From Pyrinomonadaceae bacterium (GTDB taxonomy: Bacteria > Acidobacteriota > Blastocatellia > Pyrinomonadales > Pyrinomonadaceae), in assembly GCA_021228405.1 (NCBI GenBank), contig JAJQRF010000006.1, positions 1-64,000 on the forward strand: 64,000 nt of DNA, given 5' to 3'. Shown in pieces: positions 1 to 64,000 of this stretch. The position numbers and the translations under genes were made by a program. The notes under the pieces are model-generated. The model made no database searches, had not been told where the DNA came from, and saw only the letters and a list, made by a program, of their open reading frames with translations. How positions within the stretch are numbered: the first letter of the stretch is position 1; each line of letters begins with the position of its first letter.

Positions 1-402
1 TAGTTGATTTTCCATGGTAAGAAAATTCTACCAATCAGCCGGTTTGTCTGTCTTTTAACTACTGATTCACATTTTAGTTTATTAAATAACCCCGGCAAAA
101 AGTGAGGATTCTTTACAGCAAACTAAAAGCAAAACCCGGTCTGCGGTTTCTGAAATCTTTTTGTCAATTGGGATTAGTGAATAGAAACATAGCTAATTTA
201 TCAATTTTCGCTTTTTCTATAAAAAATCTTGAAATTTTAAGAAACCTTCGCATACAATCTCCTTATCAAATATCAACAACTCGTTACAGTTTCGATCAAT
301 AGTCGGTTGAAATTCAAATATTCAAAAAAATAGATTGCCAATACGATTCTATAACTCCCAAAATCTCAGAAAGTTATTGACATAAAGAAATGGAGAAAAA
401 CA
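1..402. other. Leading intergenic region, no feature recognised
   Basis: AT-rich stretch before the first gene. Short open frames occur but none has a convincing ribosome-binding site or family resemblance. A GGAG at 392-395 is the likely Shine-Dalgarno for the gene starting at 403. No clear promoter or structured RNA was recognised. Confidence 0.5.
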
Positions 403-2937
403 ATGCAGCTTCTAAAACCAGATTCACTACAAAAAATTACAAAATCAACAAAAACAGTCGGTATTAAAAATAAGTTCAAAAAACGTATCGGTTTGAATTT
501 ATTAGCCTTTTTGACGATCAGCTTGATCGGGTTGCTGAACAGTGTTTTTGCCGCTCCGGGAGACCTCGATCCGACCTTTGGGGTAAATGGAAAGGTCTTA
601 ACGGATATTGGAAGCGGGGTCGTGAGGGCGACCGATATGCTCACTCAGGCTGATGGAAAAATTATCGTGATCGGGGCGACGGGAATCGATAGTCCGTCGA
701 CGGATTTTCTTTTAGTTCGCTATAATCCGGACGGCACGATCGATCCGACCTTTGACGGCGACGGAATCGTTAAGACCGATTTCAATGGAAAAAGCGATAC
801 GGCATTGTCCGCCGCATTTCAGGCAGACGGAAAAATCGTCGTTGTAGGTTACAGCGGAGATTTGAATGTTGACCGAGATTTTGCAATCGCCCGCTATAAT
901 TCGGATGGTTCGCTCGATACGGCTTTCGGCAACGGCGGACGTTTGATTACGGACATCGGAAATCCGAATGACGAAGCGGTTTCGGTCGCCATCGCCGCGA
1001 ACGGCAAAATTGTCGTTGCGGGAACAACGTCAAGCCGAAACGGAGATTTTGCGACGGTTCGATATTTACAAAACGGTTCAATAGATACAAGCTTCGGCGG
1101 AACCGGAATAGATATTAGAGATGGTTTTTGTCCCGGAAATTGCAGTAATTCTTTTGATCGCGTCGCAGGCGTTGCTATTGATTCCGTCGGTAGAATCATT
1201 GTCATCGGTGATGGCAGAGCCTTCAATTCTCAAGATGTCAGCTTCGTCGGTATGCGTTATCAGGAATCCGGTTTGAGGGACCTTTCTTTCGGGTCTACGG
1301 GCAAAGCCTCGATAAGTGTTCCGGGAAATTCAGCGGAAGGCGCAAAGGCAACCGGAATGATTCTTCAAACCGACGGGAAGATCGTGGTGGTCGGCGCAAC
1401 CAGACAATCTTCGACACAGCCGTTTCGAGGAATGGCGATCAGCCGTTTTACTGCAAACGGTTTGCTGGATTTTGATTTTAATGAATTTAACCGGATAATT
1501 CCAAATAGTACTTTCAATGATACATATCAGTTCAATTCGGTAAATATCCAATCGGACGGGAAAATTGTGGCGGTCGGAAATTTTAATTCGCAATTTGCCG
1601 TTGTCCGCACTTTACCTGACGGTTTGAGCGATAATTTCTTTGGTGTCAACGGTCTTGCCTTAACTACGATCAATCCTGCGGCAGGAAATGGCGGGGCTTT
1701 CGGGGTCGGTTTCGCGGCTGACGGGAAAATTATCGTCGCGGGACATCAAAACAGTAATCAGGCAAGTGAAATTGCCGTAGCCAGATTTACGATCGACGGT
1801 TGCGCTTACGCTCTTTCGCAATCAAGCTTAAGTTTTTCAAGGATCGGCGGCGAACGAACCATAAATGTCACCACCAGTGCAGGATGTTTTTGGACGGCGG
1901 TTTCAAATGCGGACTGGGCAACGATCATTTCGGGAGGTTCGGGCACGGGGAACGGCGTGGTGAAAGTTTCGGTCGGACTTAATACGACGACGCAACAGCG
2001 ATCGACCACATTGCTGATCGGCGGAAAAACCGTGAATATTACACAGGCAAGCGGTATCGGCGTTCCGCGCAGGGTTAAATTCGATGTTGATAACGACGGA
2101 CGTGCGGACATCGGCATCATCCGATACGTTTCCAATCTTGAAGCTATTTTCTACACGCTCAGGTCGACCAGCGGATTTACATATTCCGAACTGCTTTTCA
2201 CGCAGATCGCAAACACGGCTACGATAAAATCCGCTCCGGCTGACTATGACGGCGACGGCACAATGGATACGGGGCTGTGGTATTCGGACGCACAAAATCG
2301 CGGTTATTTCAGAATTAATTCTCAACTCATTTTGGGCGACGTGCAATTCGGGTCTGCCGGAGATGTTCCGTTGCCGACGGATTGGGATGGCGACGGGCGT
2401 GCGGATTTAGCCGTTTATCGTGCCGGAACGGTCAGTTCGCCGCAAAGCTATTTTTATTATCGTCCTTCGAGTGTTTCAAATGTGAATTTTATTGAAGTTC
2501 CCTGGGGAATGGCAGGGGATAAACCGGTTATGGGGGATTTTGACGGCGATGGCAAAACCGATGCTGCCGTTTTCCGTCCGTCAAACGGAACCTGGTATGT
2601 GTTAAAGAGTTCGGACGGTCAATTGTTTGCGAGTAATTTCGGAATTTCGACCGATAAACCTGTCGCCGCCGATTACGACGGCGACGGCAAAACCGATGTT
2701 GCCGTATACCGCAACGGAACGTGGTATATAATGCAAAGTCTGAACGGATTTTATGCCGTGAATTTCGGAATTTCGACCGATAAACCCGTTCCGGCAGATT
2801 ATGACGGCGACGGAAAGGCAGACGTTACGGTTTTTCGCGACGGAACGTGGTATTCGCTGAATTCGACCAACGGATTTACCGTCACCCAGTTCGGAACGGC
2901 TTCGGACACACCGACCGAATCGCTCTATTTGCCTTAG
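403..2937 (+). CDS. Exported delta-60 / BACON / FG-GAP repeat protein
   Basis: Predicted secreted protein of 844 residues. A basic stretch and hydrophobic segment (about residues 25-50) ending in FAAPG form the signal peptide. Residues about 53-465 carry repeated units with the pattern LDxxFGxxG and DGKIVVxG, the delta-60 type propeller repeat. A BACON-like domain follows (about 466-551, with WTAVSNADWATI). The last 290 residues are FG-GAP/VCBS-like units with the calcium-loop signature DxDGDGKxD and the phrase GTWY. The start is supported by GGAG seven bases upstream. It probably acts as a surface or extracellular adhesion or binding protein; no enzymatic motif is visible. Its C-terminal module closely resembles those of two other proteins here (8006-9460 and 15177-17252). 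Confidence 0.85.
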   Translation: MQLLKPDSLQKITKSTKTVGIKNKFKKRIGLNLLAFLTISLIGLLNSVFAAPGDLDPTFGVNGKVLTDIGSGVVRATDMLTQADGKIIVIGATGIDSPSTDFLLVRYNPDGTIDPTFDGDGIVKTDFNGKSDTALSAAFQADGKIVVVGYSGDLNVDRDFAIARYNSDGSLDTAFGNGGRLITDIGNPNDEAVSVAIAANGKIVVAGTTSSRNGDFATVRYLQNGSIDTSFGGTGIDIRDGFCPGNCSNSFDRVAGVAIDSVGRIIVIGDGRAFNSQDVSFVGMRYQESGLRDLSFGSTGKASISVPGNSAEGAKATGMILQTDGKIVVVGATRQSSTQPFRGMAISRFTANGLLDFDFNEFNRIIPNSTFNDTYQFNSVNIQSDGKIVAVGNFNSQFAVVRTLPDGLSDNFFGVNGLALTTINPAAGNGGAFGVGFAADGKIIVAGHQNSNQASEIAVARFTIDGCAYALSQSSLSFSRIGGERTINVTTSAGCFWTAVSNADWATIISGGSGTGNGVVKVSVGLNTTTQQRSTTLLIGGKTVNITQASGIGVPRRVKFDVDNDGRADIGIIRYVSNLEAIFYTLRSTSGFTYSELLFTQIANTATIKSAPADYDGDGTMDTGLWYSDAQNRGYFRINSQLILGDVQFGSAGDVPLPTDWDGDGRADLAVYRAGTVSSPQSYFYYRPSSVSNVNFIEVPWGMAGDKPVMGDFDGDGKTDAAVFRPSNGTWYVLKSSDGQLFASNFGISTDKPVAADYDGDGKTDVAVYRNGTWYIMQSLNGFYAVNFGISTDKPVPADYDGDGKADVTVFRDGTWYSLNSTNGFTVTQFGTASDTPTESLYLP

Positions 2938-2963
2938 TATTTAGGAAATCGTGAAAAGAATGA

Positions 2964-2994
2964 GATGCCGTCGATCTTTGACGGCATCTTTTTT
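2964..2994 (+). terminator. Rho-independent terminator
   Basis: Perfect 9-bp stem GATGCCGTC/GACGGCATC with a 7-base loop followed by six T, directly downstream of the delta-60 gene. Confidence 0.9.
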
Positions 2995-3273
2995 ATTGAT
3001 TCGTAGAAGCAGTCGCCAACAACCGTATCAAGTTTCTTAAATGTAAGAGATAACGGAAACTTAAAGGATTCATTACGAACGAAATGAAATAAATGAGTTT
3101 CGTTTGATCTGCTTAAAAAACGAAATTTGAAATTGTCCATTTTTAAAATTCGCGGTAATTAAATTTTTCCGTGAACTTCAAAATCAGTGGATACCTTGTA
3201 AAAAGCGTAGTTTTGGCTTATAAAGTAGCTGGACAACAAAAACAATCTTCCAAAAATACATTCGGGAATCAAT
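2995..3273. other. Intergenic region, no feature recognised
   Basis: AT-rich gap between the terminator and the DUF1800 gene. It must hold the promoter of the DUF1800-DUF1501 pair, but no convincing -35/-10 pair or structured RNA was identified. Confidence 0.4.
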
Positions 3274-5430
3274 ATGAAAAAAATAATACGACTGGCGATT
3301 TTTTCGATATTGCTGTTAAGTTTCTGCTTTTCAATTTTTGCGCAAGACGATTTAAATCCTGAATCTCCGGTTCCGGTTTTGTTAAACGATGCCGATAAAA
3401 CAAGGGTGCTTGCCGTGAGTTCAAATAGATGGGCAGGAGAACTGCCGACGACCGGACAAACGGTTTTCAAACCCGGCTTCAAAACCGTTATCACGATCTT
3501 TGCGACGAACTTCGATTTCAGCGAAGGTGAATCGGTTAACTCGGTTCGCGTTTACTTGAAACAACGGAGCGGCAAAGTTTATCAGCTTCCGGTTGAAGAT
3601 TTGGTGAGGATCGATAAAAAGAATTACGCCCTGAAGGTCAGGCTTTTCGAGAGTCCCAACCTGCGGACTCAACCGGGTGCCGACGGCGATTCCTTGATCT
3701 ATCTGACGTGGCGCGGGCTTTCGAGCAATGTTTTAAAGATCGGACTTGGAAGCACGGGCGGCGATCTGAAAATTCCGGCGGAATTTCGCGCAACCCCCGA
3801 AAATACGAACGATTTTGCCGGTTATCGCTGGTCGGGCGACAGGATTCGTTTTCTGGAGCAAGCGGGTTTCGGTCCGAACACGGAATTGGACAATCGGATT
3901 CGCCGCGTCGGTTTGCGCATTTGGCTGAACGAACAGTTTGAAACGCCGTATCCTTATTATCCTTATCCGAATATTCCGCTGATGCAGACGACTCCGCCTG
4001 CAAACTGTGATGCCACGACGTTTCCTGCCTGTTACCGGGAAAGATACACACAACTTCCGCTTCAGCAATGGTTTTTCAAGGAAGCGATGTATGGAAATAC
4101 GCAGTTGCGGCATCGTGTTTCGTGGGCTTTGAGCCAGATACTGGTGACTTCGGGAATTACGATTCAGCAATCGAGCCATATGATCGCGTATCATAAAGTG
4201 ATTTCCGACAATGCTTTCGGAAATTACCGCAATCTCCTGAAACAGATGACCTTAAATCCGGCGATGGGAAGTTATCTGGATATGGTCAGAAGCACGAAAA
4301 CGAATCCGAATGAAAATTACCCGCGCGAAATTTTGCAGTTGTTTTCGATCGGGCTTTTCAAACTGAATCAGGACGGAACCGTGCAAACAGACGGTCAGGG
4401 AAACCCGGTTCCGACTTACACACAGGAAAATATCAATAATTTTTCCAAAGTTTTTACGGGTTGGACTTTCTGCGAAACGACTGTGGTTTGTCCGAATCGC
4501 ACACAGGGCGCGACGAATTATAAAGACCCGATGCTGATAAACCCTTTGAATCACGACCTGACCGAAAAAACTTTGCTAAGTTATCCGAACGCAGTCAATA
4601 CGACAATTCCTGCTTGTCAAAACTGCACGACGAACGAAGCTATTGCGGCATACGCGAACGATTCGCTGGACAAAGCGATCGAGAATATTTTCAATCATCC
4701 GAACGTCGCACCTTTTATCGGTAAGTTGCTGATTCAGCATTTAGTTACGAGCGATCCGTCGCCGGCTTATGTCGCCCGCGTTTCAGCCGCTTTCAATAAC
4801 AACGGCTCGAACGTTCGCGGCGATATGAAAGCCGTCATCCGGGCGATTCTACTCGACCCCGAAGCACGCGGAAACGTCAAAACGGCTCCGCGTTACGGGA
4901 AACTTCGCGAACCCGTCCAGTTAATCACGAACCTGACGCGAATCTTTCCTGCCAAATCGTTTAACGGCGAAGATTTGAGCGACGGAAGCCTGGGAAATTA
5001 CACGAAAAGATTGGGACAAAATCCGTTTTATTCGGATACGGTCTTCAATTATTTTCCGCCGACTTATATCGTTCCGGGAACGACGATTCTGGCTCCCGAA
5101 TTCGGTTTGCTGAATACGGGAACCGCCATTAATCGGACAAATCTGCTGTATTTGCTGATCTTTGAAGGTTTGACCCCGACGGCGACCGATTCCCTGAAGG
5201 GAACTTCGCTCGACTTCAGCGAGATGATTCCATACGCGGAAAACGATCCGGACGGCAATCAGCTCCTCGATGTGCTGAACTACAAAATGATGCACGGCGC
5301 AATGACGGCGGAACACAAAAATTCGATTTTGACGGCGGTTTTGGCGGTGCCCGCAAGCAACCCGTTATTACGTGTAAAAACGGCAGTTTATTTGATCGCG
5401 GCTTCATCGCAATATCAGGTGCAGAGGTAA
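3274..5430 (+). CDS. DUF1800 family exported protein
   Basis: 718 residues with a Sec signal peptide (MKKIIRLAIFSILLLSF, then cleavage near FAQ). After a beta-rich N-terminal part (about residues 30-160) comes a DUF1800 domain, recognisable from FLEQAGFGP, the QWFFKEAMYGN and LRHRVSWALSQI region, NYPREILQLFSIGL and the FTGWTF motif. The family's biochemical role is unknown. It is almost always encoded next to a DUF1501 protein, as here, where the DUF1501 gene starts 5 bp after this stop. The pair is probably co-transcribed and works outside the cytoplasm. Confidence 0.88.
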   Translation: MKKIIRLAIFSILLLSFCFSIFAQDDLNPESPVPVLLNDADKTRVLAVSSNRWAGELPTTGQTVFKPGFKTVITIFATNFDFSEGESVNSVRVYLKQRSGKVYQLPVEDLVRIDKKNYALKVRLFESPNLRTQPGADGDSLIYLTWRGLSSNVLKIGLGSTGGDLKIPAEFRATPENTNDFAGYRWSGDRIRFLEQAGFGPNTELDNRIRRVGLRIWLNEQFETPYPYYPYPNIPLMQTTPPANCDATTFPACYRERYTQLPLQQWFFKEAMYGNTQLRHRVSWALSQILVTSGITIQQSSHMIAYHKVISDNAFGNYRNLLKQMTLNPAMGSYLDMVRSTKTNPNENYPREILQLFSIGLFKLNQDGTVQTDGQGNPVPTYTQENINNFSKVFTGWTFCETTVVCPNRTQGATNYKDPMLINPLNHDLTEKTLLSYPNAVNTTIPACQNCTTNEAIAAYANDSLDKAIENIFNHPNVAPFIGKLLIQHLVTSDPSPAYVARVSAAFNNNGSNVRGDMKAVIRAILLDPEARGNVKTAPRYGKLREPVQLITNLTRIFPAKSFNGEDLSDGSLGNYTKRLGQNPFYSDTVFNYFPPTYIVPGTTILAPEFGLLNTGTAINRTNLLYLLIFEGLTPTATDSLKGTSLDFSEMIPYAENDPDGNQLLDVLNYKMMHGAMTAEHKNSILTAVLAVPASNPLLRVKTAVYLIAASSQYQVQR

Positions 5431-5435
5431 AAAAT

Positions 5436-6914
5436 ATGAAACATTCGCGCAGAGATTTTTTAGTTAAATCGACCACGGCTTTAACCATGACGGCTTTGGC
5501 AACGCAAGCCGAACATTTCGGCTTGATGACGGCTTTTGCACAAAAATCAAGGCAGAAAACCGATCCGGGAGCGGGAAGTGATTACCGGGCACTGGTTTGC
5601 ATATATCTTTCGGGCGGAAACGATGCGAATAATATGATCGTTCCCAACCACAGCGATGCAAACGTCAGCAATTATGCGGCTTACAGCGCGGCTCGTGCTC
5701 CGCAGGGATTGGCATTGGCGCAAAACGTGTTATTGCCGATCTCCGTTCCGCGCATCGGGAATCTGTCTTACGGATTGCATCCGGGCTTCGGGACGATCAC
5801 CGGCGGAACGAACAACGGAATCCACGAGCTTTGGGCGCAGGGAAAACTGGCGGGCGTGACGAATGTCGGAACTTTGGTTCAGCCATTGACGCGTCAGCAA
5901 TACCTGAACAATTCGGCACCGCGTCCGATGCAGTTGTTTTCGCACACCGATCAAACACAACAGCATTTGACCTGCCGTGCCGACGGCGTAAGTTTAACGG
6001 GTTGGGGCGGCAGAATCTCCGATAAAATTACGAATTCCGCCAACCCGCAAAGATTGATCCCGACCACCAGCACCATCGGCGGACCTTTGCTTTTTAATGT
6101 CGGAGAAAATACGCAACCCGTTTCGGTCGGTCCCGCACCGACACCTTTGAGCAGTGTGCTGTCGCTTGTCGGCTTCAATAACACGCCGATCTCGAATGCC
6201 AGATTTGCCGCCCTGAACGAAGCCTTAAGTTTTGAAACGCAACAGGAACTCGTTGCCGCTTCGAGCGAATATCACCGGGCGGCGATCGACATCAGCACGG
6301 CTTTGAACAACACGGCGGACGTGACCGTGACTTTTCCGAATACGGAACTCGGCAATCAACTAAAGCAGATCGCACGTTTGATAAAAAATCGGGATGTTTT
6401 GAATATGAAACGCCAGATATTTTTCTGCACGCTGGACGGCTTCGACAGTCATACGAGCCAACCCGGAACGCACAATATTTTATTCGGTCGGCTGAGTCAG
6501 GCGATGCGCTCTTTTTACGAAGAAATGCTCGTGCAGGGGTTGAGCGATAAGGTCACGCAATTTACTTTGTCGGATTTCAACCGCACGTTTAATCCGAGCG
6601 GTGTCGGCGCAAGTGTCGGAACCGATCACGCGTGGTCGAGTCATTCGTTAATTCTCGGCGGAAGTGTTATCGGCGGAGATTTTTACGGCGTAAACACTTC
6701 AAACGGAACGCCTTTCACGACTTTGGTGATGAACGGACCGGATGATTCGGACAGCGGTTCGGGCGCGCGCGGTCGCTGGATTCCGACAACTGCGGTCGAA
6801 CAATACGCGGCGACTTTAGCAAAATGGTTCGGACTTGAAACAGCGGATATGAATTACGTTTTCCCGAATCTCCCGAATTTCACCCAGACCGATCTGGGCT
6901 TTATGATGCCTTAG
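5436..6914 (+). CDS. DUF1501 family protein with Tat signal
   Basis: 492 residues. The N terminus contains the twin-arginine motif SRRDFL followed by a hydrophobic segment and a cleavage-like AFAQK, so export folded through Tat is likely. The body has DUF1501 hallmarks: YRALVCIYLSGGNDANNM near the N terminus, GFDSHTSQ in the middle, and a later SDFNRTFNPSG and GTDHAWSSH. DUF1501 is related to the alkaline phosphatase/sulfatase fold, and the conserved Asp and His residues are compatible with metal binding. The substrate is unknown. It is the second gene of a two-gene operon with the DUF1800 gene and is followed by a strong terminator. Confidence 0.9.
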   Translation: MKHSRRDFLVKSTTALTMTALATQAEHFGLMTAFAQKSRQKTDPGAGSDYRALVCIYLSGGNDANNMIVPNHSDANVSNYAAYSAARAPQGLALAQNVLLPISVPRIGNLSYGLHPGFGTITGGTNNGIHELWAQGKLAGVTNVGTLVQPLTRQQYLNNSAPRPMQLFSHTDQTQQHLTCRADGVSLTGWGGRISDKITNSANPQRLIPTTSTIGGPLLFNVGENTQPVSVGPAPTPLSSVLSLVGFNNTPISNARFAALNEALSFETQQELVAASSEYHRAAIDISTALNNTADVTVTFPNTELGNQLKQIARLIKNRDVLNMKRQIFFCTLDGFDSHTSQPGTHNILFGRLSQAMRSFYEEMLVQGLSDKVTQFTLSDFNRTFNPSGVGASVGTDHAWSSHSLILGGSVIGGDFYGVNTSNGTPFTTLVMNGPDDSDSGSGARGRWIPTTAVEQYAATLAKWFGLETADMNYVFPNLPNFTQTDLGFMMP

Positions 6915-6942
6915 GCAATTAGTAATATTTGTTCGGTGTAAG

Positions 6943-6972
6943 GCGGCTTGAGATCATTGAGCCGCTTTTTTT
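6943..6972 (+). terminator. Rho-independent terminator after DUF1501 gene
   Basis: GCGGCT/AGCCGC stem with an 11-base loop and seven T. It separates the DUF1800/DUF1501 operon from the CDF gene, and it argues against a longer upstream TTG start for the CDF gene. Confidence 0.85.
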
Positions 6973-7033
6973 ATTTGAAGTCAGAAACGGAATTTGTTTG
7001 CATCTTCAAATTTTGTCAAAATATACCCGACGA

Positions 7034-7948
7034 ATGATAAATAATAACTTAACTCGTTACGCGTGGCTTTCGATTGCGGCGGCGATTGCGACCATCACAC
7101 TCAAATCAGGGGCTTATCTTGTCACGGGTTCGGTCGGACTGCTTTCGGATGCGCTCGAATCGATCATCAATTTGGTCGCGGCGGTAATTGCTCTCTGGGT
7201 TTTGAAGATCGCCGCTCAACCGCCCGACGAAGGGCATACTTACGGGCACGGAAAAGTCGAATATTTTTCAAGCGGAATCGAAGGCGCGATGATTATTCTG
7301 GCGGCGGTCAGTATATGTTATGCGGCAATCGAAAGACTCCTTCACCCGCAACCGCTTGAACAGATCGGGATCGGTTTGCTCATCAGCATAATTGCCACGG
7401 CGATAAATTTCATTGTGGCGAGAATTTTACTCAGAGCAGGCAAAGAAAATCATTCGATTGTTCTCGAAGCCGACGGACATCATCTGATGTCGGATGTCTG
7501 GACAACCATTGGTGTCATTTTCGGGATCGGTTTGGTTTACGCGACGGGTTGGTGGCGGCTTGACCCGATTATGGCGATTCTCGTCGCGATCAATATTCTG
7601 TGGTCGGGCGGGAAATTGATTAACCGTTCGGTTCAGGGGTTGCTCGATGCCGCTTTGCCGAAAGATATTCACGGAAAGATCGTCGAAATCTTGGACAGTT
7701 ACGTAAAAGAAGACGAAATCGATTATCACGCGCTTCGCACCAGACAGGCGGGAACTTATAAATTCATCAATGTTCATATTCTCGTGCCGGGAAAATGGAC
7801 TGTCGAACAAGGTCACGATCTGATCGAAGAGATCGAAGGAAAATTACGTTCGGAAATCAGAAATTCGGTCGTATTTACACATCTCGAACCGATCGAATCG
7901 CCCGTTTCTTACGAAGACATTGATTTGATTAGAGCACAAAATCAATAA
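7034..7948 (+). CDS. Cation diffusion facilitator (divalent metal efflux)
   Basis: 304 residues from the ATG at 7034; a longer in-frame TTG start at 6929 would put the terminator inside the gene. The protein is a CDF-family proton/metal antiporter. It has about six membrane segments in the first 200 residues and a cytoplasmic C-terminal domain. The TM5 metal site HxxxD is present in ADGHHLMSDVWTT. In TM2 the usual second Asp is not in place; the sequence reads LLSDALESI, giving D39 and E42. The C-terminal half carries RTRQAGxxxF and the VxHLEP ending typical of the family. Exported metal (Zn, Fe, Co or Mn) cannot be told from sequence. It is convergent with the next gene. Confidence 0.9.
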   Translation: MINNNLTRYAWLSIAAAIATITLKSGAYLVTGSVGLLSDALESIINLVAAVIALWVLKIAAQPPDEGHTYGHGKVEYFSSGIEGAMIILAAVSICYAAIERLLHPQPLEQIGIGLLISIIATAINFIVARILLRAGKENHSIVLEADGHHLMSDVWTTIGVIFGIGLVYATGWWRLDPIMAILVAINILWSGGKLINRSVQGLLDAALPKDIHGKIVEILDSYVKEDEIDYHALRTRQAGTYKFINVHILVPGKWTVEQGHDLIEEIEGKLRSEIRNSVVFTHLEPIESPVSYEDIDLIRAQNQ

Positions 7949-7949
7949 C

Positions 7950-7989
7950 AAAAAAGAATGGCGGAAGAAAAAATCTGACCGCCATTCTT
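7950..7989 (-). terminator. Terminator between convergent genes
   Basis: 11-bp stem AAGAATGGCGG/CCGCCATTCTT (7954-7964 and 7979-7989). On the minus strand it is followed by six T, so it mainly terminates the heme/FG-GAP gene. On the plus strand the tail is poor. Confidence 0.8.
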
Positions 7990-8005
7990 CTTAAAAGCCT
8001 TGTAT

Positions 8006-9460
8006 TTATTGAACGAAAACATTCGGAATCGGTTTGTCGGTGCTGATTCCGAACGACTGCGCACTTAATGCACTCGTTCCGCTCATCCTCAAATACCAAT
8101 TGCCGTTGCGGAAAATCCCGATGTCGGCTTTGCCGTCGCTGTCATAGTCGCCGGTAATCGGCAAATCGGTGCTTAATCCCCAATTGTAGAAAACTGCCGT
8201 GTTGTTCGATGATTGTTTGATATACCAAACGCCGTTTCTGAAAACCGCTAAGTCGGTCTTAGCATCGCCGTCGTAATCGGCAAGGACGAATTTATCGGTC
8301 GAAAGTCCCCAACGATCGATGACGAAAGCATTATCCGAACTGCGCAGGATATACCAGACATTAGTTGAAGGACGAAAAACCGCCGCATCCGTTTTGCCGT
8401 CGCCATCGAAATCGCCGCGCATCGGTTTATCTCCGCTTGTGCCCCAAGGAACGAAATTGACGATACCCGACGGATTGTTCAAACTTCCGCGATAGAAAAA
8501 ATAGCTTTGCGAACCGAACGCCGAATCGCGGTAAACAGCCGGATCGGTTTTGCCGTCGCCGTCCCAGTCACCGACGATAAAAGGCACATCGCCCGTTTGA
8601 CCGAATTGCTCGAACCGAACCGTATTGTTCGACGATTGTAAAATATAAAAACCTGCTACAAGCGGCGCACCCGCACGCCAAACGGCGATGTCGGTTTTAT
8701 CGTCGCCGTCGAAATCGGCGGGCGTTAAAATGTCTGTCGCCATTCCGAAAGCAGTCGAACTAAGTTGATTGGTTGCGCTTCGGTTCACATACCAGTTTGA
8801 ATCGGTTGCGCGAAAAACTGAAAAGTCGGATTTTCCGTCACCGTCGAAATCGGAAAAAACGTGATGATTGATAACTGTCGTTGTGCCGGGTTGGATGGTC
8901 ACGCTTGTCGTGTATGTCTGATCTCCGCTTTCGTTTCCATCGTTATCGCATTGCAATCCGGCGGCATAAAAAGTGACCGCGCCGACATCGGTTACAGGTG
9001 CAGTCCAGTTAAATGTCCAGATCGCGCCGCCCGTTTGATTTGGAAACGTGCCCGAACCGCTCTGCTCGATGTAAGATTTCGTACCGCTTGCACGAACGCG
9101 TGTCGTCGCCGGCGGAGTCGGAAAACTTCCCGCCATCGCTGCGCCCGCCAGTGGAATCAATTCAAATCCCCAAGCTTGACGCGATGTATCGGTCGTGACG
9201 TGCTTGACCTGAATTTGATATGTTTGTCCGGGCACATAACTGCTTGGCGCAACGATCGAAAACTGTCCCGATTGACTGTTGGGTGAATGACAACTCGTGC
9301 AGGTGCTCTCGCCCGGCGCGCCTGTTCGAGCGGTCGGCGGACCTGAGATCGAAGCGTGCGCCGATTCCGAAAATCGATCACCGAATGCAAATGTCAAAAT
9401 GCCTATTCCTGTAACTATAAATAAAACCGCAACTTTAATTTTTATTATTAACAACTTCAT
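8006..9460 (-). CDS. Exported protein with c-heme motif, Reeler-like domain and FG-GAP repeats
   Basis: 484 residues. An N-terminal hydrophobic helix (about 8-26) is followed by a single CxxCH motif, C54-T-S-C57-H58, the attachment signature of c-type heme. Residues about 60-195 resemble the Reelin-like / choice-of-anchor V domain that often follows a CxxCH in soil and aquatic bacteria (SYVPGQTYQIQV, GFELIPL, FNWTAP). Six or so FG-GAP/VCBS units with DFDGDGKTD follow. The start is supported by AGGTGA six bases upstream of the ATG. It is likely a secreted or envelope redox or binding protein. The FG-GAP module is near-identical in style to those at 403-2937 and 15177-17252. Heme attachment is inferred from the motif only. 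Confidence 0.85.
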   Translation of the reverse strand: MKLLIIKIKVAVLFIVTGIGILTFAFGDRFSESAHASISGPPTARTGAPGESTCTSCHSPNSQSGQFSIVAPSSYVPGQTYQIQVKHVTTDTSRQAWGFELIPLAGAAMAGSFPTPPATTRVRASGTKSYIEQSGSGTFPNQTGGAIWTFNWTAPVTDVGAVTFYAAGLQCDNDGNESGDQTYTTSVTIQPGTTTVINHHVFSDFDGDGKSDFSVFRATDSNWYVNRSATNQLSSTAFGMATDILTPADFDGDDKTDIAVWRAGAPLVAGFYILQSSNNTVRFEQFGQTGDVPFIVGDWDGDGKTDPAVYRDSAFGSQSYFFYRGSLNNPSGIVNFVPWGTSGDKPMRGDFDGDGKTDAAVFRPSTNVWYILRSSDNAFVIDRWGLSTDKFVLADYDGDAKTDLAVFRNGVWYIKQSSNNTAVFYNWGLSTDLPITGDYDSDGKADIGIFRNGNWYLRMSGTSALSAQSFGISTDKPIPNVFVQ

Positions 9461-9593
9461 ATTTTCACCTTTTATGCTGTGGAACGCCGAATCGTAATTG
9501 AAAACTTTTACTCAAAGGCTGAATTCCGTAAATGCTAAAACCGATTATTTATGAGCAATTTTTCAAATGTGTCTGAAAATATTGGAAAATCCT

Positions 9594-9691
9594 CTCATAA
9601 AAACCATACTCTCACAGGGAGTCGTATCGTTCGGGGGCTTAACGGGAAAGTTAAAAATGAGCGGTGAAATCGGCTAACCGACGCAACCCGG
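9594..9691 (-). other. Structured segment resembling part of 5S rRNA
   Basis: In the 480-bp gap upstream of the c-heme gene, the minus strand at 9691-9604 reads in order CACC, GTTAAGCCCCC, ACGATACGACT and GAGAGTATGG. The order and spacing are close to the 5S rRNA series CACC...GUUAAGCCC...GCCGAUGGUACU...GAGAGUAGG. Helix IV is shortened and no closing helix I is visible, so this is not a normal 5S gene. It could be a decayed 5S copy or an unrelated leader RNA of the downstream gene. The rest of 9461-9891 shows nothing recognisable. Confidence 0.3.
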
Positions 9692-9891
9692 AATTTAAAA
9701 TATTCGATTATATTTCAAATATTCGGGGGCAGTTGTCAGGTTTGAATGCGCAAGATTTATACCACAGCGGGAAATCGCGGCATAGCTATATAACTGAATA
9801 ATATTTGACGTTTTATTTCTTAATTTTAAGGAATATTCCACAGACAGATGTGAAATATTACGCGGTTCGATCGATTACTTGGAGAGAAAAT

Positions 9892-9927
9892 AAAAAAAAG
9901 GACTCCAATTAAGAAGTCCTTTTTTTA
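9892..9927. terminator. Bidirectional terminator next to tRNA-Lys
   Basis: 7-bp stem AAGGACT/AGTCCTT with a 10-base loop, with an A run before and a T run after. It terminates the minus-strand tRNA gene. Confidence 0.85.
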
Positions 9928-9940
9928 TTACTTTAAGGGA

Positions 9941-10013
9941 TGAGTCGTGCAGGGATCGAACCTGCGACCCGAAGATTAAGAGTCTTCTGCTCTACCGACT
10001 GAGCTAACGACCC
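9941..10013 (-). tRNA. tRNA-Lys (anticodon CTT)
   Basis: A 73-base minus-strand cloverleaf. The acceptor stem GGGTCGT pairs with ACGACTC (one G-U). The D arm is GCTC...GAGC and the anticodon stem GAAGA/TCTTC has loop CTCTTAA, so the anticodon is CTT (plus-strand 9978-9980), reading AAG. The T arm is GCAGG-TTCGATC-CCTGC. The discriminator is A and CCA is not encoded. Confidence 0.97.
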
Positions 10014-10129
10014 GAAAGCAAATGGATTATAGCAAGAGTTAGGATTAAAGTTCAAATCTATGCAAAAATAAAGAAAGCAGTGCGTTCTAAGTTTGGCAAA
10101 AATTATAATTACAGAGAAAATAGTTAAGA

Positions 10130-11758
10130 ATGAAAGAATGCCCGAAATGTGAAAATTGCTTTGCGGACGATGTGAATTTTTGCCCGCACGACCAATCACA
10201 AACGCGCCTTACTCTTCCCGGCGATCAGCTTTTGGCAAAACGTTATTTTTTGGAAAAACGCCTCGGTCGCGGCGCGATGGGACAGGTGTATCTTGCCAGA
10301 GATAAAAAGTTCGACACGCGGCGTGTTGCCATCAAAACGGTTCGCCAGGACATTTTGAACAGTGAAGATTTGCAGGAAGGCGAAGCGATTGCGCGGTTTG
10401 AGCGCGAAGCTCAGGCGGCGGCTTCGATTCAACATCCGAACACGGTGAGTGTGACCGATTACGGCGAATCCGAAGAAGGCATTTTTTATCTCGTGATGGA
10501 ATATGTCGAGGGCGAAACACTTCACCGTTTGTTACGCCGCGAAGGGACTTTGCCCGTCAAACGCGCAGTTCGTTTGCTACGGCAGATCGCGGACGGCGTT
10601 GAAGCCGCGCACGAAGTCGGGATTTTGCACCGCGATCTGAAACCTGCCAACATTTTCATAATGTCGAAAGGCAAAGGCGACGGCTTTATCAAAGTCGGAG
10701 ATTTCGGTTTGGCGAAGATCGTCAATCAAACTGTCACCGACATCAGTTCAAATGCCACGCCTTCGTCACGCGGGATTGTCGGAACACCCGAATTTATGGC
10801 TCCCGAACAAATGCAACCCGAAATCGGAGTTGACCTTCGGGCGGATATTTATGCCCTCGGTACGATCGCTTATTTGATGCTCGGCGGAAAAACGCCTTTT
10901 ACGGGCGATCTGATGCAGCTCGTGATGCAGAAAATAATGCACAAACCCGCGCCGCTTTCCACTTTGCGAACTGATATTCCGAGCGATGTCGAGCGGGTGA
11001 TTATGAAATCACTCGAGATCGACGCGAATAATCGTCAAAAGAACGTTTCCGAATGGATCACCCAACTCGAAGAAGCCGCCGAAGATGTGTCCGAGAATTC
11101 AAAATCCGGAACTTCGCGTCTGGTGATTATGGCTCCGATCAATGCCGAAGTTTACGTGAACGACGAAAGAAAGGGAAGCATCGGAAGTTCGGGACGTTTG
11201 GTCTTGAATTCGATTCCGGCGGGTCAGCACATTTTAAGAGTTTCAAAAACGGGCGAAAAAGATGATGAACGCGTAATCGAAGTTCAGGAAGGTTCAGGCG
11301 AACAGGTGATTCAGGCGCAGTTGAAACCTTTTCAGGGAAGCCAGAGCCAGCCTTCACCGTCGCAGGGAAGCAGTAGCGGAATGGCGCAATCGAGTATTAT
11401 GCCCGGGATCGTTGCCTGCACAAACTGCAAATCGCGTTTTGCCGAAGGCGTGAAATTCTGCGGTCGCTGCGGAAATCGTTCGTTCGTCTTGGTCAGTCCG
11501 GGCGAAGCGATGCAGAATTCCTTTCCGTGTCCGCGTTGTTCGACGAGCCTTCCGCCGAACTCGAAATTTTGCGGTCGTTGCGGTTTGAGTCTAACCCAGG
11601 CACAGGCAAATCCCGCCGTAAATACGAGAGCCGTCGGCTTTATGGGCGGTGTTGCAACAAATCAGCCGCGACAGGCTGAAAAGGTTTGCCAGCGTTGCGG
11701 CGGAACCTTTCCGCCGAACATTAAATTTTGCGGTCGATGCGGCAATAGTCTACACTGA
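10130..11758 (+). CDS. Ser/Thr protein kinase with zinc ribbons and PEGA domain
   Basis: 542 residues, no membrane segment, so probably cytosolic. It opens with a zinc ribbon (C4xxC7...C18 with H20). An intact Hanks-type kinase domain follows at about 40-290: glycine loop GRGAMG 46-51, VAIK Lys69, HRD 167-169, DFG 191-193 and APE-like APEQ. Residues about 329-398 form a PEGA domain (LVIMAPINAEVYVNDE). The C terminus has three ribbons of the form CxxC...FCGRCG, starting at C430, C467 and C520. It begins a plus-strand block of four genes that share such ribbons. Targets are unknown. Catalytic activity is likely because all key residues are present. Confidence 0.93.
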   Translation: MKECPKCENCFADDVNFCPHDQSQTRLTLPGDQLLAKRYFLEKRLGRGAMGQVYLARDKKFDTRRVAIKTVRQDILNSEDLQEGEAIARFEREAQAAASIQHPNTVSVTDYGESEEGIFYLVMEYVEGETLHRLLRREGTLPVKRAVRLLRQIADGVEAAHEVGILHRDLKPANIFIMSKGKGDGFIKVGDFGLAKIVNQTVTDISSNATPSSRGIVGTPEFMAPEQMQPEIGVDLRADIYALGTIAYLMLGGKTPFTGDLMQLVMQKIMHKPAPLSTLRTDIPSDVERVIMKSLEIDANNRQKNVSEWITQLEEAAEDVSENSKSGTSRLVIMAPINAEVYVNDERKGSIGSSGRLVLNSIPAGQHILRVSKTGEKDDERVIEVQEGSGEQVIQAQLKPFQGSQSQPSPSQGSSSGMAQSSIMPGIVACTNCKSRFAEGVKFCGRCGNRSFVLVSPGEAMQNSFPCPRCSTSLPPNSKFCGRCGLSLTQAQANPAVNTRAVGFMGGVATNQPRQAEKVCQRCGGTFPPNIKFCGRCGNSLH

Positions 11759-11859
11759 TTTTCCCCTGCCGTTTTCCCGCATTTATCAATTTCAAGTTAA
11801 ATGCCGTATAATAAAATCATTAGTTGTATTTCCTTATAAAATACCAAGGAACGCAAAAA

Positions 11860-12792
11860 ATGAAAGTTTGCCCTAATTGCCAGCGCACTTATCCTGATGA
11901 CGATCTGAATTTTTGTCTTGATGACGGTTCGATTCTCACACAGACCGGCGCATATAATTCACCGCCGCCGACCGTGAAAATCAATCAGCCGCCGACGACC
12001 GCACCGAATACGAGTTTTGGCAATGAAAACCCGGGTCAATTTAGTCAATATCAACCGCAGGGTTATTCGATGCAGCCGCCAAAGTCTTCAAAAACCTGGG
12101 TTTGGGTTTTGGGAATATTAGGTTTGGCGGTCTTGATCTGCGGCGGCGGTTTTGTCGGTTTCGTCGCGTGGGTCGGCACTTTGGACACGAACACTAATCG
12201 AAATAATAATAATTCGACGATTTCAAACGTCACGAATCCGACTCCGAACGACCGCACGAGTATACAAACGATCGATCTTTCAAAATGGGTGCAGGGTGAT
12301 AATCAATACGGCATTACCGAATACAAGGGCGGTGAGTTTGTTATGAGTTCAAAGCAGAAGGGATTTTATTATGTTTTGATCGCCAAGAAAGATTACAAAA
12401 CCGAGAATGCGACCACCAGAGTCAGCGTCAGAAACGTCGATAATGCCAATACGAGTCTTGGTTTCGGTTTGGTTGTTCACAGCAATCCGACACCGCTTTT
12501 ACAGGATTACGCTTTTTTGATCGATTCGGTCAAGAAAAAATACCGCATCACTTACCACGAGCCGGGTAAGGAAAACGAGGTCACGAAATGGACGGGTTCG
12601 ACCGCGATCAAAGACGGAACTCAACAGAATATCCTCGAAGTCCGTGATGCCGACGGCAAGATGGATTTTTACATCAATGGAACTTTCATCACGTCGGTGC
12701 GTAATGTTTACGGGTATAAGGACGGCGTTGCCGGGATTTATTCGGGTGATAAAGTAAATATTGCCTTTTCAGGTTTTCAGATAAGCAGATAA
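11860..12792 (+). CDS. Zinc-ribbon membrane protein with LamG-like extracytoplasmic domain
   Basis: 310 residues from the ATG at 11860, chosen because AAGGA lies nine bases upstream and because the protein then starts directly with its ribbon. The N-terminal ribbon is MKVCPNCQRTYPDDDLNFC. A Pro/Gln-rich linker (about 30-80) leads to one membrane helix (WVWVLGILGLAVLICGGGF). After a polar linker, the last 170 residues look like a beta-sandwich of the LamG / DUF1080 type (GFGLVVHSNP, YRITYHEPG, MDFYINGTFI). The topology implied is ribbon inside, sugar- or ligand-binding domain outside. It lies between two kinase genes, which suggests a role as sensor or adaptor; this is inference. Confidence 0.75.
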   Translation: MKVCPNCQRTYPDDDLNFCLDDGSILTQTGAYNSPPPTVKINQPPTTAPNTSFGNENPGQFSQYQPQGYSMQPPKSSKTWVWVLGILGLAVLICGGGFVGFVAWVGTLDTNTNRNNNNSTISNVTNPTPNDRTSIQTIDLSKWVQGDNQYGITEYKGGEFVMSSKQKGFYYVLIAKKDYKTENATTRVSVRNVDNANTSLGFGLVVHSNPTPLLQDYAFLIDSVKKKYRITYHEPGKENEVTKWTGSTAIKDGTQQNILEVRDADGKMDFYINGTFITSVRNVYGYKDGVAGIYSGDKVNIAFSGFQISR

Positions 12793-12811
12793 CTCAAACT
12801 ATTAATATCCT

Positions 12812-13309
12812 ATGAAGGTTTGTCCAAAATGTAACCAAACTTATACAGACGAAAATCTGAATTTTTGTTTGAACGACGGCGAATTTTTAATGCAGAAGGC
12901 GGACGATGCGCCGCCGACCATTTTGATGAACGAGCCGCGCGTCACGAACCAGACTAAATGGCAGACACCGCCTTATCAACCGCCCGCGACCTGGCAAAAT
13001 CAGCCGCAGGGAATGCAGAATCAGCAATTCGGCTCAAGTTTGATGGTAAACAAACAAGATCAAACCCTGCCGATTGTTTCTTTGGTTTTAGGTGTGCTAA
13101 GTTGGATTTTAATATGCTGTTACGGCGGGTTTTGGTTGGGAATTCCCGCCGTTATCGTCGGCTATCTCGGGATGGTGAACGCCGATAAAAACCCGAACCG
13201 CTACACCGGGAAAGGTATGGCGATTGCCGGGATGATAATCGGCGGCGTGAGTCTGCTGGCGGCAATCGTGATTTTGATATTGGGTGTGATAGGAAACTTA
13301 GGAAGATAG
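12812..13309 (+). CDS. Zinc-ribbon DUF4190-like membrane protein
   Basis: 165 residues. It starts with a ribbon (MKVCPKCNQTYTDENLNFC) almost the same as the one in the preceding protein. A Pro/Gln-rich linker follows, then a DUF4190-like pair of membrane helices (PIVSLVLGVLSWILICCYG and MAIAGMIIGGVSLLAAIVIL). The gene lies 19 bp after its neighbour and 22 bp before the FHA kinase, so co-transcription is likely. Function is unknown. Confidence 0.75.
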   Translation: MKVCPKCNQTYTDENLNFCLNDGEFLMQKADDAPPTILMNEPRVTNQTKWQTPPYQPPATWQNQPQGMQNQQFGSSLMVNKQDQTLPIVSLVLGVLSWILICCYGGFWLGIPAVIVGYLGMVNADKNPNRYTGKGMAIAGMIIGGVSLLAAIVILILGVIGNLGR

Positions 13310-13331
13310 AATTCTCTATAAAATTATTTAG

Positions 13332-14648
13332 ATGCGTGTAACACTGCGCGTGGTGGCGGGTCCTCAAACGGGGCGCGTTTTCACGTTTGACCAACACGAA
13401 ACTTTTATGATCGGGCGAAGCGAAGATTCACATTTTTGCTTGCCGCACGACCGTTTTTTTTCAAGGCATCACTGCATTTTGGAAATTGCGCCGCCCCAAA
13501 CCTTTTTACGCGATCTCGGTTCGACGAACGGCACCTTTGTAAATGGGATTCGCGTCGAAACCGCGCATCTCAAGAACGGCGACCGCATTCAGGGCGGTGA
13601 AACCGTTCTCGAAGTCGAAGTTACCGCCGATCAATCCGATATTCATTCATCGATTCCGCAATATCAGGTGCACACCGAGCCTTCGCTCGTGACGATCCAG
13701 TGTTTGAACTGCGGAATTCCGTCGCAGGCGGAAGTTTCCAAACCCGATGCAAAACTTTCATACGTTTGCGATAACTGCCGCGAAATTCTGAAGAAAAATC
13801 CGCAACCGATTCCGGGTTATCAGATGATCCGCGTGCTCGGACAGGGCGGAATGGGCAGTGTGATGCTGGCGCGGGCGGTCAAAGACGGTCGTCCGGTGGC
13901 GATCAAAACGCTTTTGCCCGAAGTTGCGGTCAGCGAACAATCGCTGGCGCGTTTTATGCGCGAGATCGAAGTTTCGGCAACCTTACAGCATCCGAACATC
14001 GTCAGCTATCTGGAACACGGAACACATAACGGCATAGTTTATCTGGTGACGGAATTTGTGAGCGGGATGGATGCTTCAAAACTGGCAAAGCACCGCGGCG
14101 GAAAGTTGAGTTATCAGGAAGTCGTCAAGATCATCGAGCAGACGCTTGCCGCGCTCGACTTTGCGCATAATCTCGGTTTCGTACACCGCGACATCAAAGA
14201 GCAGAACATTTTAGTTGAGGGAAATTTCCCGAATTACCGCGCCAAACTGACCGATTTCGGCTTGGCAAAAAGCTTCAAACAAACGGGAATGAGCGGCGTG
14301 ACGATGGTTGGTGACGTGGCGGGAACGATCGCATATATGCCGCCCGAACAGGTCAGAGATTTCAAGGAAGTTCGCCCGCCGTCCGATATTTACGCGGTCG
14401 GAATGACGGCTTACAGTCTTTTGACCGGTGCTCACGCGCTCGACATCAGCCCGCGCGCAGGAATTTCCGAAACGGTCAAGGCAATTTTTGAAAAACCGAT
14501 CATCCCGATCGTGCAGAGAATTCCCGAGATACCGATTCGTGTTTCCGCCGTTATCGAAACGGCAATCGCCAAACAGGTCGAACTCCGCTGGCGCACCGCC
14601 GGAGAAATGCGTGAGGCACTTTTACGTGCCGTTTCGGAGTTTAGATAA
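13332..14648 (+). CDS. FHA-domain Ser/Thr protein kinase
   Basis: 438 residues with three parts in order. An FHA phosphothreonine-binding domain (about 5-95) has the signature residues GRS 28-30, SRHH 44-47 and GSTNGT 63-68. A zinc ribbon has C124, C127, C146 and C149. A Hanks kinase domain (about 162-437) has the glycine loop GQGGMG 170-175, Lys192, HRD 285-287 and DFG 308-310. No membrane segment is visible. An FHA domain fused N-terminally to a kinase is uncommon. It could let the kinase dock on its own or another kinase's phosphorylated form. It is last in the four-gene ribbon block and is followed by a terminator. No strong ribosome-binding site precedes the ATG. Confidence 0.93.
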   Translation: MRVTLRVVAGPQTGRVFTFDQHETFMIGRSEDSHFCLPHDRFFSRHHCILEIAPPQTFLRDLGSTNGTFVNGIRVETAHLKNGDRIQGGETVLEVEVTADQSDIHSSIPQYQVHTEPSLVTIQCLNCGIPSQAEVSKPDAKLSYVCDNCREILKKNPQPIPGYQMIRVLGQGGMGSVMLARAVKDGRPVAIKTLLPEVAVSEQSLARFMREIEVSATLQHPNIVSYLEHGTHNGIVYLVTEFVSGMDASKLAKHRGGKLSYQEVVKIIEQTLAALDFAHNLGFVHRDIKEQNILVEGNFPNYRAKLTDFGLAKSFKQTGMSGVTMVGDVAGTIAYMPPEQVRDFKEVRPPSDIYAVGMTAYSLLTGAHALDISPRAGISETVKAIFEKPIIPIVQRIPEIPIRVSAVIETAIAKQVELRWRTAGEMREALLRAVSEFR

Positions 14649-14675
14649 AGTTTCAAACAAATTGTGCCTGAAAAG

Positions 14676-14708
14676 AGAATTCCGAATTTTAATCGGGATT
14701 CTTTTTTT
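14676..14708 (+). terminator. Rho-independent terminator after FHA kinase
   Basis: 10-bp stem AGAATTCCGA/TCGGGATTCT with one G-T pair, then a T run. Confidence 0.8.
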
Positions 14709-14830
14709 ATGACCGAATGCGGCATATGCTGATTAAAAAAGTTTGCGTTCGACGGAAATTCAAGGACAAATATGAGCAACAAAATCAAGAAATTGTCCTC
14801 AAATTGAAATATCAGTTACTAAATGAACTT

Positions 14831-15010
14831 TACAGAATCAAAATGACCATTGCACAGTCCAGATGAAAACGCCATAGTCCAGATGAAAACGCCGTAGTCT
14901 ATATGAAAACAGCACAGTCCAGATGAAAACGCCACAGTCCATATGATCTTTGTATAGTCCAAATGAAAACGGCACAGTCTAAACGACAATGCAGTTGTCC
15001 AAAATAACGA
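14831..15010. repeat. Tandem array 1: nine degenerate 20-bp units
   Basis: Nine consecutive units keep an exact 20-bp period. Typical unit: GCCACAGTCCAGATGAAAAC. Positions AGTC and ATGAAAAC are best kept. The outer units have diverged. It lies between the convergent ends of the FHA kinase and the M28 peptidase gene. Twenty is not a multiple of three, so this is not a coding repeat. The unit shares the core GAAA-N-CG with arrays 2 and 3. Confidence 0.9.
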
Positions 15011-15082
15011 CTGCATTTCACAATTGTATTAAATTTCATAATTTTTGGAGATATAAACGGATTCGCCCCAAAATTATGAAAT
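14989..15082. repeat. Two inverted repeats closing array 1
   Basis: The first has 10-bp arms ATGCAGTTGT / ACGACTGCAT (14989-14998 and 15007-15016, one G-T pair) and overlaps the last array unit. The second has perfect 13-bp arms ATTTCATAATTTT / AAAATTATGAAAT (15033-15045 and 15070-15082) with a 24-base loop. Neither carries a T run typical of a terminator. Confidence 0.8.
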
Positions 15083-15116
15083 CGTGAAGTAATTAGGTGT
15101 AAAGCGGATTTATAGT

Positions 15117-15159
15117 AAAAGAAGTGCGGATGATTTGATCGTCATCCGCACTTCTTTTT
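15117..15159. terminator. Terminator of the M28 peptidase gene
   Basis: Perfect 15-bp stem AAGAAGTGCGGATGA/TCATCCGCACTTCTT (15119-15133, 15142-15156) with an 8-base loop. It has T-rich tails on both strands, so it can act for the minus-strand gene and against read-through from the left. Confidence 0.88.
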
Positions 15160-15176
15160 GGAAAATTGCCAGGTGT

Positions 15177-17252
15177 TTATTGCTGAAAAGCCGCCGTTGT
15201 CGGGATGTCGGTCGAAGTTCCGAACGACGAGAACGAAAGACTTCCGTTTGAACTGTTGATGATATACCAGGTTCCGTTTGACGGTCGGAAAACCGCAACA
15301 TCGTCTTTTCCGTCGCCGTCAAAATCTCCGGCGGCGGGTTTATCGGTCGCGTTTCCGAATGCGACTGCCGCAAATCCGGCGGTCGAACGCATCTGATACC
15401 AGTTTCCGTCGCGGTAAACCGAAATATCCGTTTTGTTGTCGCCGTCGAAATCGACTGCCACGGGTTTATCGGTCGCCGTTCCGAAGGCAACTGCCTTGAA
15501 ACCTTGCTGTGACTGCAAAATATACCAGTTTCCGTTACGATACACGGCAACGTCGGCTTTATTGTCGCCGTCGTAATCGGCGGCGACGGGCTTGTCGGTC
15601 GCAATACCGAAATTGACCGCTGCGAAACCTTCGGTCGATTTAAGCAGATACCACGCGCCGTTCGACGGGCGGAAAACCGCAATGTCGGCTTTACCGTCGC
15701 CGTCAAAATCTTCGGGTTGCGGAATGTCGCCCGCCGTTCCGAACGAAACAGCCGAAAATCCTGCCGTTGAACGGTTCAGATACCAATTGCCGTCACGGAA
15801 AACCGCAACGTCGGTTTTGCCGTCGCCGTCGTAATCGGCGGGAACGATCTTGTCGGTCGCGTTTCCGAATGCGACTGCCGCGAATCCGGCGGTCGAACGG
15901 TTCAGATACCAATTGCCGTTATCGGGACGAAACACCGAAACATCGGTTTTTGAATCGCCGTCATAATCCATCCGGGCACGCGTCGGAGCGGCGGAAACGA
16001 TCGAACCTTTCGCCAGTTCGCCGACATAAGAAAGCGCGAGCTTGGCAAATTTGACGGCGTGGTTGGCGTTGCTTCCGCTTTGTGCGAGCGTGTCGTTGGC
16101 GGAATGGATAAACGGATTATCTTCGGAAATACCCGAAGCAAAACGCGCCTCGAACGGCATCGAAGCCGGAAATCCTTTATTAAACCAAGAAGCGTGATCG
16201 GAGCAAGCGTAACCGCACCTGCCGTTCGCCGCATCGTTCGTAACACTCAAAGTCGGCTGATAGGTCGTGACGAGATTGGCAATGAACTGATTCTGCGCCG
16301 CATTCGTGAAATCGTTTATCAGAACGATGTCAACGAGTGAGCCTTTATAATTCGTCATATCCAACTGCATCACGCCGACGACATTTACGCCGCGCGTTTG
16401 ATGATCGGTTGCAATCGCATTCGAGCCGCGAAGCCCGACTTCTTCAGCCGCGTAAGCCATAAATTTGACGGTTCTTTGCGGTCGGAAATTTTTTGCCATC
16501 AAAACCCTGATCGTTTCCGTGATCGTCGCAATTCCCGAAGCGTCGTCGTCCGCACCCGGCGCGTTCAATGTCGCGCCGCCCGTGTTGATCGAATCCTGAT
16601 GACCGCCGATGACGACGACTTCGCTCGGCAAAGTCGTGCCCTGAATGGTCATAATGATCGAAGGTTGCGGCGAAGTTGCGGTCGGGTGCGTGAAAAATTC
16701 GACCGTCACATCACTGCGTCCGGCGGCTAATGCCGTCCATTTGTCTTTGATCCAGTTTGCCGAATTCGTTCCGCTCGTTTGATTGTAACGACGGTTCGGG
16801 AAAGCGGCGAGATCGACGATCACCTGTCTGAGCGTCGGTTCCTGCACGTCGGCGAGCAAGGGCGTAACGTTCGAGGCGTTGTTGATCGTGTAATCGACCA
16901 GATTTTCGGTCGTTCGCGCACTAAGGGTTTCGCTGATCGATTGAACGGCTTGTTCGTATCGGTCAAACGACATAAAGCCCGAACATTTGTGATATTCGTG
17001 GTGCATTTCCCGCGAAAGATCGAGAATCTGCAGTTCGTCGGCTTTGATGATCGCCAGCCCGTCGCGGACTTCGACGACCTCGAAATTAAACTTTCCGTTG
17101 CTGTCGATGGTTTTCAATTCGTTTTCATCGATAGTTACCCAGAAAATCGGGCGTTCTGCGGTCGCATTAAATTGTTTGGTCGCAAAAAAAACAAATACGA
17201 AAAGACAGACTACACTGGCACAAATGGCAGTAAATTTAAAGAATTTAGACAA
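15177..17252 (-). CDS. Exported M28 zinc aminopeptidase with FG-GAP repeats
   Basis: 691 residues. The signal-anchor is at about 5-24. The M28 peptidase domain (about 135-415) has all metal and catalytic residues by motif: H218 in GGHQDS, D235 in PGADDD, E270/E271 in AAEEVG, D298 and H383 in FIHSANDT. A C346/C350 pair in CGYAC matches the disulfide of Vibrio-type leucyl aminopeptidase. After this come about seven FG-GAP/VCBS units with DxDGDGKxD and GNWY. It probably hydrolyses N-terminal residues of peptides outside the cell. The start is a TTG preceded by GGAGG (17258-17262) at 5-base spacing; no ATG fits better. Confidence 0.93.
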   Translation of the reverse strand: MSKFFKFTAICASVVCLFVFVFFATKQFNATAERPIFWVTIDENELKTIDSNGKFNFEVVEVRDGLAIIKADELQILDLSREMHHEYHKCSGFMSFDRYEQAVQSISETLSARTTENLVDYTINNASNVTPLLADVQEPTLRQVIVDLAAFPNRRYNQTSGTNSANWIKDKWTALAAGRSDVTVEFFTHPTATSPQPSIIMTIQGTTLPSEVVVIGGHQDSINTGGATLNAPGADDDASGIATITETIRVLMAKNFRPQRTVKFMAYAAEEVGLRGSNAIATDHQTRGVNVVGVMQLDMTNYKGSLVDIVLINDFTNAAQNQFIANLVTTYQPTLSVTNDAANGRCGYACSDHASWFNKGFPASMPFEARFASGISEDNPFIHSANDTLAQSGSNANHAVKFAKLALSYVGELAKGSIVSAAPTRARMDYDGDSKTDVSVFRPDNGNWYLNRSTAGFAAVAFGNATDKIVPADYDGDGKTDVAVFRDGNWYLNRSTAGFSAVSFGTAGDIPQPEDFDGDGKADIAVFRPSNGAWYLLKSTEGFAAVNFGIATDKPVAADYDGDNKADVAVYRNGNWYILQSQQGFKAVAFGTATDKPVAVDFDGDNKTDISVYRDGNWYQMRSTAGFAAVAFGNATDKPAAGDFDGDGKDDVAVFRPSNGTWYIINSSNGSLSFSSFGTSTDIPTTAAFQQ

Positions 17253-17262
17253 AATAACCTCC
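17250..17262 (-). promoter_or_regulatory. Strong Shine-Dalgarno with TTG start
   Basis: GGAGG at 17258-17262 on the minus strand sits five bases before TTG at 17252-17250. It decides the start of the M28 gene. A strong site with a weak start codon may tune expression. Confidence 0.75.
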
Positions 17263-17349
17263 GGTCGTTTGGGGCAACTATTTAATTTATTGGGTTTTAT
17301 AACGGGATTGCAAAGATGAACAATACACCAAATAAGGCTTTAAAACAAG

Positions 17350-18636
17350 CTAACTCGTTGGCAGAAAGGTTTTTGCCGAAAATATCAAACCGACCAAAAC
17401 CCACAAATGACGCGCATCTTCAAACGAACCCGTCAAGCCTTGATAAAGAAACGCGCAGACGAACGCCGCCGCTAATAAATAAAAAATAAATGATGAGCGG
17501 TAATTTCCAATAAAGCGTTTAGAAAATACTTGTTTGAGAATATAAAAGACGAGAATCGTAAATGAGATCAAACCGAAAATCCCGTTTTGTCCCGCGACGC
17601 TCAGAAAAATATTATGCGCGTCGGTCAAATAGGCGCTTGAACCGTCGGTGTTTTGAAAATTTACGCGGCAAACTTCCTGTCCGAGTCCGGTTCCGTTGAA
17701 AAAATTCGCGGAAATCGTCTGCAAAGTTTCCGTCCAGATCATCAATCTGCCCGAAGGATATAGTTCAAAGCCGAGAAAATTAAAGGTAAAAGGCGCGGTC
17801 GGATGCGGCTGTAAGGCGATAAAATTGATAAAAAACAACACTGCCGCCGCAACGATTCCGCCGACCAATGCCGATCTTGCGAGAAGTTTCCGGTTCTCTT
17901 TCAACAGAAGCCAAAACCAAATCGCAAATGCCAAAATAATTCCGCCAATGCCCGATGAGATCGTGAAAATCGCGCAGATCGTCGACAAAATCAACAAAAC
18001 CCGGAATACGAACGGGCGCAATATTTTCAATTTTTCGGCGATAAACAAAAAGCAAAGGCTAACATTCAGATAATTGCAAAACATACTCGCCGAACCGAAT
18101 GTTGAGGTAAGACGCGGATAGTTTCCGACCGGAACCGCGCCGAAAATGGAGTTTGTATATTGCAGAAGAAAATTGTCGCGGTCGAAATAGAATAGAAAAA
18201 TCGTAAGTAAACCGATAAAAATCGTCACGGTCGTGCCATAAAGCCAGATTTTGATTAATTTTCTGAATCTCGTTTCGGAATTAACCAGATTGAAGGTCAA
18301 AACCGACAAACTCAAAATATAAAATTCGCCCGCAAGCTTGATAAAACTCTGTTTCGGATTGATTGAAAACATCGAAGAAATCAGCATCGAAAGAAAATAA
18401 AACAGCAGGAACCAATAAAAATTGTGCCATTTAAAAGACACGATGCGGAGAAAAACAATGACGGCGAATGTAATAAAGACTATCGGAAAAATAAAGTCGG
18501 TCGAAGAAAATCGCAGGTTTTGATAATAGAAAAACGGCTGCATTAAAGACAGCGAAAATATTAATACCAGAAACAATTTCCAAAGAAAATTCGGAAGTTT
18601 TGACTGATATTTTTTAAACCAAACTTCATCTGTCAT
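17350..18636 (-). CDS. O-antigen ligase / Wzy-like polysaccharide membrane protein
   Basis: 428 residues with about 10-12 membrane helices and a large periplasmic loop between about residues 270 and 340 (YPSGRLMIWTETLQTI, NFFNGTGLGQEV, DAHNIFLSVAGQNGIFGL). The conserved GR.MIW and DAHN(I/L)FL patterns are characteristic of the WaaL/Wzy ligase-polymerase family, which transfers or polymerises lipid-linked glycans at the periplasmic face. It starts 5 bp after the amidase-like gene, so the two are probably one transcript. Ligase and polymerase cannot be told apart from sequence alone. Confidence 0.82.
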   Translation of the reverse strand: MTDEVWFKKYQSKLPNFLWKLFLVLIFSLSLMQPFFYYQNLRFSSTDFIFPIVFITFAVIVFLRIVSFKWHNFYWFLLFYFLSMLISSMFSINPKQSFIKLAGEFYILSLSVLTFNLVNSETRFRKLIKIWLYGTTVTIFIGLLTIFLFYFDRDNFLLQYTNSIFGAVPVGNYPRLTSTFGSASMFCNYLNVSLCFLFIAEKLKILRPFVFRVLLILSTICAIFTISSGIGGIILAFAIWFWLLLKENRKLLARSALVGGIVAAAVLFFINFIALQPHPTAPFTFNFLGFELYPSGRLMIWTETLQTISANFFNGTGLGQEVCRVNFQNTDGSSAYLTDAHNIFLSVAGQNGIFGLISFTILVFYILKQVFSKRFIGNYRSSFIFYLLAAAFVCAFLYQGLTGSFEDARHLWVLVGLIFSAKTFLPTS

Positions 18637-18641
18637 ATCAT

Positions 18642-19553
18642 TCAGCCGATCTTTTTGATTAACTTTTCGAGGTGTTTGGCGAATTTATCCAATTCAAAAT
18701 TCTGCGGATCGTCGTGTGCGTCTTTGATTCCGGCATCGATCGCCGAATGATAAGCGGGAATCAACCAGCTTCCGCGCCGAATCGAAACGCAAATATAAAG
18801 CAACGCCAATCTTTCATACTGATTTTCGGTGAAACCGGGAAAAGGCGCGATCAGATCGTTGTTCGGATTCGGACTTTTCGTATCGCGGCGGCGCGGCTGG
18901 ATGAGTTCGATGTGAATTTGCAATGCTTTTCCGTCGGCTTTCAGAAAATCTCGGGCGAATTTTGTTCCCCAACCTTTTCGCGCCGTTTCGTTAAAAGGCG
19001 TAGTCGTCAGAGATTCGCCGAGCCGATTTATGAAAATATGCGCGACAGGCTGTTTTATCCAAATCGAAAGATCGTTTCCTTTCCAGTTTTTATCAGTGTC
19101 GAAATCACCGGGAAACGGTTCATCCTTTAAATACGGCGACGATGTATCGTGAATGATAAAATAAAGCGAAGGGATTTTTTCACCGTTCGGAAGCGTCGCA
19201 AACGCGAGTTGTTCGTCTAAATTCCCGCCGAGGTCATCTTTGGAGATTTTGTTTTTAAGCAGAAAATTTCTGAGTTTTTCTTTTTTAAATTTAACTTTTT
19301 CACCGATCAGTTTCGGCAAAGGTTTCGGCAGTTCTTTTAATTGTTCGCTAAGGTTTCCGCCGATTTTGTTCGGGCGAAGCAGACATTTCGCCTGATCGAG
19401 CGGCGAACCTGTAAACTGCAAAATTTTTTCATCGAATTGACAAGGTTTATTTTGCGCGTTCACAGAACTATTTAACCACAGATAGACACAAGTAAACGCG
19501 GATAATATAAAGATTTTTGAAATTGCTTTTTTTAATAAAAAATCTGCGTCCAT
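18642..19553 (-). CDS. Exported amidase_2-like (AmpD/PGRP fold) protein
   Basis: 303 residues. Signal peptide is about 1-33 (FILSAFTCVYLWL, then VNAQ). A long polar region is followed by a domain with features of N-acetylmuramoyl-L-alanine amidase type 2: YFIIHDTSSP (H135), HIFINRLGE, IHIELIQPRR (H214/E215) and a final AYHSAIDAGIKDAHDDP (H269, D278-D282). That layout suits a zinc-dependent peptidoglycan amidase, but the match is distant and the family call is tentative. The codons for the signal peptide lie inside an imperfect palindromic repeat (19475-19570). It lies between an SIS-domain gene (26 bp upstream) and an O-antigen-ligase-like gene. Confidence 0.6.
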   Translation of the reverse strand: MDADFLLKKAISKIFILSAFTCVYLWLNSSVNAQNKPCQFDEKILQFTGSPLDQAKCLLRPNKIGGNLSEQLKELPKPLPKLIGEKVKFKKEKLRNFLLKNKISKDDLGGNLDEQLAFATLPNGEKIPSLYFIIHDTSSPYLKDEPFPGDFDTDKNWKGNDLSIWIKQPVAHIFINRLGESLTTTPFNETARKGWGTKFARDFLKADGKALQIHIELIQPRRRDTKSPNPNNDLIAPFPGFTENQYERLALLYICVSIRRGSWLIPAYHSAIDAGIKDAHDDPQNFELDKFAKHLEKLIKKIG

Positions 19554-19570
19554 CTGTGTCTATCTGTGGT
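19475..19570. repeat. Imperfect palindrome spanning a signal-peptide coding region
   Basis: Two 29-bp arms, 19475-19503 and 19542-19570, are reverse complements at 24 of 29 positions, with the outer 16 bp perfect (ACCACAGATAGACACA). The 38-bp centre is AT-rich. Phrases of the type CACAGATNNACACAGAT recur between genes in many bacterial genomes, so this is probably a copy of a dispersed element. The start codon and signal peptide of the 18642-19553 gene fall inside it. Confidence 0.8.
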
Positions 19571-19579
19571 CGAATCTTC

Positions 19580-20608
19580 TTACAAAGTTTTCGTGACTTT
19601 CGAGAGCGAGCGCGGCGCGTCGGCATCGATTCCTTTTGCTTTTGACAGCAACGCGGCGAAAAGCTGTGCGGGAATGATGAACGGAATCGGCGACAGAAAT
19701 TCGTCAACATCTTTCGGCATTTCGATTGTCCGCGAACTCAATTTGGCAATCTCTTCATCGTTCGTGATCGCCAGGCTGTCCGCGTGAAGCTCCTGCAAAC
19801 GTTTCAAAAGATCGAGATTGCTTTGCCGCGTTACGCCCGTCGGGGCAAACATCAAAACGGGAAAACGGCGTTCGACGATGGCGAGCGGTCCGTGAAAAAA
19901 GTCAGCCGACGAAAATCTTTCCGCGACGACATAACAGGTTTCCATCAATTTCAAAGCGAGTTCATACGAATTTCCGTAATTCATTCCGCGACCGACGACG
20001 ACGCAGTTTTCCATAAAAACGTAGCGTTCGACCAGTTCTTCGACTTTCGATTTCAGTTGCAAAACCTGCGCGGCAAAATGCGGAATCTTTTCAAATGCGA
20101 TCTTTTCATCAGCCAACTGCGCCGCCAAAAGATAGAAATGAAGCATTTGTCCCGTGTAAGTTTTCGTTGCCGCGACCGATTTTTCGCGTCCCGCGTGAAT
20201 CAGCAACGTTTCATCCGCGATCTTTGCCATCGAAGAATCGGCTTCGTTCGTGATTCCGAGCGTGTATGCGCCGGATTCCTTCGCGGTTTCGAGAACGTTG
20301 TTGATGTCAACGCCTTCGCCCGATTGCGAAACGCCGACGACCAGCGCGCGTTTCAGGTTCGGCTTTGCTTTATAAAGCGTAAAAACGGACGGTGCGGAAA
20401 GTGAAACGGGAATTCCGGTCGTAACTTCCAAAAGATAACGCCCGAACTGACAGGCATTATCCGAGCTTCCGCGTGCCGCCAGCACGATCAGATCAATATC
20501 CTTATTGCGTAAAAAAGTGCCGAGTTTTGCGAGTTTTTCGCGTTCGGCTTGAATCGTGCGTTCCAAAACTACGGGTTGTTCCGTAATTTCCTGAAGCATT
20601 AATGACAT
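19580..20608 (-). CDS. SIS-domain aminosugar isomerase/deaminase (GlmS C-terminal type)
   Basis: 342 residues with two SIS domains: about 30-165 (LAARGSSDNA, VGVSQSGEGVDI) and about 190-325 (VVGRGMNYGNSYELALKLMET). The FHGP motif and the C-terminal AKGIDADAPRSLSKVTKTL closely follow the isomerase half of glucosamine-6-phosphate synthase, but the glutaminase half is absent. Proteins of this size and layout are often NagB-II type glucosamine-6-phosphate deaminases, or act on related amino sugar phosphates. Cytosolic. Its own transcript probably starts just upstream, since a terminator hairpin separates it from the MFS gene. It could feed or drain cell-wall precursors; this is inference. Confidence 0.85.
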   Translation of the reverse strand: MSLMLQEITEQPVVLERTIQAEREKLAKLGTFLRNKDIDLIVLAARGSSDNACQFGRYLLEVTTGIPVSLSAPSVFTLYKAKPNLKRALVVGVSQSGEGVDINNVLETAKESGAYTLGITNEADSSMAKIADETLLIHAGREKSVAATKTYTGQMLHFYLLAAQLADEKIAFEKIPHFAAQVLQLKSKVEELVERYVFMENCVVVGRGMNYGNSYELALKLMETCYVVAERFSSADFFHGPLAIVERRFPVLMFAPTGVTRQSNLDLLKRLQELHADSLAITNDEEIAKLSSRTIEMPKDVDEFLSPIPFIIPAQLFAALLSKAKGIDADAPRSLSKVTKTL

Positions 20609-20631
20609 AATATTTTGATAGCTTAAAAGTA

Positions 20632-20671
20632 AAAAAACTTGCTCAAATCATAACATTTGAGCAAGTTTTTT
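20632..20671 (-). terminator. Terminator ending the lipid/MFS operon
   Basis: Perfect 17-bp stem (20632-20648 with 20655-20671), loop of six, with A/T tails usable on both strands. It lies between the MFS and SIS genes. Confidence 0.88.
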
Positions 20672-20691
20672 AGAAAACCGATAAGCAATAA

Positions 20692-21981
20692 TTATTCTTC
20701 CGAACTCATCACTTTGCTTCCGATAAACAAACAGATCGCCGCCAAAACACAGGAAATCGGGCAAACGAGCATCGTGTATCGCATCATTTCGGCATTTTCC
20801 GTCACGCCTTGTGCATTCGTGACAATTCCGGCAAAGTCGTTCAGTTTCCCGATCAGATTGGAACCGATCAGATAAGCTGCAATATTGACTGAAAAGAAGT
20901 AAATTGCGACTGCAAACCCGCGAAGCTTTGCGCCCGCGAGCTCGGTTGCGTCTGCCGCCGCCGCCCCGAGCCAGGCTAACGCAACCGCTAATAAAATAAA
21001 GTTTGCGGCAAAAGCGATTTGATAATTCGGTGCGAAAAGCAGAATGAGCCAGAAGGGAACTGAGATAAGCGAAAGAATCGCGCCGTATTTCATTCGTCCG
21101 CCTTTCGATTTTTTCCGAAACCAATCGGCAAATGCGCCGCCGTAAAGCGTGGCGGGAATTCCTGCGACGATCACGAAAATTCCCGTGTAAAAACCGATGG
21201 TCGCAATGTCCAGTTTGAAAACGCGTGTATAAAAAACCGCACCCCAGATCGAAAGATTGTTCGTCGCCAAACCCAAAAGCGCGTAACCGATGCAGAGAAA
21301 AAGAAACGGCTTGCTTTTGAGAAGCCTTTTCCAGTCTTTCTCGGTTTCGACGGCTTTCGACAATTCGACCGTTTTGGCATCGAGCATTCGCGGCGGTTCG
21401 CGCAGTAAAATGACGAGAACTGCAATGAAAACTCCCGGAAATCCGAGCAGATAAAACGCCCAACGCCAGCCGAAATTCAAACCGATCCAACCGCCCAGAA
21501 AAGCCGCAAGTCCTGCACCGACGGCAATTCCCATCGAATAAATGCTCGTCACGGTGGCACGTTTCGTTGGCGGAAAATAATCGCTCAAGAGCGAGATCGC
21601 CGCCGGACCGAGCGTGGCTTCGCCGACACCGACCATCACACGGCAGAGAAACAATGTCCAGAAATCGTTCGCAAAACCCGTCAAACCCGAAAATAAACTC
21701 CAGATGAGTAAACCGCCGCCGATCAGATATTTACGCGAACCGCGATCTGCCAGCCAGCCGAACGGAATGCCGAGAATCGTGTAAAAAATCACGAAGCTCG
21801 TCGTTCCCAGCAGAGCCAACTGCGTGTCTGAAAACGCCATTTCCTGTTTGATCGGCTGAAAAAGAATATAAATTATCTGCCGATCGAGAAAGTTCAGCGT
21901 ATAAACGATGGTCAGCAAAATGAGCGCATACCACGCATAGCCACTTGCCGTGCTGTTTGAAGTTTCCTGCGGGTTATTCAT
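20692..21981 (-). CDS. MFS transporter, spinster-like
   Basis: 429 residues from the ATG at 21981; the upstream in-frame extension is Arg-rich and overlaps the MaoC gene. Twelve membrane helices are predicted. The TM1 motif NFLDRQIIY and the loop 2-3 motif GWLADRGSRKYLI place it in the major facilitator superfamily. VGVGEATLGPAAISLLSDYF resembles the spinster/Spns group, which carries lipids or organic acids. It begins 5 bp after the MaoC stop and is the last gene of the operon. Its substrate is not evident, but the lipid-related neighbours suggest an acyl or lipid compound. Confidence 0.88.
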   Translation of the reverse strand: MNNPQETSNSTASGYAWYALILLTIVYTLNFLDRQIIYILFQPIKQEMAFSDTQLALLGTTSFVIFYTILGIPFGWLADRGSRKYLIGGGLLIWSLFSGLTGFANDFWTLFLCRVMVGVGEATLGPAAISLLSDYFPPTKRATVTSIYSMGIAVGAGLAAFLGGWIGLNFGWRWAFYLLGFPGVFIAVLVILLREPPRMLDAKTVELSKAVETEKDWKRLLKSKPFLFLCIGYALLGLATNNLSIWGAVFYTRVFKLDIATIGFYTGIFVIVAGIPATLYGGAFADWFRKKSKGGRMKYGAILSLISVPFWLILLFAPNYQIAFAANFILLAVALAWLGAAAADATELAGAKLRGFAVAIYFFSVNIAAYLIGSNLIGKLNDFAGIVTNAQGVTENAEMMRYTMLVCPISCVLAAICLFIGSKVMSSEE

Positions 21982-21986
21982 ATTCT

Positions 21987-22385
21987 TTAAGTTAGAACCA
22001 TAATTACGCCTTCGCCTTTGACGACGGGTTCGCCGTTTTGATTGGTACAGACGCATTCGATCGTGACGATCGGTTTGTCTTCGCGGATGTTCGTCACGGT
22101 CGCCGTCGCCGTCACAGTGTCATCGATAAAAACGGGCGCGAGAAATTTCATCGTCTGCGAAAGATAGACAACACTTCTTTCGCGAAGCTGATAACCCAAA
22201 ACCGCCGAGATCAGTGCGCCCGAAATCATTCCGTGCGCGATTCGCTTGCCGAACCGCGTATTTTTGGCAAATTCTTCGTCCAGATGAATCGGGTTAAAAT
22301 CGCCCGAAAGTTCAGCAAAAGCGCGGACGACTTCATCCGTGATCTGTTTTGAAGTGGAGAATTTATCTCCGATTTTTAATTCCAT
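21987..22385 (-). CDS. MaoC-like (R)-specific enoyl-CoA hydratase
   Basis: 132 residues, the normal size of single hot-dog-domain PhaJ-type hydratases. The hydratase 2 motif is complete: SGDFNPIHLDEEFA with D29, N31 and H34, followed by RIAHGM. Asp and His are the known catalytic pair for adding water to trans-2-enoyl-CoA or -ACP. It is translationally close to the MFS gene (5 bp) and lies in an operon with an acyl-CoA ligase and a KAS III-like protein. Confidence 0.9.
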   Translation of the reverse strand: MELKIGDKFSTSKQITDEVVRAFAELSGDFNPIHLDEEFAKNTRFGKRIAHGMISGALISAVLGYQLRERSVVYLSQTMKFLAPVFIDDTVTATATVTNIREDKPIVTIECVCTNQNGEPVVKGEGVIMVLT

Positions 22386-22461
22386 AGAAAATAGTTGTTA
22401 TTGGTAAGTTGTTCGTAGGAAGATTCGCAAAGCTAAATTCAGCAACGAACTGCCAACGATA

Positions 22462-23319
22462 TTATTTATTCAAAAACTCCGAAACCGCCTTGTTAAAATC
22501 CGGTGCTTTTTCAAATTGCGGGACGTGACCGCAGTTATCGAAGATCAAAAGTTCCGAATCCTTAATCCCTTTATTGAAGATCGTAGCGTCAGAAACGGGA
22601 AGCAAGCCGTCTTGTTTGCCCCAGATAATGAGCGTCGGTTTGGCGACCTTGCCGAGTTCGCCGTTCAGAAAATCTTCCTTTCTTTTGATCGATTCGATGA
22701 TCGCGTTTATCGTGTAGCCGTCGTTGGCAATAACTCTTTGCGTGAAAAACTGATCGACTAATCCTTCGTTGTTTTGAAGCATCGGGTTAGCGAAGATCAG
22801 TTTCAGGTTGGCGCGAATCTCGTCGCGCGTCGAATTGTTTAATTGATAGATTTGGTTGATGTCGGCGTTTGCGGGAACGATTCCGGCGGAATCCGCCAGC
22901 ACTAATTTGCCGACTTTGTTCGGATATTTGATGGCGAAAAGCGTTGCGACCCAACCGCCCATCGAATTACCGACGAGGTGTGCTTTTTCGATTTTCAATT
23001 CGGACATAAATTTGTCGAGAAAATCGGCATAAGTCGCCACACGATACTTCAAAAGCGGTTTGTCGGACTTGCCGAAACCGACTTGATCGGGCGCAATCAC
23101 GCGATAGTTAGCGGAAAGCGCGGGAATCGTCAAAGCCCAACTTTCCGCTTGTGCGCCAAGTCCGTGAAGCAAAAAAACGGTCGGTTTTGCCGCGTCGCCC
23201 GCTTCGAGATAACGGATTTTCGCCCCGAAAACCGTGACATTTTTCTCAACCGGAGTTTGAGCGAAGATCGCGAAAGCGAAAAGTAAAATAATGAATTTTG
23301 TGCAAAACAGTTTTTTCAT
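22462..23319 (-). CDS. Exported alpha/beta hydrolase
   Basis: 285 residues with a signal peptide (LFCTKFIILLFAFAIFAQ). It has the classic alpha/beta hydrolase fold: LHGLG oxyanion region, nucleophile Ser119 in GNSMGG, acid Asp237 in GKQDGLLP and His265 in NCGHVP. The substrate is unknown; an esterase or lipase role outside the cytoplasm fits. The start codon overlaps the stop of the preceding small gene by 4 bp, so translation is probably coupled. Confidence 0.9.
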   Translation of the reverse strand: MKKLFCTKFIILLFAFAIFAQTPVEKNVTVFGAKIRYLEAGDAAKPTVFLLHGLGAQAESWALTIPALSANYRVIAPDQVGFGKSDKPLLKYRVATYADFLDKFMSELKIEKAHLVGNSMGGWVATLFAIKYPNKVGKLVLADSAGIVPANADINQIYQLNNSTRDEIRANLKLIFANPMLQNNEGLVDQFFTQRVIANDGYTINAIIESIKRKEDFLNGELGKVAKPTLIIWGKQDGLLPVSDATIFNKGIKDSELLIFDNCGHVPQFEKAPDFNKAVSEFLNK

Positions 23320-23597
23320 AAATCTAAAGAAGTTACGGAATCGTTTCCCAATAAATTTGACAATCTTTTTGAAATAGCACCGCTTAAAAACAAGCCGAAT
23401 ATCGAACCGATCAGACTAAAAGAACAAACTAGCGAAAGCAAATTCGTTTTGGAGATACAATTTGCCCGCACATCGTCGGCAAGATCAATGTCCCCGCAAA
23501 ATACAAAACCTGCAAAAACCATCATCATTAAAGATAAAAGTCCCAGACCGATAAATCCGAATGCAATTAATATTGTCAACAAAATATTGTTTTTCAT
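23316..23597 (-). CDS. Small membrane protein of unknown function
   Basis: 93 residues with two hydrophobic segments (about 5-33 and 52-73) and cysteines C34 and C47 between them. No family recognised. It fits between the acyl-CoA ligase (12 bp) and the exported hydrolase (4-bp overlap), so it is a believable operon member. Confidence 0.6.
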   Translation of the reverse strand: MKNNILLTILIAFGFIGLGLLSLMMMVFAGFVFCGDIDLADDVRANCISKTNLLSLVCSFSLIGSIFGLFLSGAISKRLSNLLGNDSVTSLDL

Positions 23598-23609
23598 AAA
23601 ACACGGAAA

Positions 23610-25352
23610 TTACGACGAAGCGTCTAAGTATAAACTTTCGATCAATTCTTTGTAATGTTCGGTGACGACATTTCTTTTCAGCTTCAATGTCGGCGTTATT
23701 TCGTCGTTTTCCAGCGAAAAATCACGTTCTAAAATCTTGAATTTTTTGATCTGTTCGGACGAGGAAACACGCGCATTCGTCTTTTCGATTGTTGCATCAA
23801 GCGAGGCACGAATCGTTTCGTTTTTAGTCAGTTCGGCATAGTTTGAAAACTCGATATTATTCACTTTTGCAAACGCTTCGGACTCGCTCCGGTTCAGCGT
23901 AATTAACGCCACGCAATAACTTTTGCCGTCGCCGTAAAGAAAACATTGGGAAACGAGGTGATTTTCCTTGACGAGATTTTCGACCAGAGCGGGCGCAACG
24001 TTCTTGCCCGAAGAAAGCACGATAATTTCTTTTTTTCTGCCTGTGATCCGGAGAAATCCATCTGCGTCGAGTTCGCCAAGATCGCCTGATTTCAGCCAGC
24101 CGTCCGCGTCAAACATTGCGGCGGTTTTCTCCGCATCCTTGTAATAACCCGAAAACATCATCGGACTTTTAACGAGAATCTCGCCGTCTTCGGCAATTTT
24201 CACTTCGCAAAACGGCATCGGTTTTCCGACTGTTCCGAATTTCAAATGTTCGACCGTATTAAACGCAACGCAGATGTTTTCCGTCAAACCGTAAGCTTGC
24301 AGAATCGGCAGATCGCGTTTGACGAAGAAATCGGCGATCTCATCGGGCAAAGGCGCGCCGCCGCTGGTCAGCAAACGCACGTTTCCGCCGAAAGCGTCCT
24401 TCAAATTTTGCGAACTTGCATCTTTTCCGTGTTTTGAAACGACCGCTGCGTAAACCTTTTCAAAAAATCGCGGCAGAGAAGCAAAAACGGTCGGCTTAAC
24501 CTCGAACATATAAGCGTAAAGTTTGGAAAGATCGTCAACAAAATGCGCGCTTGTCCCGTTGTAAAGACGGTTATAAATCCCTGAAATCCGTTCGGCGACG
24601 TGACACGCGGGAAGATAAGAAAGCGTCACATCATCTTCATAGACCGGAATCGAATTCTTTAATGATTTACACGAATTCAAAATGTATTGATGCGATAACA
24701 TCGCGCCTTTCGGCTTTCCGGTGGTGCCGGAAGTGTAAACCATGATCGCGGTTTCGTCGGATTTTAGGTTGAAACCGATTTCTTCGACTTTGGGTTGCAA
24801 TTCCGCGCGATTTTCCCTACCAAAATAAAGAAAATCTTTGTAGTCAAAAATGTCAATCTCGTGACTTTGAAAAGTATAAACTTCCCAAAATATTTTTTTC
24901 TTTGAAGTAACTAAATCGAATTTCCCTTTGTCGTAAGTTTCTTCAAGGCAAATTATCGCTTTGATTTTCGGAAAAGGTTCGTATGAGGCGAGGATTTTTT
25001 CCAGTTGCGCCTTTGTATCAACAAACAAAAACTCCGCGTCCGAATGATCAATGATATATTCGCATTGTTCCGCCGAGCTCGTCGGATAAATCCCGACACC
25101 GACACCGCCCGCCGCGATCGTTGCAATATCAACGATCGTCCATTCGGGAACATTTCCCGCCAAGATCGCTACGCTCGCGCCTTTCGTCAAACCTTTAGCC
25201 AACAACGCACACGCAAAATCCTGAACTTGTGCTTCAAGCTCTTCCCAATTTTGCGAAATCCAAGCCTCTTTCTTGCGCGAATAAAAGACAGGCTTTCCGC
25301 GGTATTTTGCGGTTTGTTCACGGAATAATCGATAGATATTTTGATATTTCAT
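23610..25352 (-). CDS. Long-chain acyl-CoA synthetase (AMP-forming)
   Basis: 580 residues from the ATG at 25352; an in-frame extension would overlap the DUF1330 gene and is Arg-rich. It belongs to the AMP-binding ligase family. The phosphate-binding signature YTSGTTGKPKG is at about 206-216. YGLTENICVAFN and the hinge region with GWLKSGDLGELDADGFLRITGRKKEI are complete, and a C-terminal Lys follows in TPTLKLKR. It should activate fatty acids to acyl-CoA through acyl-AMP. It resembles bacterial FACL/FadD-like enzymes with a short linker. It sits centrally in the lipid operon. Confidence 0.93.
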   Translation of the reverse strand: MKYQNIYRLFREQTAKYRGKPVFYSRKKEAWISQNWEELEAQVQDFACALLAKGLTKGASVAILAGNVPEWTIVDIATIAAGGVGVGIYPTSSAEQCEYIIDHSDAEFLFVDTKAQLEKILASYEPFPKIKAIICLEETYDKGKFDLVTSKKKIFWEVYTFQSHEIDIFDYKDFLYFGRENRAELQPKVEEIGFNLKSDETAIMVYTSGTTGKPKGAMLSHQYILNSCKSLKNSIPVYEDDVTLSYLPACHVAERISGIYNRLYNGTSAHFVDDLSKLYAYMFEVKPTVFASLPRFFEKVYAAVVSKHGKDASSQNLKDAFGGNVRLLTSGGAPLPDEIADFFVKRDLPILQAYGLTENICVAFNTVEHLKFGTVGKPMPFCEVKIAEDGEILVKSPMMFSGYYKDAEKTAAMFDADGWLKSGDLGELDADGFLRITGRKKEIIVLSSGKNVAPALVENLVKENHLVSQCFLYGDGKSYCVALITLNRSESEAFAKVNNIEFSNYAELTKNETIRASLDATIEKTNARVSSSEQIKKFKILERDFSLENDEITPTLKLKRNVVTEHYKELIESLYLDASS

Positions 25353-25372
25353 CAGATCGAAAAACGTTCTTT

Positions 25373-25705
25373 TTATTCGTCGGCAAAAAAGATTCTGAAA
25401 TCTTCCAATCGCTCGAAAGTCTGCCAGATGTAATCTTCCGTTCCGTTTTCGCGGTGCGGATGCAGGTCGCTTAACTGCGGATCGTTTCGATAACCGAGAA
25501 AAGCCTCTTTCGATTCCCATTCGACCAAAATTAAAACCTGGCGCGGTGTCAGGTCGCCCCTAAACGATTCGTCAAACTTGCCGACCGCGACGACTTTTCC
25601 GCCGTGGTCGGCAACTTCCTTTCCGCTTCGCTTCAAATAAGCAAGATATTCCTGTTTATTTGAAATATTGAATAAATTCAGCGCGTAAAACTTTTTCCTT
25701 TCCAT
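25373..25705 (-). CDS. DUF1330-like small protein
   Basis: 110 residues with a ferredoxin-like alpha/beta dimeric barrel pattern (FNISNKQEYLAYLKRSG, GGKVVAVGKFD, LVEWESKEAFLGYRND). This matches the DUF1330 group by appearance. The function of the family is unknown. It lies 20 bp before the acyl-CoA ligase and 24 bp after the HAD phosphatase. Confidence 0.7.
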   Translation of the reverse strand: MERKKFYALNLFNISNKQEYLAYLKRSGKEVADHGGKVVAVGKFDESFRGDLTPRQVLILVEWESKEAFLGYRNDPQLSDLHPHRENGTEDYIWQTFERLEDFRIFFADE

Positions 25706-25729
25706 TATTTATGAATGTAAAAAAATACT

Positions 25730-26269
25730 TCAAAGCCTGTTTCGCCAATTTCTTTTCTCGAAACTGCGAATGTTTTCAATTTTTTTCAATCTTTCGAGAT
25801 AGATAATCAAATGTTTCAATTCATCATCGTCAGGTTCGCCGAAAAAAGGCTTTACTCTAACCAGATTTCCGTATGAATTGCGCCATTTTTCGGGCGAGTC
25901 GTCGACTACGATGACCGAGTTTAAATCATATTTACGCTTTCGTATCTTGTGCATTTTCTTTTCATAATAATGCTCTCTTTCTTCCGGGTCGAAACTGATC
26001 GTGCATCGTTCACGCGCCCATAAAAAGCTGTAAATATGGGTCGGTTCGATGATTTCGGCAATTATTTGCTCTGCATAGTTTCTTGTCGAGGAAGTCCAGA
26101 CGGCGACCTCGAAATTATCGAAACAAAATTGTAAAAATACCTTCAAAAACGGTCGTTCGTAAACGAAATATTGTCCGACAATGAAATCTTCTTTTCGTTC
26201 GAGACGCTCTTCCGCCGCATAAACGAGCGTTTCATCAATGTCGAGAATGAGAAGTTTTGTGTCCATCAA
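25730..26269 (-). CDS. HAD phosphatase of the FCP1/NLI-interacting type
   Basis: 179 residues. It begins with the HAD motif I LILDIDETL, with nucleophile D10 and D12. Motif II is the Ser/Thr in VAVWTSSTRNYAEQI and the late motif is VVVDDSPEKW. This is the layout of the eukaryote-like FCP1/SCP (NIF) group. The bacterial members' substrates are not established. A second ATG lies one codon downstream of the first. Confidence 0.85.
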   Translation of the reverse strand: MMDTKLLILDIDETLVYAAEERLERKEDFIVGQYFVYERPFLKVFLQFCFDNFEVAVWTSSTRNYAEQIIAEIIEPTHIYSFLWARERCTISFDPEEREHYYEKKMHKIRKRKYDLNSVIVVDDSPEKWRNSYGNLVRVKPFFGEPDDDELKHLIIYLERLKKIENIRSFEKRNWRNRL

Positions 26270-26305
26270 AAGAATGATGCGAAAAACTTCTCATTTCTGC
26301 AAATC

Positions 26306-27298
26306 TTAATACCTGAGCACCATCGCCGCCATATTAACGCCGCCGCCGGAAGCGCAAAAGACAATGTTATCGCCGCGTTTCAGTTTATTTTCGGTGATCG
26401 CGTCGTGTAAAACCATCGGGATGCACGCCGAACCCGTGTAGCCCCATTTCTGCATAATGGTGTGCGTCCGCGCCATCGGCAATTCCATCGCCGCCATCAC
26501 TTCTTTGATCGTGGAAAGGTTTACCTGTGTCCATAAAAAAAGGTTGATGTCGTCCAAAGTCAGTTCGGCACGTTTCACAACTTCGCTGACGATCTTCTGC
26601 CAGCCGTAAAAATTGATTTCAGGGGGCATCCGTTTTGCAAAACGAACTTTGTTAAAGTAATTTTTCTCCAGAACGTCCGCTGAAATCGGCATTTTCGAGC
26701 CGCCCGCGAAGATTCCGAGGAAATCATGATATTCGCCCATTGCTTCAAGCTTTGATGACAGCAATCCGCTCGTGCCTGATTCGTCCGCTTTGAGCAGAAC
26801 CGCGCCCGCACCGTCGGCAAAGATCGTCGCGGTTTTCTTTTCCGTCCAATCAAGAAACTTCGTCATTGCGTAAACTCCGATCACGAGCACGTTTTTGTAG
26901 TTCCTGTCCGCCATAATGTATTTGCAAGCCGTATCCAAAGCGGTGACGAATCCTGCACAAGCGCAATTCGTGTCGAAAGTTCCTGCGTTCTTCGCCGCCA
27001 AACGATGCTGAACGACGACGGACGTGCCGGGCGAAAGATATTCGGGCGTGTCGCTCGCCACAATAATCAGATCAAGCTCGTCAGCGGTAATTCCTGCGTT
27101 CTGCAAAGCATTTTCCGCCGCTTCGGTCGCAATGTCCGCCGCGCTTTGGTCGTCTGCAAGGACGTGACGCTCTTCGATTCCGAGATTATTAACGACAAAA
27201 TCGTTAATATCTTCGCCGAGCATCGCGCTCAGGTCGGCGTTGGTCAAAACTTTGTCGGGAACGGCAACGCCTGTTCCGATAATTTGTGCGTTTCTCAT
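26306..27298 (-). CDS. KAS III-like ketoacyl synthase lacking the usual His and Asn
   Basis: 330 residues from the ATG at 27298; the in-frame extension is hydrophobic and poorly supported. It has the overall FabH/KAS III fold: IIGTGVAVPD at the start, catalytic Cys114 in CACAGF, DGAGAVLL and the C-terminal GGGVNMAAMVLRY. The position normally holding the catalytic His (HQAN) reads W-T257-Q-V-N, and the Asn position (GNTSAA) reads GY287TGSA. Only Cys is kept, so ordinary decarboxylating condensation is doubtful. It may be an acyl transferase or make another bond. It is first in the eight-gene lipid operon, with tandem array 2 just upstream. Confidence 0.85.
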   Translation of the reverse strand: MRNAQIIGTGVAVPDKVLTNADLSAMLGEDINDFVVNNLGIEERHVLADDQSAADIATEAAENALQNAGITADELDLIIVASDTPEYLSPGTSVVVQHRLAAKNAGTFDTNCACAGFVTALDTACKYIMADRNYKNVLVIGVYAMTKFLDWTEKKTATIFADGAGAVLLKADESGTSGLLSSKLEAMGEYHDFLGIFAGGSKMPISADVLEKNYFNKVRFAKRMPPEINFYGWQKIVSEVVKRAELTLDDINLFLWTQVNLSTIKEVMAAMELPMARTHTIMQKWGYTGSACIPMVLHDAITENKLKRGDNIVFCASGGGVNMAAMVLRY

Positions 27299-27411
27299 AA
27301 AAATCGATAGAAATTGAATAAAATTTTCAAGAATAAACAATAAACTCAGTAAAATTGCTTTCAGCAATAAAAGAAATCTAGACAAACCTTTGCGGAATGG
27401 CAATTTCAAGT

Positions 27412-27834
27412 GGAGGAATCGCAAAAATCAATTAAGAAATCGCAATTGACGACAAAGAAATTGCAAATAACGATAAAGAAATCGCGTTTGACACTAAAGA
27501 AATCGCATCTGTCAGCAAAGAAATTGCGATTGTCAGTCAAGAAATTGAAAATGTCACCGAAGAAATCGCAAATGTTACCGAAGAAATCGCAAATGTCAGT
27601 AAAGAAATCGCGTTTGTCAGCAAAGAAATCGCAAGTGTCACTAAAGAAATCGCGTGTGTCACGAAAGAAATTGCAAATGTCACCAAAGAAATCGCGTGTG
27701 TCTGTCAAGAAATCGCAAATGTCGCTGACGGAATCGCGTTTGTCGGTCACGGAATCGCGTTTGATGCTTACCAAACGACTTTTTAAATTGCCGAATTCCT
27801 TTATTGGCAAATAGAATCGCGTTTGATTTTAGTA
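27412..27834. repeat. Tandem array 2: seventeen 21-bp units
   Basis: Seventeen units with an exact 21-bp period run from 27412 to 27768, then decayed copies to 27834. Consensus unit: AAAGAAATCGCAAATGTCAG plus one base. Two subtypes roughly alternate, one with CGCAAATG and one with CGCGTTTG. It lies between the KAS III start and the end of the next hydrolase gene, upstream of the lipid operon. Several frames stay open because the period is seven codons. No start codon with a ribosome-binding site supports a protein. The array is followed by 8-bp inverted arms ATTGCCGA/TCGGCAAT (27787-27794, 27852-27859). The rest of the 27299-27921 gap shows nothing else. Confidence 0.92.
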
Positions 27835-27921
27835 AAATTCCGCCGATTAACTCGGCAATCGCAATTTCACTTAAAATTTATAGTTATTCAAAGAACAATT
27901 AGGTAAAACCGAACGAGTTTT

Positions 27922-28710
27922 TTAATCGTTCGATAAAATAAACTCTTTCACCTTTCGATTAAATTCGTCGGCGTTTTCAACGAAGAACATGTGACTGCCG
28001 TTTTTAATGATTTCCAGACGCGCATTCGGCATCTTTTCCGCCAGATTTATCGAATTCTGCATCGGGACGACCTTGTCTTTATCGCCTGTAATGATCAGCG
28101 TTTCGTTTTTTATTTCGTTCATTCGCACTTCGTAATCAAACGTCGTCGCGGCGGTCAATTGCGCCATATAAACTCTTTCGGGAACGATCGAATTTTCACG
28201 CAGTTCGCAAACTTTCTCGACGATTTCGGGAAAATTCGCCGTAAATTCGGGCGTAAAAGCCGGAATCATAAATTTTCTGATGCGTTCGGTCGTGTTCATT
28301 CCGTCGGTCGATGCAAAAGCCATCAAAACTTCCAGATCGGGCGGAACGTGTTGCGCGCCGCCGAAACTCGTGCAGGCAAGAATCAGCTTTTCAAGCCTGT
28401 CGGGAAAGTTGAGCGCAAAGGTTTCGGCAACAAATCCGCCGAAACTCGCGCCTAAAATATGCGCTTTTTCGATGTCGAGTTCATCTAAAATGTGTAAAAC
28501 ATCGTCGGCGAAAGCCTGCATCGAAAGATCGGCAAGATCGGCTTCGTTTTTCGCCTTCGACCGTCCGATTCCGTGCGGATCGAACGTGATAACCTTGAAA
28601 TTTTTCGATAAATCGTCAATTTGCCGAAACCAATTCCACGCGCCCGACGCGAAACCGGGAATTAATAAAAGCGGTTCGCCCGCGCCGTGAGTTTCGTAAT
28701 GTAAATTCAT
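27922..28710 (-). CDS. Alpha/beta hydrolase, cytosolic
   Basis: 262 residues from the ATG at 28710; the extension upstream translates the heptamer repeats and is not plausible protein. It has LLIPGF as the oxyanion loop, nucleophile Ser89 in GASFGG, Asp in TGDKDKVVP and His in GSHMFF. There is no signal peptide. Similar to 3-oxoadipate enol-lactonase-like hydrolases in general form, but the substrate is unknown. No ribosome-binding site is visible, because the bases just before the start are heptamer repeats. Confidence 0.88.
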   Translation of the reverse strand: MNLHYETHGAGEPLLLIPGFASGAWNWFRQIDDLSKNFKVITFDPHGIGRSKAKNEADLADLSMQAFADDVLHILDELDIEKAHILGASFGGFVAETFALNFPDRLEKLILACTSFGGAQHVPPDLEVLMAFASTDGMNTTERIRKFMIPAFTPEFTANFPEIVEKVCELRENSIVPERVYMAQLTAATTFDYEVRMNEIKNETLIITGDKDKVVPMQNSINLAEKMPNARLEIIKNGSHMFFVENADEFNRKVKEFILSND

Positions 28711-28711
28711 T

Positions 28712-28805
28712 GGTCTTTGGTCTTTGGTCTTTGGTTTTTGGTCTTTACTGTTCGATTCGAGAATTTCACTATAAATCAAAGCCCGAAGACCAAAGATCAA
28801 AGACC
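28712..28805. repeat. Heptamer repeat with inverted partner before a hydrolase start
   Basis: Five direct units GGTCTTT (one GGTTTTT) occupy 28712-28746. Three inverted units occupy about 28785-28805. In minus-strand RNA they can form a stem of about 20 bp with one mismatch, ending immediately before the ATG of the hydrolase. Confidence 0.85.
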
Positions 28806-28813
28806 GTTTTTTC

Positions 28814-29752
28814 TCAATTTGTCGCGTGAAACTTCACCATTCGCCATTGGTTGTAACCCGTTAAGTCCTTTGAATTAAAGTGACCGTAGGGAACTGCCGT
28901 GAAACGGACTTCGCCGTTTTGCGAAGGGATTTGCGACGTGTAATATCCGTAAACTAAATTGCCGTAACCGATAACTTCATCGACGGTTGACCACATCGAA
29001 TAAACATATGTGCCTTCGTAGTGCGAAGAAGCATTGATGTTATTCAGAATATTGGACACGCCGACGATGAAACCGAAATATAAATAGCCGGGATAAAGCC
29101 CGTTCGTATTCGCACAGGTCGGTGTCGTGCCGCCCGATTGATAACAGGAAACAAGTCCGCGATTCGCGCCCGCGATGCCGACGAAAGTATCGACGCTCGA
29201 AGTCAAAGACGCGCCGAGATTGTAATTTCCGCCGTTCAAAAGATCGTTTCCCGACCCGCCTAAGATCGCCTTACGCGTCAAAGTCACGCCCATCGAATGC
29301 GTTACGATGTCAACCTTCGCCGCACCCGTGTAGGCTTTGACGGCTTGGATAAAAGCGCGGATTTTTTGAATGTTCGGCAGGGAATGATACTGATTGGCGG
29401 AATACAAAGGATTATTGTCGCCCCAAGTGATCGCGTAAAGCTCCGAGCCTTTGTAGCCCTGCGAAATAAAATAATTGCGCGAAGCCGTCCAACCCGTCAT
29501 CCCGTATGCGTTTCCGTTTGCCGCATCCGAATTTCCGTGAATAAATATTACGGGCTGATTGACGACCGTATCGGAAGCGTTCGCTTTCCCTCCAAAACTG
29601 TTGCCGCCTCCGTTAAAGTTATAACTTCCGTAACCATTAGCATTTAACCACGTCTGAAAATCAGAAGTCAGTTGTGCATTTGCCGAAACAAACGCCGCTA
29701 AAACAACTGTCAGCACCGCGAAAACCCTGATCGAAATTACTATTTTGTTCAT
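28814..29752 (-). CDS. Exported lipase (class 2 / EstA-like)
   Basis: 312 residues from the ATG at 29752, supported by AAGGAG seven bases upstream. Signal peptide about 1-26 ends in ANAQ. The lipase core has VIFIHGNSD (oxyanion) and the nucleophile Ser153 in T-H-S-M-G, where Thr replaces the first Gly of GxSxG. RAFIQAVKAYTGAAKVDIV before it is typical of secreted class 2 lipases. Likely a secreted triacylglycerol lipase or esterase. An extended in-frame start would run into the palindromic element and is rejected. Confidence 0.85.
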   Translation of the reverse strand: MNKIVISIRVFAVLTVVLAAFVSANAQLTSDFQTWLNANGYGSYNFNGGGNSFGGKANASDTVVNQPVIFIHGNSDAANGNAYGMTGWTASRNYFISQGYKGSELYAITWGDNNPLYSANQYHSLPNIQKIRAFIQAVKAYTGAAKVDIVTHSMGVTLTRKAILGGSGNDLLNGGNYNLGASLTSSVDTFVGIAGANRGLVSCYQSGGTTPTCANTNGLYPGYLYFGFIVGVSNILNNINASSHYEGTYVYSMWSTVDEVIGYGNLVYGYYTSQIPSQNGEVRFTAVPYGHFNSKDLTGYNQWRMVKFHATN

Positions 29753-29876
29753 CTTTTTCTCCTTATGAATTAATAATGACTGAAAAATAGAATGTTTATG
29801 AACAAAAAGTGTTAAATTTTCGGTAAAAATCGAGTTTTTCCAAAATAAGCTTCCGCCGATTACGGCGATGCCGTCC

Positions 29877-30012
29877 GATGTGCGGAAAGGCTTTGCCTTT
29901 CCGTGTTTTTTTAATCTTTTTTTGAGGCTATGCCTCACTTTTATTGAAGATTCGAGGCAGAGCCTCAAACTCTTTTTGAACTAACCGAAAAGACAGAGCC
30001 TTTCCGCACATC
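29877..30012. repeat. Nested palindromic element (MITE-like)
   Basis: 136 bp bounded by perfect 16-bp inverted arms GATGTGCGGAAAGGCT / AGCCTTTCCGCACATC (29877-29892, 29997-30012). Inside, CGGAAAGGC-TTT-GCCTTTCCG forms a hairpin. TTTGAGGCTATGCCTC pairs with GAGGCAGAGCCTCAAA at 15 of 16 positions, and each is itself a small hairpin. No open reading frame is present. It resembles a miniature inverted-repeat element. Confidence 0.85.
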
Positions 30013-30082
30013 AATGGGCAAAGCCCTGAAACGTTTATGTCAAAACTACGAAGTTTTAATTAAAAACTCAAAAATTTTAGGC

Positions 30083-30117
30083 GAGGAACTTTTATTTTCA
30101 GCTAACAAAAGTTCCTC
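30083..30117 (-). terminator. Terminator of the TonB-dependent receptor gene
   Basis: Perfect 11-bp stem GAGGAACTTTT/AAAAGTTCCTC with a 13-base loop lies 30 bp after the stop codon. The following T run is weak. Confidence 0.6.
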
Positions 30118-30146
30118 CGTCAGAGTCGAAAAACTGAACGAATCGA

Positions 30147-33100
30147 TTAGAAGCCGAGTTTGAATGCAAGCTGAACGACACGCGGACCGGTTGCGGCGCG
30201 CTCGATGCGTCCGAAGTTCGCCCCGCTGATGTTGTTGTTCGGGTTTGCATAATTTACCCAGTTAAAGACGTTGAACGCTTCGACACGAAACTCTCCGCGA
30301 AATCTTTCGTTGAAAGGGATGAATTTAATGAACGAAATATCGACGTTCTTCTGTCCGGGTCCCGTCAAAAGGTTGCGTTGCGAATTGCCGAACGGCGCAT
30401 TCGGATCGAAAGACGGGTTATTTACCGAAGTATAAGCACCCGTACAGATCGTGGTCGGGACAGGCGGCGTGCCGACCGTGACCACTTGCGGACACGAAGG
30501 AACAAAAGCCGCCGTGTTGAAATAGCCGTTCAAACGGTCGCCGACGCTTCCGTTCGTATACAAATCTCCGGTAAACGCCTGATTATAATTCGCTCTGCTA
30601 ATCAAGCCCGTTCCGTTCGATGTTTCGATGGAAAACGGCAAACCGCTCTGGAATACCGCAATCGAAGCAACTTCCCAATTTCCGAAAACTCCGCGCACGA
30701 ATTTACTCGAATCTTTGAATTTCGGCAGATCGTAAACGCCGCTGATAACAAAACGCTGTTCGCGGTTAAAGTCGGAACGTCCGCGATTTGAACGCCAATT
30801 AACCTGATCGCCGGGAACGTTCGCCAATTCGTTCAGTGCCGCGCCCGAATAATAATCGATCGACTTTCCGAAAGTGTAAGCCGCGAGAAACTGCACGCCG
30901 TTTGAGAATCTGCGCGTCACCGATGCTTGCAGGGAATTGTAGGTCGAAAGCGAGGTCGTCTGAATCTGCTGAACGCCGCCCGTCACGTTTTTATTAGCCG
31001 CAAAGTTTGCACCGAGCGGACTCGTGAACGTGTTCGTCGCTCTGTTGTAAACAGGCTGATTAAGCGTGATGACCTGCAAAAGATTCGTTCCTTTGTTGCC
31101 GACATAACCGACATCCAAAAGATATTTATCGAAAACCTGCATCTGGAAACCGACGTTAAACTGCTGAATATACGGCGTGACCAGTTCGGGATCGACAAAA
31201 ACACCGCTCACCGCCGCGCCCGTCGGAGTCGGGATATTTCCGTTCAAAGGAAATTGCGACGGCGGCGGAACCGGGAAAAACGGATTCGAGAAAGGACGCA
31301 AGCCCGTAAAAACGATCGGCGAAACGACCGAAACGGGAAGCGTGAAATACGGATAATTAAAGAGTTGCGAGTTGGCGTAACGCGTCGAAATGCGGTCGTA
31401 ATAAATGCCGTAACCGGCGCGCATCACGAGATTCAGTTTTTCGTCGAGCAGATAAGCAAACCCGACACGCGGACCGAAATTATTCTTATCGACCGGAACG
31501 AGCGTTTTCGTCACAGTCGGAATTCCCGCGATCTTTCCGCCTTCCGCCTGCACCAAACCATTAGGCGGAGTCGCCGGATTTGCCGCCGTTCCCGTCGTGC
31601 GAATCTGCGCAAGATCGAGATTGACAAGCCGTCCGTCAACATCGACGGGCAAGCCGTAAAGGTCGTAGCGCAGACCGAGATTGACGGTCAGACGATTATT
31701 AATTTTCCAGTCGTCCTGGATGAATCCGCTCGCATCCTTGACGCGGAACGAACGGTCGAAAGTTCCCGAACCGATCAGCGAAAGTCCGTTCGTCAAGGTC
31801 GCAAAACTCAGACTGCCGCCCGTCAGGAAATCTCTAAAGCTCGCAAATAAAAGCTGTCCGCGCGAAAATGCGTTGAAGTAGAACTTAACCGTCGAAGCGC
31901 GGTATTCGCCGCCGAACTTCAAGCGGTGATTTCCCGCCGTGACCGAAAGCGTATCGCTGATATTATAACCGTTGATGCGTGAAGATTGGTCGGCAAGTGT
32001 TCCCGAACCGAAGAAAAATGCCGAATCCAAGCCCAAAACACGGATCGTCGGCGCACCCGGAAACTGCGACGCGTTTGGCGAAGTGATGCCGAGCGATGCC
32101 GCCGTAAACGGTTCTTCGGGCGTTGAAGTCACCCGCAGACGGTTAAATCCGAAACGCGCCTGATTGACGATATTCGGCGAGAAAACGTAGGTGTCCGTGA
32201 TCGAATAAAGTTTCTGTTTGATTGTCAGATCGCCGCCGAAACCGATAAGTTGACGTTCACCGTTGCCGAGTCCCGCAAAGTTGTAATTTGCCTGCGTCGT
32301 CGGATTGTCGGCGATAAAGAATTTTGCCGAAAGATTGTGTTTTTCCGTGAAAACGTAATCTCCGTTGAAATTGAATTGATTTTCACGAAACTCCGAAACG
32401 CCCGATTGCGGAACGACGATCGCCGCGAGCGGATTTGCATTGGTCGATCCCGACGAAGGAATCGCAAATTGTCCGTTTGAAAGTTTCGCGTTCAAAATAT
32501 TCACCGCAACGGGGCTGATGTTTGCAACAGAAATTCCGAATGTTGCCGCCAAGCCTGCCGCCGTGCGGTTCGAGTCCGTCAAGCCGGCGGGCACGATCGG
32601 CGAGGTCAGGGAATTGGTCAAAGACATTCCGTTTTTCTCGCGTGTTCCCTGATAGGACGTGAAGAAAAACAAACGGTCTTTGATAACGGGACCGCCGAAT
32701 GTTCCGCCGAATTGATTTCTGTTCAAGATCGGACGTTCGATGCCGCGCGCTTTGATAAACGGTTCGTTGGCATTGAATCGGCGGTTGCGCAGGAAATAAT
32801 AAGCACTTCCGTTAAATTCGTTCGTTCCGCTTTTCGTCACCGCTTCGACGTTTCCACCCGAATTTCGTCCGTTCGAGGCATCGTAAAGGGAAGTTTGCAC
32901 GATAAATTCCTGCAAAGAATCCGTCGCAGGAACGGCAATATTCGGAGTCGAGTTCGTTCCGATAGAGTTTGCGTCAACGCCGTTGATGCGGACGCTGTTC
33001 GAGGTCGTGCGTTGTCCGTTAACGGATATAACCGCGTCGCCGCGTCCGAGATCGGTCGTGTTTGAAACGCCCGATTGCGCTCCCGGCGAAAGCGTCAGAA

Positions 33101-33557
33101 GCTGTTGGAAATTTCGTGTCGGAAGCGGAAGCTGACGAATCGTTTCACCCGTCACGACGCGACCGTTCTGCGAAGTTTCGACTTGCAAGATCGGGGCTTC
33201 AACGTTGACGACCGTATCGCCGCCCGTGACACTCAGATTTGCTTCGATAACCGTCGTCTGCGTAATGTTTACAACGGCTTCACTTTTGTAAGCCGCAAAT
33301 CCCTGCGCCGAAATCTCGACCGAATAACGCGCCGGCGGTAGAAGTTGAAATGAAAATGCGCCTTCGTCGTTGGTCACGGTATCTCTCGATAAATTCGTTT
33401 CCAAATTAGTCAGCTTGACGCTTGCGCCCTGCACTAATGCGCCGTTCGGATCGAATACCGTTCCGCTGATCTGCCCGGTCGTGCCTTGTCCGAATGCGAA
33501 ATTTGCCGTCAACAACAGACAAACCGCTAAAATTAAAAAAGTTCTTTTCTGGAACAT
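30147..33557 (-). CDS. Oar-like TonB-dependent receptor with carboxypeptidase-regulatory domain
   Basis: 1136 residues from the ATG at 33557, supported by GGAGG four bases upstream of the AAAAATG. Signal peptide is about 1-23 (ILAVCLLLTANFAFGQ). Residues about 25-110 form a CarboxypepD_reg-like domain (GTVFDPNGALVQGASVKLTN, GAFSFQLLPPARYSVEI). A plug-like region (RNFQQLLTLSPG, VNGQRTTSNSVRINGVDAN, GGNVEAVTKSGTNEFNG) leads to a long beta-barrel ending in Phe. Such Oar-like receptors are abundant in Acidobacteriota and are thought to import large or sugar-derived molecules; the ligand is unknown. A TetR gene lies immediately upstream. Confidence 0.93.
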   Translation of the reverse strand: MFQKRTFLILAVCLLLTANFAFGQGTTGQISGTVFDPNGALVQGASVKLTNLETNLSRDTVTNDEGAFSFQLLPPARYSVEISAQGFAAYKSEAVVNITQTTVIEANLSVTGGDTVVNVEAPILQVETSQNGRVVTGETIRQLPLPTRNFQQLLTLSPGAQSGVSNTTDLGRGDAVISVNGQRTTSNSVRINGVDANSIGTNSTPNIAVPATDSLQEFIVQTSLYDASNGRNSGGNVEAVTKSGTNEFNGSAYYFLRNRRFNANEPFIKARGIERPILNRNQFGGTFGGPVIKDRLFFFTSYQGTREKNGMSLTNSLTSPIVPAGLTDSNRTAAGLAATFGISVANISPVAVNILNAKLSNGQFAIPSSGSTNANPLAAIVVPQSGVSEFRENQFNFNGDYVFTEKHNLSAKFFIADNPTTQANYNFAGLGNGERQLIGFGGDLTIKQKLYSITDTYVFSPNIVNQARFGFNRLRVTSTPEEPFTAASLGITSPNASQFPGAPTIRVLGLDSAFFFGSGTLADQSSRINGYNISDTLSVTAGNHRLKFGGEYRASTVKFYFNAFSRGQLLFASFRDFLTGGSLSFATLTNGLSLIGSGTFDRSFRVKDASGFIQDDWKINNRLTVNLGLRYDLYGLPVDVDGRLVNLDLAQIRTTGTAANPATPPNGLVQAEGGKIAGIPTVTKTLVPVDKNNFGPRVGFAYLLDEKLNLVMRAGYGIYYDRISTRYANSQLFNYPYFTLPVSVVSPIVFTGLRPFSNPFFPVPPPSQFPLNGNIPTPTGAAVSGVFVDPELVTPYIQQFNVGFQMQVFDKYLLDVGYVGNKGTNLLQVITLNQPVYNRATNTFTSPLGANFAANKNVTGGVQQIQTTSLSTYNSLQASVTRRFSNGVQFLAAYTFGKSIDYYSGAALNELANVPGDQVNWRSNRGRSDFNREQRFVISGVYDLPKFKDSSKFVRGVFGNWEVASIAVFQSGLPFSIETSNGTGLISRANYNQAFTGDLYTNGSVGDRLNGYFNTAAFVPSCPQVVTVGTPPVPTTICTGAYTSVNNPSFDPNAPFGNSQRNLLTGPGQKNVDISFIKFIPFNERFRGEFRVEAFNVFNWVNYANPNNNISGANFGRIERAATGPRVVQLAFKLGF

Positions 33558-33641
33558 TTTTGCCTCCATAAATAAAAATGAACGTCCGTTTTTTATTGTC
33601 ATCAATTAAAATGGCAAATCAGAATTGGTAAAACCAATAAA

Positions 33642-34298
33642 TTATGGACTTGCCGGTGTCTTAAACTTCGATATTTTTTCTTCGCTCAATACCCCGTAAG
33701 CGAAAATTTTCGTCAGACAATCGATTGCCTGACCGTCATTTAATCCTAAATGCTGATTGCCGCCGAAGAGTTTTTCAACCAGAAAATAATTGAAAAACTG
33801 CATATATGCGGCGGTGAAAACCACTGCGCCGTCAACGCCCGTGCGAAGATCGCCGCGGTCGCTTGCGTCAACGAATTTATCGGCGAAAATCGTTCGGAAT
33901 TTATCAGCCAGACCTTCAAACATTTTGCGGAAATGCTGATTTTGAAATTCGAGCACATCGATATACATCAAAAGCCAAAAATCCGAATGCTGATTTACCA
34001 GATCGCCGACCATTTCGCCCATTTTTCGCAGATTTTCGGGTTCGAGCGGTTCGTCGATCTTCATAAAAATATGCCGCAGTTTTTCGTCGATGATCTGTAA
34101 ATAACCGTTAATTATCGATTCAAAAATCGCTTCCTTCGTCGGGAAATAATTATAAAAATTACCTAATGAAACCTCAGCGTGTTTGGAAATATCGCGCATC
34201 GAAGTCGCGTGAAAGCCTTGTTTGATAAAAAGCTCGCGCGCCGCGTCTTCGATCGCGCTTTTTTTTTCCTTCAAAACGGCGGTGCTGAGTTTTGGCAT
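33642..34298 (-). CDS. TetR-family transcriptional regulator
   Basis: 218 residues. The N-terminal helix-turn-helix is typical (AIEDAARELFIKQGFHATSMRDISKHAEVS, then LGNFYNYFPTKEAIFE). The C-terminal ligand-binding half is divergent and its ligand unknown. It lies 84 bp upstream of the TonB receptor gene on the same strand, which suggests local control of that receptor. A strong promoter with an overlapping palindrome just upstream suggests autorepression. Confidence 0.92.
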   Translation of the reverse strand: MPKLSTAVLKEKKSAIEDAARELFIKQGFHATSMRDISKHAEVSLGNFYNYFPTKEAIFESIINGYLQIIDEKLRHIFMKIDEPLEPENLRKMGEMVGDLVNQHSDFWLLMYIDVLEFQNQHFRKMFEGLADKFRTIFADKFVDASDRGDLRTGVDGAVVFTAAYMQFFNYFLVEKLFGGNQHLGLNDGQAIDCLTKIFAYGVLSEEKISKFKTPASP

Positions 34299-34316
34299 AA
34301 AAGAAAACGAACGACC

Positions 34317-34349
34317 GTTATTTTATAAGTTAAAAAATAACTTTGTCAA
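34317..34349 (-). promoter_or_regulatory. tetR promoter with overlapping operator palindrome
   Basis: On the minus strand, TTGACA (34349-34344) is followed after 18 bp by TAAAAT (34325-34320). A perfect inverted repeat GTTATTTT-N9-AAAATAAC (34317-34341) covers the -10 box and spacer, the usual place for a repressor. It is 19 bp upstream of the tetR start codon. Confidence 0.65.
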
Positions 34350-34424
34350 TCAAAAAATGAATCTGGGAGGAAATTATTTTTTCAGGAAACATATCAAAAA
34401 AAAGAAACGGAAATAATAAGCATT

Positions 34425-34440
34425 TATGACTCAAATCATA
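34425..34440 (+). promoter_or_regulatory. Possible Crp/Fnr-type box upstream of qNor
   Basis: Perfect inverted repeat TATGA-N6-TCATA contains the TGA-N6-TCA core used by Crp/Fnr/Dnr regulators. It is 157 bp upstream of the nitric oxide reductase start. A Crp/Fnr regulator is encoded nearby (37720-38364). The link is inferred. Confidence 0.4.
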
Positions 34441-34596
34441 TTTTCCAATTGAAACCTTTAATATTCTTGATCCCGGAAACAATTGTTTCATTTGAAAAGG
34501 TAAAAGCAGATTTAAGCAACACACTCAAAAATGGATATGAAATCAATTGTGAATTATCGAAAAAACATTTGAAAGAGAAGATTGAGGAATACAGTT

Positions 34597-36837
34597 ATGA
34601 AAAAGCTTTGGATAGCATTTGCGGCAGTTTTTATAATATCGTTCGGCGTTCTAATATGGATCGGAACCGAAATTTTCAGACAAGCCCCGCCGATTCCGAA
34701 CGAGGTCGTGACGACCGAGGGGAAAGTTCTGATAGGGAGCGATGAAATCTCGAACGGGCAGAACGTTTGGCAGGCAATGGGCGGAATGCAGGTCGGCTCG
34801 ATCTGGGGGCACGGAAGCTATGTTGCGCCTGACTGGACGGCGGAATATTTGCATCGCGAAGCGGTTTTTATCTTGAATGAATTTGCCCGGAACGATTTCT
34901 CAAAAGATTACGACGCGCTTTCGAGCGAACAGCAAGCCGCTTTACGTCAGCGTTTACAGGATTTGGTCAGGAGAAATAATTTTGATGAAAAAACGGGGAA
35001 ACTGATCGTCGAACCCGTTCGGGCAAGAGCTTTTGAAGAAAATCTGAAATATTACTCGAACATATTTGCGAACGGAAGCAAGGATTTTGCGATTCAAAAA
35101 AATGCTCAATCCGATCCGACCAAGCTTCGGCAGATGAACTCGTTTTTCTTTTGGACGGCGTGGGCTTCGGCGGCAAATCGTCCGAATAAAAATATTTCCT
35201 ACACGAGCAATTTTCCCGCCGAACCGCTGGTCGGAAACACGGCGACGAACGATACGATTCTCTGGACGGGGGTAAGCGTAATTATTCTGATCGCAGGAAT
35301 CGGCGGTATCGTCTGGTTTTTGGCGGGAACCAGAAAGGAAATTTCGACCGACGACGCGCCGCATACCGACCCGTTTATCGGTTTCAACCTTTTCCCGTCG
35401 CAAAAAGCCACGGTTAAATATTTTCTGGTTGTTTCGCTGTTGTTCGTTTTGCAGATCGTGATGGGAATAATCACGGCGCATTACGGGGTTGAAGGTCAAG
35501 GATTTTACGGGATTCCGCTCGCCGAATATTTGCCTTATGTCGTGACGCGAACGTGGCATACACAGCTCGGCATTTTCTGGATTGCGACTTCGTGGCTTGC
35601 CGCCGGATTGTTTATCGGACCGATCGTAGCGGGCTATGAACCGAAATATCAAAAATTGGGAGTCGATATTTTATTCGGCGCGCTGCTTGTCGTCGTGCTC
35701 GGTTCGATGGCGGGACAATGGGCAAGCGTGATGCACAAATTAAACGGCGATATGTGGTTTTGGTTCGGTCATCAAGGCTATGAGTATGTCGATCTGGGCA
35801 GGATTTGGCAGATCGCTCTGCTGATCGGTTTGCTTTTGTGGCTCGGACTGATTATGCGGACTGCGATTCCGGCATTGAAGAAGAACGACAATCAAAAACC
35901 GCTCGTCATTTTATATTTGATCTCAACGACAGGCATCGCACTTTTTTATTCGCCGGGACTTTTCTGGGGAATGAGGTCGAATTTATCGGTCGTCGAATAT
36001 TGGCGTTGGTGGGTTGTGCATCTTTGGGTCGAAGGCTTTTTTGAAGTTTTCGCAACGGTCGTCGTCGCCTTTTTATTTGCTAAAATGGGCGTTATCAATC
36101 CGAAAAGCGCGGCTTACGCATCGCTTTTGTCGGGCGCAATTTATTTGAGCGGCGGCATTATCGGAACGTGTCATCACCTTTATTTTTCAGGAACTCCGAC
36201 GGTCGCGCTCGCGTTCGGTTCGGTTTTCAGCGCACTCGAAATCGTTCCGTTAACGATGGTCGGTTTTGAAGCGTGGGAAAATATTCACCGTCTGCGTTCG
36301 CGCAAATGGCTCCGGCAATATAAATGGGTCATTTACTTTTTCGTCGCGGTCGCATTCTGGAATCTGGTCGGTGCGGGAATTTTCGGATTTATGATAAATC
36401 CGCCGATCGCGCTTTACTATATGCAAGGTCTGAACACGACACCGCTTCACGGGCACGGCGCGCTTTACGGAGTTTACGGAACGCTCGGGTTGGCTTTGTT
36501 GTTATTCTGTCTGCGGGCGATGAAACCCGAACTTATCTGGAAGGAAAGACTTATCAAATTTGCTTTCTGGGGAATCAACGGCGGAATGCTGGCAATGATG
36601 CTTTTCAGTTTACTTCCGATCGGTCTGCTTCAAACGATGGAATCCGTTTCACACGGCTACTGGTCGGCGCGAAGTCCCGAATTTATGCAGACTGAAATAA
36701 TGCAATTTTTCCGTTGGATGCGTATCTTCGGCGATGTCGCTTTTTCGATCGGTGCGGTTGCCTTTGTCTGGTTTGCGATCGATTTGATCTTTGCAGGAAA
36801 AGAAAAAGCTCCCGTCGGCGAATTGGCGGAAGCCTGA
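34597..36837 (+). CDS. norZ: Quinol-dependent nitric oxide reductase (qNor)
   Basis: 746 residues from the ATG at 34597, chosen because GAGG lies nine bases upstream. Single-subunit qNor: an N-terminal membrane helix and periplasmic domain (about 30-215; GSIWGHGSYVAPDWTAEYLHREA) are fused to the NorB-type heme-copper oxidase core of about 12-13 helices. Core signatures include ITAHYGVEG, YVVTRTWHTQLGIFWIATSWL, WVEGFFEVFATV and TTPLHGHGALYGVYG, which supply heme and non-heme iron ligands. It reduces NO to N2O with quinol at the inner membrane. No nitrite reductase or norC is nearby, so detoxification seems more likely than full denitrification. The gene family is also called norB/norZ. Confidence 0.95.
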   Translation: MKKLWIAFAAVFIISFGVLIWIGTEIFRQAPPIPNEVVTTEGKVLIGSDEISNGQNVWQAMGGMQVGSIWGHGSYVAPDWTAEYLHREAVFILNEFARNDFSKDYDALSSEQQAALRQRLQDLVRRNNFDEKTGKLIVEPVRARAFEENLKYYSNIFANGSKDFAIQKNAQSDPTKLRQMNSFFFWTAWASAANRPNKNISYTSNFPAEPLVGNTATNDTILWTGVSVIILIAGIGGIVWFLAGTRKEISTDDAPHTDPFIGFNLFPSQKATVKYFLVVSLLFVLQIVMGIITAHYGVEGQGFYGIPLAEYLPYVVTRTWHTQLGIFWIATSWLAAGLFIGPIVAGYEPKYQKLGVDILFGALLVVVLGSMAGQWASVMHKLNGDMWFWFGHQGYEYVDLGRIWQIALLIGLLLWLGLIMRTAIPALKKNDNQKPLVILYLISTTGIALFYSPGLFWGMRSNLSVVEYWRWWVVHLWVEGFFEVFATVVVAFLFAKMGVINPKSAAYASLLSGAIYLSGGIIGTCHHLYFSGTPTVALAFGSVFSALEIVPLTMVGFEAWENIHRLRSRKWLRQYKWVIYFFVAVAFWNLVGAGIFGFMINPPIALYYMQGLNTTPLHGHGALYGVYGTLGLALLLFCLRAMKPELIWKERLIKFAFWGINGGMLAMMLFSLLPIGLLQTMESVSHGYWSARSPEFMQTEIMQFFRWMRIFGDVAFSIGAVAFVWFAIDLIFAGKEKAPVGELAEA

Positions 36838-36877
36838 ATTTGCAAATTCAAATTAATCGCCTGAAATCTTGTTTCAG

Positions 36878-37151
36878 AAAGGTGAAATGAATTGTTTTCC
36901 AAAGAAAACGGATTATCTACAAAGGGAAACGCTTTATTTTAAAAGGGAAACGAATCATTTCAAAAGGGAAATGAATCATTTTAAAAGGAAAACGGTTCAC
37001 TTTAAAAGGAAAACGGTTCATTTTAAAAGGGAAACGGTCTATTAAGAAAGGGAAACGGTTCATTTTAAAAGGGAAACGAATCATTTACAAAGGGAAACGG
37101 TTCGTTTCCCTTTGTAAATAAGTAAAATCGAAAGGAAAACGGTTCAAATTC
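36878..37151. repeat. Tandem array 3: about twelve 21-bp units
   Basis: Units keep a strict 21-bp period from 36900 through 37151, with one further diverged unit at 36878. Typical unit: AAAGGGAAACGGTTCATTTT plus A. Two subtypes occur, with CGGTTCA or CGAATCA. It lies between qNor and the truncated hemoglobin gene. Stop codons occur in every plus-strand frame, so it is noncoding. The core GAAA-CG resembles arrays 1 and 2. Confidence 0.92.
37084..37118. repeat. Perfect 16-bp palindrome at the end of array 3
   Basis: Arms 37084-37099 and 37103-37118 (TTTACAAAGGGAAACG / CGTTTCCCTTTGTAAA) are perfectly complementary with a 3-base loop. The left arm is an array unit and the right arm is its inverted copy. 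It is not followed by a T run. Confidence 0.9.
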
Positions 37152-37239
37152 TCCTGATGTTGCATCGAAAACAGTGAAATGACAGCCGTAAAATCAGTTT
37201 GAAATCAAATTTCGGCTACCTTTCGATTTTAGAACTGAT

Positions 37240-37322
37240 CTCATAAATAATTTTTAAGCGTTGAGAGTCGCGCCTTCGCCTTGTAATGAAGGGACTTTCA
37301 ACTCGCTCCAATCATTTATGAG
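37240..37322. repeat. Nested inverted repeat upstream of the hemoglobin gene
   Basis: Outer arms CTCATAAAT / ATTTATGAG (37240-37248, 37314-37322) enclose GTTGAGAGTC / GACTTTCAAC (9 of 10 paired) and a short CTTC/GAAG hairpin. It ends 27 bp before the ATG, so it would lie in the leader of the hemoglobin mRNA or is a small palindromic insertion. Confidence 0.7.
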
Positions 37323-37349
37323 CTGGATTTTAGTTAAAATAAAATTGTT

Positions 37350-37763
37350 ATGAAAGACATTACAGATAGAAAAGACATTGAAAAACTGGTCGAAGATTTT
37401 TATCTCAAAGCTCTTAACGATCGAAAGATCGGATTTATTTTCACCGAAGTTGCCGAAATCGATTTGCAAAAACATCTCCCGGTAATTTCCGATTTTTGGG
37501 AAATGATAATCTTCAAATCGGTTAATTTTCTGCAAAAATACGGGCGCAGTCCGATGTTGACGCACGTTTTGCTCAATCAAAAAGAACCTTTGAAATCCGA
37601 ACATTTTAAGCGTTGGATAAAACTTTTCTGTGAAACGGTCGATGAACAATTTGCGGGTGAAAATGCCGATCTGGTAAAGGCGAGAGCGATCTCGATCGCA
37701 AGGATGATGATGTTGAAGTTCACCGAAGAAAAGCGCGAAGCCGTTCGGGTTGTTCAAGGATGA
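37350..37763 (+). CDS. Group III truncated hemoglobin
   Basis: 137 residues, the usual size for trHb3. The family pattern is present: KLVEDFYLKALNDRKIGFIF at the start, HLPVISDFWEMIIF, and the proximal-His region SEHFKRWIKLF (H85). Such globins bind O2 and NO and are often linked with nitrosative stress. Its position next to qNor supports NO handling. The last 44 bp overlap the 3' end of the convergent Crp/Fnr gene. Confidence 0.9.
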   Translation: MKDITDRKDIEKLVEDFYLKALNDRKIGFIFTEVAEIDLQKHLPVISDFWEMIIFKSVNFLQKYGRSPMLTHVLLNQKEPLKSEHFKRWIKLFCETVDEQFAGENADLVKARAISIARMMMLKFTEEKREAVRVVQG

Positions 37764-38364
37764 TCTTACCGTGAACGATCTTCAGCAAATCCTTGTCGGC
37801 TAATTTTTTGACGGCGCGAATCGTCGTTTCGGTCGTCAAACCTGCCATTTCAGCAATGTCCTGGCGGCGCATCGTGATCTTGACCGGCTGTTTTTCGTCT
37901 TCTTTTTTGGCTAATCTCAGCAAAACATTTCCGACGCGGTGTTCGGGCGAAGCGGTGACGAGATTTTGGATCGTCGCCGTTTTTTCACGGAGCATTGCGC
38001 TCATCCATTCGATCACGGCAAAGGAAAACTCGCTCGAATCGCGCAAAAGCTTGAGAAAGTCGGGGCGGTAAATTATTAAAAGTTTCGTTTCTTCCATCGC
38101 GATTGCGGTCGAAGGGAAGTTTCCGCCGTCGAAAGCGGGCGGGACGGCAAACATTTCGCCGTTTTGAAAAATCCCGATAATGACTTCCTTGCCGATCTCG
38201 GGAAATCTGACCATTTTGATCTTTCCGCTTACGACGATCGGCAAAAATTCGGCTTTATCGCCCTCGGCAAAAATCTCTTCGCCTTCAAAAAAGGTCTTCG
38301 TCCGTCCGCAGTTGTGCAAACTTTCCGCCAGCGCGGTTCCGGCGATTTCGAGCAATGGCTTCAT
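37720..38364 (-). CDS. Crp/Fnr-family regulator
   Basis: 214 residues. The N-terminal cyclic-nucleotide-binding-like beta barrel is at about 20-130 (FFEGEEIFAEGDKAEFLPIVVSGKIKM), and the C-terminal winged helix at about 145-210 with recognition helix region RRQDIAEMAGLTTETTIRAVKKL. Only one cysteine is present, so it is not an iron-sulfur FNR. A heme-based Dnr-like sensor or a cyclic-nucleotide-free type is possible. It is third in a mutS-yihY-crp arrangement (4-bp overlap with yihY) and converges on the truncated hemoglobin. Control of the NO genes is plausible but unproven. Confidence 0.9.
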   Translation of the reverse strand: MKPLLEIAGTALAESLHNCGRTKTFFEGEEIFAEGDKAEFLPIVVSGKIKMVRFPEIGKEVIIGIFQNGEMFAVPPAFDGGNFPSTAIAMEETKLLIIYRPDFLKLLRDSSEFSFAVIEWMSAMLREKTATIQNLVTASPEHRVGNVLLRLAKKEDEKQPVKITMRRQDIAEMAGLTTETTIRAVKKLADKDLLKIVHGKIILEQPERLRAFLR

Positions 38365-39248
38365 ACATTTTCCGTTGCCTTCAATTCTTTTTTCGATTTG
38401 AATCTGTCTTCAATAATAGCGTCAATCGCCGCGCCGATGTGAATCACGAGCGCGGTCAGATAAAGCCAGAGCATCAGGATGATGACCGCGCCGAGCGAAC
38501 CGTAAGTTTTATCGTAATTATTGAAAAAATGAAGGTAAAGCCGAAAACCACTCGTTAAAATGAGCCACAGGATCAAAGCCGTAACCGAACCGTAAGAAAA
38601 CCATTTGTGTTTATATTCGGCGACATTCGGAAGAAAATTGTAGAGCAGTGCAAAGGTGAAATGCAGAACAATCAGAAACGAAATCCATTGAATGACGAGC
38701 AAAATACTGTAAGGCGGAATCGGCAAATAAATGGCTTCGAGCAAAACCGAGAACATTTTCCAGCCGTAAAAAACTATTCCCAGAGCAAAACTCAAAAGCA
38801 AGATCAAAATCAGCGTTAAAATCAGCGATTGAAGCTTGGTTTTCCACCAGGCGCGGGTTTCCTTCAAACGATAGACGTTATTTAAGGCAATACGCAAACT
38901 GTCCATCCCGGCGGAAGCCGACCAAAGCGCGATCAGAAAACCGAGCGTCAGCTTACCGCTCGAACTGTTTTCGGAAACTTCGATGATCGTTTTCTGGACT
39001 AGTTGGTAAGCCGAAAAAGGCATTATCTGCCGCAGATAAGAAAAAAGTTCGACGCGCAGATCGTCGGCTTTTCCCAATATCAGACCGAAGAGATTTACCA
39101 GAAATAACAAAAGCGGGAAAAGCGAAAACGAAAGATAAAAGGCGACCTGCGCCGTACTGCTGAAAATGTCGTCTTCAAATACCTTATCGTAAAGCCGCGA
39201 TAAAATGTATTTCAGCCTGACATAGTTTCTGCTTAATGATGAAGCCAT
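38361..39248 (-). CDS. YihY/BrkB family membrane protein
   Basis: 295 residues with six or so membrane helices (FYLSFSLFPLLLFLVNLF, IALWSASAGMDSLRIALNNVY, GSLGAVIILMLWLYLTALVIHIGAAI). It belongs to the YihY/UPF0761 family, once called RNase BN by error. The molecular function is unsettled. It starts 6 bp after mutS and overlaps the Crp/Fnr start by 4 bp. Confidence 0.9.
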   Translation of the reverse strand: MASSLSRNYVRLKYILSRLYDKVFEDDIFSSTAQVAFYLSFSLFPLLLFLVNLFGLILGKADDLRVELFSYLRQIMPFSAYQLVQKTIIEVSENSSSGKLTLGFLIALWSASAGMDSLRIALNNVYRLKETRAWWKTKLQSLILTLILILLLSFALGIVFYGWKMFSVLLEAIYLPIPPYSILLVIQWISFLIVLHFTFALLYNFLPNVAEYKHKWFSYGSVTALILWLILTSGFRLYLHFFNNYDKTYGSLGAVIILMLWLYLTALVIHIGAAIDAIIEDRFKSKKELKATENV

Positions 39249-39254
39249 AAAAGT

Positions 39255-41846
39255 TTACCCGCTTGCTCGTTTAAGTTCTGTTATATTGTGGCTTATCGGC
39301 GTGGATTTTGCCAACTTTTTGAGTTCGTAAATCAACATTAATGCTTCGACGGGCGAAAGCGAATCCGTATCGATCTCCGCCAACTTTCGGTCGATCAGGC
39401 TTTGCGGGGTTTTATGCGCCGAAATGCTCTGAACGTTTTCGGATTCGTATTCCTTCAAAAGCTGTTCCGCCCGCCGCACGACCGGTTTCGGCAAGCCCGC
39501 GATCTTAGCTGCATAAACGCCGTAACTCTTCAATGCCGTTCCTTTTTCCATTCTGTAATTGAACTTCAATTCGCCGTCGTTTTCATCGATTAAAAAATGA
39601 TAATTTTCGACATTCGTCAAAATTTCCCGCAATTCGGCAAGCTCGTGATAATGCGTGGCAAAAAGCGTGCGGGTTTTCAGTTTCGGGTGATTGTGAACGA
39701 ATTCAAGCACGGAGCGTGCTACCGCCAAACCGTCAAAAGTCGAAGTTCCGCGACCGAGTTCGTCCAGTAAGATCAGACTGTTCGGCGTAGCGTGATGCAA
39801 AATTTCCGCCGTTTCGATCATCTCGGTCATAAACGTCGATTCGCCCGAACCGATGCGGTCGTAAAGCCCGATGCGCGTAAAAATGCGGTCGCAAATGCCG
39901 ACGACCGCTTCATCCGCCGGGACGAACGAACCGATCTGCGCAAGCAAAACGATCAACGCCGTCTGACGTAAAAACGTCGATTTTCCCGAAGCGTTCGGAC
40001 CTGTGATTAAAGCTATCTGCGGCGCGCCGTTTCCGCCGAGCGACGAATCGTTGGCAACAAATTCTTTTCTGTTTTCCGCCAAAATATTTTCGATCACGGG
40101 ATGACGACCTTTTTTGATGCGCAAAAGGGAAGTTTCATTAACGACCGGACGATTGTAGTTACATTCTTCCGCAACCTCGGAAAGCGAACAGATCACATCG
40201 AGATAAGCGACTGTTTGTGCCGCAAGCAAAATTTCGTTGCGGTTTTTCCCGACTTCCGAACAAATCTGCCGGAACAGGTTGTTTTCAAGTTCGGCGATGC
40301 GTTCCTGTGCGTGAATGACGAGCGATTCATACTCTTTGAGTTCCAAAGTGACGTATCTTTCAGCCGGGATCAGCGTTTGTTTCCGCGAATAATCGGACGG
40401 AACGAGATGCAGATTCGATTTGGTAACTTCGATGTAATAACCGAAAACCTTATTGAAACCGACGCGCAATGATCTTATTCCCGTTCGTTCTCTTTCGCGC
40501 TTTTCGAGTTCGGCAAGAAAATTTTTCCCGTCCGCCAGACTTTCGCGGAGTTTGTCCAATTCATTGGAAAAGCCTTTTTTGATAATTCCGCCCTGATCGC
40601 TATTCTTTGAAGGAAGTTCCCCGGAAATTGCCGAGTCGATCAGTTTTGCCGTTTTCGCACAATCCGGAAGGTGCATCATAAGCTGACCGAACCGAATGGA
40701 ATCTTTTTGTAAAACCGACTTTAGTTGCGGAATCAGTTCGAGGCTTTTCCCGAAAGCGCGAAGCTCGTAAGCGGAAATGAAATTTGCTTTGGCGCGTGAA
40801 GAAAGCCTTTCCAAATCTTTCACATTGGAGAGAATTTCCTGCAAATGATTTCTCGGATCGGTATTTCCCTTAAACCAGGCGATATGTTCCTGACGGCGAA
40901 AAATCTCGGAAACGTCGAGCAACGGTTGTCTGAGCCAACGCCGCAAAAGTCTGCCGCCCATCGGCGTTTTCGTGCGGTCGATAACGGATAAAAGACTTGA
41001 GCCTGAACTGCTCTGCAAAATTTCGAGGCTTCGCAAAGTATTGCCGTCGATCATCATAAACTCGCTGAAATCGTAAGAAGTCAAACGAGTTAACTGCTCG
41101 GCGGTGCCGAATTGCGTTTCCTGCAAATATGAAATGATCGCGCCGGCGGCGGAAACCGCAAGCGGCAGATTGTCCAAGCCGAACGGCTTCAACGTCGTCG
41201 TGTGAAAATGCTTTTGGAGCGTTTTCTGACCGAACTCAAAATTGAAAACATCGGCAGTGAGTTTTGTAACGAATTGCGGCAGATCGCGATTGCTGAAATG
41301 ATCCTGCGTTTCGGCAATGATGATTTCGGCAGGCGAAAGTCTTTGAATTTCGCTCAACGCGTCTTTGTTTTCAATTTCCGTCGCCGCAAAATCTCCGGTC
41401 GTGATGTCGGCGTAAGCGATTCCCGCCCGGATTCCGTCGCTGATAAATGCACAAAGGTAATTGTTCGATTTGCTGTCTAAAAGCTCGGGTTCGATGATCG
41501 TTCCGGCGGTCACGATACGGACGACATCGCGCTGAATCAGCTTTTTGCCGTGGTCGCCTTTGATCGGAACCGTGGAAGTTTGTTCGCAGATCGCAACCCT
41601 GTGACCGCGTGAGATCAGCGTTGCCAGATGACGCTCGAGCGAAAAATGCGGAACTCCGGCGAGCGGAACGCGCATTCCTTTGCCCATCGGTTTCGAGGTC
41701 AGAACAATATCCAGCTCGCGTGCCAACAGCTTTGCGTCGTCATCGAAAGCCTCATAAAAATCACCAAGACGGAAAAGCAGGATCGCGTCTTGGTGTTTGG
41801 CTTTAATTTCCAGATATTGCCGCCTGATCGGCGTTTCGTCTTTCAT
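39255..41846 (-). CDS. mutS: DNA mismatch repair protein MutS
   Basis: 863 residues, normal MutS1 length. The mismatch-probing F-x-E is present in LGDFYEAF (F30, E32). Later come the connector, lever and clamp domains, then the ATPase with Walker A ITGPNASGKSTFLRQ, Walker B LILLDELGRGTSTFDG and the C-terminal helix-turn-helix region. It recognises mispairs and recruits MutL, which is not in this window. It is the first gene of the mutS-yihY-crp unit. Confidence 0.97.
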   Translation of the reverse strand: MKDETPIRRQYLEIKAKHQDAILLFRLGDFYEAFDDDAKLLARELDIVLTSKPMGKGMRVPLAGVPHFSLERHLATLISRGHRVAICEQTSTVPIKGDHGKKLIQRDVVRIVTAGTIIEPELLDSKSNNYLCAFISDGIRAGIAYADITTGDFAATEIENKDALSEIQRLSPAEIIIAETQDHFSNRDLPQFVTKLTADVFNFEFGQKTLQKHFHTTTLKPFGLDNLPLAVSAAGAIISYLQETQFGTAEQLTRLTSYDFSEFMMIDGNTLRSLEILQSSSGSSLLSVIDRTKTPMGGRLLRRWLRQPLLDVSEIFRRQEHIAWFKGNTDPRNHLQEILSNVKDLERLSSRAKANFISAYELRAFGKSLELIPQLKSVLQKDSIRFGQLMMHLPDCAKTAKLIDSAISGELPSKNSDQGGIIKKGFSNELDKLRESLADGKNFLAELEKRERERTGIRSLRVGFNKVFGYYIEVTKSNLHLVPSDYSRKQTLIPAERYVTLELKEYESLVIHAQERIAELENNLFRQICSEVGKNRNEILLAAQTVAYLDVICSLSEVAEECNYNRPVVNETSLLRIKKGRHPVIENILAENRKEFVANDSSLGGNGAPQIALITGPNASGKSTFLRQTALIVLLAQIGSFVPADEAVVGICDRIFTRIGLYDRIGSGESTFMTEMIETAEILHHATPNSLILLDELGRGTSTFDGLAVARSVLEFVHNHPKLKTRTLFATHYHELAELREILTNVENYHFLIDENDGELKFNYRMEKGTALKSYGVYAAKIAGLPKPVVRRAEQLLKEYESENVQSISAHKTPQSLIDRKLAEIDTDSLSPVEALMLIYELKKLAKSTPISHNITELKRASG

Positions 41847-41906
41847 AAATTGTTCGGCTTCGCTTTCTATTTTACAAGGTTTTAAGCAAGAAAGTGAATC
41901 CGCCGA

Positions 41907-42494
41907 TTAACCTCTTGCACGTTCGAGCAAAGTCATCGTCAAAACTCCCAGAATCAAACGGGTTTCTTCATCATTAGCGAGATCGGATTGTTTTTCGAGT
42001 TGGAATTTACCTTCAAAAAACGCGGGTTGCTTGGCAAGCCGCGCCACAGGCGAACCGTCGGGACGCGAAATAATGTAGGCAGGATTAAAAAGATAACCCG
42101 TAAACATTCCCAAAACCGGAACTTCGCCCGCGAAAGCATCGATCACTTTTACCCAACCGTTTTCTTCATTGACGTTAAATGCAAGATTTCCGCTCGGATC
42201 GGTGATTTGATAATTTGCCTTCCAGAGCGAACGCATTCCCTGACGTTTGATGGCTCCGAGCCGGTTTCCCTGGCTGTCGGTGAAATTGTAGTTAGCCGAA
42301 AAATCGATCACACGATCGGCTTTAATATTGTATAGATGTTGGGTTTGCTGTTCGTCGGCAAAAACGTTGATGTCTTCTTTCAGCTTCAAAAGTTTCTGTT
42401 TGACATAGCCGAGCAGATTGCCGTTCGCATCGCGAATATATATCTGGCTTGCAAGCGCAAGCAGCTTAAAACTAAAGTTCAAGGGGTAATTCAT
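41907..42494 (-). CDS. LURP-one-related / scramblase-like protein
   Basis: 195 residues from the ATG at 42494, supported by GGAG seven bases upstream. Repeated beta-strand pattern with IRDANGNLLGYVKQK, YNFTDSQGNRLGAIKRQG, YQITDPSGNLAFNV and FNPAYIISRPDGSPVARL is that of the LURP-one/Tubby-like beta-barrel family. No signal peptide. The function in bacteria is unknown; lipid binding is possible. Confidence 0.75.
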   Translation of the reverse strand: MNYPLNFSFKLLALASQIYIRDANGNLLGYVKQKLLKLKEDINVFADEQQTQHLYNIKADRVIDFSANYNFTDSQGNRLGAIKRQGMRSLWKANYQITDPSGNLAFNVNEENGWVKVIDAFAGEVPVLGMFTGYLFNPAYIISRPDGSPVARLAKQPAFFEGKFQLEKQSDLANDEETRLILGVLTMTLLERARG

Positions 42495-42570
42495 AATTTT
42501 CTCCGGTATTAGAATAAAATCGAAAAGCAATAATATTTTAACTTATCTTGCGGGATATTTTGTAAAGAAA

Positions 42571-43272
42571 TTAATCGAAAAGAAACCTGGGCAGATATTC
42601 GCCGATCGCTTTCAAATTCTCGTGAATCTTGCGAAGCTCGACAAAACTTAGAATGGTAATTACATTTTCCAGTTCGCGAAACTCCATTGCCAAAGACTTT
42701 TGCGCTCTTTTAGAATCTCTTTCACTGGCAAGGATCAGAAACGGTTTGGAGCGTTGCGCATCGAAAGCACGTTTCAATTTGGCAAAAGCCGAATCGATAT
42801 TTCCTTTACTTTGCACTTCAAAAACGTGAGAAATCCGCAGACTTTTGGCATTTTCGCGCCAGATCACATCGTAATATTCAAATTCCAGAGCGGAAAAATA
42901 GCCGAGAATTTCGCCAATTTCATAGATCATCTTTTGAATTTCGACGTGCGACAATGAAACATTTTCAGATTTATTGATGATAATTCCGCTCGTTTCTTCG
43001 TTCGCCGCTTCGATGCCTTTTGGAGTCAGCATCCAAATGCCGCGTTCGCGCGTTATCAGATTTCGTTCATCCAGCATTTTTCCGGCTTTTTGAACCGCGC
43101 TTTTCCAACGATTTTCTTTGCCTTCTTTAATTTTAGATATTTCCGCGTCTGATAACGTAGGAAAGTAGGAAATCAGCCGATTATATAAAAAACGCACGTC
43201 ATCCTTTCCGCCGATTGCGGCAAGTTCGTGAAGAATCGGTGCTTCCAAGGCAGTGAAAACGGGAATTGACAT
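42571..43272 (-). CDS. Winged-helix protein with PD-(D/E)XK-like nuclease region
   Basis: 233 residues, no close family recognised. Residues about 1-95 look like an Mrr-type winged helix (LHELAAIGGKDDVRFLYNRL, ERGIWMLTPKGIEAANE). Residues about 115-200 have an alpha-beta pattern with YYDVIW (D135) and HVFEVQSKG (E152, Q154), similar to the D...ExK core of the nuclease fold with Gln in place of Lys. An Mrr-like restriction or DNA-repair nuclease is a possibility, but the catalytic set is incomplete by the usual rule. It is 2 bp from the acyltransferase gene. Confidence 0.5.
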   Translation of the reverse strand: MSIPVFTALEAPILHELAAIGGKDDVRFLYNRLISYFPTLSDAEISKIKEGKENRWKSAVQKAGKMLDERNLITRERGIWMLTPKGIEAANEETSGIIINKSENVSLSHVEIQKMIYEIGEILGYFSALEFEYYDVIWRENAKSLRISHVFEVQSKGNIDSAFAKLKRAFDAQRSKPFLILASERDSKRAQKSLAMEFRELENVITILSFVELRKIHENLKAIGEYLPRFLFD

Positions 43273-43274
43273 TT

Positions 43275-43952
43275 TTAGATAATATTTTGAAAACCTGAAA
43301 AATCTCTTGAAATGATCTTTGATTTTATTTCATTCAAGAGATTTTCCGTATTTTGGGAAAACTTTGCCGTCAATTTTCTATCTTTTTTGAGATCGTTTGC
43401 ATTAAAAGGCTCAAAGTTTCCGAGCGAAACAAAAATTTCGGGTTTGAAATTTCCCAGAAATTCATAACGCATCGCAATTGCCAAAGTATGACATTTATCC
43501 AATTTTTCGATTATTTTGGAAATGCCGTTATAAAAATTTAACGGTCGCGTGTCATTCGGTAAAATTTCGCCCTGAGGAAATATCCATAAAACACGATTGG
43601 CATTTTCTGTTAAAATCCGTGCCGAATAATTAAGGCTTTCGATGGCTTCGCGCGGTTTTTCGCGAACGACGGAAAAGGCTCCGAGCTTCTGGAAAAGCGG
43701 TAAATCCTTGAGCTGTTTTTCTTCCATCATCACATAAAAGTCGAGCTTAAAATGACGCGATATTTGGTAAGCCACAATACCGTCGAACCAACTTGAATGA
43801 TTCGCGTAAATTATCAATGGAATATTTCGGTCAAGCGTTTCAAATATCGAAGAATTTGAAATTTGCAGGGAATTAAATCTCCGCTTGAGAAGATTTCGGT
43901 TGTAAACGGCGAAAAGTTCGTTAAACCAACGGCTTTTATTTGCTTCCAACAT
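43275..43952 (-). CDS. PlsC-like acyltransferase
   Basis: 225 residues. The H-x4-D motif is NHSSWFD (H52, D57), and the second substrate motif reads FPQGE in place of FPEGT. This is the lysophosphatidate/phospholipid acyltransferase family. No clear membrane anchor; probably peripheral at the inner membrane. Its first 17 bp overlap the end of the alanine racemase gene. Confidence 0.85.
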   Translation of the reverse strand: MLEANKSRWFNELFAVYNRNLLKRRFNSLQISNSSIFETLDRNIPLIIYANHSSWFDGIVAYQISRHFKLDFYVMMEEKQLKDLPLFQKLGAFSVVREKPREAIESLNYSARILTENANRVLWIFPQGEILPNDTRPLNFYNGISKIIEKLDKCHTLAIAMRYEFLGNFKPEIFVSLGNFEPFNANDLKKDRKLTAKFSQNTENLLNEIKSKIISRDFSGFQNII

Positions 43953-45075
43953 ATTTTCGCCAAACGCGTTTATTTATTCCGCAGGTTATTTCATAGGAGA
44001 TCGTATCGCTCAATTTAGCTAAATCTTCGGCTTTGATTTCCAAATTATCGCATTTTCCGATCAATATGACTTCATCATCTATCTTCACGTTCGGAACGTC
44101 TGTCACGTCTATGATCGTCCAATCCATCGAGATTCTGCCTACGACATTTGCAAAGCGACCGTTTACGATGACTTTGCTTTTGTTGGTTAATATACGATTG
44201 TAACCATCTTGATAACCGATCGGAATTGTCGCGATGAGCGAATCTCTAGCGGTTTGAAAAGTTCTGCCGTAGCCTAAAGTTTCACCTTTCGGCACTCTCT
44301 TTAACAAGGCGATTTTTGTGTAAAGCGAAAGAACCGGCTTCAATTCGGGTTTCAAAACCTCTTTCGGAAGAACATCGTCACCCAAACCGTATAAGATGCC
44401 GCCAAGTCTGACCAAATTGTTACGAGAATTCTCGTGAACGATCGTGCCGGGCGAGTTTGCCAAATCTTTATACTTCGGCTCGAAACCTTTTTCTTCAAAT
44501 ATTTTAACGGCGTTATTGAATCGCTCGATCTGTAGGTCGGTAAATTCGTTTTCCGATAAATTATCAGCCGAGGCGAAATGCGTCATCAAGCCTTCCAATT
44601 TAAGATTCGAGAAATTTTTTAATTGTTCGGCAAATTCCCCGGCTTGATCGAAACGCACGCCGACTCTGCCCATTCCGGTATCGATTTTTACGTGAATGTC
44701 GGCAACAATTCCTGATTCTTTCGCCGCCGCATTATAAATTTCAGCCTTTTCAAGATCGAAAATAATCGGGGTTATTTTATTCTCAAGACAGAGTTTTTCC
44801 TGTCCCTTCCAAAAACTGCCAAGACAGAGAATCCTTTTTTTGATGTCGTTTTGACGAAGTTCGAGTCCTTCTTCAGGTAATGCCACGCCAAACCAATCGA
44901 TCTGTTCATATTGCAATCTTTTCGCGCATTCGATCGCTGAGTGACCATAGGCATCGGCTTTGACCATTGCCATTATTTCGACATTTTCACCGATAAAACT
45001 TCTGACGGAATGAAAATTGAAGGCAAGATTGTCTAAGTTAATTTCCGCCCACGTCGGGCGACGGAGTTCGAACAT
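43936..45075 (-). CDS. alr: Alanine racemase
   Basis: 379 residues, normal length. The PLP-binding Lys39 is in MVKADAYGHS, and the catalytic Tyr269 is in GETLGYGRTF. IDTGMGRVGV and MDWTIIDVTDVP are also typical. It provides D-alanine for peptidoglycan. It begins just after a hairpin terminator of the carboxylase gene and overlaps the next gene by 17 bp. Confidence 0.96.
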   Translation of the reverse strand: MFELRRPTWAEINLDNLAFNFHSVRSFIGENVEIMAMVKADAYGHSAIECAKRLQYEQIDWFGVALPEEGLELRQNDIKKRILCLGSFWKGQEKLCLENKITPIIFDLEKAEIYNAAAKESGIVADIHVKIDTGMGRVGVRFDQAGEFAEQLKNFSNLKLEGLMTHFASADNLSENEFTDLQIERFNNAVKIFEEKGFEPKYKDLANSPGTIVHENSRNNLVRLGGILYGLGDDVLPKEVLKPELKPVLSLYTKIALLKRVPKGETLGYGRTFQTARDSLIATIPIGYQDGYNRILTNKSKVIVNGRFANVVGRISMDWTIIDVTDVPNVKIDDEVILIGKCDNLEIKAEDLAKLSDTISYEITCGINKRVWRKYVGSK

Positions 45076-45128
45076 TTAAATAAATTAAAATGAAATATTT
45101 CAACAATTACGGCTAAATTTGCATTTAA

Positions 45129-45162
45129 TTCTTTAAGTGTCGGCGAACCGACACTTAAAGAA
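45129..45162 (-). terminator. Strong hairpin after the carboxylase gene
   Basis: Perfect 15-bp stem TTCTTTAAGTGTCGG/CCGACACTTAAAGAA with the stable loop TTCG on the minus strand. No long T run follows, but the stem is strong and lies 5 bp after the stop. Confidence 0.65.
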
Positions 45163-45166
45163 AAGC

Positions 45167-46708
45167 TTAAAGTGGAATATTGCCGTGTTTACGCGGCGGA
45201 TTCGTATCGCGTTTGTTTTGTAAAAGCGATAAGGCGTGAATCAGTTTAGGGCGTGTCTGTGACGGTTCGATCACTTCATCGATAAATCCGTGCTCGGCGG
45301 CGACGTATGGATTTGCGAGTTTTTCATCAAATTCGGAAACTTTCGCTCTACGAAATTCTTCGGGATTTTCAGAATCGGAGATTTCCTTACGATACAACAA
45401 ACCGACTGCGCCTTCGGCTCCCATCACGGCGATCTCGGCAGTTGGATACGCAAAATTGATGTCTGTTCTGATATGTTTTGAAGCCATAACACAATACGCG
45501 CCGCCGTATGCTTTACGTGTGATGACGGTTATTTTGGGAACGGTTGCTTCAGCAAACGCATAAAGCAATTTTGCACCGTGTCTGATAATTCCGAAATGTT
45601 CCTGATTGACTCCGGGCAGAAATCCGGGAACATCCTCAAAGGTAATTAAAGGAATATTGAAACAATCGCAAAAACGAACGAATCGGGCGGCTTTTACGGA
45701 AGCGTCAATATCCAAAACTCCGGCTAAATATGCAGGCTGATTCGCGACGATTCCGACCGAATATCCGCCAAGCCGGGCAAAACCGACAACTATGTTCGGA
45801 GCATAATGTTCCTGAACTTCAAAAAAATATCCTTCATCAACTACATTATGGATAATATCCCGGATGTCGTAAGGTTGGTTTGAAGAGGTCGGAACGATCG
45901 AATTTAATTTTTCGTCCGTGCGGTTTGACGGATCGTTTGTTGCGGCGAACGGCGGGTTTTCCATATTGTTCGAGGGAATAAATGAAAGCAGTTCGCGTGT
46001 CAGCCGTAAGCAATGTTCATCAGATTCGGCGGCAAAATGAGCCACACCGCTTTTCTGGTTATGCGTCATCGCACCGCCGAGTTCGTCTTTGGACACTTCT
46101 TCGTGCGTAACCGTTTTTATAACATCGGGTCCGGTAATGAACATATAGGAAGAATCCTTGACCATAATGTTGAAATCCGTGATCGCCGGCGAATAAACCG
46201 CGCCGCCCGCACAGGGTCCCATAATGCAGGAAATTTGCGGAACCACACCGCTCGCGATCGTGTTTCTCAGGAAAATGTCGGCATAACCGCCCAGAGAAAC
46301 AACCCCTTCCTGGATTCTTGCACCGCCCGAATCGTTCAGACCGATGATCGGATAGCCGGTTTTCATCGCTAAATCCATAATCTTAACGATCTTTTTAGCG
46401 TGAGTTTCCGAGAGAGAACCGCCGAAAACCGTGAAATCTTGCGCGAAAACAAAAACAGGTCTGCCGTCGATCAAGCCGTGACCCGTAATCACACCGTCGC
46501 CGAGAAATTTCTGCTCGTCCAAACCGAAATCTCTGGAGCGGTGAACGACAAATTTATCGAATTCCTCAAACGACCCTTCGTCCAAAAGAAAATCGACGCG
46601 TTCGCGCGCCGTCATTTTTCCGGCTTTCTTTTGTTTTTCCAATCGTTCAGTTCCGCCGCCTTGTTCGGCAGAGCGTGATTTTTCCTTTAAATTTTCGAGT
46701 TTATCCAT
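45167..46708 (-). CDS. Acyl-CoA carboxylase carboxyltransferase (beta) subunit
   Basis: 513 residues from the ATG at 46708, which gives the usual start [10 protein letters not shown]; another ATG nine codons upstream (46735) is also possible. It is a PccB-type carboxyltransferase. N-terminal domain motifs are [24 protein letters not shown] and [19 protein letters not shown], and later come [25 protein letters not shown] and [13 protein letters not shown]. It transfers CO2 from biotin to propionyl- or acetyl-CoA. No alpha (biotin carboxylase) subunit lies in this window, so it must pair with one elsewhere. Confidence 0.93.
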
Positions 46709-46775
46709 AAAGTCTTCTTTTGTTTGCGGGTGCATAATAGCAATAGTTTAGCGACTTTAGACATCTTTGAAAAGG

Positions 46776-47390
46776 CTACAAATCGGAAAGTTCCTTCTCG
46801 ATTTGAGGGAAAAGTCTTTGCCGGATATTTCTTACAAATTGCTCGGTTTGACGAATTTCATCGTTGGTTTTTTCCAGATCGTTTTCGATGTCGCGAAGCG
46901 CATTGGTCAGTTCATTTTTTTCACGATACAAGGCTTGCCGACGAATTTCGCGTAATTGTTCGGCGTTAGTAGTTCCGCGCGTCGAAACATATCGATCAAT
47001 GCTTTCGGGTAATGAATCATCGTTGATGCGCGCCAATTGCAAACGAAAATTTGTTTGTTTTTCAGTGAATTCAAGTTTTAATTTTTGTAAATTGACGATG
47101 CGTTGTTCGGCGCGATTCAAAATTTCAAAAGCCAATAAAAGTTGCTGTTGCTTTTCACTTAAACGTATTCCCTGGTTAGAATTAAATGTATCGAAAAATT
47201 TTTTCCATCCCTGAGTTAAAGTGTTTAATGATTTAGTGATATTTGTCAGGTTTTCATTAATTTGGTTTAGCTGAGATTCGGTTTGCACGGAAGAATTAGT
47301 GTTTTGAATCTGTTGGGAAGCATTTTGCGGGAAAATCTGAAAAGATACTGATAAAAGAAAAGTTAAAAGAAAAATCGATTTTATTTTCAT
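46776..47390 (-). CDS. Exported coiled-coil protein of unknown function
   Basis: 204 residues from the ATG at 47390, which gives a clear signal peptide (IKSIFLLTFLLSVSFQIFPQN). Most of the remainder is rich in Gln, Asn, Glu and Leu with long helices (LNQINENLTNITKSLNTL, LREIRRQALYREKNELTNAL), suggesting a periplasmic coiled coil. No family recognised. It lies 67 bp upstream of the carboxylase start, on the same strand. Confidence 0.65.
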   Translation of the reverse strand: MKIKSIFLLTFLLSVSFQIFPQNASQQIQNTNSSVQTESQLNQINENLTNITKSLNTLTQGWKKFFDTFNSNQGIRLSEKQQQLLLAFEILNRAEQRIVNLQKLKLEFTEKQTNFRLQLARINDDSLPESIDRYVSTRGTTNAEQLREIRRQALYREKNELTNALRDIENDLEKTNDEIRQTEQFVRNIRQRLFPQIEKELSDL

Positions 47391-47512
47391 AATCTGATTT
47401 TTTGTGGAAATCATTTTAGTTATAAATGGAAATTGTGAAATTACACGGGTAATTAACAATTTTGTTGCAAAATCTATATCATAAATTGCCTGAAAAACGT
47501 TCGAGAAACATA

Positions 47513-48292
47513 ATGTATAACAAAATCAAAAGCCGTGACAATCAAAGATTGAAAAATGTTCGTAAAATCCGCGACGGAAAAGCGTTTGAAAAAATATTTA
47601 TTGAAGGGTTGCGGCTTTGCGAAGAAGCACTAAAGAGCGAGATAGAGATAATCGAATGTTTTATTGATGAAAAATTCGGTAATAATGCCCGCGAATCTGC
47701 TTTGATAAAAACTATCGAGAGCAAATGTTCTGTTATTAACGAAGTTGAGCCGAATCTTTTCCAATCGATTGCCGATACGCAAAATTCACAGGGAATTATC
47801 ATAATCGGCAAAAAGCCGCAAACTTCCTTCAAGGATTCAGCCGATGCAAGGAATCGATACTTATTTCTTTTCGAGATCAACAATCCTTCAAATCTGGGCG
47901 CAATCCTGAGGACGGCAGAAGCCGCAGGAATCGGGGGCGTTATTATTTCAAAAAATTCTACCGATGCTTACTCACCGAAAGCATTAAGGGCTTCGATGGG
48001 AGCCGGCTTTCGTTTGCCGATCTGGGAACAAGCCGATTTTTATGACGCTCTGGAATGGGCGAAGGATCAAAATCTCGTCACGACCGCGGCTGATATAAAT
48101 GCAGATCGAAAATATTACGAGATCGACTGGAGCAAAAAACGCTTGATAATTTTCGGTTCTGAAGCCGACGGATTGAGCGAAGAACATCGAAGATCGGTCA
48201 ATGAACTGATCTATATACCGATGGAGAATTCAGTTGAAAGCTTAAATTTAGCGGTTTCCTGCGGGATAGTTTTGTTTGAAGCGAAAAAGTAA
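47513..48292 (+). CDS. TrmH/SpoU-family RNA 2'-O-methyltransferase
   Basis: 259 residues from the ATG at 47513, where the protein starts with the usual SRDNQRLKNVRKIRD. The N-terminal substrate-binding domain (FIEGLRLCEEAL) is followed by the knotted SPOUT methyltransferase domain: NPSNLGAILRTAEAAG, FGSEADGLSEE and IPMENSVESLNLAVS. It should methylate a ribose in rRNA or tRNA using S-adenosylmethionine; the exact target is not clear. Confidence 0.92.
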   Translation: MYNKIKSRDNQRLKNVRKIRDGKAFEKIFIEGLRLCEEALKSEIEIIECFIDEKFGNNARESALIKTIESKCSVINEVEPNLFQSIADTQNSQGIIIIGKKPQTSFKDSADARNRYLFLFEINNPSNLGAILRTAEAAGIGGVIISKNSTDAYSPKALRASMGAGFRLPIWEQADFYDALEWAKDQNLVTTAADINADRKYYEIDWSKKRLIIFGSEADGLSEEHRRSVNELIYIPMENSVESLNLAVSCGIVLFEAKK

Positions 48293-48294
48293 GA

Positions 48295-48325
48295 AAAAGG
48301 CGTTCCATTTTACGAAACGCCTTTT
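48295..48325. terminator. Bidirectional terminator between convergent genes
   Basis: 10-bp stem AAAAGGCGTT/AACGCCTTTT with an 11-base loop, suited to both the methyltransferase and the PP2C gene. Confidence 0.88.
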
Positions 48326-48328
48326 CTA

Positions 48329-49924
48329 TTATCGGTTAGCATTTATGTTGCTGTCACTTTGAGTTGCCGGATATAAAGTTTGAATGTCCTTTTCAAATGC
48401 CTTTTGAGCGAAAGGATCATTAATGATCGCTAAATATCCTGCAATTTCAGTGGCTAAAATTTTACTGTTCACATCAGCCGTTTGTCCGAGCCGGTTTTTC
48501 GCTTCGGTAAATGCCTGTTTAGCTTCAGGGTATCTCCTGGTCAGAATGTAAGCGCGTCCGATAAGATAGTAATCCTCGGCATCTTGCGGACCGGCACTGT
48601 TTGCCTCTAAAAATTTCTGCGGATTGGCATCGACATTTCGCCGATTTTCTTCAAAACCGGAAAAAGGAATATTAGGAGTCTTCATTTCCGTGATCGGTTG
48701 TGGTTGAACCTGAACTTGCGGTTGTTTGGAAGCATACAAAAAATAACCGCCGGCACCGATTCCTGCTCCGATAATTAAAAAGATCAATGCGCTGACTAAT
48801 TTACCCAAAAATCCGCCGGAACTTTCATCCTGAAGCTCAAGCGCATCGGAATCAAATTTAGATTGAACTGCAACCGGTTTTTCCGGTTCGGCAATAGTTT
48901 CTTCAACCGGTTCGACATAATTTGTTGATTCCGGTGCGGTAGTTTCGACAAATTGAGTTTGATAATCTGCCTCGGGCTGTTTCGTTTCGATATTTGAAAC
49001 GGGCTGTATTTGATTTTGAATCGAATCGGGAAGACGTAAATCCTGTGTCGGAGCATCGTCAAAAGTGTCGGAAACCTGGGAGTCGGAAACTGCGCTCGAA
49101 ACAGGACGCGCCGTTGCGACGGTCGGTTCTTCAAAATCCGTAGCGGTTCCCTGATTGTCATCTGAAAAAGCATTTGCCAGTTGTGACGTAACCCGAACAA
49201 TCACAGCGGTTAAATTATCTTCCGCACCGCGTGAATAGCAAATATTCTTCATCTGCTGGCAGATTTCCGACGGATGCAGGTAAGTGTTCAATAATTCGCG
49301 GATTTCAACATCTTCGATGTGACGCGTGATGCCGTCGGAGCACAGTAAAAACGTCGTGTTCGGCTCGAACATAATGGTTTTCAGGTCGATTTCAACGGTG
49401 GCTTCTGCGCCGAGAGCGCGGCTGATCACGTTTCTGCTTGGGTGGTTAGCGGCTTGAGCGGCGGTCATTCTTCCGGCTCGAACTTCTTCCTCGACGATTG
49501 AGTGATCCTGCGTTTCACGGTAAATATTTCCGTTTCCGTCAACGCGATAGAGCCTCGAATCGCCAACGTGTCCGATCGTGGCAATATTTCCAGCCAGATG
49601 AACGGCAACAATGGTTGTCGCCATTGTCGAAAGCGAAGGCAGATCGTGAGACATTTGGAAAATCGCAGAGTTTGCTTTTTCGATACCGGCTTTCATTACT
49701 TCTTCAGCGTCGCCGTTATTCTGCATATTTACAAAGGCTTCGCCGAGAATTTCCATCGCCATCGAAGAGGCGACTTCACCGGCTTGCGCTCCCCCGACTC
49801 CGTCCGCCACGGCGAAAAGTCCGCTTTTGTTTAATTCTAAATAAGAATCTTCATTTTGCGGTCTTTTTTCGCTTAATCCTTTGTCGGTAACTGCCGCTGA
49901 AATATATTGAAAGTTTTCTTCCAT
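48329..49924 (-). CDS. PP2C-type Ser/Thr phosphatase with membrane anchor
   Basis: 531 residues. The PP2C domain (about 5-250) has complete metal-binding motifs: RPQNEDS, VADGVGG, GHVGDSR, LCSDGIT and AEDNLTAV. An acidic, Thr/Pro-rich linker (about 255-370) leads to one membrane helix (LVSALIFLIIGAGIGAGGYFL), and the outer C-terminal part (about 420-531) looks like a TPR-type helical repeat (YYLIGRAYILTRRYPEAKQAF). It would dephosphorylate targets of the Ser/Thr kinases, as PstP does in actinobacteria. It is the last gene of the fhaA-pbp-rodA-pp2C operon. Confidence 0.93.
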   Translation of the reverse strand: MEENFQYISAAVTDKGLSEKRPQNEDSYLELNKSGLFAVADGVGGAQAGEVASSMAMEILGEAFVNMQNNGDAEEVMKAGIEKANSAIFQMSHDLPSLSTMATTIVAVHLAGNIATIGHVGDSRLYRVDGNGNIYRETQDHSIVEEEVRAGRMTAAQAANHPSRNVISRALGAEATVEIDLKTIMFEPNTTFLLCSDGITRHIEDVEIRELLNTYLHPSEICQQMKNICYSRGAEDNLTAVIVRVTSQLANAFSDDNQGTATDFEEPTVATARPVSSAVSDSQVSDTFDDAPTQDLRLPDSIQNQIQPVSNIETKQPEADYQTQFVETTAPESTNYVEPVEETIAEPEKPVAVQSKFDSDALELQDESSGGFLGKLVSALIFLIIGAGIGAGGYFLYASKQPQVQVQPQPITEMKTPNIPFSGFEENRRNVDANPQKFLEANSAGPQDAEDYYLIGRAYILTRRYPEAKQAFTEAKNRLGQTADVNSKILATEIAGYLAIINDPFAQKAFEKDIQTLYPATQSDSNINANR

Positions 49925-49971
49925 CCCAATTCTCCCAAAATCAGATGTTTAATTTGTGATATGTATGAAAC

Positions 49972-51648
49972 TTACCGCATTTGATTGTTTTCTATTTCGA
50001 GTTGTCTGTCAACTGCATTGCGGTGTGAAAATGCCATCAACATTCCGAGCATCACGAAACTTGTAATCAGGCTGAAGCCGCCGTGACTGACGAAGGGAAG
50101 CGTTATTCCAGTCATCGGCAGAGCGCGGGTAATTCCGCCGATATTGACTAAGGCTTGGAAACCGATAAAAGCAGAAAGCCCGATAGCGCAGAGTTTACTG
50201 AACATATCCCGCGAATCCATCGCGGTGCGGACTCCGGCACTGACAAAAACAATCAGCGCAAAGGTTATCAATAAACCGCCGAAAAGTCCAAGTTCTTCTG
50301 CCAACGCAGCGAAAATATAATCAGAATCCGCCACCGGGATCAGTTCAGGATAACCGAGCCCCAAACCTCGTCCGGTCGTCTTTCCCGAAGCCAAACCGAA
50401 TGTAGCCTGAGCGGGTTGAAATGCCAAAACATCAAACCAGGCATCGACGTTGATGGTTTTCTGAAGATTCGGGTCTTCTTCCAAAAGTTGCGGCAGATTC
50501 GGGTCTTTTTTGACGAGCTCCTTATAATAATCGTCATAATCTTCTTTCCACCACGAAGTTTCCGGCGTTGGCGGATTAAAACCGTCAAGCCAAAGATGAA
50601 ATCGTTGCTGAATGCGATTCGGTAAAACCTGCTTAACAGGTTTCGCAAGCGTTGGGAGCAAAGGAATATTTTCCTGAGTCTTTTCGGGCAATGCCCCGAC
50701 AACCAAAATCCCGACTAAAAGCAGAACACTTCCGATCAGAACAAATCTTTGCGAAAAACGGCGGACGGCAATCAGATAAAGAGTCGCGTAAACCGAACTG
50801 AAAACCATCATTTGCCCGAAATCCTTCAAGACGAAAAACGGGAAAAACGGCAAAATTGCCATAAAAACAAGCGGAACAACGTCTTTTGCACGCGGAATTC
50901 CCCAATATGTTCGGGCTAAATTACGGTATAAAATTGAAAGTATCGCCGCAAATCCGATCAGGAAGGGAATTTTTGATGGTTCCCATGGAGTCATATTTCC
51001 AATGGATTTCCCCGCCCTTGAGGTAATCGCCGCCAGAAACAAAGGTATCAACGTTAATATGACTATTAAAAATCCGTTCTTTTGAAGTATTTCAAGAACT
51101 TTGTCGCGTTGGATTAAAATAAGTGCAAAAACAAAACCGATTATTCCCAGAAGCGGATTTATGGTTTTGCCTGAAAACAAAACATCAGAAAAATCCTCAT
51201 TGGCAGGTCGCGGTTTCTCTTTTGAAAGATCGACGGGTGAAGGCGGTGTGGCTTCCAAACCCATCATTTGTTTCTTCTCGGCGGAATAATTTTCCTGTAT
51301 GTAATGAAGTTGTAAAGTCTTGATCTTTTCCTGGCGCGCTTCTGCCTTATCCTTTCTTGAAGTATATTCAGGATCGCTAAACAGCCTGTATTGAACGGTT
51401 AAGCCGATGGAAAATAATAATACGGCTGAAGTATATAAAGTCCAGTTTCCTTGAAATTTAGCGAATCTTTTGAGAAAGATCGGAAGAATTGCCAACAGAG
51501 TTATTAGTGAAATATTTCTGCCAGCCGTTAACCACGATGTTTCATAACCGCGTATCAATGCACCGTAATGAATAGAATAATGGCTGATCGCTGTCAGGAC
51601 GGCAATCAGAACCAAAATGAAAAAATGTGATGATGTTCGGTTTTTCAC
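49972..51648 (-). CDS. FtsW/RodA/SpoVE-family SEDS glycosyltransferase
   Basis: 558 residues, longer than typical RodA (about 370-400) because of an inserted region after the first helices (about 85-165) and a large loop (about 345-420). About ten helices are predicted. SEDS landmarks include the acidic loop and GKTTGRGLGLGYPELIPVADSDYIFAALAEELGL, then LPMTGITLPFVSHGGFSLI. The family polymerises peptidoglycan glycan strands from lipid II with a partner class B PBP, which is encoded 4 bp upstream. FtsW (division) and RodA (elongation) cannot be separated with certainty. Confidence 0.92.
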   Translation of the reverse strand: MKNRTSSHFFILVLIAVLTAISHYSIHYGALIRGYETSWLTAGRNISLITLLAILPIFLKRFAKFQGNWTLYTSAVLLFSIGLTVQYRLFSDPEYTSRKDKAEARQEKIKTLQLHYIQENYSAEKKQMMGLEATPPSPVDLSKEKPRPANEDFSDVLFSGKTINPLLGIIGFVFALILIQRDKVLEILQKNGFLIVILTLIPLFLAAITSRAGKSIGNMTPWEPSKIPFLIGFAAILSILYRNLARTYWGIPRAKDVVPLVFMAILPFFPFFVLKDFGQMMVFSSVYATLYLIAVRRFSQRFVLIGSVLLLVGILVVGALPEKTQENIPLLPTLAKPVKQVLPNRIQQRFHLWLDGFNPPTPETSWWKEDYDDYYKELVKKDPNLPQLLEEDPNLQKTINVDAWFDVLAFQPAQATFGLASGKTTGRGLGLGYPELIPVADSDYIFAALAEELGLFGGLLITFALIVFVSAGVRTAMDSRDMFSKLCAIGLSAFIGFQALVNIGGITRALPMTGITLPFVSHGGFSLITSFVMLGMLMAFSHRNAVDRQLEIENNQMR

Positions 51649-51652
51649 TTTA

Positions 51653-53545
51653 TTATCTTCCTCTCGTTTTTGGCTTTTTCGCAGTCGGAACTTGAGGTTT
51701 AGGTTTATATTGTTCGCCTAAAAGTCCGAGATCTCGCGCTTTCAAGATTACTCTCGCCGCGATCGGGGCTGAAATTGTTGCCCCGTAACCGCCTCCCTCG
51801 ACAACTACTGCGATTGCGAGAGTAGGTTTTTCCAAGGGCGCGATCGAAATATACCAACTGTCCGTTCGTTCATACATTTGAGGAAAGTCCTTTTCAATTA
51901 AATTGCCTTTTTCATCTTTCACTTTTCGCTTTATTGTCTTTAATTTACCTGTTTTATCATCATAAAGCGGTGCAAGTTTTTCGGCGGTTCCGGTCTTTCC
52001 GCCCGAGCGAATACCTGCGCCCCTGACTTCTCCGAAAACTCTCGTGGCAGTTCCACCGCTTCCTTCCGTTACGAGTGCCATAATTTGACGGATATAAGCC
52101 GCCTGTTGTGCATTAAGCGGTTGAGAGAACATTTGCGGTTGTAGATCGAGTTCGATCTTAGGTTTCATCAATTTTCCTTCCATGTTTCCGACTGACGATG
52201 CGATCAATGCCATTTGAAACGGTGTCATTTGTCCTGCATAACCTTGACCCATTCCTTCAAGTCCGATGTCGTAAGCCGATATGTTTTTCCCGGTTACGAT
52301 TGCAGATTGCTCGATCGCCAAAGCATTGCCGATTTGCGAATTGCTCGTGTTCCAGATGTCTGAAAGGAAATTTGTCTTAAATGTGTCTTCGGGATTTTCA
52401 ACTGCCAAAATCCCGAAAAGTCCGGCAGTTTCACGGATACGCTCACGCCCGAGATCGACCGCCATTTGTGCAAAATATTGATTGCTCGATGCCTCAAAAG
52501 CTTGAGCAATATTGAGTTCCGTACAGCCATATGGAGGTTCGCAGCCTCCGTTAGCATCCGTGATCGAACGCGAACCGCGAAATGGAACAAAGCCTTCCGG
52601 ATAACTGTTGAATGTCTGGTTTTGTTTTCCGGCACGAAATGCGGAAATCATCGTAAATGTTTTGAATGTTGAGCCCGGCACATAATATTCCCTGGTCGCA
52701 CGATTTAACAGCGGTTTATTTCTGCCGTCGCCTTCTAACTTCAAGTAATCTTCGAGCTTTTGAGATTCATTCAAATTAAATGAAGGGTTTGAATACATTC
52801 CCAGCAAATCTCCCGTTTGAGGATTCAAAACGACAATCGCTCCTTTTTTACCCTCAAGCTGTTTGGCAAGAAAGGTTTGTAAATCTCTGTCGATAGTGAT
52901 TTTAACATCGTTCTGTTCATCCTCGGGACGTTTGATCGTTGTCAAAACTTCCCAAGCTTCGGGCATCGGATCAGCCTTCTTTTTATAAAGTGTTCGTTCA
53001 AGTCCGGGCGTTCCGCGTTCCGTACCGAGTAAATGAGCCATTTCCTTTTCAAGTGCGAAAGTTCTCTGAATCGATCCGTCTTGTCCGACTTTATAGTAAG
53101 CCAGTGAACTTCCCAGCTTGCCTGAACGGTCGAGCATCCAGCCGCGCAAACTCGCGGCAGACGTGCGCCGATTTCGTAAATCTTTATAACTCAAGGCTTG
53201 AAATTGTTCATTTGATTCGTCAGCGTAGAACGTCCAGTAAACCTGAAACCCAAAGACCGAAACTGCCAACAGAACGAAAATACATTGCCACAATCTAAGA
53301 CTCCTGTTTGCAAGAGTTTGAGTGAGCTTTCGAGTAACTTCCTTAGGTAAATTTTGCTCGAAAACATACTTTGAACGGCGAAAATTATCAAGAAAAGAAA
53401 TAACCAGAAAACCAATCAAAACGGCAAGACCGATCAGATAGATTAAACTTAATCCCGCCGGTGTTCTTTCCAGTATTTGACCTCCGAAAAAATTTTCGGG
53501 TTTAAGTTTTTCCCAGTCGAATTGTAAAAGAAAATATAAAAGCAT
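51653..53545 (-). CDS. Class B penicillin-binding protein (transpeptidase)
   Basis: 630 residues. Two membrane helices precede the domain (about 30-52 and 87-105), one more than typical PbpA/FtsI. A dimerisation-like region follows. The transpeptidase domain has all three active-site motifs: SxxK at S292-K295 (PGSTFKTF), SxN at S353-N355 (ASSNQYF) and KTG at 517-519 (GGKTGTAE). It cross-links peptidoglycan as partner of the SEDS protein encoded next. Translation is likely coupled to the FHA gene (2-bp gap). The C terminus is basic (KPKPQVPTAKKPKTRGR). Confidence 0.94.
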   Translation of the reverse strand: MLLYFLLQFDWEKLKPENFFGGQILERTPAGLSLIYLIGLAVLIGFLVISFLDNFRRSKYVFEQNLPKEVTRKLTQTLANRSLRLWQCIFVLLAVSVFGFQVYWTFYADESNEQFQALSYKDLRNRRTSAASLRGWMLDRSGKLGSSLAYYKVGQDGSIQRTFALEKEMAHLLGTERGTPGLERTLYKKKADPMPEAWEVLTTIKRPEDEQNDVKITIDRDLQTFLAKQLEGKKGAIVVLNPQTGDLLGMYSNPSFNLNESQKLEDYLKLEGDGRNKPLLNRATREYYVPGSTFKTFTMISAFRAGKQNQTFNSYPEGFVPFRGSRSITDANGGCEPPYGCTELNIAQAFEASSNQYFAQMAVDLGRERIRETAGLFGILAVENPEDTFKTNFLSDIWNTSNSQIGNALAIEQSAIVTGKNISAYDIGLEGMGQGYAGQMTPFQMALIASSVGNMEGKLMKPKIELDLQPQMFSQPLNAQQAAYIRQIMALVTEGSGGTATRVFGEVRGAGIRSGGKTGTAEKLAPLYDDKTGKLKTIKRKVKDEKGNLIEKDFPQMYERTDSWYISIAPLEKPTLAIAVVVEGGGYGATISAPIAARVILKARDLGLLGEQYKPKPQVPTAKKPKTRGR

Positions 53546-53547
53546 TT

Positions 53548-54573
53548 TTATTTCTCGGTGTCTTTATCATCAAAATCGAAACTGATTCTTTGTTCGGTTT
53601 CGTTAATTTTGGGTTCAGGATCGTTTTGTATTTTTTCAGGTTTCGGAATCTCTTCATTCAAATTACTTTTACTTTTAAATTCAAAACCATTGATCGAAAC
53701 CGAAACAGGTTTTGCTTTTTCCGTTTCGATAAGTTCCGGGACAGAAGGTTGAATATAGTTAAGGCTGACCTCGATTAAACCAAAAATCACTTTTTGATTT
53801 TTTTCGATCGGTATGGCTTTTCCGTAGGGAATCCGTTCATTATTGATGAATGTCCCGTTGGTGGAACCGGTATCGGCGACAACCAATTGATTATCGTTAT
53901 TCAACATAAGTGACGCGTGAATTTTGGAAACGCTGGCATCTTCGATTGTCAGATTGTTTTCATTTCCTCTGCCGACGCTCAAGCGTTGTCCGGGTTTAAG
54001 CTCTAAATTTATGACTTTCTCAACACCATTCAAAAGAAATGAAGCTCGATATTTTTCAATCCTTAATTGTTGCGGTTGTTCCGGTTCAGTAAGTTGGTTA
54101 ACTTTCATTCCCGGGACGGTGACTTTTACGGCAACTTCGTTTTCCTCGTTTCCCAATTTGTCAAAACTCGCCAGAATTTGAACGCCTTCGGTAAAATAGT
54201 CAGGCTTTACCTCTATATTGAAAGGCTCGAATGTGTGATAAAGGTTATCGTTAATATGATCTATTGCCGCCGTCAAAAGTTCGTTTTGTAATGTCGTTAA
54301 CGCCGCATCCGAATCAGTTGAAAATTTGTCCCATTGCATTTTTAATTTGAAATTATGCGGCACAAATCGTCCTTTTTCTCCCAAATCCTTCACCTCCAAA
54401 TCCATTAGAGCTTTCAGTTTTTCGATCAATTCGCTGGTTGCCAAACTGCTGGAAGGCTTCCAGCCCCGACCCGTGAGTTTGTCGAACATATCGCCAACTT
54501 TGGTCAAAATTCCGCGAACTAACCAATCGGGTGAAAGATTATTATTTTTTGTTTTGGGCTTGATTTCGGACAT
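53548..54573 (-). CDS. fhaA: DUF3662/FHA-domain protein (FhaA-like)
   Basis: 341 residues. The N-terminal part (about 15-150) is the DUF3662 domain of FhaA (VPHNFKLKMQW, LLTAAIDHINDNLYHTFEP). The FHA domain (about 185-275) has SVGRGNENNLTI, SVSKIHASL and GSTNGTFINN, which form the phosphothreonine-binding site. In mycobacteria FhaA binds a phosphorylated MviN homologue to control cell-wall synthesis. It is first in an operon with PBP, SEDS and PP2C genes. The symbol is by analogy. Confidence 0.85.
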   Translation of the reverse strand: MSEIKPKTKNNNLSPDWLVRGILTKVGDMFDKLTGRGWKPSSSLATSELIEKLKALMDLEVKDLGEKGRFVPHNFKLKMQWDKFSTDSDAALTTLQNELLTAAIDHINDNLYHTFEPFNIEVKPDYFTEGVQILASFDKLGNEENEVAVKVTVPGMKVNQLTEPEQPQQLRIEKYRASFLLNGVEKVINLELKPGQRLSVGRGNENNLTIEDASVSKIHASLMLNNDNQLVVADTGSTNGTFINNERIPYGKAIPIEKNQKVIFGLIEVSLNYIQPSVPELIETEKAKPVSVSINGFEFKSKSNLNEEIPKPEKIQNDPEPKINETEQRISFDFDDKDTEK

Positions 54574-54711
54574 TTACTTTAAACGGGAGAACTTATTTAT
54601 TTTGCAGTAATTTTAACGAAATTACGTGCTAAATAAAAGTGAAATCAAATGATTGATAAAATATTGCTAAACATTGTAAAATAATTTTGGAATATGTTTC
54701 CCATTTCTAAT

Positions 54712-54747
54712 TTAGTCTAAATAGGGTTCACTTTGAACAAAATACAT
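54712..54747 (-). other. Possible 11-codon leader peptide with very strong ribosome-binding site
   Basis: On the minus strand AAAGGAGGT (54752-54760) lies three bases before an ATG at 54747. It opens an 11-codon frame, MYFVQSEPYLD, then TAA. It sits upstream of fhaA. The Shine-Dalgarno match is the longest noticed in the window, but nothing else supports expression. Confidence 0.25.
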
Positions 54748-54789
54748 CCTACCTCCTTTCAAAGCTGAACCAACTAAGTCCAAAACGAT

Positions 54790-55518
54790 ATGCAAAGTCA
54801 AAGTGTTTCAAATAAAAGCAATGAGTCCGGTTTTTCAATGATCGAGGTTGTCGTCGTGATGTCGGTGATACTAATTATGACAGCCGCATCGCTGTTTTAT
54901 ATGAACAATCAGGGAAGACTCTTTAAAACAGACGATGAAGCGTTACAAATAGTTGACGTTTTGCAGGAAGCGCGTCAGAGGTCATTAACGCAACGTGAAA
55001 CGATGCGCGTTGAAATTGATTTGACGAGCAAAATGGCGCGGCTTATTGATGAAAATGAGGTAACGAGCGCAAGCGACGACGTTCTGCTTAAAGAAGTGAA
55101 TTTGTATCCGTCCACGGAAGTCAGGCTCAATGCGCGACCTTCTAACATAAATCATAGCCCGCCTGAAGTATTAGCCAGTGCAACCGCCGATTTCAGAATG
55201 AGTGTGCATCCGTTCAGCGCGACAAATAATGTTTGCACGTATCGATTTCTGAATACGGGACGGGTTGTTAATGCCGGAGAAAATGCGACGGGAAATAATG
55301 CTCAATTGAAAAGTGAAACTTTGTTTATCTGGTCGCCCAGCAAAAACAATCCTAATGAATTTGAAGTTGCCAGAGCTATTACGGTAGTCGGCACGACCGG
55401 AGCCATCAGACTCTGGGAATATAGTCCTAACTCGAACGAGAGTAATAAGTGGCAGGACTCGCGCAGAGTCAGCAGCTACGGCGGACAATCGCAAGGCAAT
55501 ACGAACAGTTTGTATTGA
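54790..55518 (+). CDS. Type IV minor prepilin, GspH/FimT-like
   Basis: 242 residues. The prepilin peptidase site is near the N terminus: SGFSMIEVVVVMSVILIM, with Gly(-1), Phe1 and Glu5 as expected. The leader is about 17 residues. The C-terminal globular part has the FimT/GspH pattern (LQEARQRSLTQRETMRVEI). It is the first gene of a four-gene minor-pilin set. These proteins prime assembly of type IV pili or a type II secretion pseudopilus. Confidence 0.88.
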   Translation: MQSQSVSNKSNESGFSMIEVVVVMSVILIMTAASLFYMNNQGRLFKTDDEALQIVDVLQEARQRSLTQRETMRVEIDLTSKMARLIDENEVTSASDDVLLKEVNLYPSTEVRLNARPSNINHSPPEVLASATADFRMSVHPFSATNNVCTYRFLNTGRVVNAGENATGNNAQLKSETLFIWSPSKNNPNEFEVARAITVVGTTGAIRLWEYSPNSNESNKWQDSRRVSSYGGQSQGNTNSLY

Positions 55519-55553
55519 TTAGTTAATGTGAAACAAAGATCGAGATTTAATTT

Positions 55554-56129
55554 ATGAAATATCGAAACGAAAAGGAATCTGGTTTTTCTTATATAGATGT
55601 GATGTGTGCCATTGTCATTCTGATGGTAGGCATTTTGGCTTTGGTGTCCGCATTAACTGCAAATATGATCCGAACTTACGAATCGGAAAGAAGAATTATT
55701 GCCAAGCAAATGGCACTTTCGACAATCGAGTCGATAATCTCAGCCAAAGAGATTTCGCGAGTCGGCGTTATTGAGGGCTGGGATTCCTTAAAAAACGTCC
55801 AGACAAATGTTCCGAACGGTCAGATCAACGGAATTTTTCTGACGGGATTCAATCCTGTTCGTGAAGATTTGGGATGGGACGGTGTTGCGGGGACGATCGA
55901 CGATGCTTGTCCGAGCGGAAGTCCTTGCACCGTGACGGGAAGAACCACGAATACGAGCGACGAAATCAAGAATATGCAGAGAAAAATCGAGATCAAAGAC
56001 CTCGAAGACCCCGAAAGACCGACACCGACATACAGCATCTATCGCCGTGAAGTTATTGTCACGATTCGTTTTAACGTAAACCAAGCGGTCAGAGAAGAAA
56101 CCGTTTCGACGATTATTACCAAATATTAA
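55554..56129 (+). CDS. Type IV minor prepilin, PilV-like
   Basis: 191 residues. Short leader and hydrophobic helix ESGFSYIDVMCAIVILMVGI. The residue at +5 is Asp instead of the usual Glu, a conservative but uncommon change. C-terminal part includes YRREVIVTIRFNVN. It follows the FimT-like gene by 35 bp and precedes the PilW-like gene by 11 bp. Confidence 0.82.
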   Translation: MKYRNEKESGFSYIDVMCAIVILMVGILALVSALTANMIRTYESERRIIAKQMALSTIESIISAKEISRVGVIEGWDSLKNVQTNVPNGQINGIFLTGFNPVREDLGWDGVAGTIDDACPSGSPCTVTGRTTNTSDEIKNMQRKIEIKDLEDPERPTPTYSIYRREVIVTIRFNVNQAVREETVSTIITKY

Positions 56130-56140
56130 GAGGTAGAAAA

Positions 56141-57256
56141 ATGAAATCGGAATTACAAATAAGAACTTTAAGAGATTCAAAAGCAGAAAGGTCGGCAGGT
56201 TTCAGCCTCTTGGAAATAATGGTTGCAATGGTCATCTTTTTGATCGTGACAGGCGCGATCTTCGGCTTACTTCAGGTCGGTCGCGTTGATAAAAGCCGTT
56301 CGAGCACACGTACCGATATGCTCAAAAATGCGCGTGTCGCGGTTCATCTGATCGGACGCGACGCTTTGAATGCCGGACTCGGTTTTCACCGAATCGGGGG
56401 AATCGTGCCCGATGATTTTATTTCAACCAGATTCGGAAATCCCGTTGACGTTGACAATAACAAAGACCTGTTGCCTTCCATAATCGGCGGTAATAATCGT
56501 TTGACCAATAATCTGCTGACAAACCCTGATGATAAAACCGACACGATGGTTTTTGCGTTTCGGGATGTCGATTTCAATAACGGCGATTCGATCGAACTTC
56601 TTTCGGTTACAAATCCGACCGGTGATCCGGCGACTCCGAGAGTGAAAACAAAACTGTCAAACGGTGCGGCTAATGCTTCAAATTTCGATCTGTATTTGTT
56701 GGAATCGACCACTTCGCAAATCGCTGTGATGGCAACCGCAACCAACAAGATAAATGAAATCGATTTTAAAGCGGGTGATCCTCTCGGGTTAAATTTGCCG
56801 TTGAACGGAACCGGAAAAAACAGCAGTTTGTTAAGAGCCTGTGCAACTGCGGATGATGAAAACTGCACCACATATTCGTTTGCTTCGCTCAAACGATTCT
56901 TTTTAGTCAGTTACAAGATCAAGCCTGACGGAACTCTCGTCAGGATTACTTACGGCAACAATCGTAACCGACCGGCGAATGAACAGATCGTTGAACAGCC
57001 CCTGGCATACAACGTTCAAAATATGCAATTGAAATATTTGCTCGAGAACGGAACGGTTACAGAAAATCCGGCGGCGGGAGCGGATGGAATAGCCGGAACC
57101 GCAGACGACGATCCGCGACAATTTAATCAGGTCAGACAAATAACGGTTAACCTCACCGTTCTTTCAACCGAAATTGACGAAATGACGCGCAGACCGGAAG
57201 AAGTTACGTTGAGCGCAACTTTCAGTACCAGAAACTTGGAATATGATGCGGGATAA
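56141..57256 (+). CDS. Type IV minor prepilin, PilW-like
   Basis: 371 residues. Prepilin site AGFSLLEIMVAMVIFLIV with Glu5, followed by the PilW-type start of the globular domain (NARVAVHLIGRDALNAGLGF). The length is normal for PilW-like proteins. Preceded by an AGAGGT ribosome-binding site. Confidence 0.88.
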   Translation: MKSELQIRTLRDSKAERSAGFSLLEIMVAMVIFLIVTGAIFGLLQVGRVDKSRSSTRTDMLKNARVAVHLIGRDALNAGLGFHRIGGIVPDDFISTRFGNPVDVDNNKDLLPSIIGGNNRLTNNLLTNPDDKTDTMVFAFRDVDFNNGDSIELLSVTNPTGDPATPRVKTKLSNGAANASNFDLYLLESTTSQIAVMATATNKINEIDFKAGDPLGLNLPLNGTGKNSSLLRACATADDENCTTYSFASLKRFFLVSYKIKPDGTLVRITYGNNRNRPANEQIVEQPLAYNVQNMQLKYLLENGTVTENPAAGADGIAGTADDDPRQFNQVRQITVNLTVLSTEIDEMTRRPEEVTLSATFSTRNLEYDAG

Positions 57257-57268
57257 AAGGTGAGAAGT

Positions 57269-60211
57269 ATGAAATTGAACTTAAAGGTAAAAGAAAATTC
57301 AATGAATGCGAATTTGTTAGAACAAAATAAAGAAAAGTTTCAGAATCAGGAAGGAACTGCCATCATCATTGCACTGCTGGTGATGGTTTTGCTGATGGGT
57401 TTTGTCGCCCTGGCGATTTCACGCACAAACAGCGAAACTGTTGCGGCAGCAAACGATGCGGCGGAAACGCGAACTTTTGAGGCTTCGCAGGCAAGTCTTG
57501 AAATAATGACACGCAATTTCGATAAGATATTCGACCGTCGTTTGAACCCGACTGCTGACGACTTGCAGAAAGTTCAAGACAATAAACCGCCGGGTTTTGA
57601 AAATAAATACACCTTCGACCAGCGAATCGTCAAAACCAAAAACTCCCAGCAGGTCGTTATGACGGGCGGCGAGTTTCAAGGCTTGCGTGCGACGCGTGAC
57701 GAATGGGAAATTAAAACGACCGCCGAAGATAAAACAAACGGAACACAGGTCGAGTTAAGAAGAAGATTTTTCAATAATCGAATCCCGATCTTTCAATTCG
57801 GAATTTTCTACGAAGACGATATGGAGTTTCACCCCGGACCTCGTTTCGACTTCGGCGGACGCGTGCACTCGAACGGCAACCTGTTTATGATGGGCGGCGC
57901 GGAAGTTCTATTTTCATCAAAGGTTACGGCGGTCGGGGAAGTTTTCACCGACACTGCACGCAACGACACATATACGTGGGCTGATAATGTCAGAATCAAA
58001 AACGCGTCGGGAACATTCGTCCAACTGAAGAAAGGGATGGGAAGCGTTCTGAAAACACCTGCGAACGGTTCTCCCGTTTTTTCAAATGCTGATATGCCGA
58101 CGGTTTACAGAAATAGCAATTGGGAAAACGAGCAGAATAAATTTGAAGGTAACTTGCTTTATCGTCAAAAACCGCTCGAACTTCCGATCAGATTTAACAG
58201 CCGTTTCAATTCAGCCGCGCCCGACTATATCGAACTTGTTAAGCGCGGAAAAAATATCGGCGATCTGCTAAATCGCACAACGCCTGTCAACAGTGCGACG
58301 AAAGACGACGAAGTGACCGCGAAGGAACGTTATTACAATAAAACGGGAATCAGAGTTTCGGTTGCCGACAGCAAAGCGAAATTGCCAGGATGTGCGACCG
58401 GCACGGGAACTGCCGCCGTGACGACTCGTTGCGGAATCAGGCTGGACGGCGCGCCGGCTCCGGGCGATGCGGGAAGTGAGCCGTCGGGCGCGGAAGTGCG
58501 CGGTTATCAGCCGCTCACAATGAAGGACGGTTATCAAGCTACGGAATTAAACGGTGAGCGGTTTTTTCTAAACATCGCAGGAAGACAAACCTGGATCAAG
58601 ATCGAAACCGTCAGATACGACGAAACAACAAACACATATATTACAAAAGATATTACCGAGGATATGTTGAGCCTCGGTATCACGGAAAGAGCCAAAACTC
58701 TTTCCGGAACGCAGAATTTTCAAGTTCTTCAGAAATATGTCGGCGGTAAAAGTTACGGATTGGAAACCGATGCCGAAAAGAACCGCGTCGATAATCGTTC
58801 GATTTTCAAGTTTCAAAGATTTCTGATCGAAGGAGCCAAGATCACGACGACCGACGGGGCATATATGACCTCGGAAACTATCAATACCACTGATGTGAAC
58901 TATGTCGTTGCGGCAAAAAAACTGACCACTGATTCATACCCGGTCGGAGTCGATAACGGTGCATACGGCAATTTGACTCAGTATTCGGAAAACGGACAAA
59001 CCTATACCGACAAAAAGGGACATTGGTGGGAAGCGATCGCAAAAGACAATGTTCCAACATCTTTGAAAAGATGGGTCGTTCCTTTTCCGATCAAAATGTT
59101 CGATGCGCGCGAAGGTTTATATAATGTCGGCGAAACCTATACGGCGGGAACCGTTCCCTGGAACGGTGTTATGAGCGCGATCGACATCGACGTTGCCAAT
59201 TTACGCCGATTCTTTAACGGGGAATTTGATAACAATTTTCCGAACGGGACAAAATTTGCAACTGAAAAAGGTTCATCTTTTAAATCGACCGACGTGCCGC
59301 AAGATCACGGCTGGGTTCTCTATGTTTCCGACCGTCGCGGTGATTACGATTTTGACGGTGAATATGATATGGAAGACATCTACGGAAATAATGACGGAGT
59401 TCTGCAAACCGGCGAAGATGTCAATAATAACGGTTTGCTCGATACCGATTATTGTAACGAAGCCGTCCGCTATAAAACCGCCATTTTAGGTTGTGAAACG
59501 AATCCGGTGATCTCGACGGCAATCGCTTCGGTTATCGATCATAAATTCTATCGCCGCGGTGTTCGCCTGATTAACGGAACCACCCTTCCCGGTGTTTACG
59601 ACAGCACGACCCCGACAAACACGAAAGGATTTAGTGTTGCATCCGAAAATGCCGTCTATGTTTTAGGAAATTATAATTCGACAGGCGCGACAAAGACCTA
59701 TGATTCGGGCGGAGCCGAAATCCTGCCGACTCCGGCAACTTCGTATCAGCCGCAGAATACGAGTCTGCACATTCCGGCTTCGATCGTTGCCGATACGGTC
59801 TTCGTCTTGTCAAACAGTTGGAAGGATGGCGCAAATCTGGCGAATCCGTTTTCCAGCCGAACGGCGACCGAAACAAGCGTCCGCTTTGCGATGATCTCCG
59901 GCGACTCAAGATCACGAAAACTTTCAACACCGAATCAGGGAAGCGGTGACGCTTGTATGGCGGGCGGAGTTCATAACTTCAAACGTTTTCTTGAAAATTG
60001 GGGCGGAGTTCGGTTGAATTACACCGGCTCGCTTATCAATTTATACAACGCCAGAAATAATAACGGCGCGCATAAATCGGACGGTAAGGTTTACGGTGCA
60101 CCGAATCGTAACTGGACGTTCGACACATCTTTCCTCGATCCCGACAGATTACCGCCGGGAACGCCTTTTTTCCAGTCAATCCAGTTGACGGGATTTGAAA
60201 GATTGAATTAA
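57269..60211 (+). CDS. Very large PilX-like minor pilin-associated protein
   Basis: 980 residues from the ATG at 57269, chosen because AAGGTGAG lies just upstream; a GTG nine bases earlier is inside that ribosome-binding site. A PilX-type N terminus (QEGTAIIIALLVMVLLMGFVALAIS) is followed by a region rich in Thr/Asn/Gly without obvious similarity. PilX is normally about 200 residues, so this is several times larger. Around residues 690-725 repeated Asp/Asn loops (DYDFDGEYD, NNDGVLQTGED, NNNGLLDTD) look like calcium-binding loops. It may combine the roles of PilX and a PilY1-type tip adhesin; this is inference. Followed by a strong terminator. Confidence 0.8.
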   Translation: MKLNLKVKENSMNANLLEQNKEKFQNQEGTAIIIALLVMVLLMGFVALAISRTNSETVAAANDAAETRTFEASQASLEIMTRNFDKIFDRRLNPTADDLQKVQDNKPPGFENKYTFDQRIVKTKNSQQVVMTGGEFQGLRATRDEWEIKTTAEDKTNGTQVELRRRFFNNRIPIFQFGIFYEDDMEFHPGPRFDFGGRVHSNGNLFMMGGAEVLFSSKVTAVGEVFTDTARNDTYTWADNVRIKNASGTFVQLKKGMGSVLKTPANGSPVFSNADMPTVYRNSNWENEQNKFEGNLLYRQKPLELPIRFNSRFNSAAPDYIELVKRGKNIGDLLNRTTPVNSATKDDEVTAKERYYNKTGIRVSVADSKAKLPGCATGTGTAAVTTRCGIRLDGAPAPGDAGSEPSGAEVRGYQPLTMKDGYQATELNGERFFLNIAGRQTWIKIETVRYDETTNTYITKDITEDMLSLGITERAKTLSGTQNFQVLQKYVGGKSYGLETDAEKNRVDNRSIFKFQRFLIEGAKITTTDGAYMTSETINTTDVNYVVAAKKLTTDSYPVGVDNGAYGNLTQYSENGQTYTDKKGHWWEAIAKDNVPTSLKRWVVPFPIKMFDAREGLYNVGETYTAGTVPWNGVMSAIDIDVANLRRFFNGEFDNNFPNGTKFATEKGSSFKSTDVPQDHGWVLYVSDRRGDYDFDGEYDMEDIYGNNDGVLQTGEDVNNNGLLDTDYCNEAVRYKTAILGCETNPVISTAIASVIDHKFYRRGVRLINGTTLPGVYDSTTPTNTKGFSVASENAVYVLGNYNSTGATKTYDSGGAEILPTPATSYQPQNTSLHIPASIVADTVFVLSNSWKDGANLANPFSSRTATETSVRFAMISGDSRSRKLSTPNQGSGDACMAGGVHNFKRFLENWGGVRLNYTGSLINLYNARNNNGAHKSDGKVYGAPNRNWTFDTSFLDPDRLPPGTPFFQSIQLTGFERLN

Positions 60212-60230
60212 CAACTCTTAAGTTGATTTT

Positions 60231-60273
60231 ATCGTCTGAATGAATCGGAAAATTCATTCAGACGATTTTTTTT
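60231..60273 (+). terminator. Rho-independent terminator after pilin operon
   Basis: Perfect 15-bp stem ATCGTCTGAATGAAT/ATTCATTCAGACGAT with a 6-base loop and eight T. Confidence 0.93.
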
Positions 60274-60359
60274 GAGTATGAGTTTTGTGAACTTTAAATT
60301 TATAATGTCGTATGGAGTGTAGTTGAATTTTATAAAACTCCGGTTTTTACAGATCAAAA

Positions 60360-61916
60360 ATGAGAGAACTTTCGCTCAACAATTGCAAATTAGACGGCAG
60401 GTATAACATTCAGGGACAGCTCGGACTTGGAAGTTATGCCGAAATCTATGTTGCACGCGACACTCTGGCTTCTCCGCAATCGCCGCACAGTCAGGTCGTT
60501 ATCAAAGCACTTAACGTCTTTTTACAAAACGATCTCGATATTGACCTCGAAAGAACACTGGTCGAAAATTTTCAAAATGAGGCGATTGCCCTCGACCGGG
60601 TCAGGCATCCGAACATTATCAGCCGACTCGGGCACGGAACGGCAAGAGATTTACGCGGAACGGTTTTCCATTATCTGGTTCTGGAATATTTGTCAGGCGG
60701 TGATCTGGCGAACCTTTGCCGCCGCGAGCGGCTTTCGCTGAAACAGGCACTTTTTTTTCTCGAACAAACTTGTGCCGGATTGGGGCACGCGCATCAATCG
60801 GGCATTATTCATCGTGATATTAAACCCCAAAACCTGCTTTTAACCAAAGATCACGAAACCGTCAAAATTGCCGATTTCGGTGTTGCCAGATTCAGCCACG
60901 CTGATTCGCCGATCACCAGAGTCGGCACAAACGTTTTTGCACCGCCCGAGCATAGTCCGATGATCTCTCAAACAGCAGGAACCGTAACCGTTACCGAACT
61001 GACTCCGGCATCTGATATTTATTCTCTGGCGAAAACCGCATATATTTTGATCACGGGTGAATCGCCGCGATATTTCGCCAATCAGCCGATCAATGAACTG
61101 CCGTTTGCCTTTCGTCAGGAAGATTGCGCCAATGACCTTTTGCGCATTTTGAACAAGGCAACCCAAAATGATCCGAAAGAAAGATTTCAGAATGTCAACG
61201 ATTTCTGGCAGGATTTGGCTAAATTATATAAGTTTACGGAAACAAGCCAAATCATTACGCAGATAAACCCGAGAAACGAAACTCCGCAACCTCACGTATC
61301 GCGCGGATATACTCCGATCGCTCCGCAAAAACCCAGATTCAACACTTCGCGCGATATTAAATTGCAAAATCTGCCGAAATTGGAAAATCCGGCATTGGTC
61401 ATCAGACTCGATGATTATCAAAAAAATAATCTTCCTTTAAATGCCGATAATCAGAAACCTTTAGCGCAATCCCGAAACGGCAATCTACAATCCGTAAATA
61501 AGGAAGAAGAGAAAATATCAGACCTATCCGGTGATGCACCGAAAAGAAATCGAAGTTTTCTGAAGCGACTGGCAACTCTTGCTGTTTTATTAATGTTTTT
61601 AGCAGGAAGTTTGTTCATAACGAACAATTATCTGCGCGGAAAGGGAATCTTACCGCAATTTTCAAATTTGTTTGCGTCACAGGAAGCCCTTGCGCTTCGC
61701 GATATTAATCTGCGACCTGACCCAAGCACGAAAAATCAACCTGTCGGTTTGGTTTCAAAAGATTCGAGGTTGCAAATCCTCAACACAAATGATAATTGGT
61801 ATGAAGTCAAAATTATCGAACACGGTCGTCCCAAGGATAACGAAAATTGGGTTGAGCGCGGATGGATAAGCACGAAAACGAAATCGGGCGACGATACTGT
61901 TAAAATTTCGAGGTAA
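60360..61916 (+). CDS. Membrane Ser/Thr protein kinase with SH3-like domain
   Basis: 518 residues. Hanks kinase domain at about 14-285: glycine loop GLGSYAE 22-28, Lys49 in VVIK, HRD 151-153, DFG 172-174, APPEHS as the APE region. A polar linker (about 290-395) leads to one membrane helix (about 404-427). The outer part (about 440-505) resembles a bacterial SH3 domain (ALRDINLRPDPST, GLVSKDSRLQIL, WYEVKI), which could sense cell-wall peptides. The next gene (5-bp gap) encodes an FHA protein. This pair is transcribed away from the fhaA-pbp-rodA-pp2C operon, separated from it by the pilin genes. Confidence 0.93.
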   Translation: MRELSLNNCKLDGRYNIQGQLGLGSYAEIYVARDTLASPQSPHSQVVIKALNVFLQNDLDIDLERTLVENFQNEAIALDRVRHPNIISRLGHGTARDLRGTVFHYLVLEYLSGGDLANLCRRERLSLKQALFFLEQTCAGLGHAHQSGIIHRDIKPQNLLLTKDHETVKIADFGVARFSHADSPITRVGTNVFAPPEHSPMISQTAGTVTVTELTPASDIYSLAKTAYILITGESPRYFANQPINELPFAFRQEDCANDLLRILNKATQNDPKERFQNVNDFWQDLAKLYKFTETSQIITQINPRNETPQPHVSRGYTPIAPQKPRFNTSRDIKLQNLPKLENPALVIRLDDYQKNNLPLNADNQKPLAQSRNGNLQSVNKEEEKISDLSGDAPKRNRSFLKRLATLAVLLMFLAGSLFITNNYLRGKGILPQFSNLFASQEALALRDINLRPDPSTKNQPVGLVSKDSRLQILNTNDNWYEVKIIEHGRPKDNENWVERGWISTKTKSGDDTVKISR

Positions 61917-61921
61917 AACAA

Positions 61922-62911
61922 ATGAGTGTTTTAGATAAAGTCAGACGTTGGATAGACGGCGAATCGGCAGAAATGGTTTTGGAACAGGCGGCTCGCGACG
62001 CACAGGTAAAACCACGAAGTCATTCGGAAGAATTCATTGTTAAAATAGCCCGTGCCGTTGAGGAAGTAATGCAGCGTGAAATGGTTCCGCTTCCGCAGGG
62101 AACAACCATAATCCCGACCGAATATACGATTTTCCTCAGTAACGATGACGATAAGGAGTGGCAGGGAATTAAGCGTAAAGGACTCGAACAAGGGTTGTAT
62201 CATATCCTTGCGGAACGAGCTAAAGAAATTTCAGGAAAGAAAAAACTCGAAACCAAGACTTTTGTAGTTGAACTACGCGTTGACGGCACAATTGAGAAAG
62301 GTGACGTTCGCGTTCAGCACAGTTGGGAAGATTCGTCCGGCAACAAAACAGGCGTTTTGTCCCGCCCGAAAAACCTCCCGGATACACTCTCCGCACCGAA
62401 GCAATCCAATCACCCGATACAGGATGTAGTTGCTCCGAATCAATTTCCTCCGAACAATTATATACCGCCAACTGCACCGAATTTTGTTCAGACCAAAGCT
62501 GAACAACCTGCTCTGCCGACTGTGCCGCAGTTGAATGTGTCCCAAATACTCAATGAAGAAGCTGAAGAAATGACTCACATTCAAAAAAGACAAAACGAAC
62601 TTTATAAATTAGAAATATGGCGCGGCGGCGTTCGGCAAAATGTCGTCCCGATATATTCAAATGAAATTTCCGTCGGACGCGGTTCAAAAACAAAACCCGT
62701 TGATGTCCCGCTGGGAGGCGACCCGGAGATCAGCCGACGACATTTGACGATCTCCACAGATGGAAACGGAAATTATTGGCTTGTTAACGAAGGGAAAAAT
62801 CCGGCAGCCATAAATAATTATGACTTGCCGCAGGGACAAAGGATAAATGTATCTCCGGGTGTGCCGATAGTGGTTTGCAGTTATCTGATTAGAATTCAGC
62901 CAAAATCCTAG
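61922..62911 (+). CDS. DUF3662/FHA-domain protein, second FhaA-like copy
   Basis: 329 residues. The N-terminal DUF3662-like domain (about 35-150; TIIPTEYTIFLSNDDDKEW, YHILAERAKEI) is followed by a Pro/Asn-rich linker and a C-terminal FHA domain (about 235-325) with SVGRGSKTK and EISRRHLTIS. The pattern differs from the copy at 53548-54573, so it is a distant paralogue. It is probably a docking partner for the upstream kinase. Confidence 0.85.
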   Translation: MSVLDKVRRWIDGESAEMVLEQAARDAQVKPRSHSEEFIVKIARAVEEVMQREMVPLPQGTTIIPTEYTIFLSNDDDKEWQGIKRKGLEQGLYHILAERAKEISGKKKLETKTFVVELRVDGTIEKGDVRVQHSWEDSSGNKTGVLSRPKNLPDTLSAPKQSNHPIQDVVAPNQFPPNNYIPPTAPNFVQTKAEQPALPTVPQLNVSQILNEEAEEMTHIQKRQNELYKLEIWRGGVRQNVVPIYSNEISVGRGSKTKPVDVPLGGDPEISRRHLTISTDGNGNYWLVNEGKNPAAINNYDLPQGQRINVSPGVPIVVCSYLIRIQPKS

Positions 62912-63026
62912 TGGGAATTTCACTTTCAATTTTACATAATAATTTCATAAACTACTTATTTCTCTAAATTAAGGCGAATAGTTAAATTCAGCTATGAACA
63001 GTCGGCTTGCTGACATCTAAAGTATT

Positions 63027-63521
63027 TTATAAAGTTACGCCGAAAGGGAAACGCTTCTTTTCAATCATCTCGATTAATTCACCCAAAGTTTGTTTGGCTT
63101 TATTTATAATGGTTTCTGGATATTTATATTTAACACAATTAATCGCAAACTCATCTTCGTCCAGTATTTTTATATTCAGGTTTATATCTACAAAAATATC
63201 CAGATCAAGATCGACAAAGCATAAAGTGGAATCAAAAATATGCGGCGGTTGGGAGATATTGCAATAATGTCCTAATAACTTTCCGTCCGGGGATATAAAT
63301 TTAAAGATATTAAACCACCGATCAATCCAAAAATATTCAATTGAAACAGTTGCGCGTCTGATAACGCCAATTTGTCTGTGGTTTACTTCCTGATCGAAGG
63401 TTCCCTGCAAAATATAAAGCGAGTCCTTTCTTTCAACCAATTCGCACTTCCACGAACGGTTAAGAGTGCCGTCGTATTTCTTGGATTGAATGGTGTAAAC
63501 TTGTGGTTTTGAATTAATCAT
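63027..63521 (-). CDS. DUF402-family protein
   Basis: 164 residues with the DUF402 core: RWFNIFKFISPDGKLLGHYC, then FVDLDLDIFV and a C-terminal helix (AKQTLGELIEMIEKKRFPFG). Related proteins act as nucleoside di/triphosphatases or fluorophosphonate-metabolism phosphatases with acidic metal ligands. The exact substrate here is unknown. Its start overlaps the end of the neighbouring hydrolase by 8 bp. Confidence 0.8.
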   Translation of the reverse strand: MINSKPQVYTIQSKKYDGTLNRSWKCELVERKDSLYILQGTFDQEVNHRQIGVIRRATVSIEYFWIDRWFNIFKFISPDGKLLGHYCNISQPPHIFDSTLCFVDLDLDIFVDINLNIKILDEDEFAINCVKYKYPETIINKAKQTLGELIEMIEKKRFPFGVTL

Positions 63522-64000
63522 TTATTCTAGTGACAAAATCGAGTATCGAAGCGTTAAATAACACTGGTTGCTCCAGATTTGAAAGATGCCCGGCGTTGGG
63601 GATTATTGAAAGCTCAGAGTTTTTAATATTCTGATGGAGTTTATTTGCGATCGTCAAATCGGTAATTTTGTCGTTTTCCCCGAAAATTATTTTTGTCGGT
63701 ATATTAATTTTGTTGAGCAGATAATCGTGATCTATTCTGTTTGCCATCGCTTTCAGGGCTGAAATATTATTATTTACATCTGAATCCTCAATCCATTGTT
63801 TTACCTTTTCCACGATGTCAGGACGCTTACTTAGGATTTCCTTCGAGAACAAGTTTTCAAGCATTGAATCGAGCAAAGCCTGATTTCCTTTTTCATTTAG
63901 CTGATCGATTGTTTCAAAACGGGAATTTCTTTTTTCCGTCGAATCTGCTGATGAATTTGTGTCGCACAGGATCAATGCCGCGACTAGTTCGGGGTATAGT
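63514..64000 (-). CDS. Alpha/beta hydrolase, cut by window edge
   Basis: The frame remains open to the window end. The translated edge reads LYPELVAALILCDT, typical of the strand after the nucleophile Ser in alpha/beta hydrolases. The rest has the cap helices, IIFGENDKITD (acid Asp) and NAGHLSNLEQP (His). The N terminus with the nucleophile is outside the window, so the apparent internal start is not the real one. Substrate is unknown. Confidence 0.85.
   Translation of the reverse strand, partial: LYPELVAALILCDTNSSADSTEKRNSRFETIDQLNEKGNQALLDSMLENLFSKEILSKRPDIVEKVKQWIEDSDVNNNISALKAMANRIDHDYLLNKINIPTKIIFGENDKITDLTIANKLHQNIKNSELSIIPNAGHLSNLEQPVLFNASILDFVTRIND

Follow-up and report, generated by a model that had tools for sequence, protein, structure and literature searches.

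The four genes at positions 10130–14648 of the window (the whole 64,000-nt stretch of Pyrinomonadaceae DNA analyzed here) probably constitute a small signaling module and not four unrelated neighbors because, as far as their sequences tell, they encode membrane proteins and kinases that share a cysteine-rich head, followed by a conserved threonine behind that head. The original prediction had placed four neighboring genes here, and all four ORFs are present on the (+) strand; the start of protein 2 (protein A) was taken as the ATG at 11860, while the mechanical ORF list has the TTG at 11824. The features are as follows:

9941..10013, (−) strand: tRNA-Lys(CTT) on the other strand, the upstream boundary of the cluster
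10130..11758, (+) strand: kinase 1 (K1), with N-terminal ribbon, Ser/Thr kinase, weak PEGA-like region and three C-terminal CCCC ribbons (Pfam, alignment)
10139..10192, (+) strand: N-terminal ribbon of K1, C4-x2-C7-x2-C10-x7-C18-x2-D21 (alignment, model)
10244..11038, (+) strand: kinase domain of K1, with HRDLKPAN, DFG and APE present (Pkinase, E-value of 1.3e-47)
11417..11740, (+) strand: three C-terminal zinc ribbons of K1, C430-C447, C467-C484 and C520-C537 (DZR, alignment)
11860..12792, (+) strand: protein A, with ribbon, disordered linker carrying a Thr motif, one membrane helix and a concanavalin/CBM66-like outer domain
11869..11925, (+) strand: ribbon of protein A (C4, C7, C19, D22; invariant in 14/14 aligned sequences)
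11971..12000, (+) strand: juxta-ribbon Thr motif of protein A, T38-V-K-I..T46-T47, lacking the Arg of the full motif
12265..12789, (+) strand: concanavalin-like outer domain of protein A, residues 136–310, best match CBM66 (AlphaFold2 model)
12812..13309, (+) strand: protein B, with ribbon, linker carrying a Thr motif and DUF4190 membrane domain (Pfam)
12821..12877, (+) strand: ribbon of protein B (C4, C7, C19, D22; genome pattern search)
12917..12946, (+) strand: full juxta-ribbon motif of protein B, T36-I-L-M-N-E-P-R-V-T45
13332..14648, (+) strand: kinase 2 (FHAK), with FHA domain, internal CCCC ribbon and Ser/Thr kinase (Pfam, alignment)
13407..13592, (+) strand: FHA domain of kinase 2 (Pfam FHA, E-value of 8.4e-18)
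13701..13778, (+) strand: internal ribbon of kinase 2 (C124, C127, C146, C149; invariant in 12/12)
13818..14621, (+) strand: kinase domain of kinase 2, with K192, HRDIK and DFG invariant (Pfam, alignment)

Conservation of the cluster order characterizes a single Acidobacteriota family, given as Pyrinomonadaceae by several named records; 82 of 119 genomes of this family contain the FHAK gene. A ribbon membrane gene lies immediately upstream of FHAK in all 25 of the relatives' loci examined, and kinase 1 is found upstream in the same orientation in 24 of them, with the contig ending in the 25th (L068 and L073, whose contigs are as long as those of L047 and L048, were dropped from the cluster counts, as was L063, where the contig begins inside FHAK). 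Absence of synteny would have spoken against the original prediction; instead, the order is retained in relatives whose FHA-kinase is as little as 58% identical, and the proposal that two kinases and their membrane partners form one small unit is thus well supported. The junctions in these loci are short, with a stop/start overlap between the membrane gene and FHAK in two relatives (L070 and L048/L073), and the gap between kinase 1 and the rest of the cluster ranges from 25 to 949 bp in the loci measured and reaches ~4.6 kb in L065. Promoter and terminator scans gave little above shuffles, and this includes sites such as the promoter-like one at 11783–11812. FHAK is not needed in every genome, since genome G061 keeps kinase 1 and ribbon-Thr proteins although a search at 1e-100 gave no FHAK match there and the 1.5 kb downstream of its kinase 1 contain none of the cluster genes. 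Ribbon-Thr proteins and kinase 1 also occur in G005, where FHAK was not found and the contig stops shortly after kinase 1. Among the matches listed in our literature search, there was no paper on the four-gene cluster.

As originally predicted, a ribbon is located at the N-terminus of three of the four proteins (MKECPKC.., MKVCPNC.. and MKVCPKC..). The further claim that these ribbons are nearly the same holds for proteins A and B, both of which have C4-x2-C7-x11-C19-x2-D22, i.e., three Cys and one Asp in place of the two CxxC pairs of a classical four-Cys zinc ribbon. It does not extend to K1, whose C4, C7, C10 and C18 are invariant in 13/13 aligned sequences (D21 is nearly so; model pLDDT ~92), so that this copy, with its extra Cys10, is a relative of the A/B unit and not the same unit. 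The ribbon pattern returned 10 matches in the 5.72-Mb genome and none in the reversed control, with three of the ten falling within 2.8 kb at the cluster and an Asp at the fourth position in 10/10, as the pattern itself requires. The seven other ribbon proteins comprise FtsK, TonB-C, NTF2-like and SH3 proteins, a DUF4190 paralogue and one without a family, and most of them carry a similar Thr motif. Genomes lacking kinase 1 or FHAK have ribbon genes as well. Ribbon gene number was rejected as a correlate of FHAK: an association across 24 genomes of the family, G005 excluded (p = 0.0005), was lost over 119 genomes (p = 0.28 by genome and 0.21 by genus, three cluster copies being subtracted uniformly).

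The three C-terminal ribbons ascribed earlier to the first kinase are confirmed, with all 12 Cys invariant in 13/13 sequences, and are of the classical CCCC type (DZR, 56.5 bits against a cut-off of 27.3); Pfam places these DZR/zinc-ribbon matches in the C-terminal part of K1, next to Pkinase. The K, HRD and DFG motifs are invariant in both kinases, which therefore appear catalytically complete by motifs. Neither resembles a PASTA receptor kinase beyond the catalytic domain, as there is no PASTA match in Pfam and the PASTA kinase model NF033483 matches over the kinase domain only (281 and 217 bits against a cut-off of 450). In kinase 2, the ribbon is internal (CxxC..CxxC, with a sub-threshold Pfam ribbon match at 124–152) and there is none at the N-terminus. 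R29, S44, H47 and N66 of its FHA domain are invariant in 12/12 aligned sequences, and the Arg, Ser and Asn of a putative phosphothreonine (pThr) site are among the residues present. This FHA domain had not been part of the original prediction.

For protein A, a LamG-like outer domain had been proposed; its concanavalin-like fold is borne out by the AlphaFold2 model (Z 19.9 and rmsd 2.3 Å over 156 residues aligned with CBM66), while a match to a sequence family is lacking, given that Pfam yielded no domain above cut-off (a sub-threshold DUF7575 match only), NCBIfam nothing and a comparison of the sequence with solved structures nothing significant. The modeled domain shares its fold with CBM66/concanavalin-like lectins at 12% sequence identity, and sugar binding is putative. 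The DUF4190-like membrane protein is recovered as protein B (Pfam DUF4190, 46.3 bits against a cut-off of 35). The linker behind the ribbon has a pLDDT mostly below 50 in the predicted model.

Within this linker, the motif T-[VILM]-x-[MYFLVI], defined after inspecting the cluster proteins, is shared by 36 of the 37 membrane partners against a shuffle mean of 4.1–4.2, and the full motif, which adds RxT, by 30 of the 37 against 0.014, the shuffle figures being uncorrected for relatedness among the 37 rows (the L049 protein was assigned to the DUF4190 group on its ribbon alone, and the linker of the L072 protein A, which is interrupted downstream, is still counted). The short motif is absent from one orthologue (L048), and in the window's protein A the motif reads T-V-K-I and lacks the Arg. 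A Ser version is found in 1 of 37, and in none once the first five linker residues are left out; likewise, S[VILM][VILM] occurs in 10 of 37 with the first linker residues (shuffle, 2.9) and in 0 of 37 once the first five are removed. The motif is thus built on Thr and not Ser, which is what recognition by an FHA domain would demand. Between 12 and 31 residues separate it from the ribbon, and its conservation can therefore not be put down to rigid spacing. An acidic residue lies within six positions upstream of the Thr in 33 of 36 cluster motifs. A mycobacterial kinase motif is described as having acidic residues upstream and a large hydrophobic residue at +3 (PMC6888350), and FHA binding as depending on both the pThr and the residue at +3 from it (PMC4157861); the cluster motif fits both descriptions. 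The conserved Thr therefore looks like a candidate phosphorylation tag, and could provide a second, more specific candidate contact, readable by the FHA domain of kinase 2.

Beyond the cluster, a related form, T[VILM][VILM], which was defined after 46 of the 58 proteins had been seen, is present behind the ribbon of 33 out of 58 non-cluster proteins from kinase-1 genomes (shuffle, 5.5) and in 1 of 28 ribbon proteins from genomes without kinase 1 (shuffle, 1.7; Fisher p = 8e-7). Directly behind the ribbon, the residues DG-[ST]-V-L match [ST][VILM][VILM] by themselves, and these counts are for that reason given without the first five linker residues; with them, the values are 36/58 and 4/28. The 58 proteins are a hand-chosen part of the ribbon genes from 12 kinase-1 genomes and include all seven non-cluster proteins of the window's genome, all nine of G061 and 3 of 11 from G023, while the 28 make up the complete set of pattern matches in 15 genomes that have no kinase 1 orthologue, eight of these genomes being hand-picked from those negative for FHAK; four ribbon genes of other families (L254–L257) were left out of both sets. 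A[VILM][VILM] occurs in 11 of 58 (shuffle, 6.2). Enrichment is lower for the form seen in the cluster itself, T[VILM]x[MYFLVI] (23/58, shuffle 6.3, versus 4/28; p = 0.025), and the upstream acidic bias is weak in non-cluster proteins (27/36 versus a 59% background). In an rpoB tree of 26 rows, one branch separates the kinase-1-positive (11) from the kinase-1-negative (13) genomes, with a support of 93/92 when another frame is used for the G016 row (81/87 with that row in an apparently wrong frame). Independent gains of kinase 1 together with the Thr motif find no support, because the presence of kinase 1 amounts to one change on this tree. The association is therefore without independent replication, and shared ancestry could produce it.

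The best explanation, to which we give about an even chance on these sequence patterns, is a phosphothreonine relay at the inner membrane. Kinase 1, recruited by its ribbons, would phosphorylate the cytosolic linker at its Thr; kinase 2 would then dock on this pThr through its FHA domain and so reach the membrane; and the outer CBM66-like domain of protein A may sense or bind a glycan or wall component and thereby gate the relay. The seven other ribbon proteins of the genome would be further clients. More tentatively, the three-Cys-plus-Asp ribbon and Thr motif may represent a portable bacterial phospho-tag, attached to numerous unrelated envelope proteins at their cytosolic ends (the DNA translocase FtsK included) and comprising a head for the ribbon kinase and a pThr site for the FHA kinase.

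A rather unlikely alternative, the docking put forward in the original prediction, is that the ribbons of K1, the membrane proteins and kinase 2 simply pair with one another and keep the complex together, with the Thr motif being an incidental or structural element of the linker. Such docking suits the invariant Cys of the aligned ribbons and the retention of four ribbons by kinase 1 and one by kinase 2, but leaves both the FHA domain and a Thr-specific motif at variable distance in 36 of 37 linkers unexplained. It is similarly doubtful that kinase 2 is writer as well as reader, its own kinase domain phosphorylating the linker Thr and its FHA domain holding on while kinase 1 acts elsewhere: the position of FHAK directly behind the membrane genes, with its two overlaps, and the separation of kinase 1 by a gap that holds the promoter-like site would agree with this arrangement, yet G061 and G005 have ribbon-Thr proteins with kinase 1 and no FHAK found. 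Least probable is a spreading N-terminal cassette, in which ribbon and tail were duplicated onto envelope proteins for localization or assembly and the kinases are mere neighbors, as the kinase synteny is strongly conserved and the Thr motif shows no enrichment in ribbon proteins of kinase-1-less genomes, even though ribbon genes exist without either kinase and kinase 1 presence is a single tree event.

The phosphothreonine relay, proposed here from sequence, resembles the mycobacterial PknB–MurJ(MviN)/CwlM–FhaA system in combining a Ser/Thr kinase, a membrane target and an FHA reader; there, the kinase phosphorylates a membrane protein or partner, which the FHA protein then binds (PMC6180346). 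In the account given by that source, however, FhaA is not described as a kinase, PknB carries PASTA domains and a ribbon head goes unmentioned, whereas in the cluster the putative reader has a kinase domain of its own and the proposed clients have a common ribbon-Thr head. An archaeal protein likewise unites a zinc ribbon and an FHA domain, and is encoded in a phosphorylation-related operon with a calcineurin-like phosphatase; the operon partners named in that description are the phosphatase and a vWA protein, and not a kinase or ribbon membrane protein (PMC7016017). FHA-kinases of Planctomycetota and others are 29–42% identical, most over the full FHA-to-kinase length. At 30 of the 65 non-family loci (L074–L103), no protein A/B match at an E-value of 1e-4 and no kinase 1 match of at least 150 bits was found, and inspection by eye of the neighbors of 12 distant FHA-kinase loci recognized no ribbon membrane gene.

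The genome contains 35 Pkinase matches, and among the matches listed in the literature search, there was no study of substrate selection by such kinases in Acidobacteriota. Were the ribbon-Thr head to act as a kinase tag, the genome sequence itself would reveal the substrates, and peptides could be used to test a defined kinase, reader and site. Should the portable-tag reading be true, one kinase pair would control a set of membrane proteins.

The cluster lies on contig C5 of the 5.72-Mb genome that carries the window and is laid out as follows:

9941–10013 (−), tRNA-Lys gene, the upstream boundary of the cluster
10130–11758 (+), ORF, kinase 1
11860–12792 (+), ORF, ribbon membrane protein A
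12812–13309 (+), ORF, ribbon membrane protein B
13332–14648 (+), ORF, kinase 2 (FHAK)

Specifically, 101 bp separate kinase 1 from the ATG of protein A, with 19 bp between proteins A and B and 22 bp between protein B and FHAK. FG-GAP repeat proteins are encoded on both sides (8006–9460 [−] and 15177–17252 [−], the latter also with an M28 peptidase domain), and FG-GAP-like flanking proteins recur beside the cluster in some relatives.

In kinase 1, a Ser/Thr kinase domain and a weak PEGA-like stretch lie between one N-terminal ribbon and three CCCC ribbons at the C terminus, and its 16 invariant cysteines (13 aligned sequences) belong to the N-terminal ribbon (4) and the C-terminal ribbons (12). 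In protein A, a linker predicted at low confidence joins the ribbon to a single membrane helix, beyond which lies an outer domain; its AlphaFold2 model has pLDDT values in the 80s for the ribbon and of 76–98 (blocks of ten) for the outer domain, whose top match (Foldseek, VIA-align) was CBM66 (Z 19.9, rmsd 2.3 Å, 156 residues, 12% identity). As modeled, the outer domain is a concanavalin-like fold, from which sugar binding does not follow. In protein B, DUF4190 scores over its cut-off. FHAK combines FHA and kinase domains with an internal CCCC ribbon; the kinase motifs are invariant in 12/12 aligned sequences, as are R29, S44, H47 and N66, which by our own assignment are the functional FHA residues.

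Judged by sequence, the N-terminal heads of kinase 1 and proteins A and B are putative zinc ribbons. In proteins A and B the head reads C-P-x-C-x11-C-x2-D, so that Asp takes the usual position of the fourth Cys; C4, C7, C19 and D22 are invariant in 14/14 protein A sequences, and the kinase 1 ribbon has an extra, invariant Cys10. A pattern that leaves the Asp position free occurs at 10 places in the genome (reversed controls, 0), and requiring the Asp returns the same 10. Besides kinase 1 itself, a single kinase of this genome (L169, C4:520073–521266, a 759-residue frame) aligns with it from the first residue; it starts MKECQHCKKCY.., with its third Cys at position 10.

FHAK was found in 82 of 119 family genomes (the window's own counted) and 16 of 29 genera, as a single copy except in G127, where a second match, only partial, lies at a contig edge. 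Among the matches listed, orthologues with 58–85% identity occurred in 13 of the 24 other genomes of the family, while none from 15 genomes of the same class but outside the family was better than 1e-46, and nearly all of these were limited to the kinase domain; one of them, G037:C107, spans FHAK residues 8–368 with two internal stops. The original prediction had proposed that the shared ribbon serves docking of the kinases to membrane partners, and had named synteny in relatives among its tests. We compared, by tblastn and blastp, regions of 13 relatives and 15 genome-collection loci (L059–L073, titled Acidobacteria, Acidobacteriota, Pyrinomonadaceae or Blastocatellia), leaving 25 loci after removal of two duplicates and one contig beginning inside FHAK. 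The synteny held, since the order of kinase 1, ribbon membrane gene and FHAK is kept across them: kinase 1 lies upstream on the same strand in 24/25 (partial at contig edges in L041, L044 and L061; the remaining locus, L047, lies at a contig end), and at least one ribbon membrane gene immediately precedes FHAK in 25/25. Membrane genes A and B occur together at some loci and singly at others, and L065 has ~4.6 kb between kinase 1 and protein A. FHAK follows the last membrane gene at a distance of about −4 to 110 bp (20 rows, window included, one locus twice), the −32 of L050 being an artefact of an over-long ORF start. Upstream of the cluster, three loci encode a 514–565 aa protein matching the FHA part of FHAK (L043:3492–5189, L060:2498–4093 and L064:1102–2646).

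Within the otherwise variable linkers between ribbon and membrane helix, T-[VILM]-x-[MYFLVI] is almost always present, in most cases with x3-R-x-T after it. Of the 37 membrane proteins encoded at 26 loci (counting the window's), the short form was present in 36 (shuffle mean, 4.2; the exception is from L048) and the full form in 30 (shuffle mean, 0.014), although these shuffles overstate the evidence because the 37 rows are related. Ser and Ala equivalents of the short form each occurred in 1/37. The window's protein B carries the full motif (T36–T45); its protein A has the short form, at T38, and lacks the Arg. Within 6 positions upstream of the Thr, 33/36 have an acidic residue, most commonly at −4, compared with 47% for other S/T/N/Q/A positions. 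The motif persists although its distance from the ribbon shifts from 12 to 31 residues, pointing to selection on the motif. Conservation of Thr only would be expected from a phosphothreonine (pThr) reader; a kinase alone need not impose it. In the part of the literature consulted, pThr is the main target of FHA domains, with +3 adding specificity (PMC4157861), and an M. tuberculosis kinase motif, given in part of a review as acidic residues, T, X, (X/V), large hydrophobic, (P/R), I, resembles ours in its upstream acidic residues and hydrophobic +3 (PMC6888350).

Seven further ribbon proteins are encoded in this genome: an FtsK/SpoIIIE protein, a TonB C-terminal protein, an SH3_3 protein, two NTF2-like (Cds6_C) proteins, a DUF4190 paralogue and one without a family. 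Across the family, we took 58 of the ribbon proteins encoded outside the cluster in 12 kinase 1-positive genomes, a part of the proteins available there, and all 28 in 15 family genomes lacking kinase 1. Excluding the first five linker residues, T[VILM][VILM] occurred in 33/58 (shuffle, 5.5) versus 1/28 (shuffle, 1.7; Fisher P = 8e-7). The Ser counterpart, counted likewise, gave 5/58 (shuffle, 5.4) and 7/28 (shuffle, 2.4), and the form found in the cluster itself, T[VILM]x[MYFLVI], separated the two sets less sharply (23/58, shuffle 6.3, versus 4/28, shuffle 2.3; P = 0.025). Shared ancestry alone could produce this association, given that kinase 1 presence and absence fall on two sides of one branch in the rpoB tree (support 93/92). 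Ribbon gene number did not clearly track FHAK across family genomes, and the family-wide search found no FHAK in G005 and G061, which have kinase 1.

Several of these proteins have features of their own. The FtsK/SpoIIIE DNA translocase (L055:5610–8219 [−], contig C4) bears the ribbon at its N-terminus, ahead of a 4TM region, and a ribbon-headed protein of G008 (L207) resembles it by eye. The DUF4190 paralogue (L058:6265–7485 [−], contig C20) has repeated D-P-[YFL]-K-T motifs in its linker; the TonB C-terminal protein (L057:7676–8734 [+], contig C18) combines the ribbon with EETIIRRK, and ribbon proteins like it occur in several relatives (L203, L211, L231, L236 and L251). A different ribbon protein, MK[QRK]CP[TQ]C[QH]E[DE]F[AT]D[KQ]F[GS]FCPVDG, recurs in family genomes without kinase 1 (L239, L243, L246, L249, L250, L259, L264, L265 and L266), with T[VILM][VILM] in the linker of L259 only.

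We propose that kinase 1 would meet its membrane substrates, perhaps via the ribbons, and phosphorylate the linker Thr, which the FHA domain of FHAK would then bind, so placing a second kinase at the membrane protein; protein A may take in cell-surface input through its outer domain. The components, their conserved arrangement and the Thr motif are seen in the sequences, and every step of the relay is inferred from them. Such a relay would work like the mycobacterial one, in which, in the portion of the report drawn on, MurJ and CwlM are phosphorylated by PknB and then bound by FhaA (PMC6180346). We do not file the cluster under that system, as far as that portion describes it, because the cluster has no PASTA kinase, its reader is itself a kinase and its clients share a ribbon head. 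An archaeal phosphatase operon includes a zinc ribbon-FHA protein, according to part of another report (PMC7016017). At the loci examined from Planctomycetota and other groups, FHA-kinase genes stand without the remaining cluster genes next to them. Our literature searches brought up nothing on this four-gene cluster. Taken as a whole, a relay from kinase 1 through the linker Thr to FHAK docking, with protein A as the surface input, has in our estimate an even chance of being correct.
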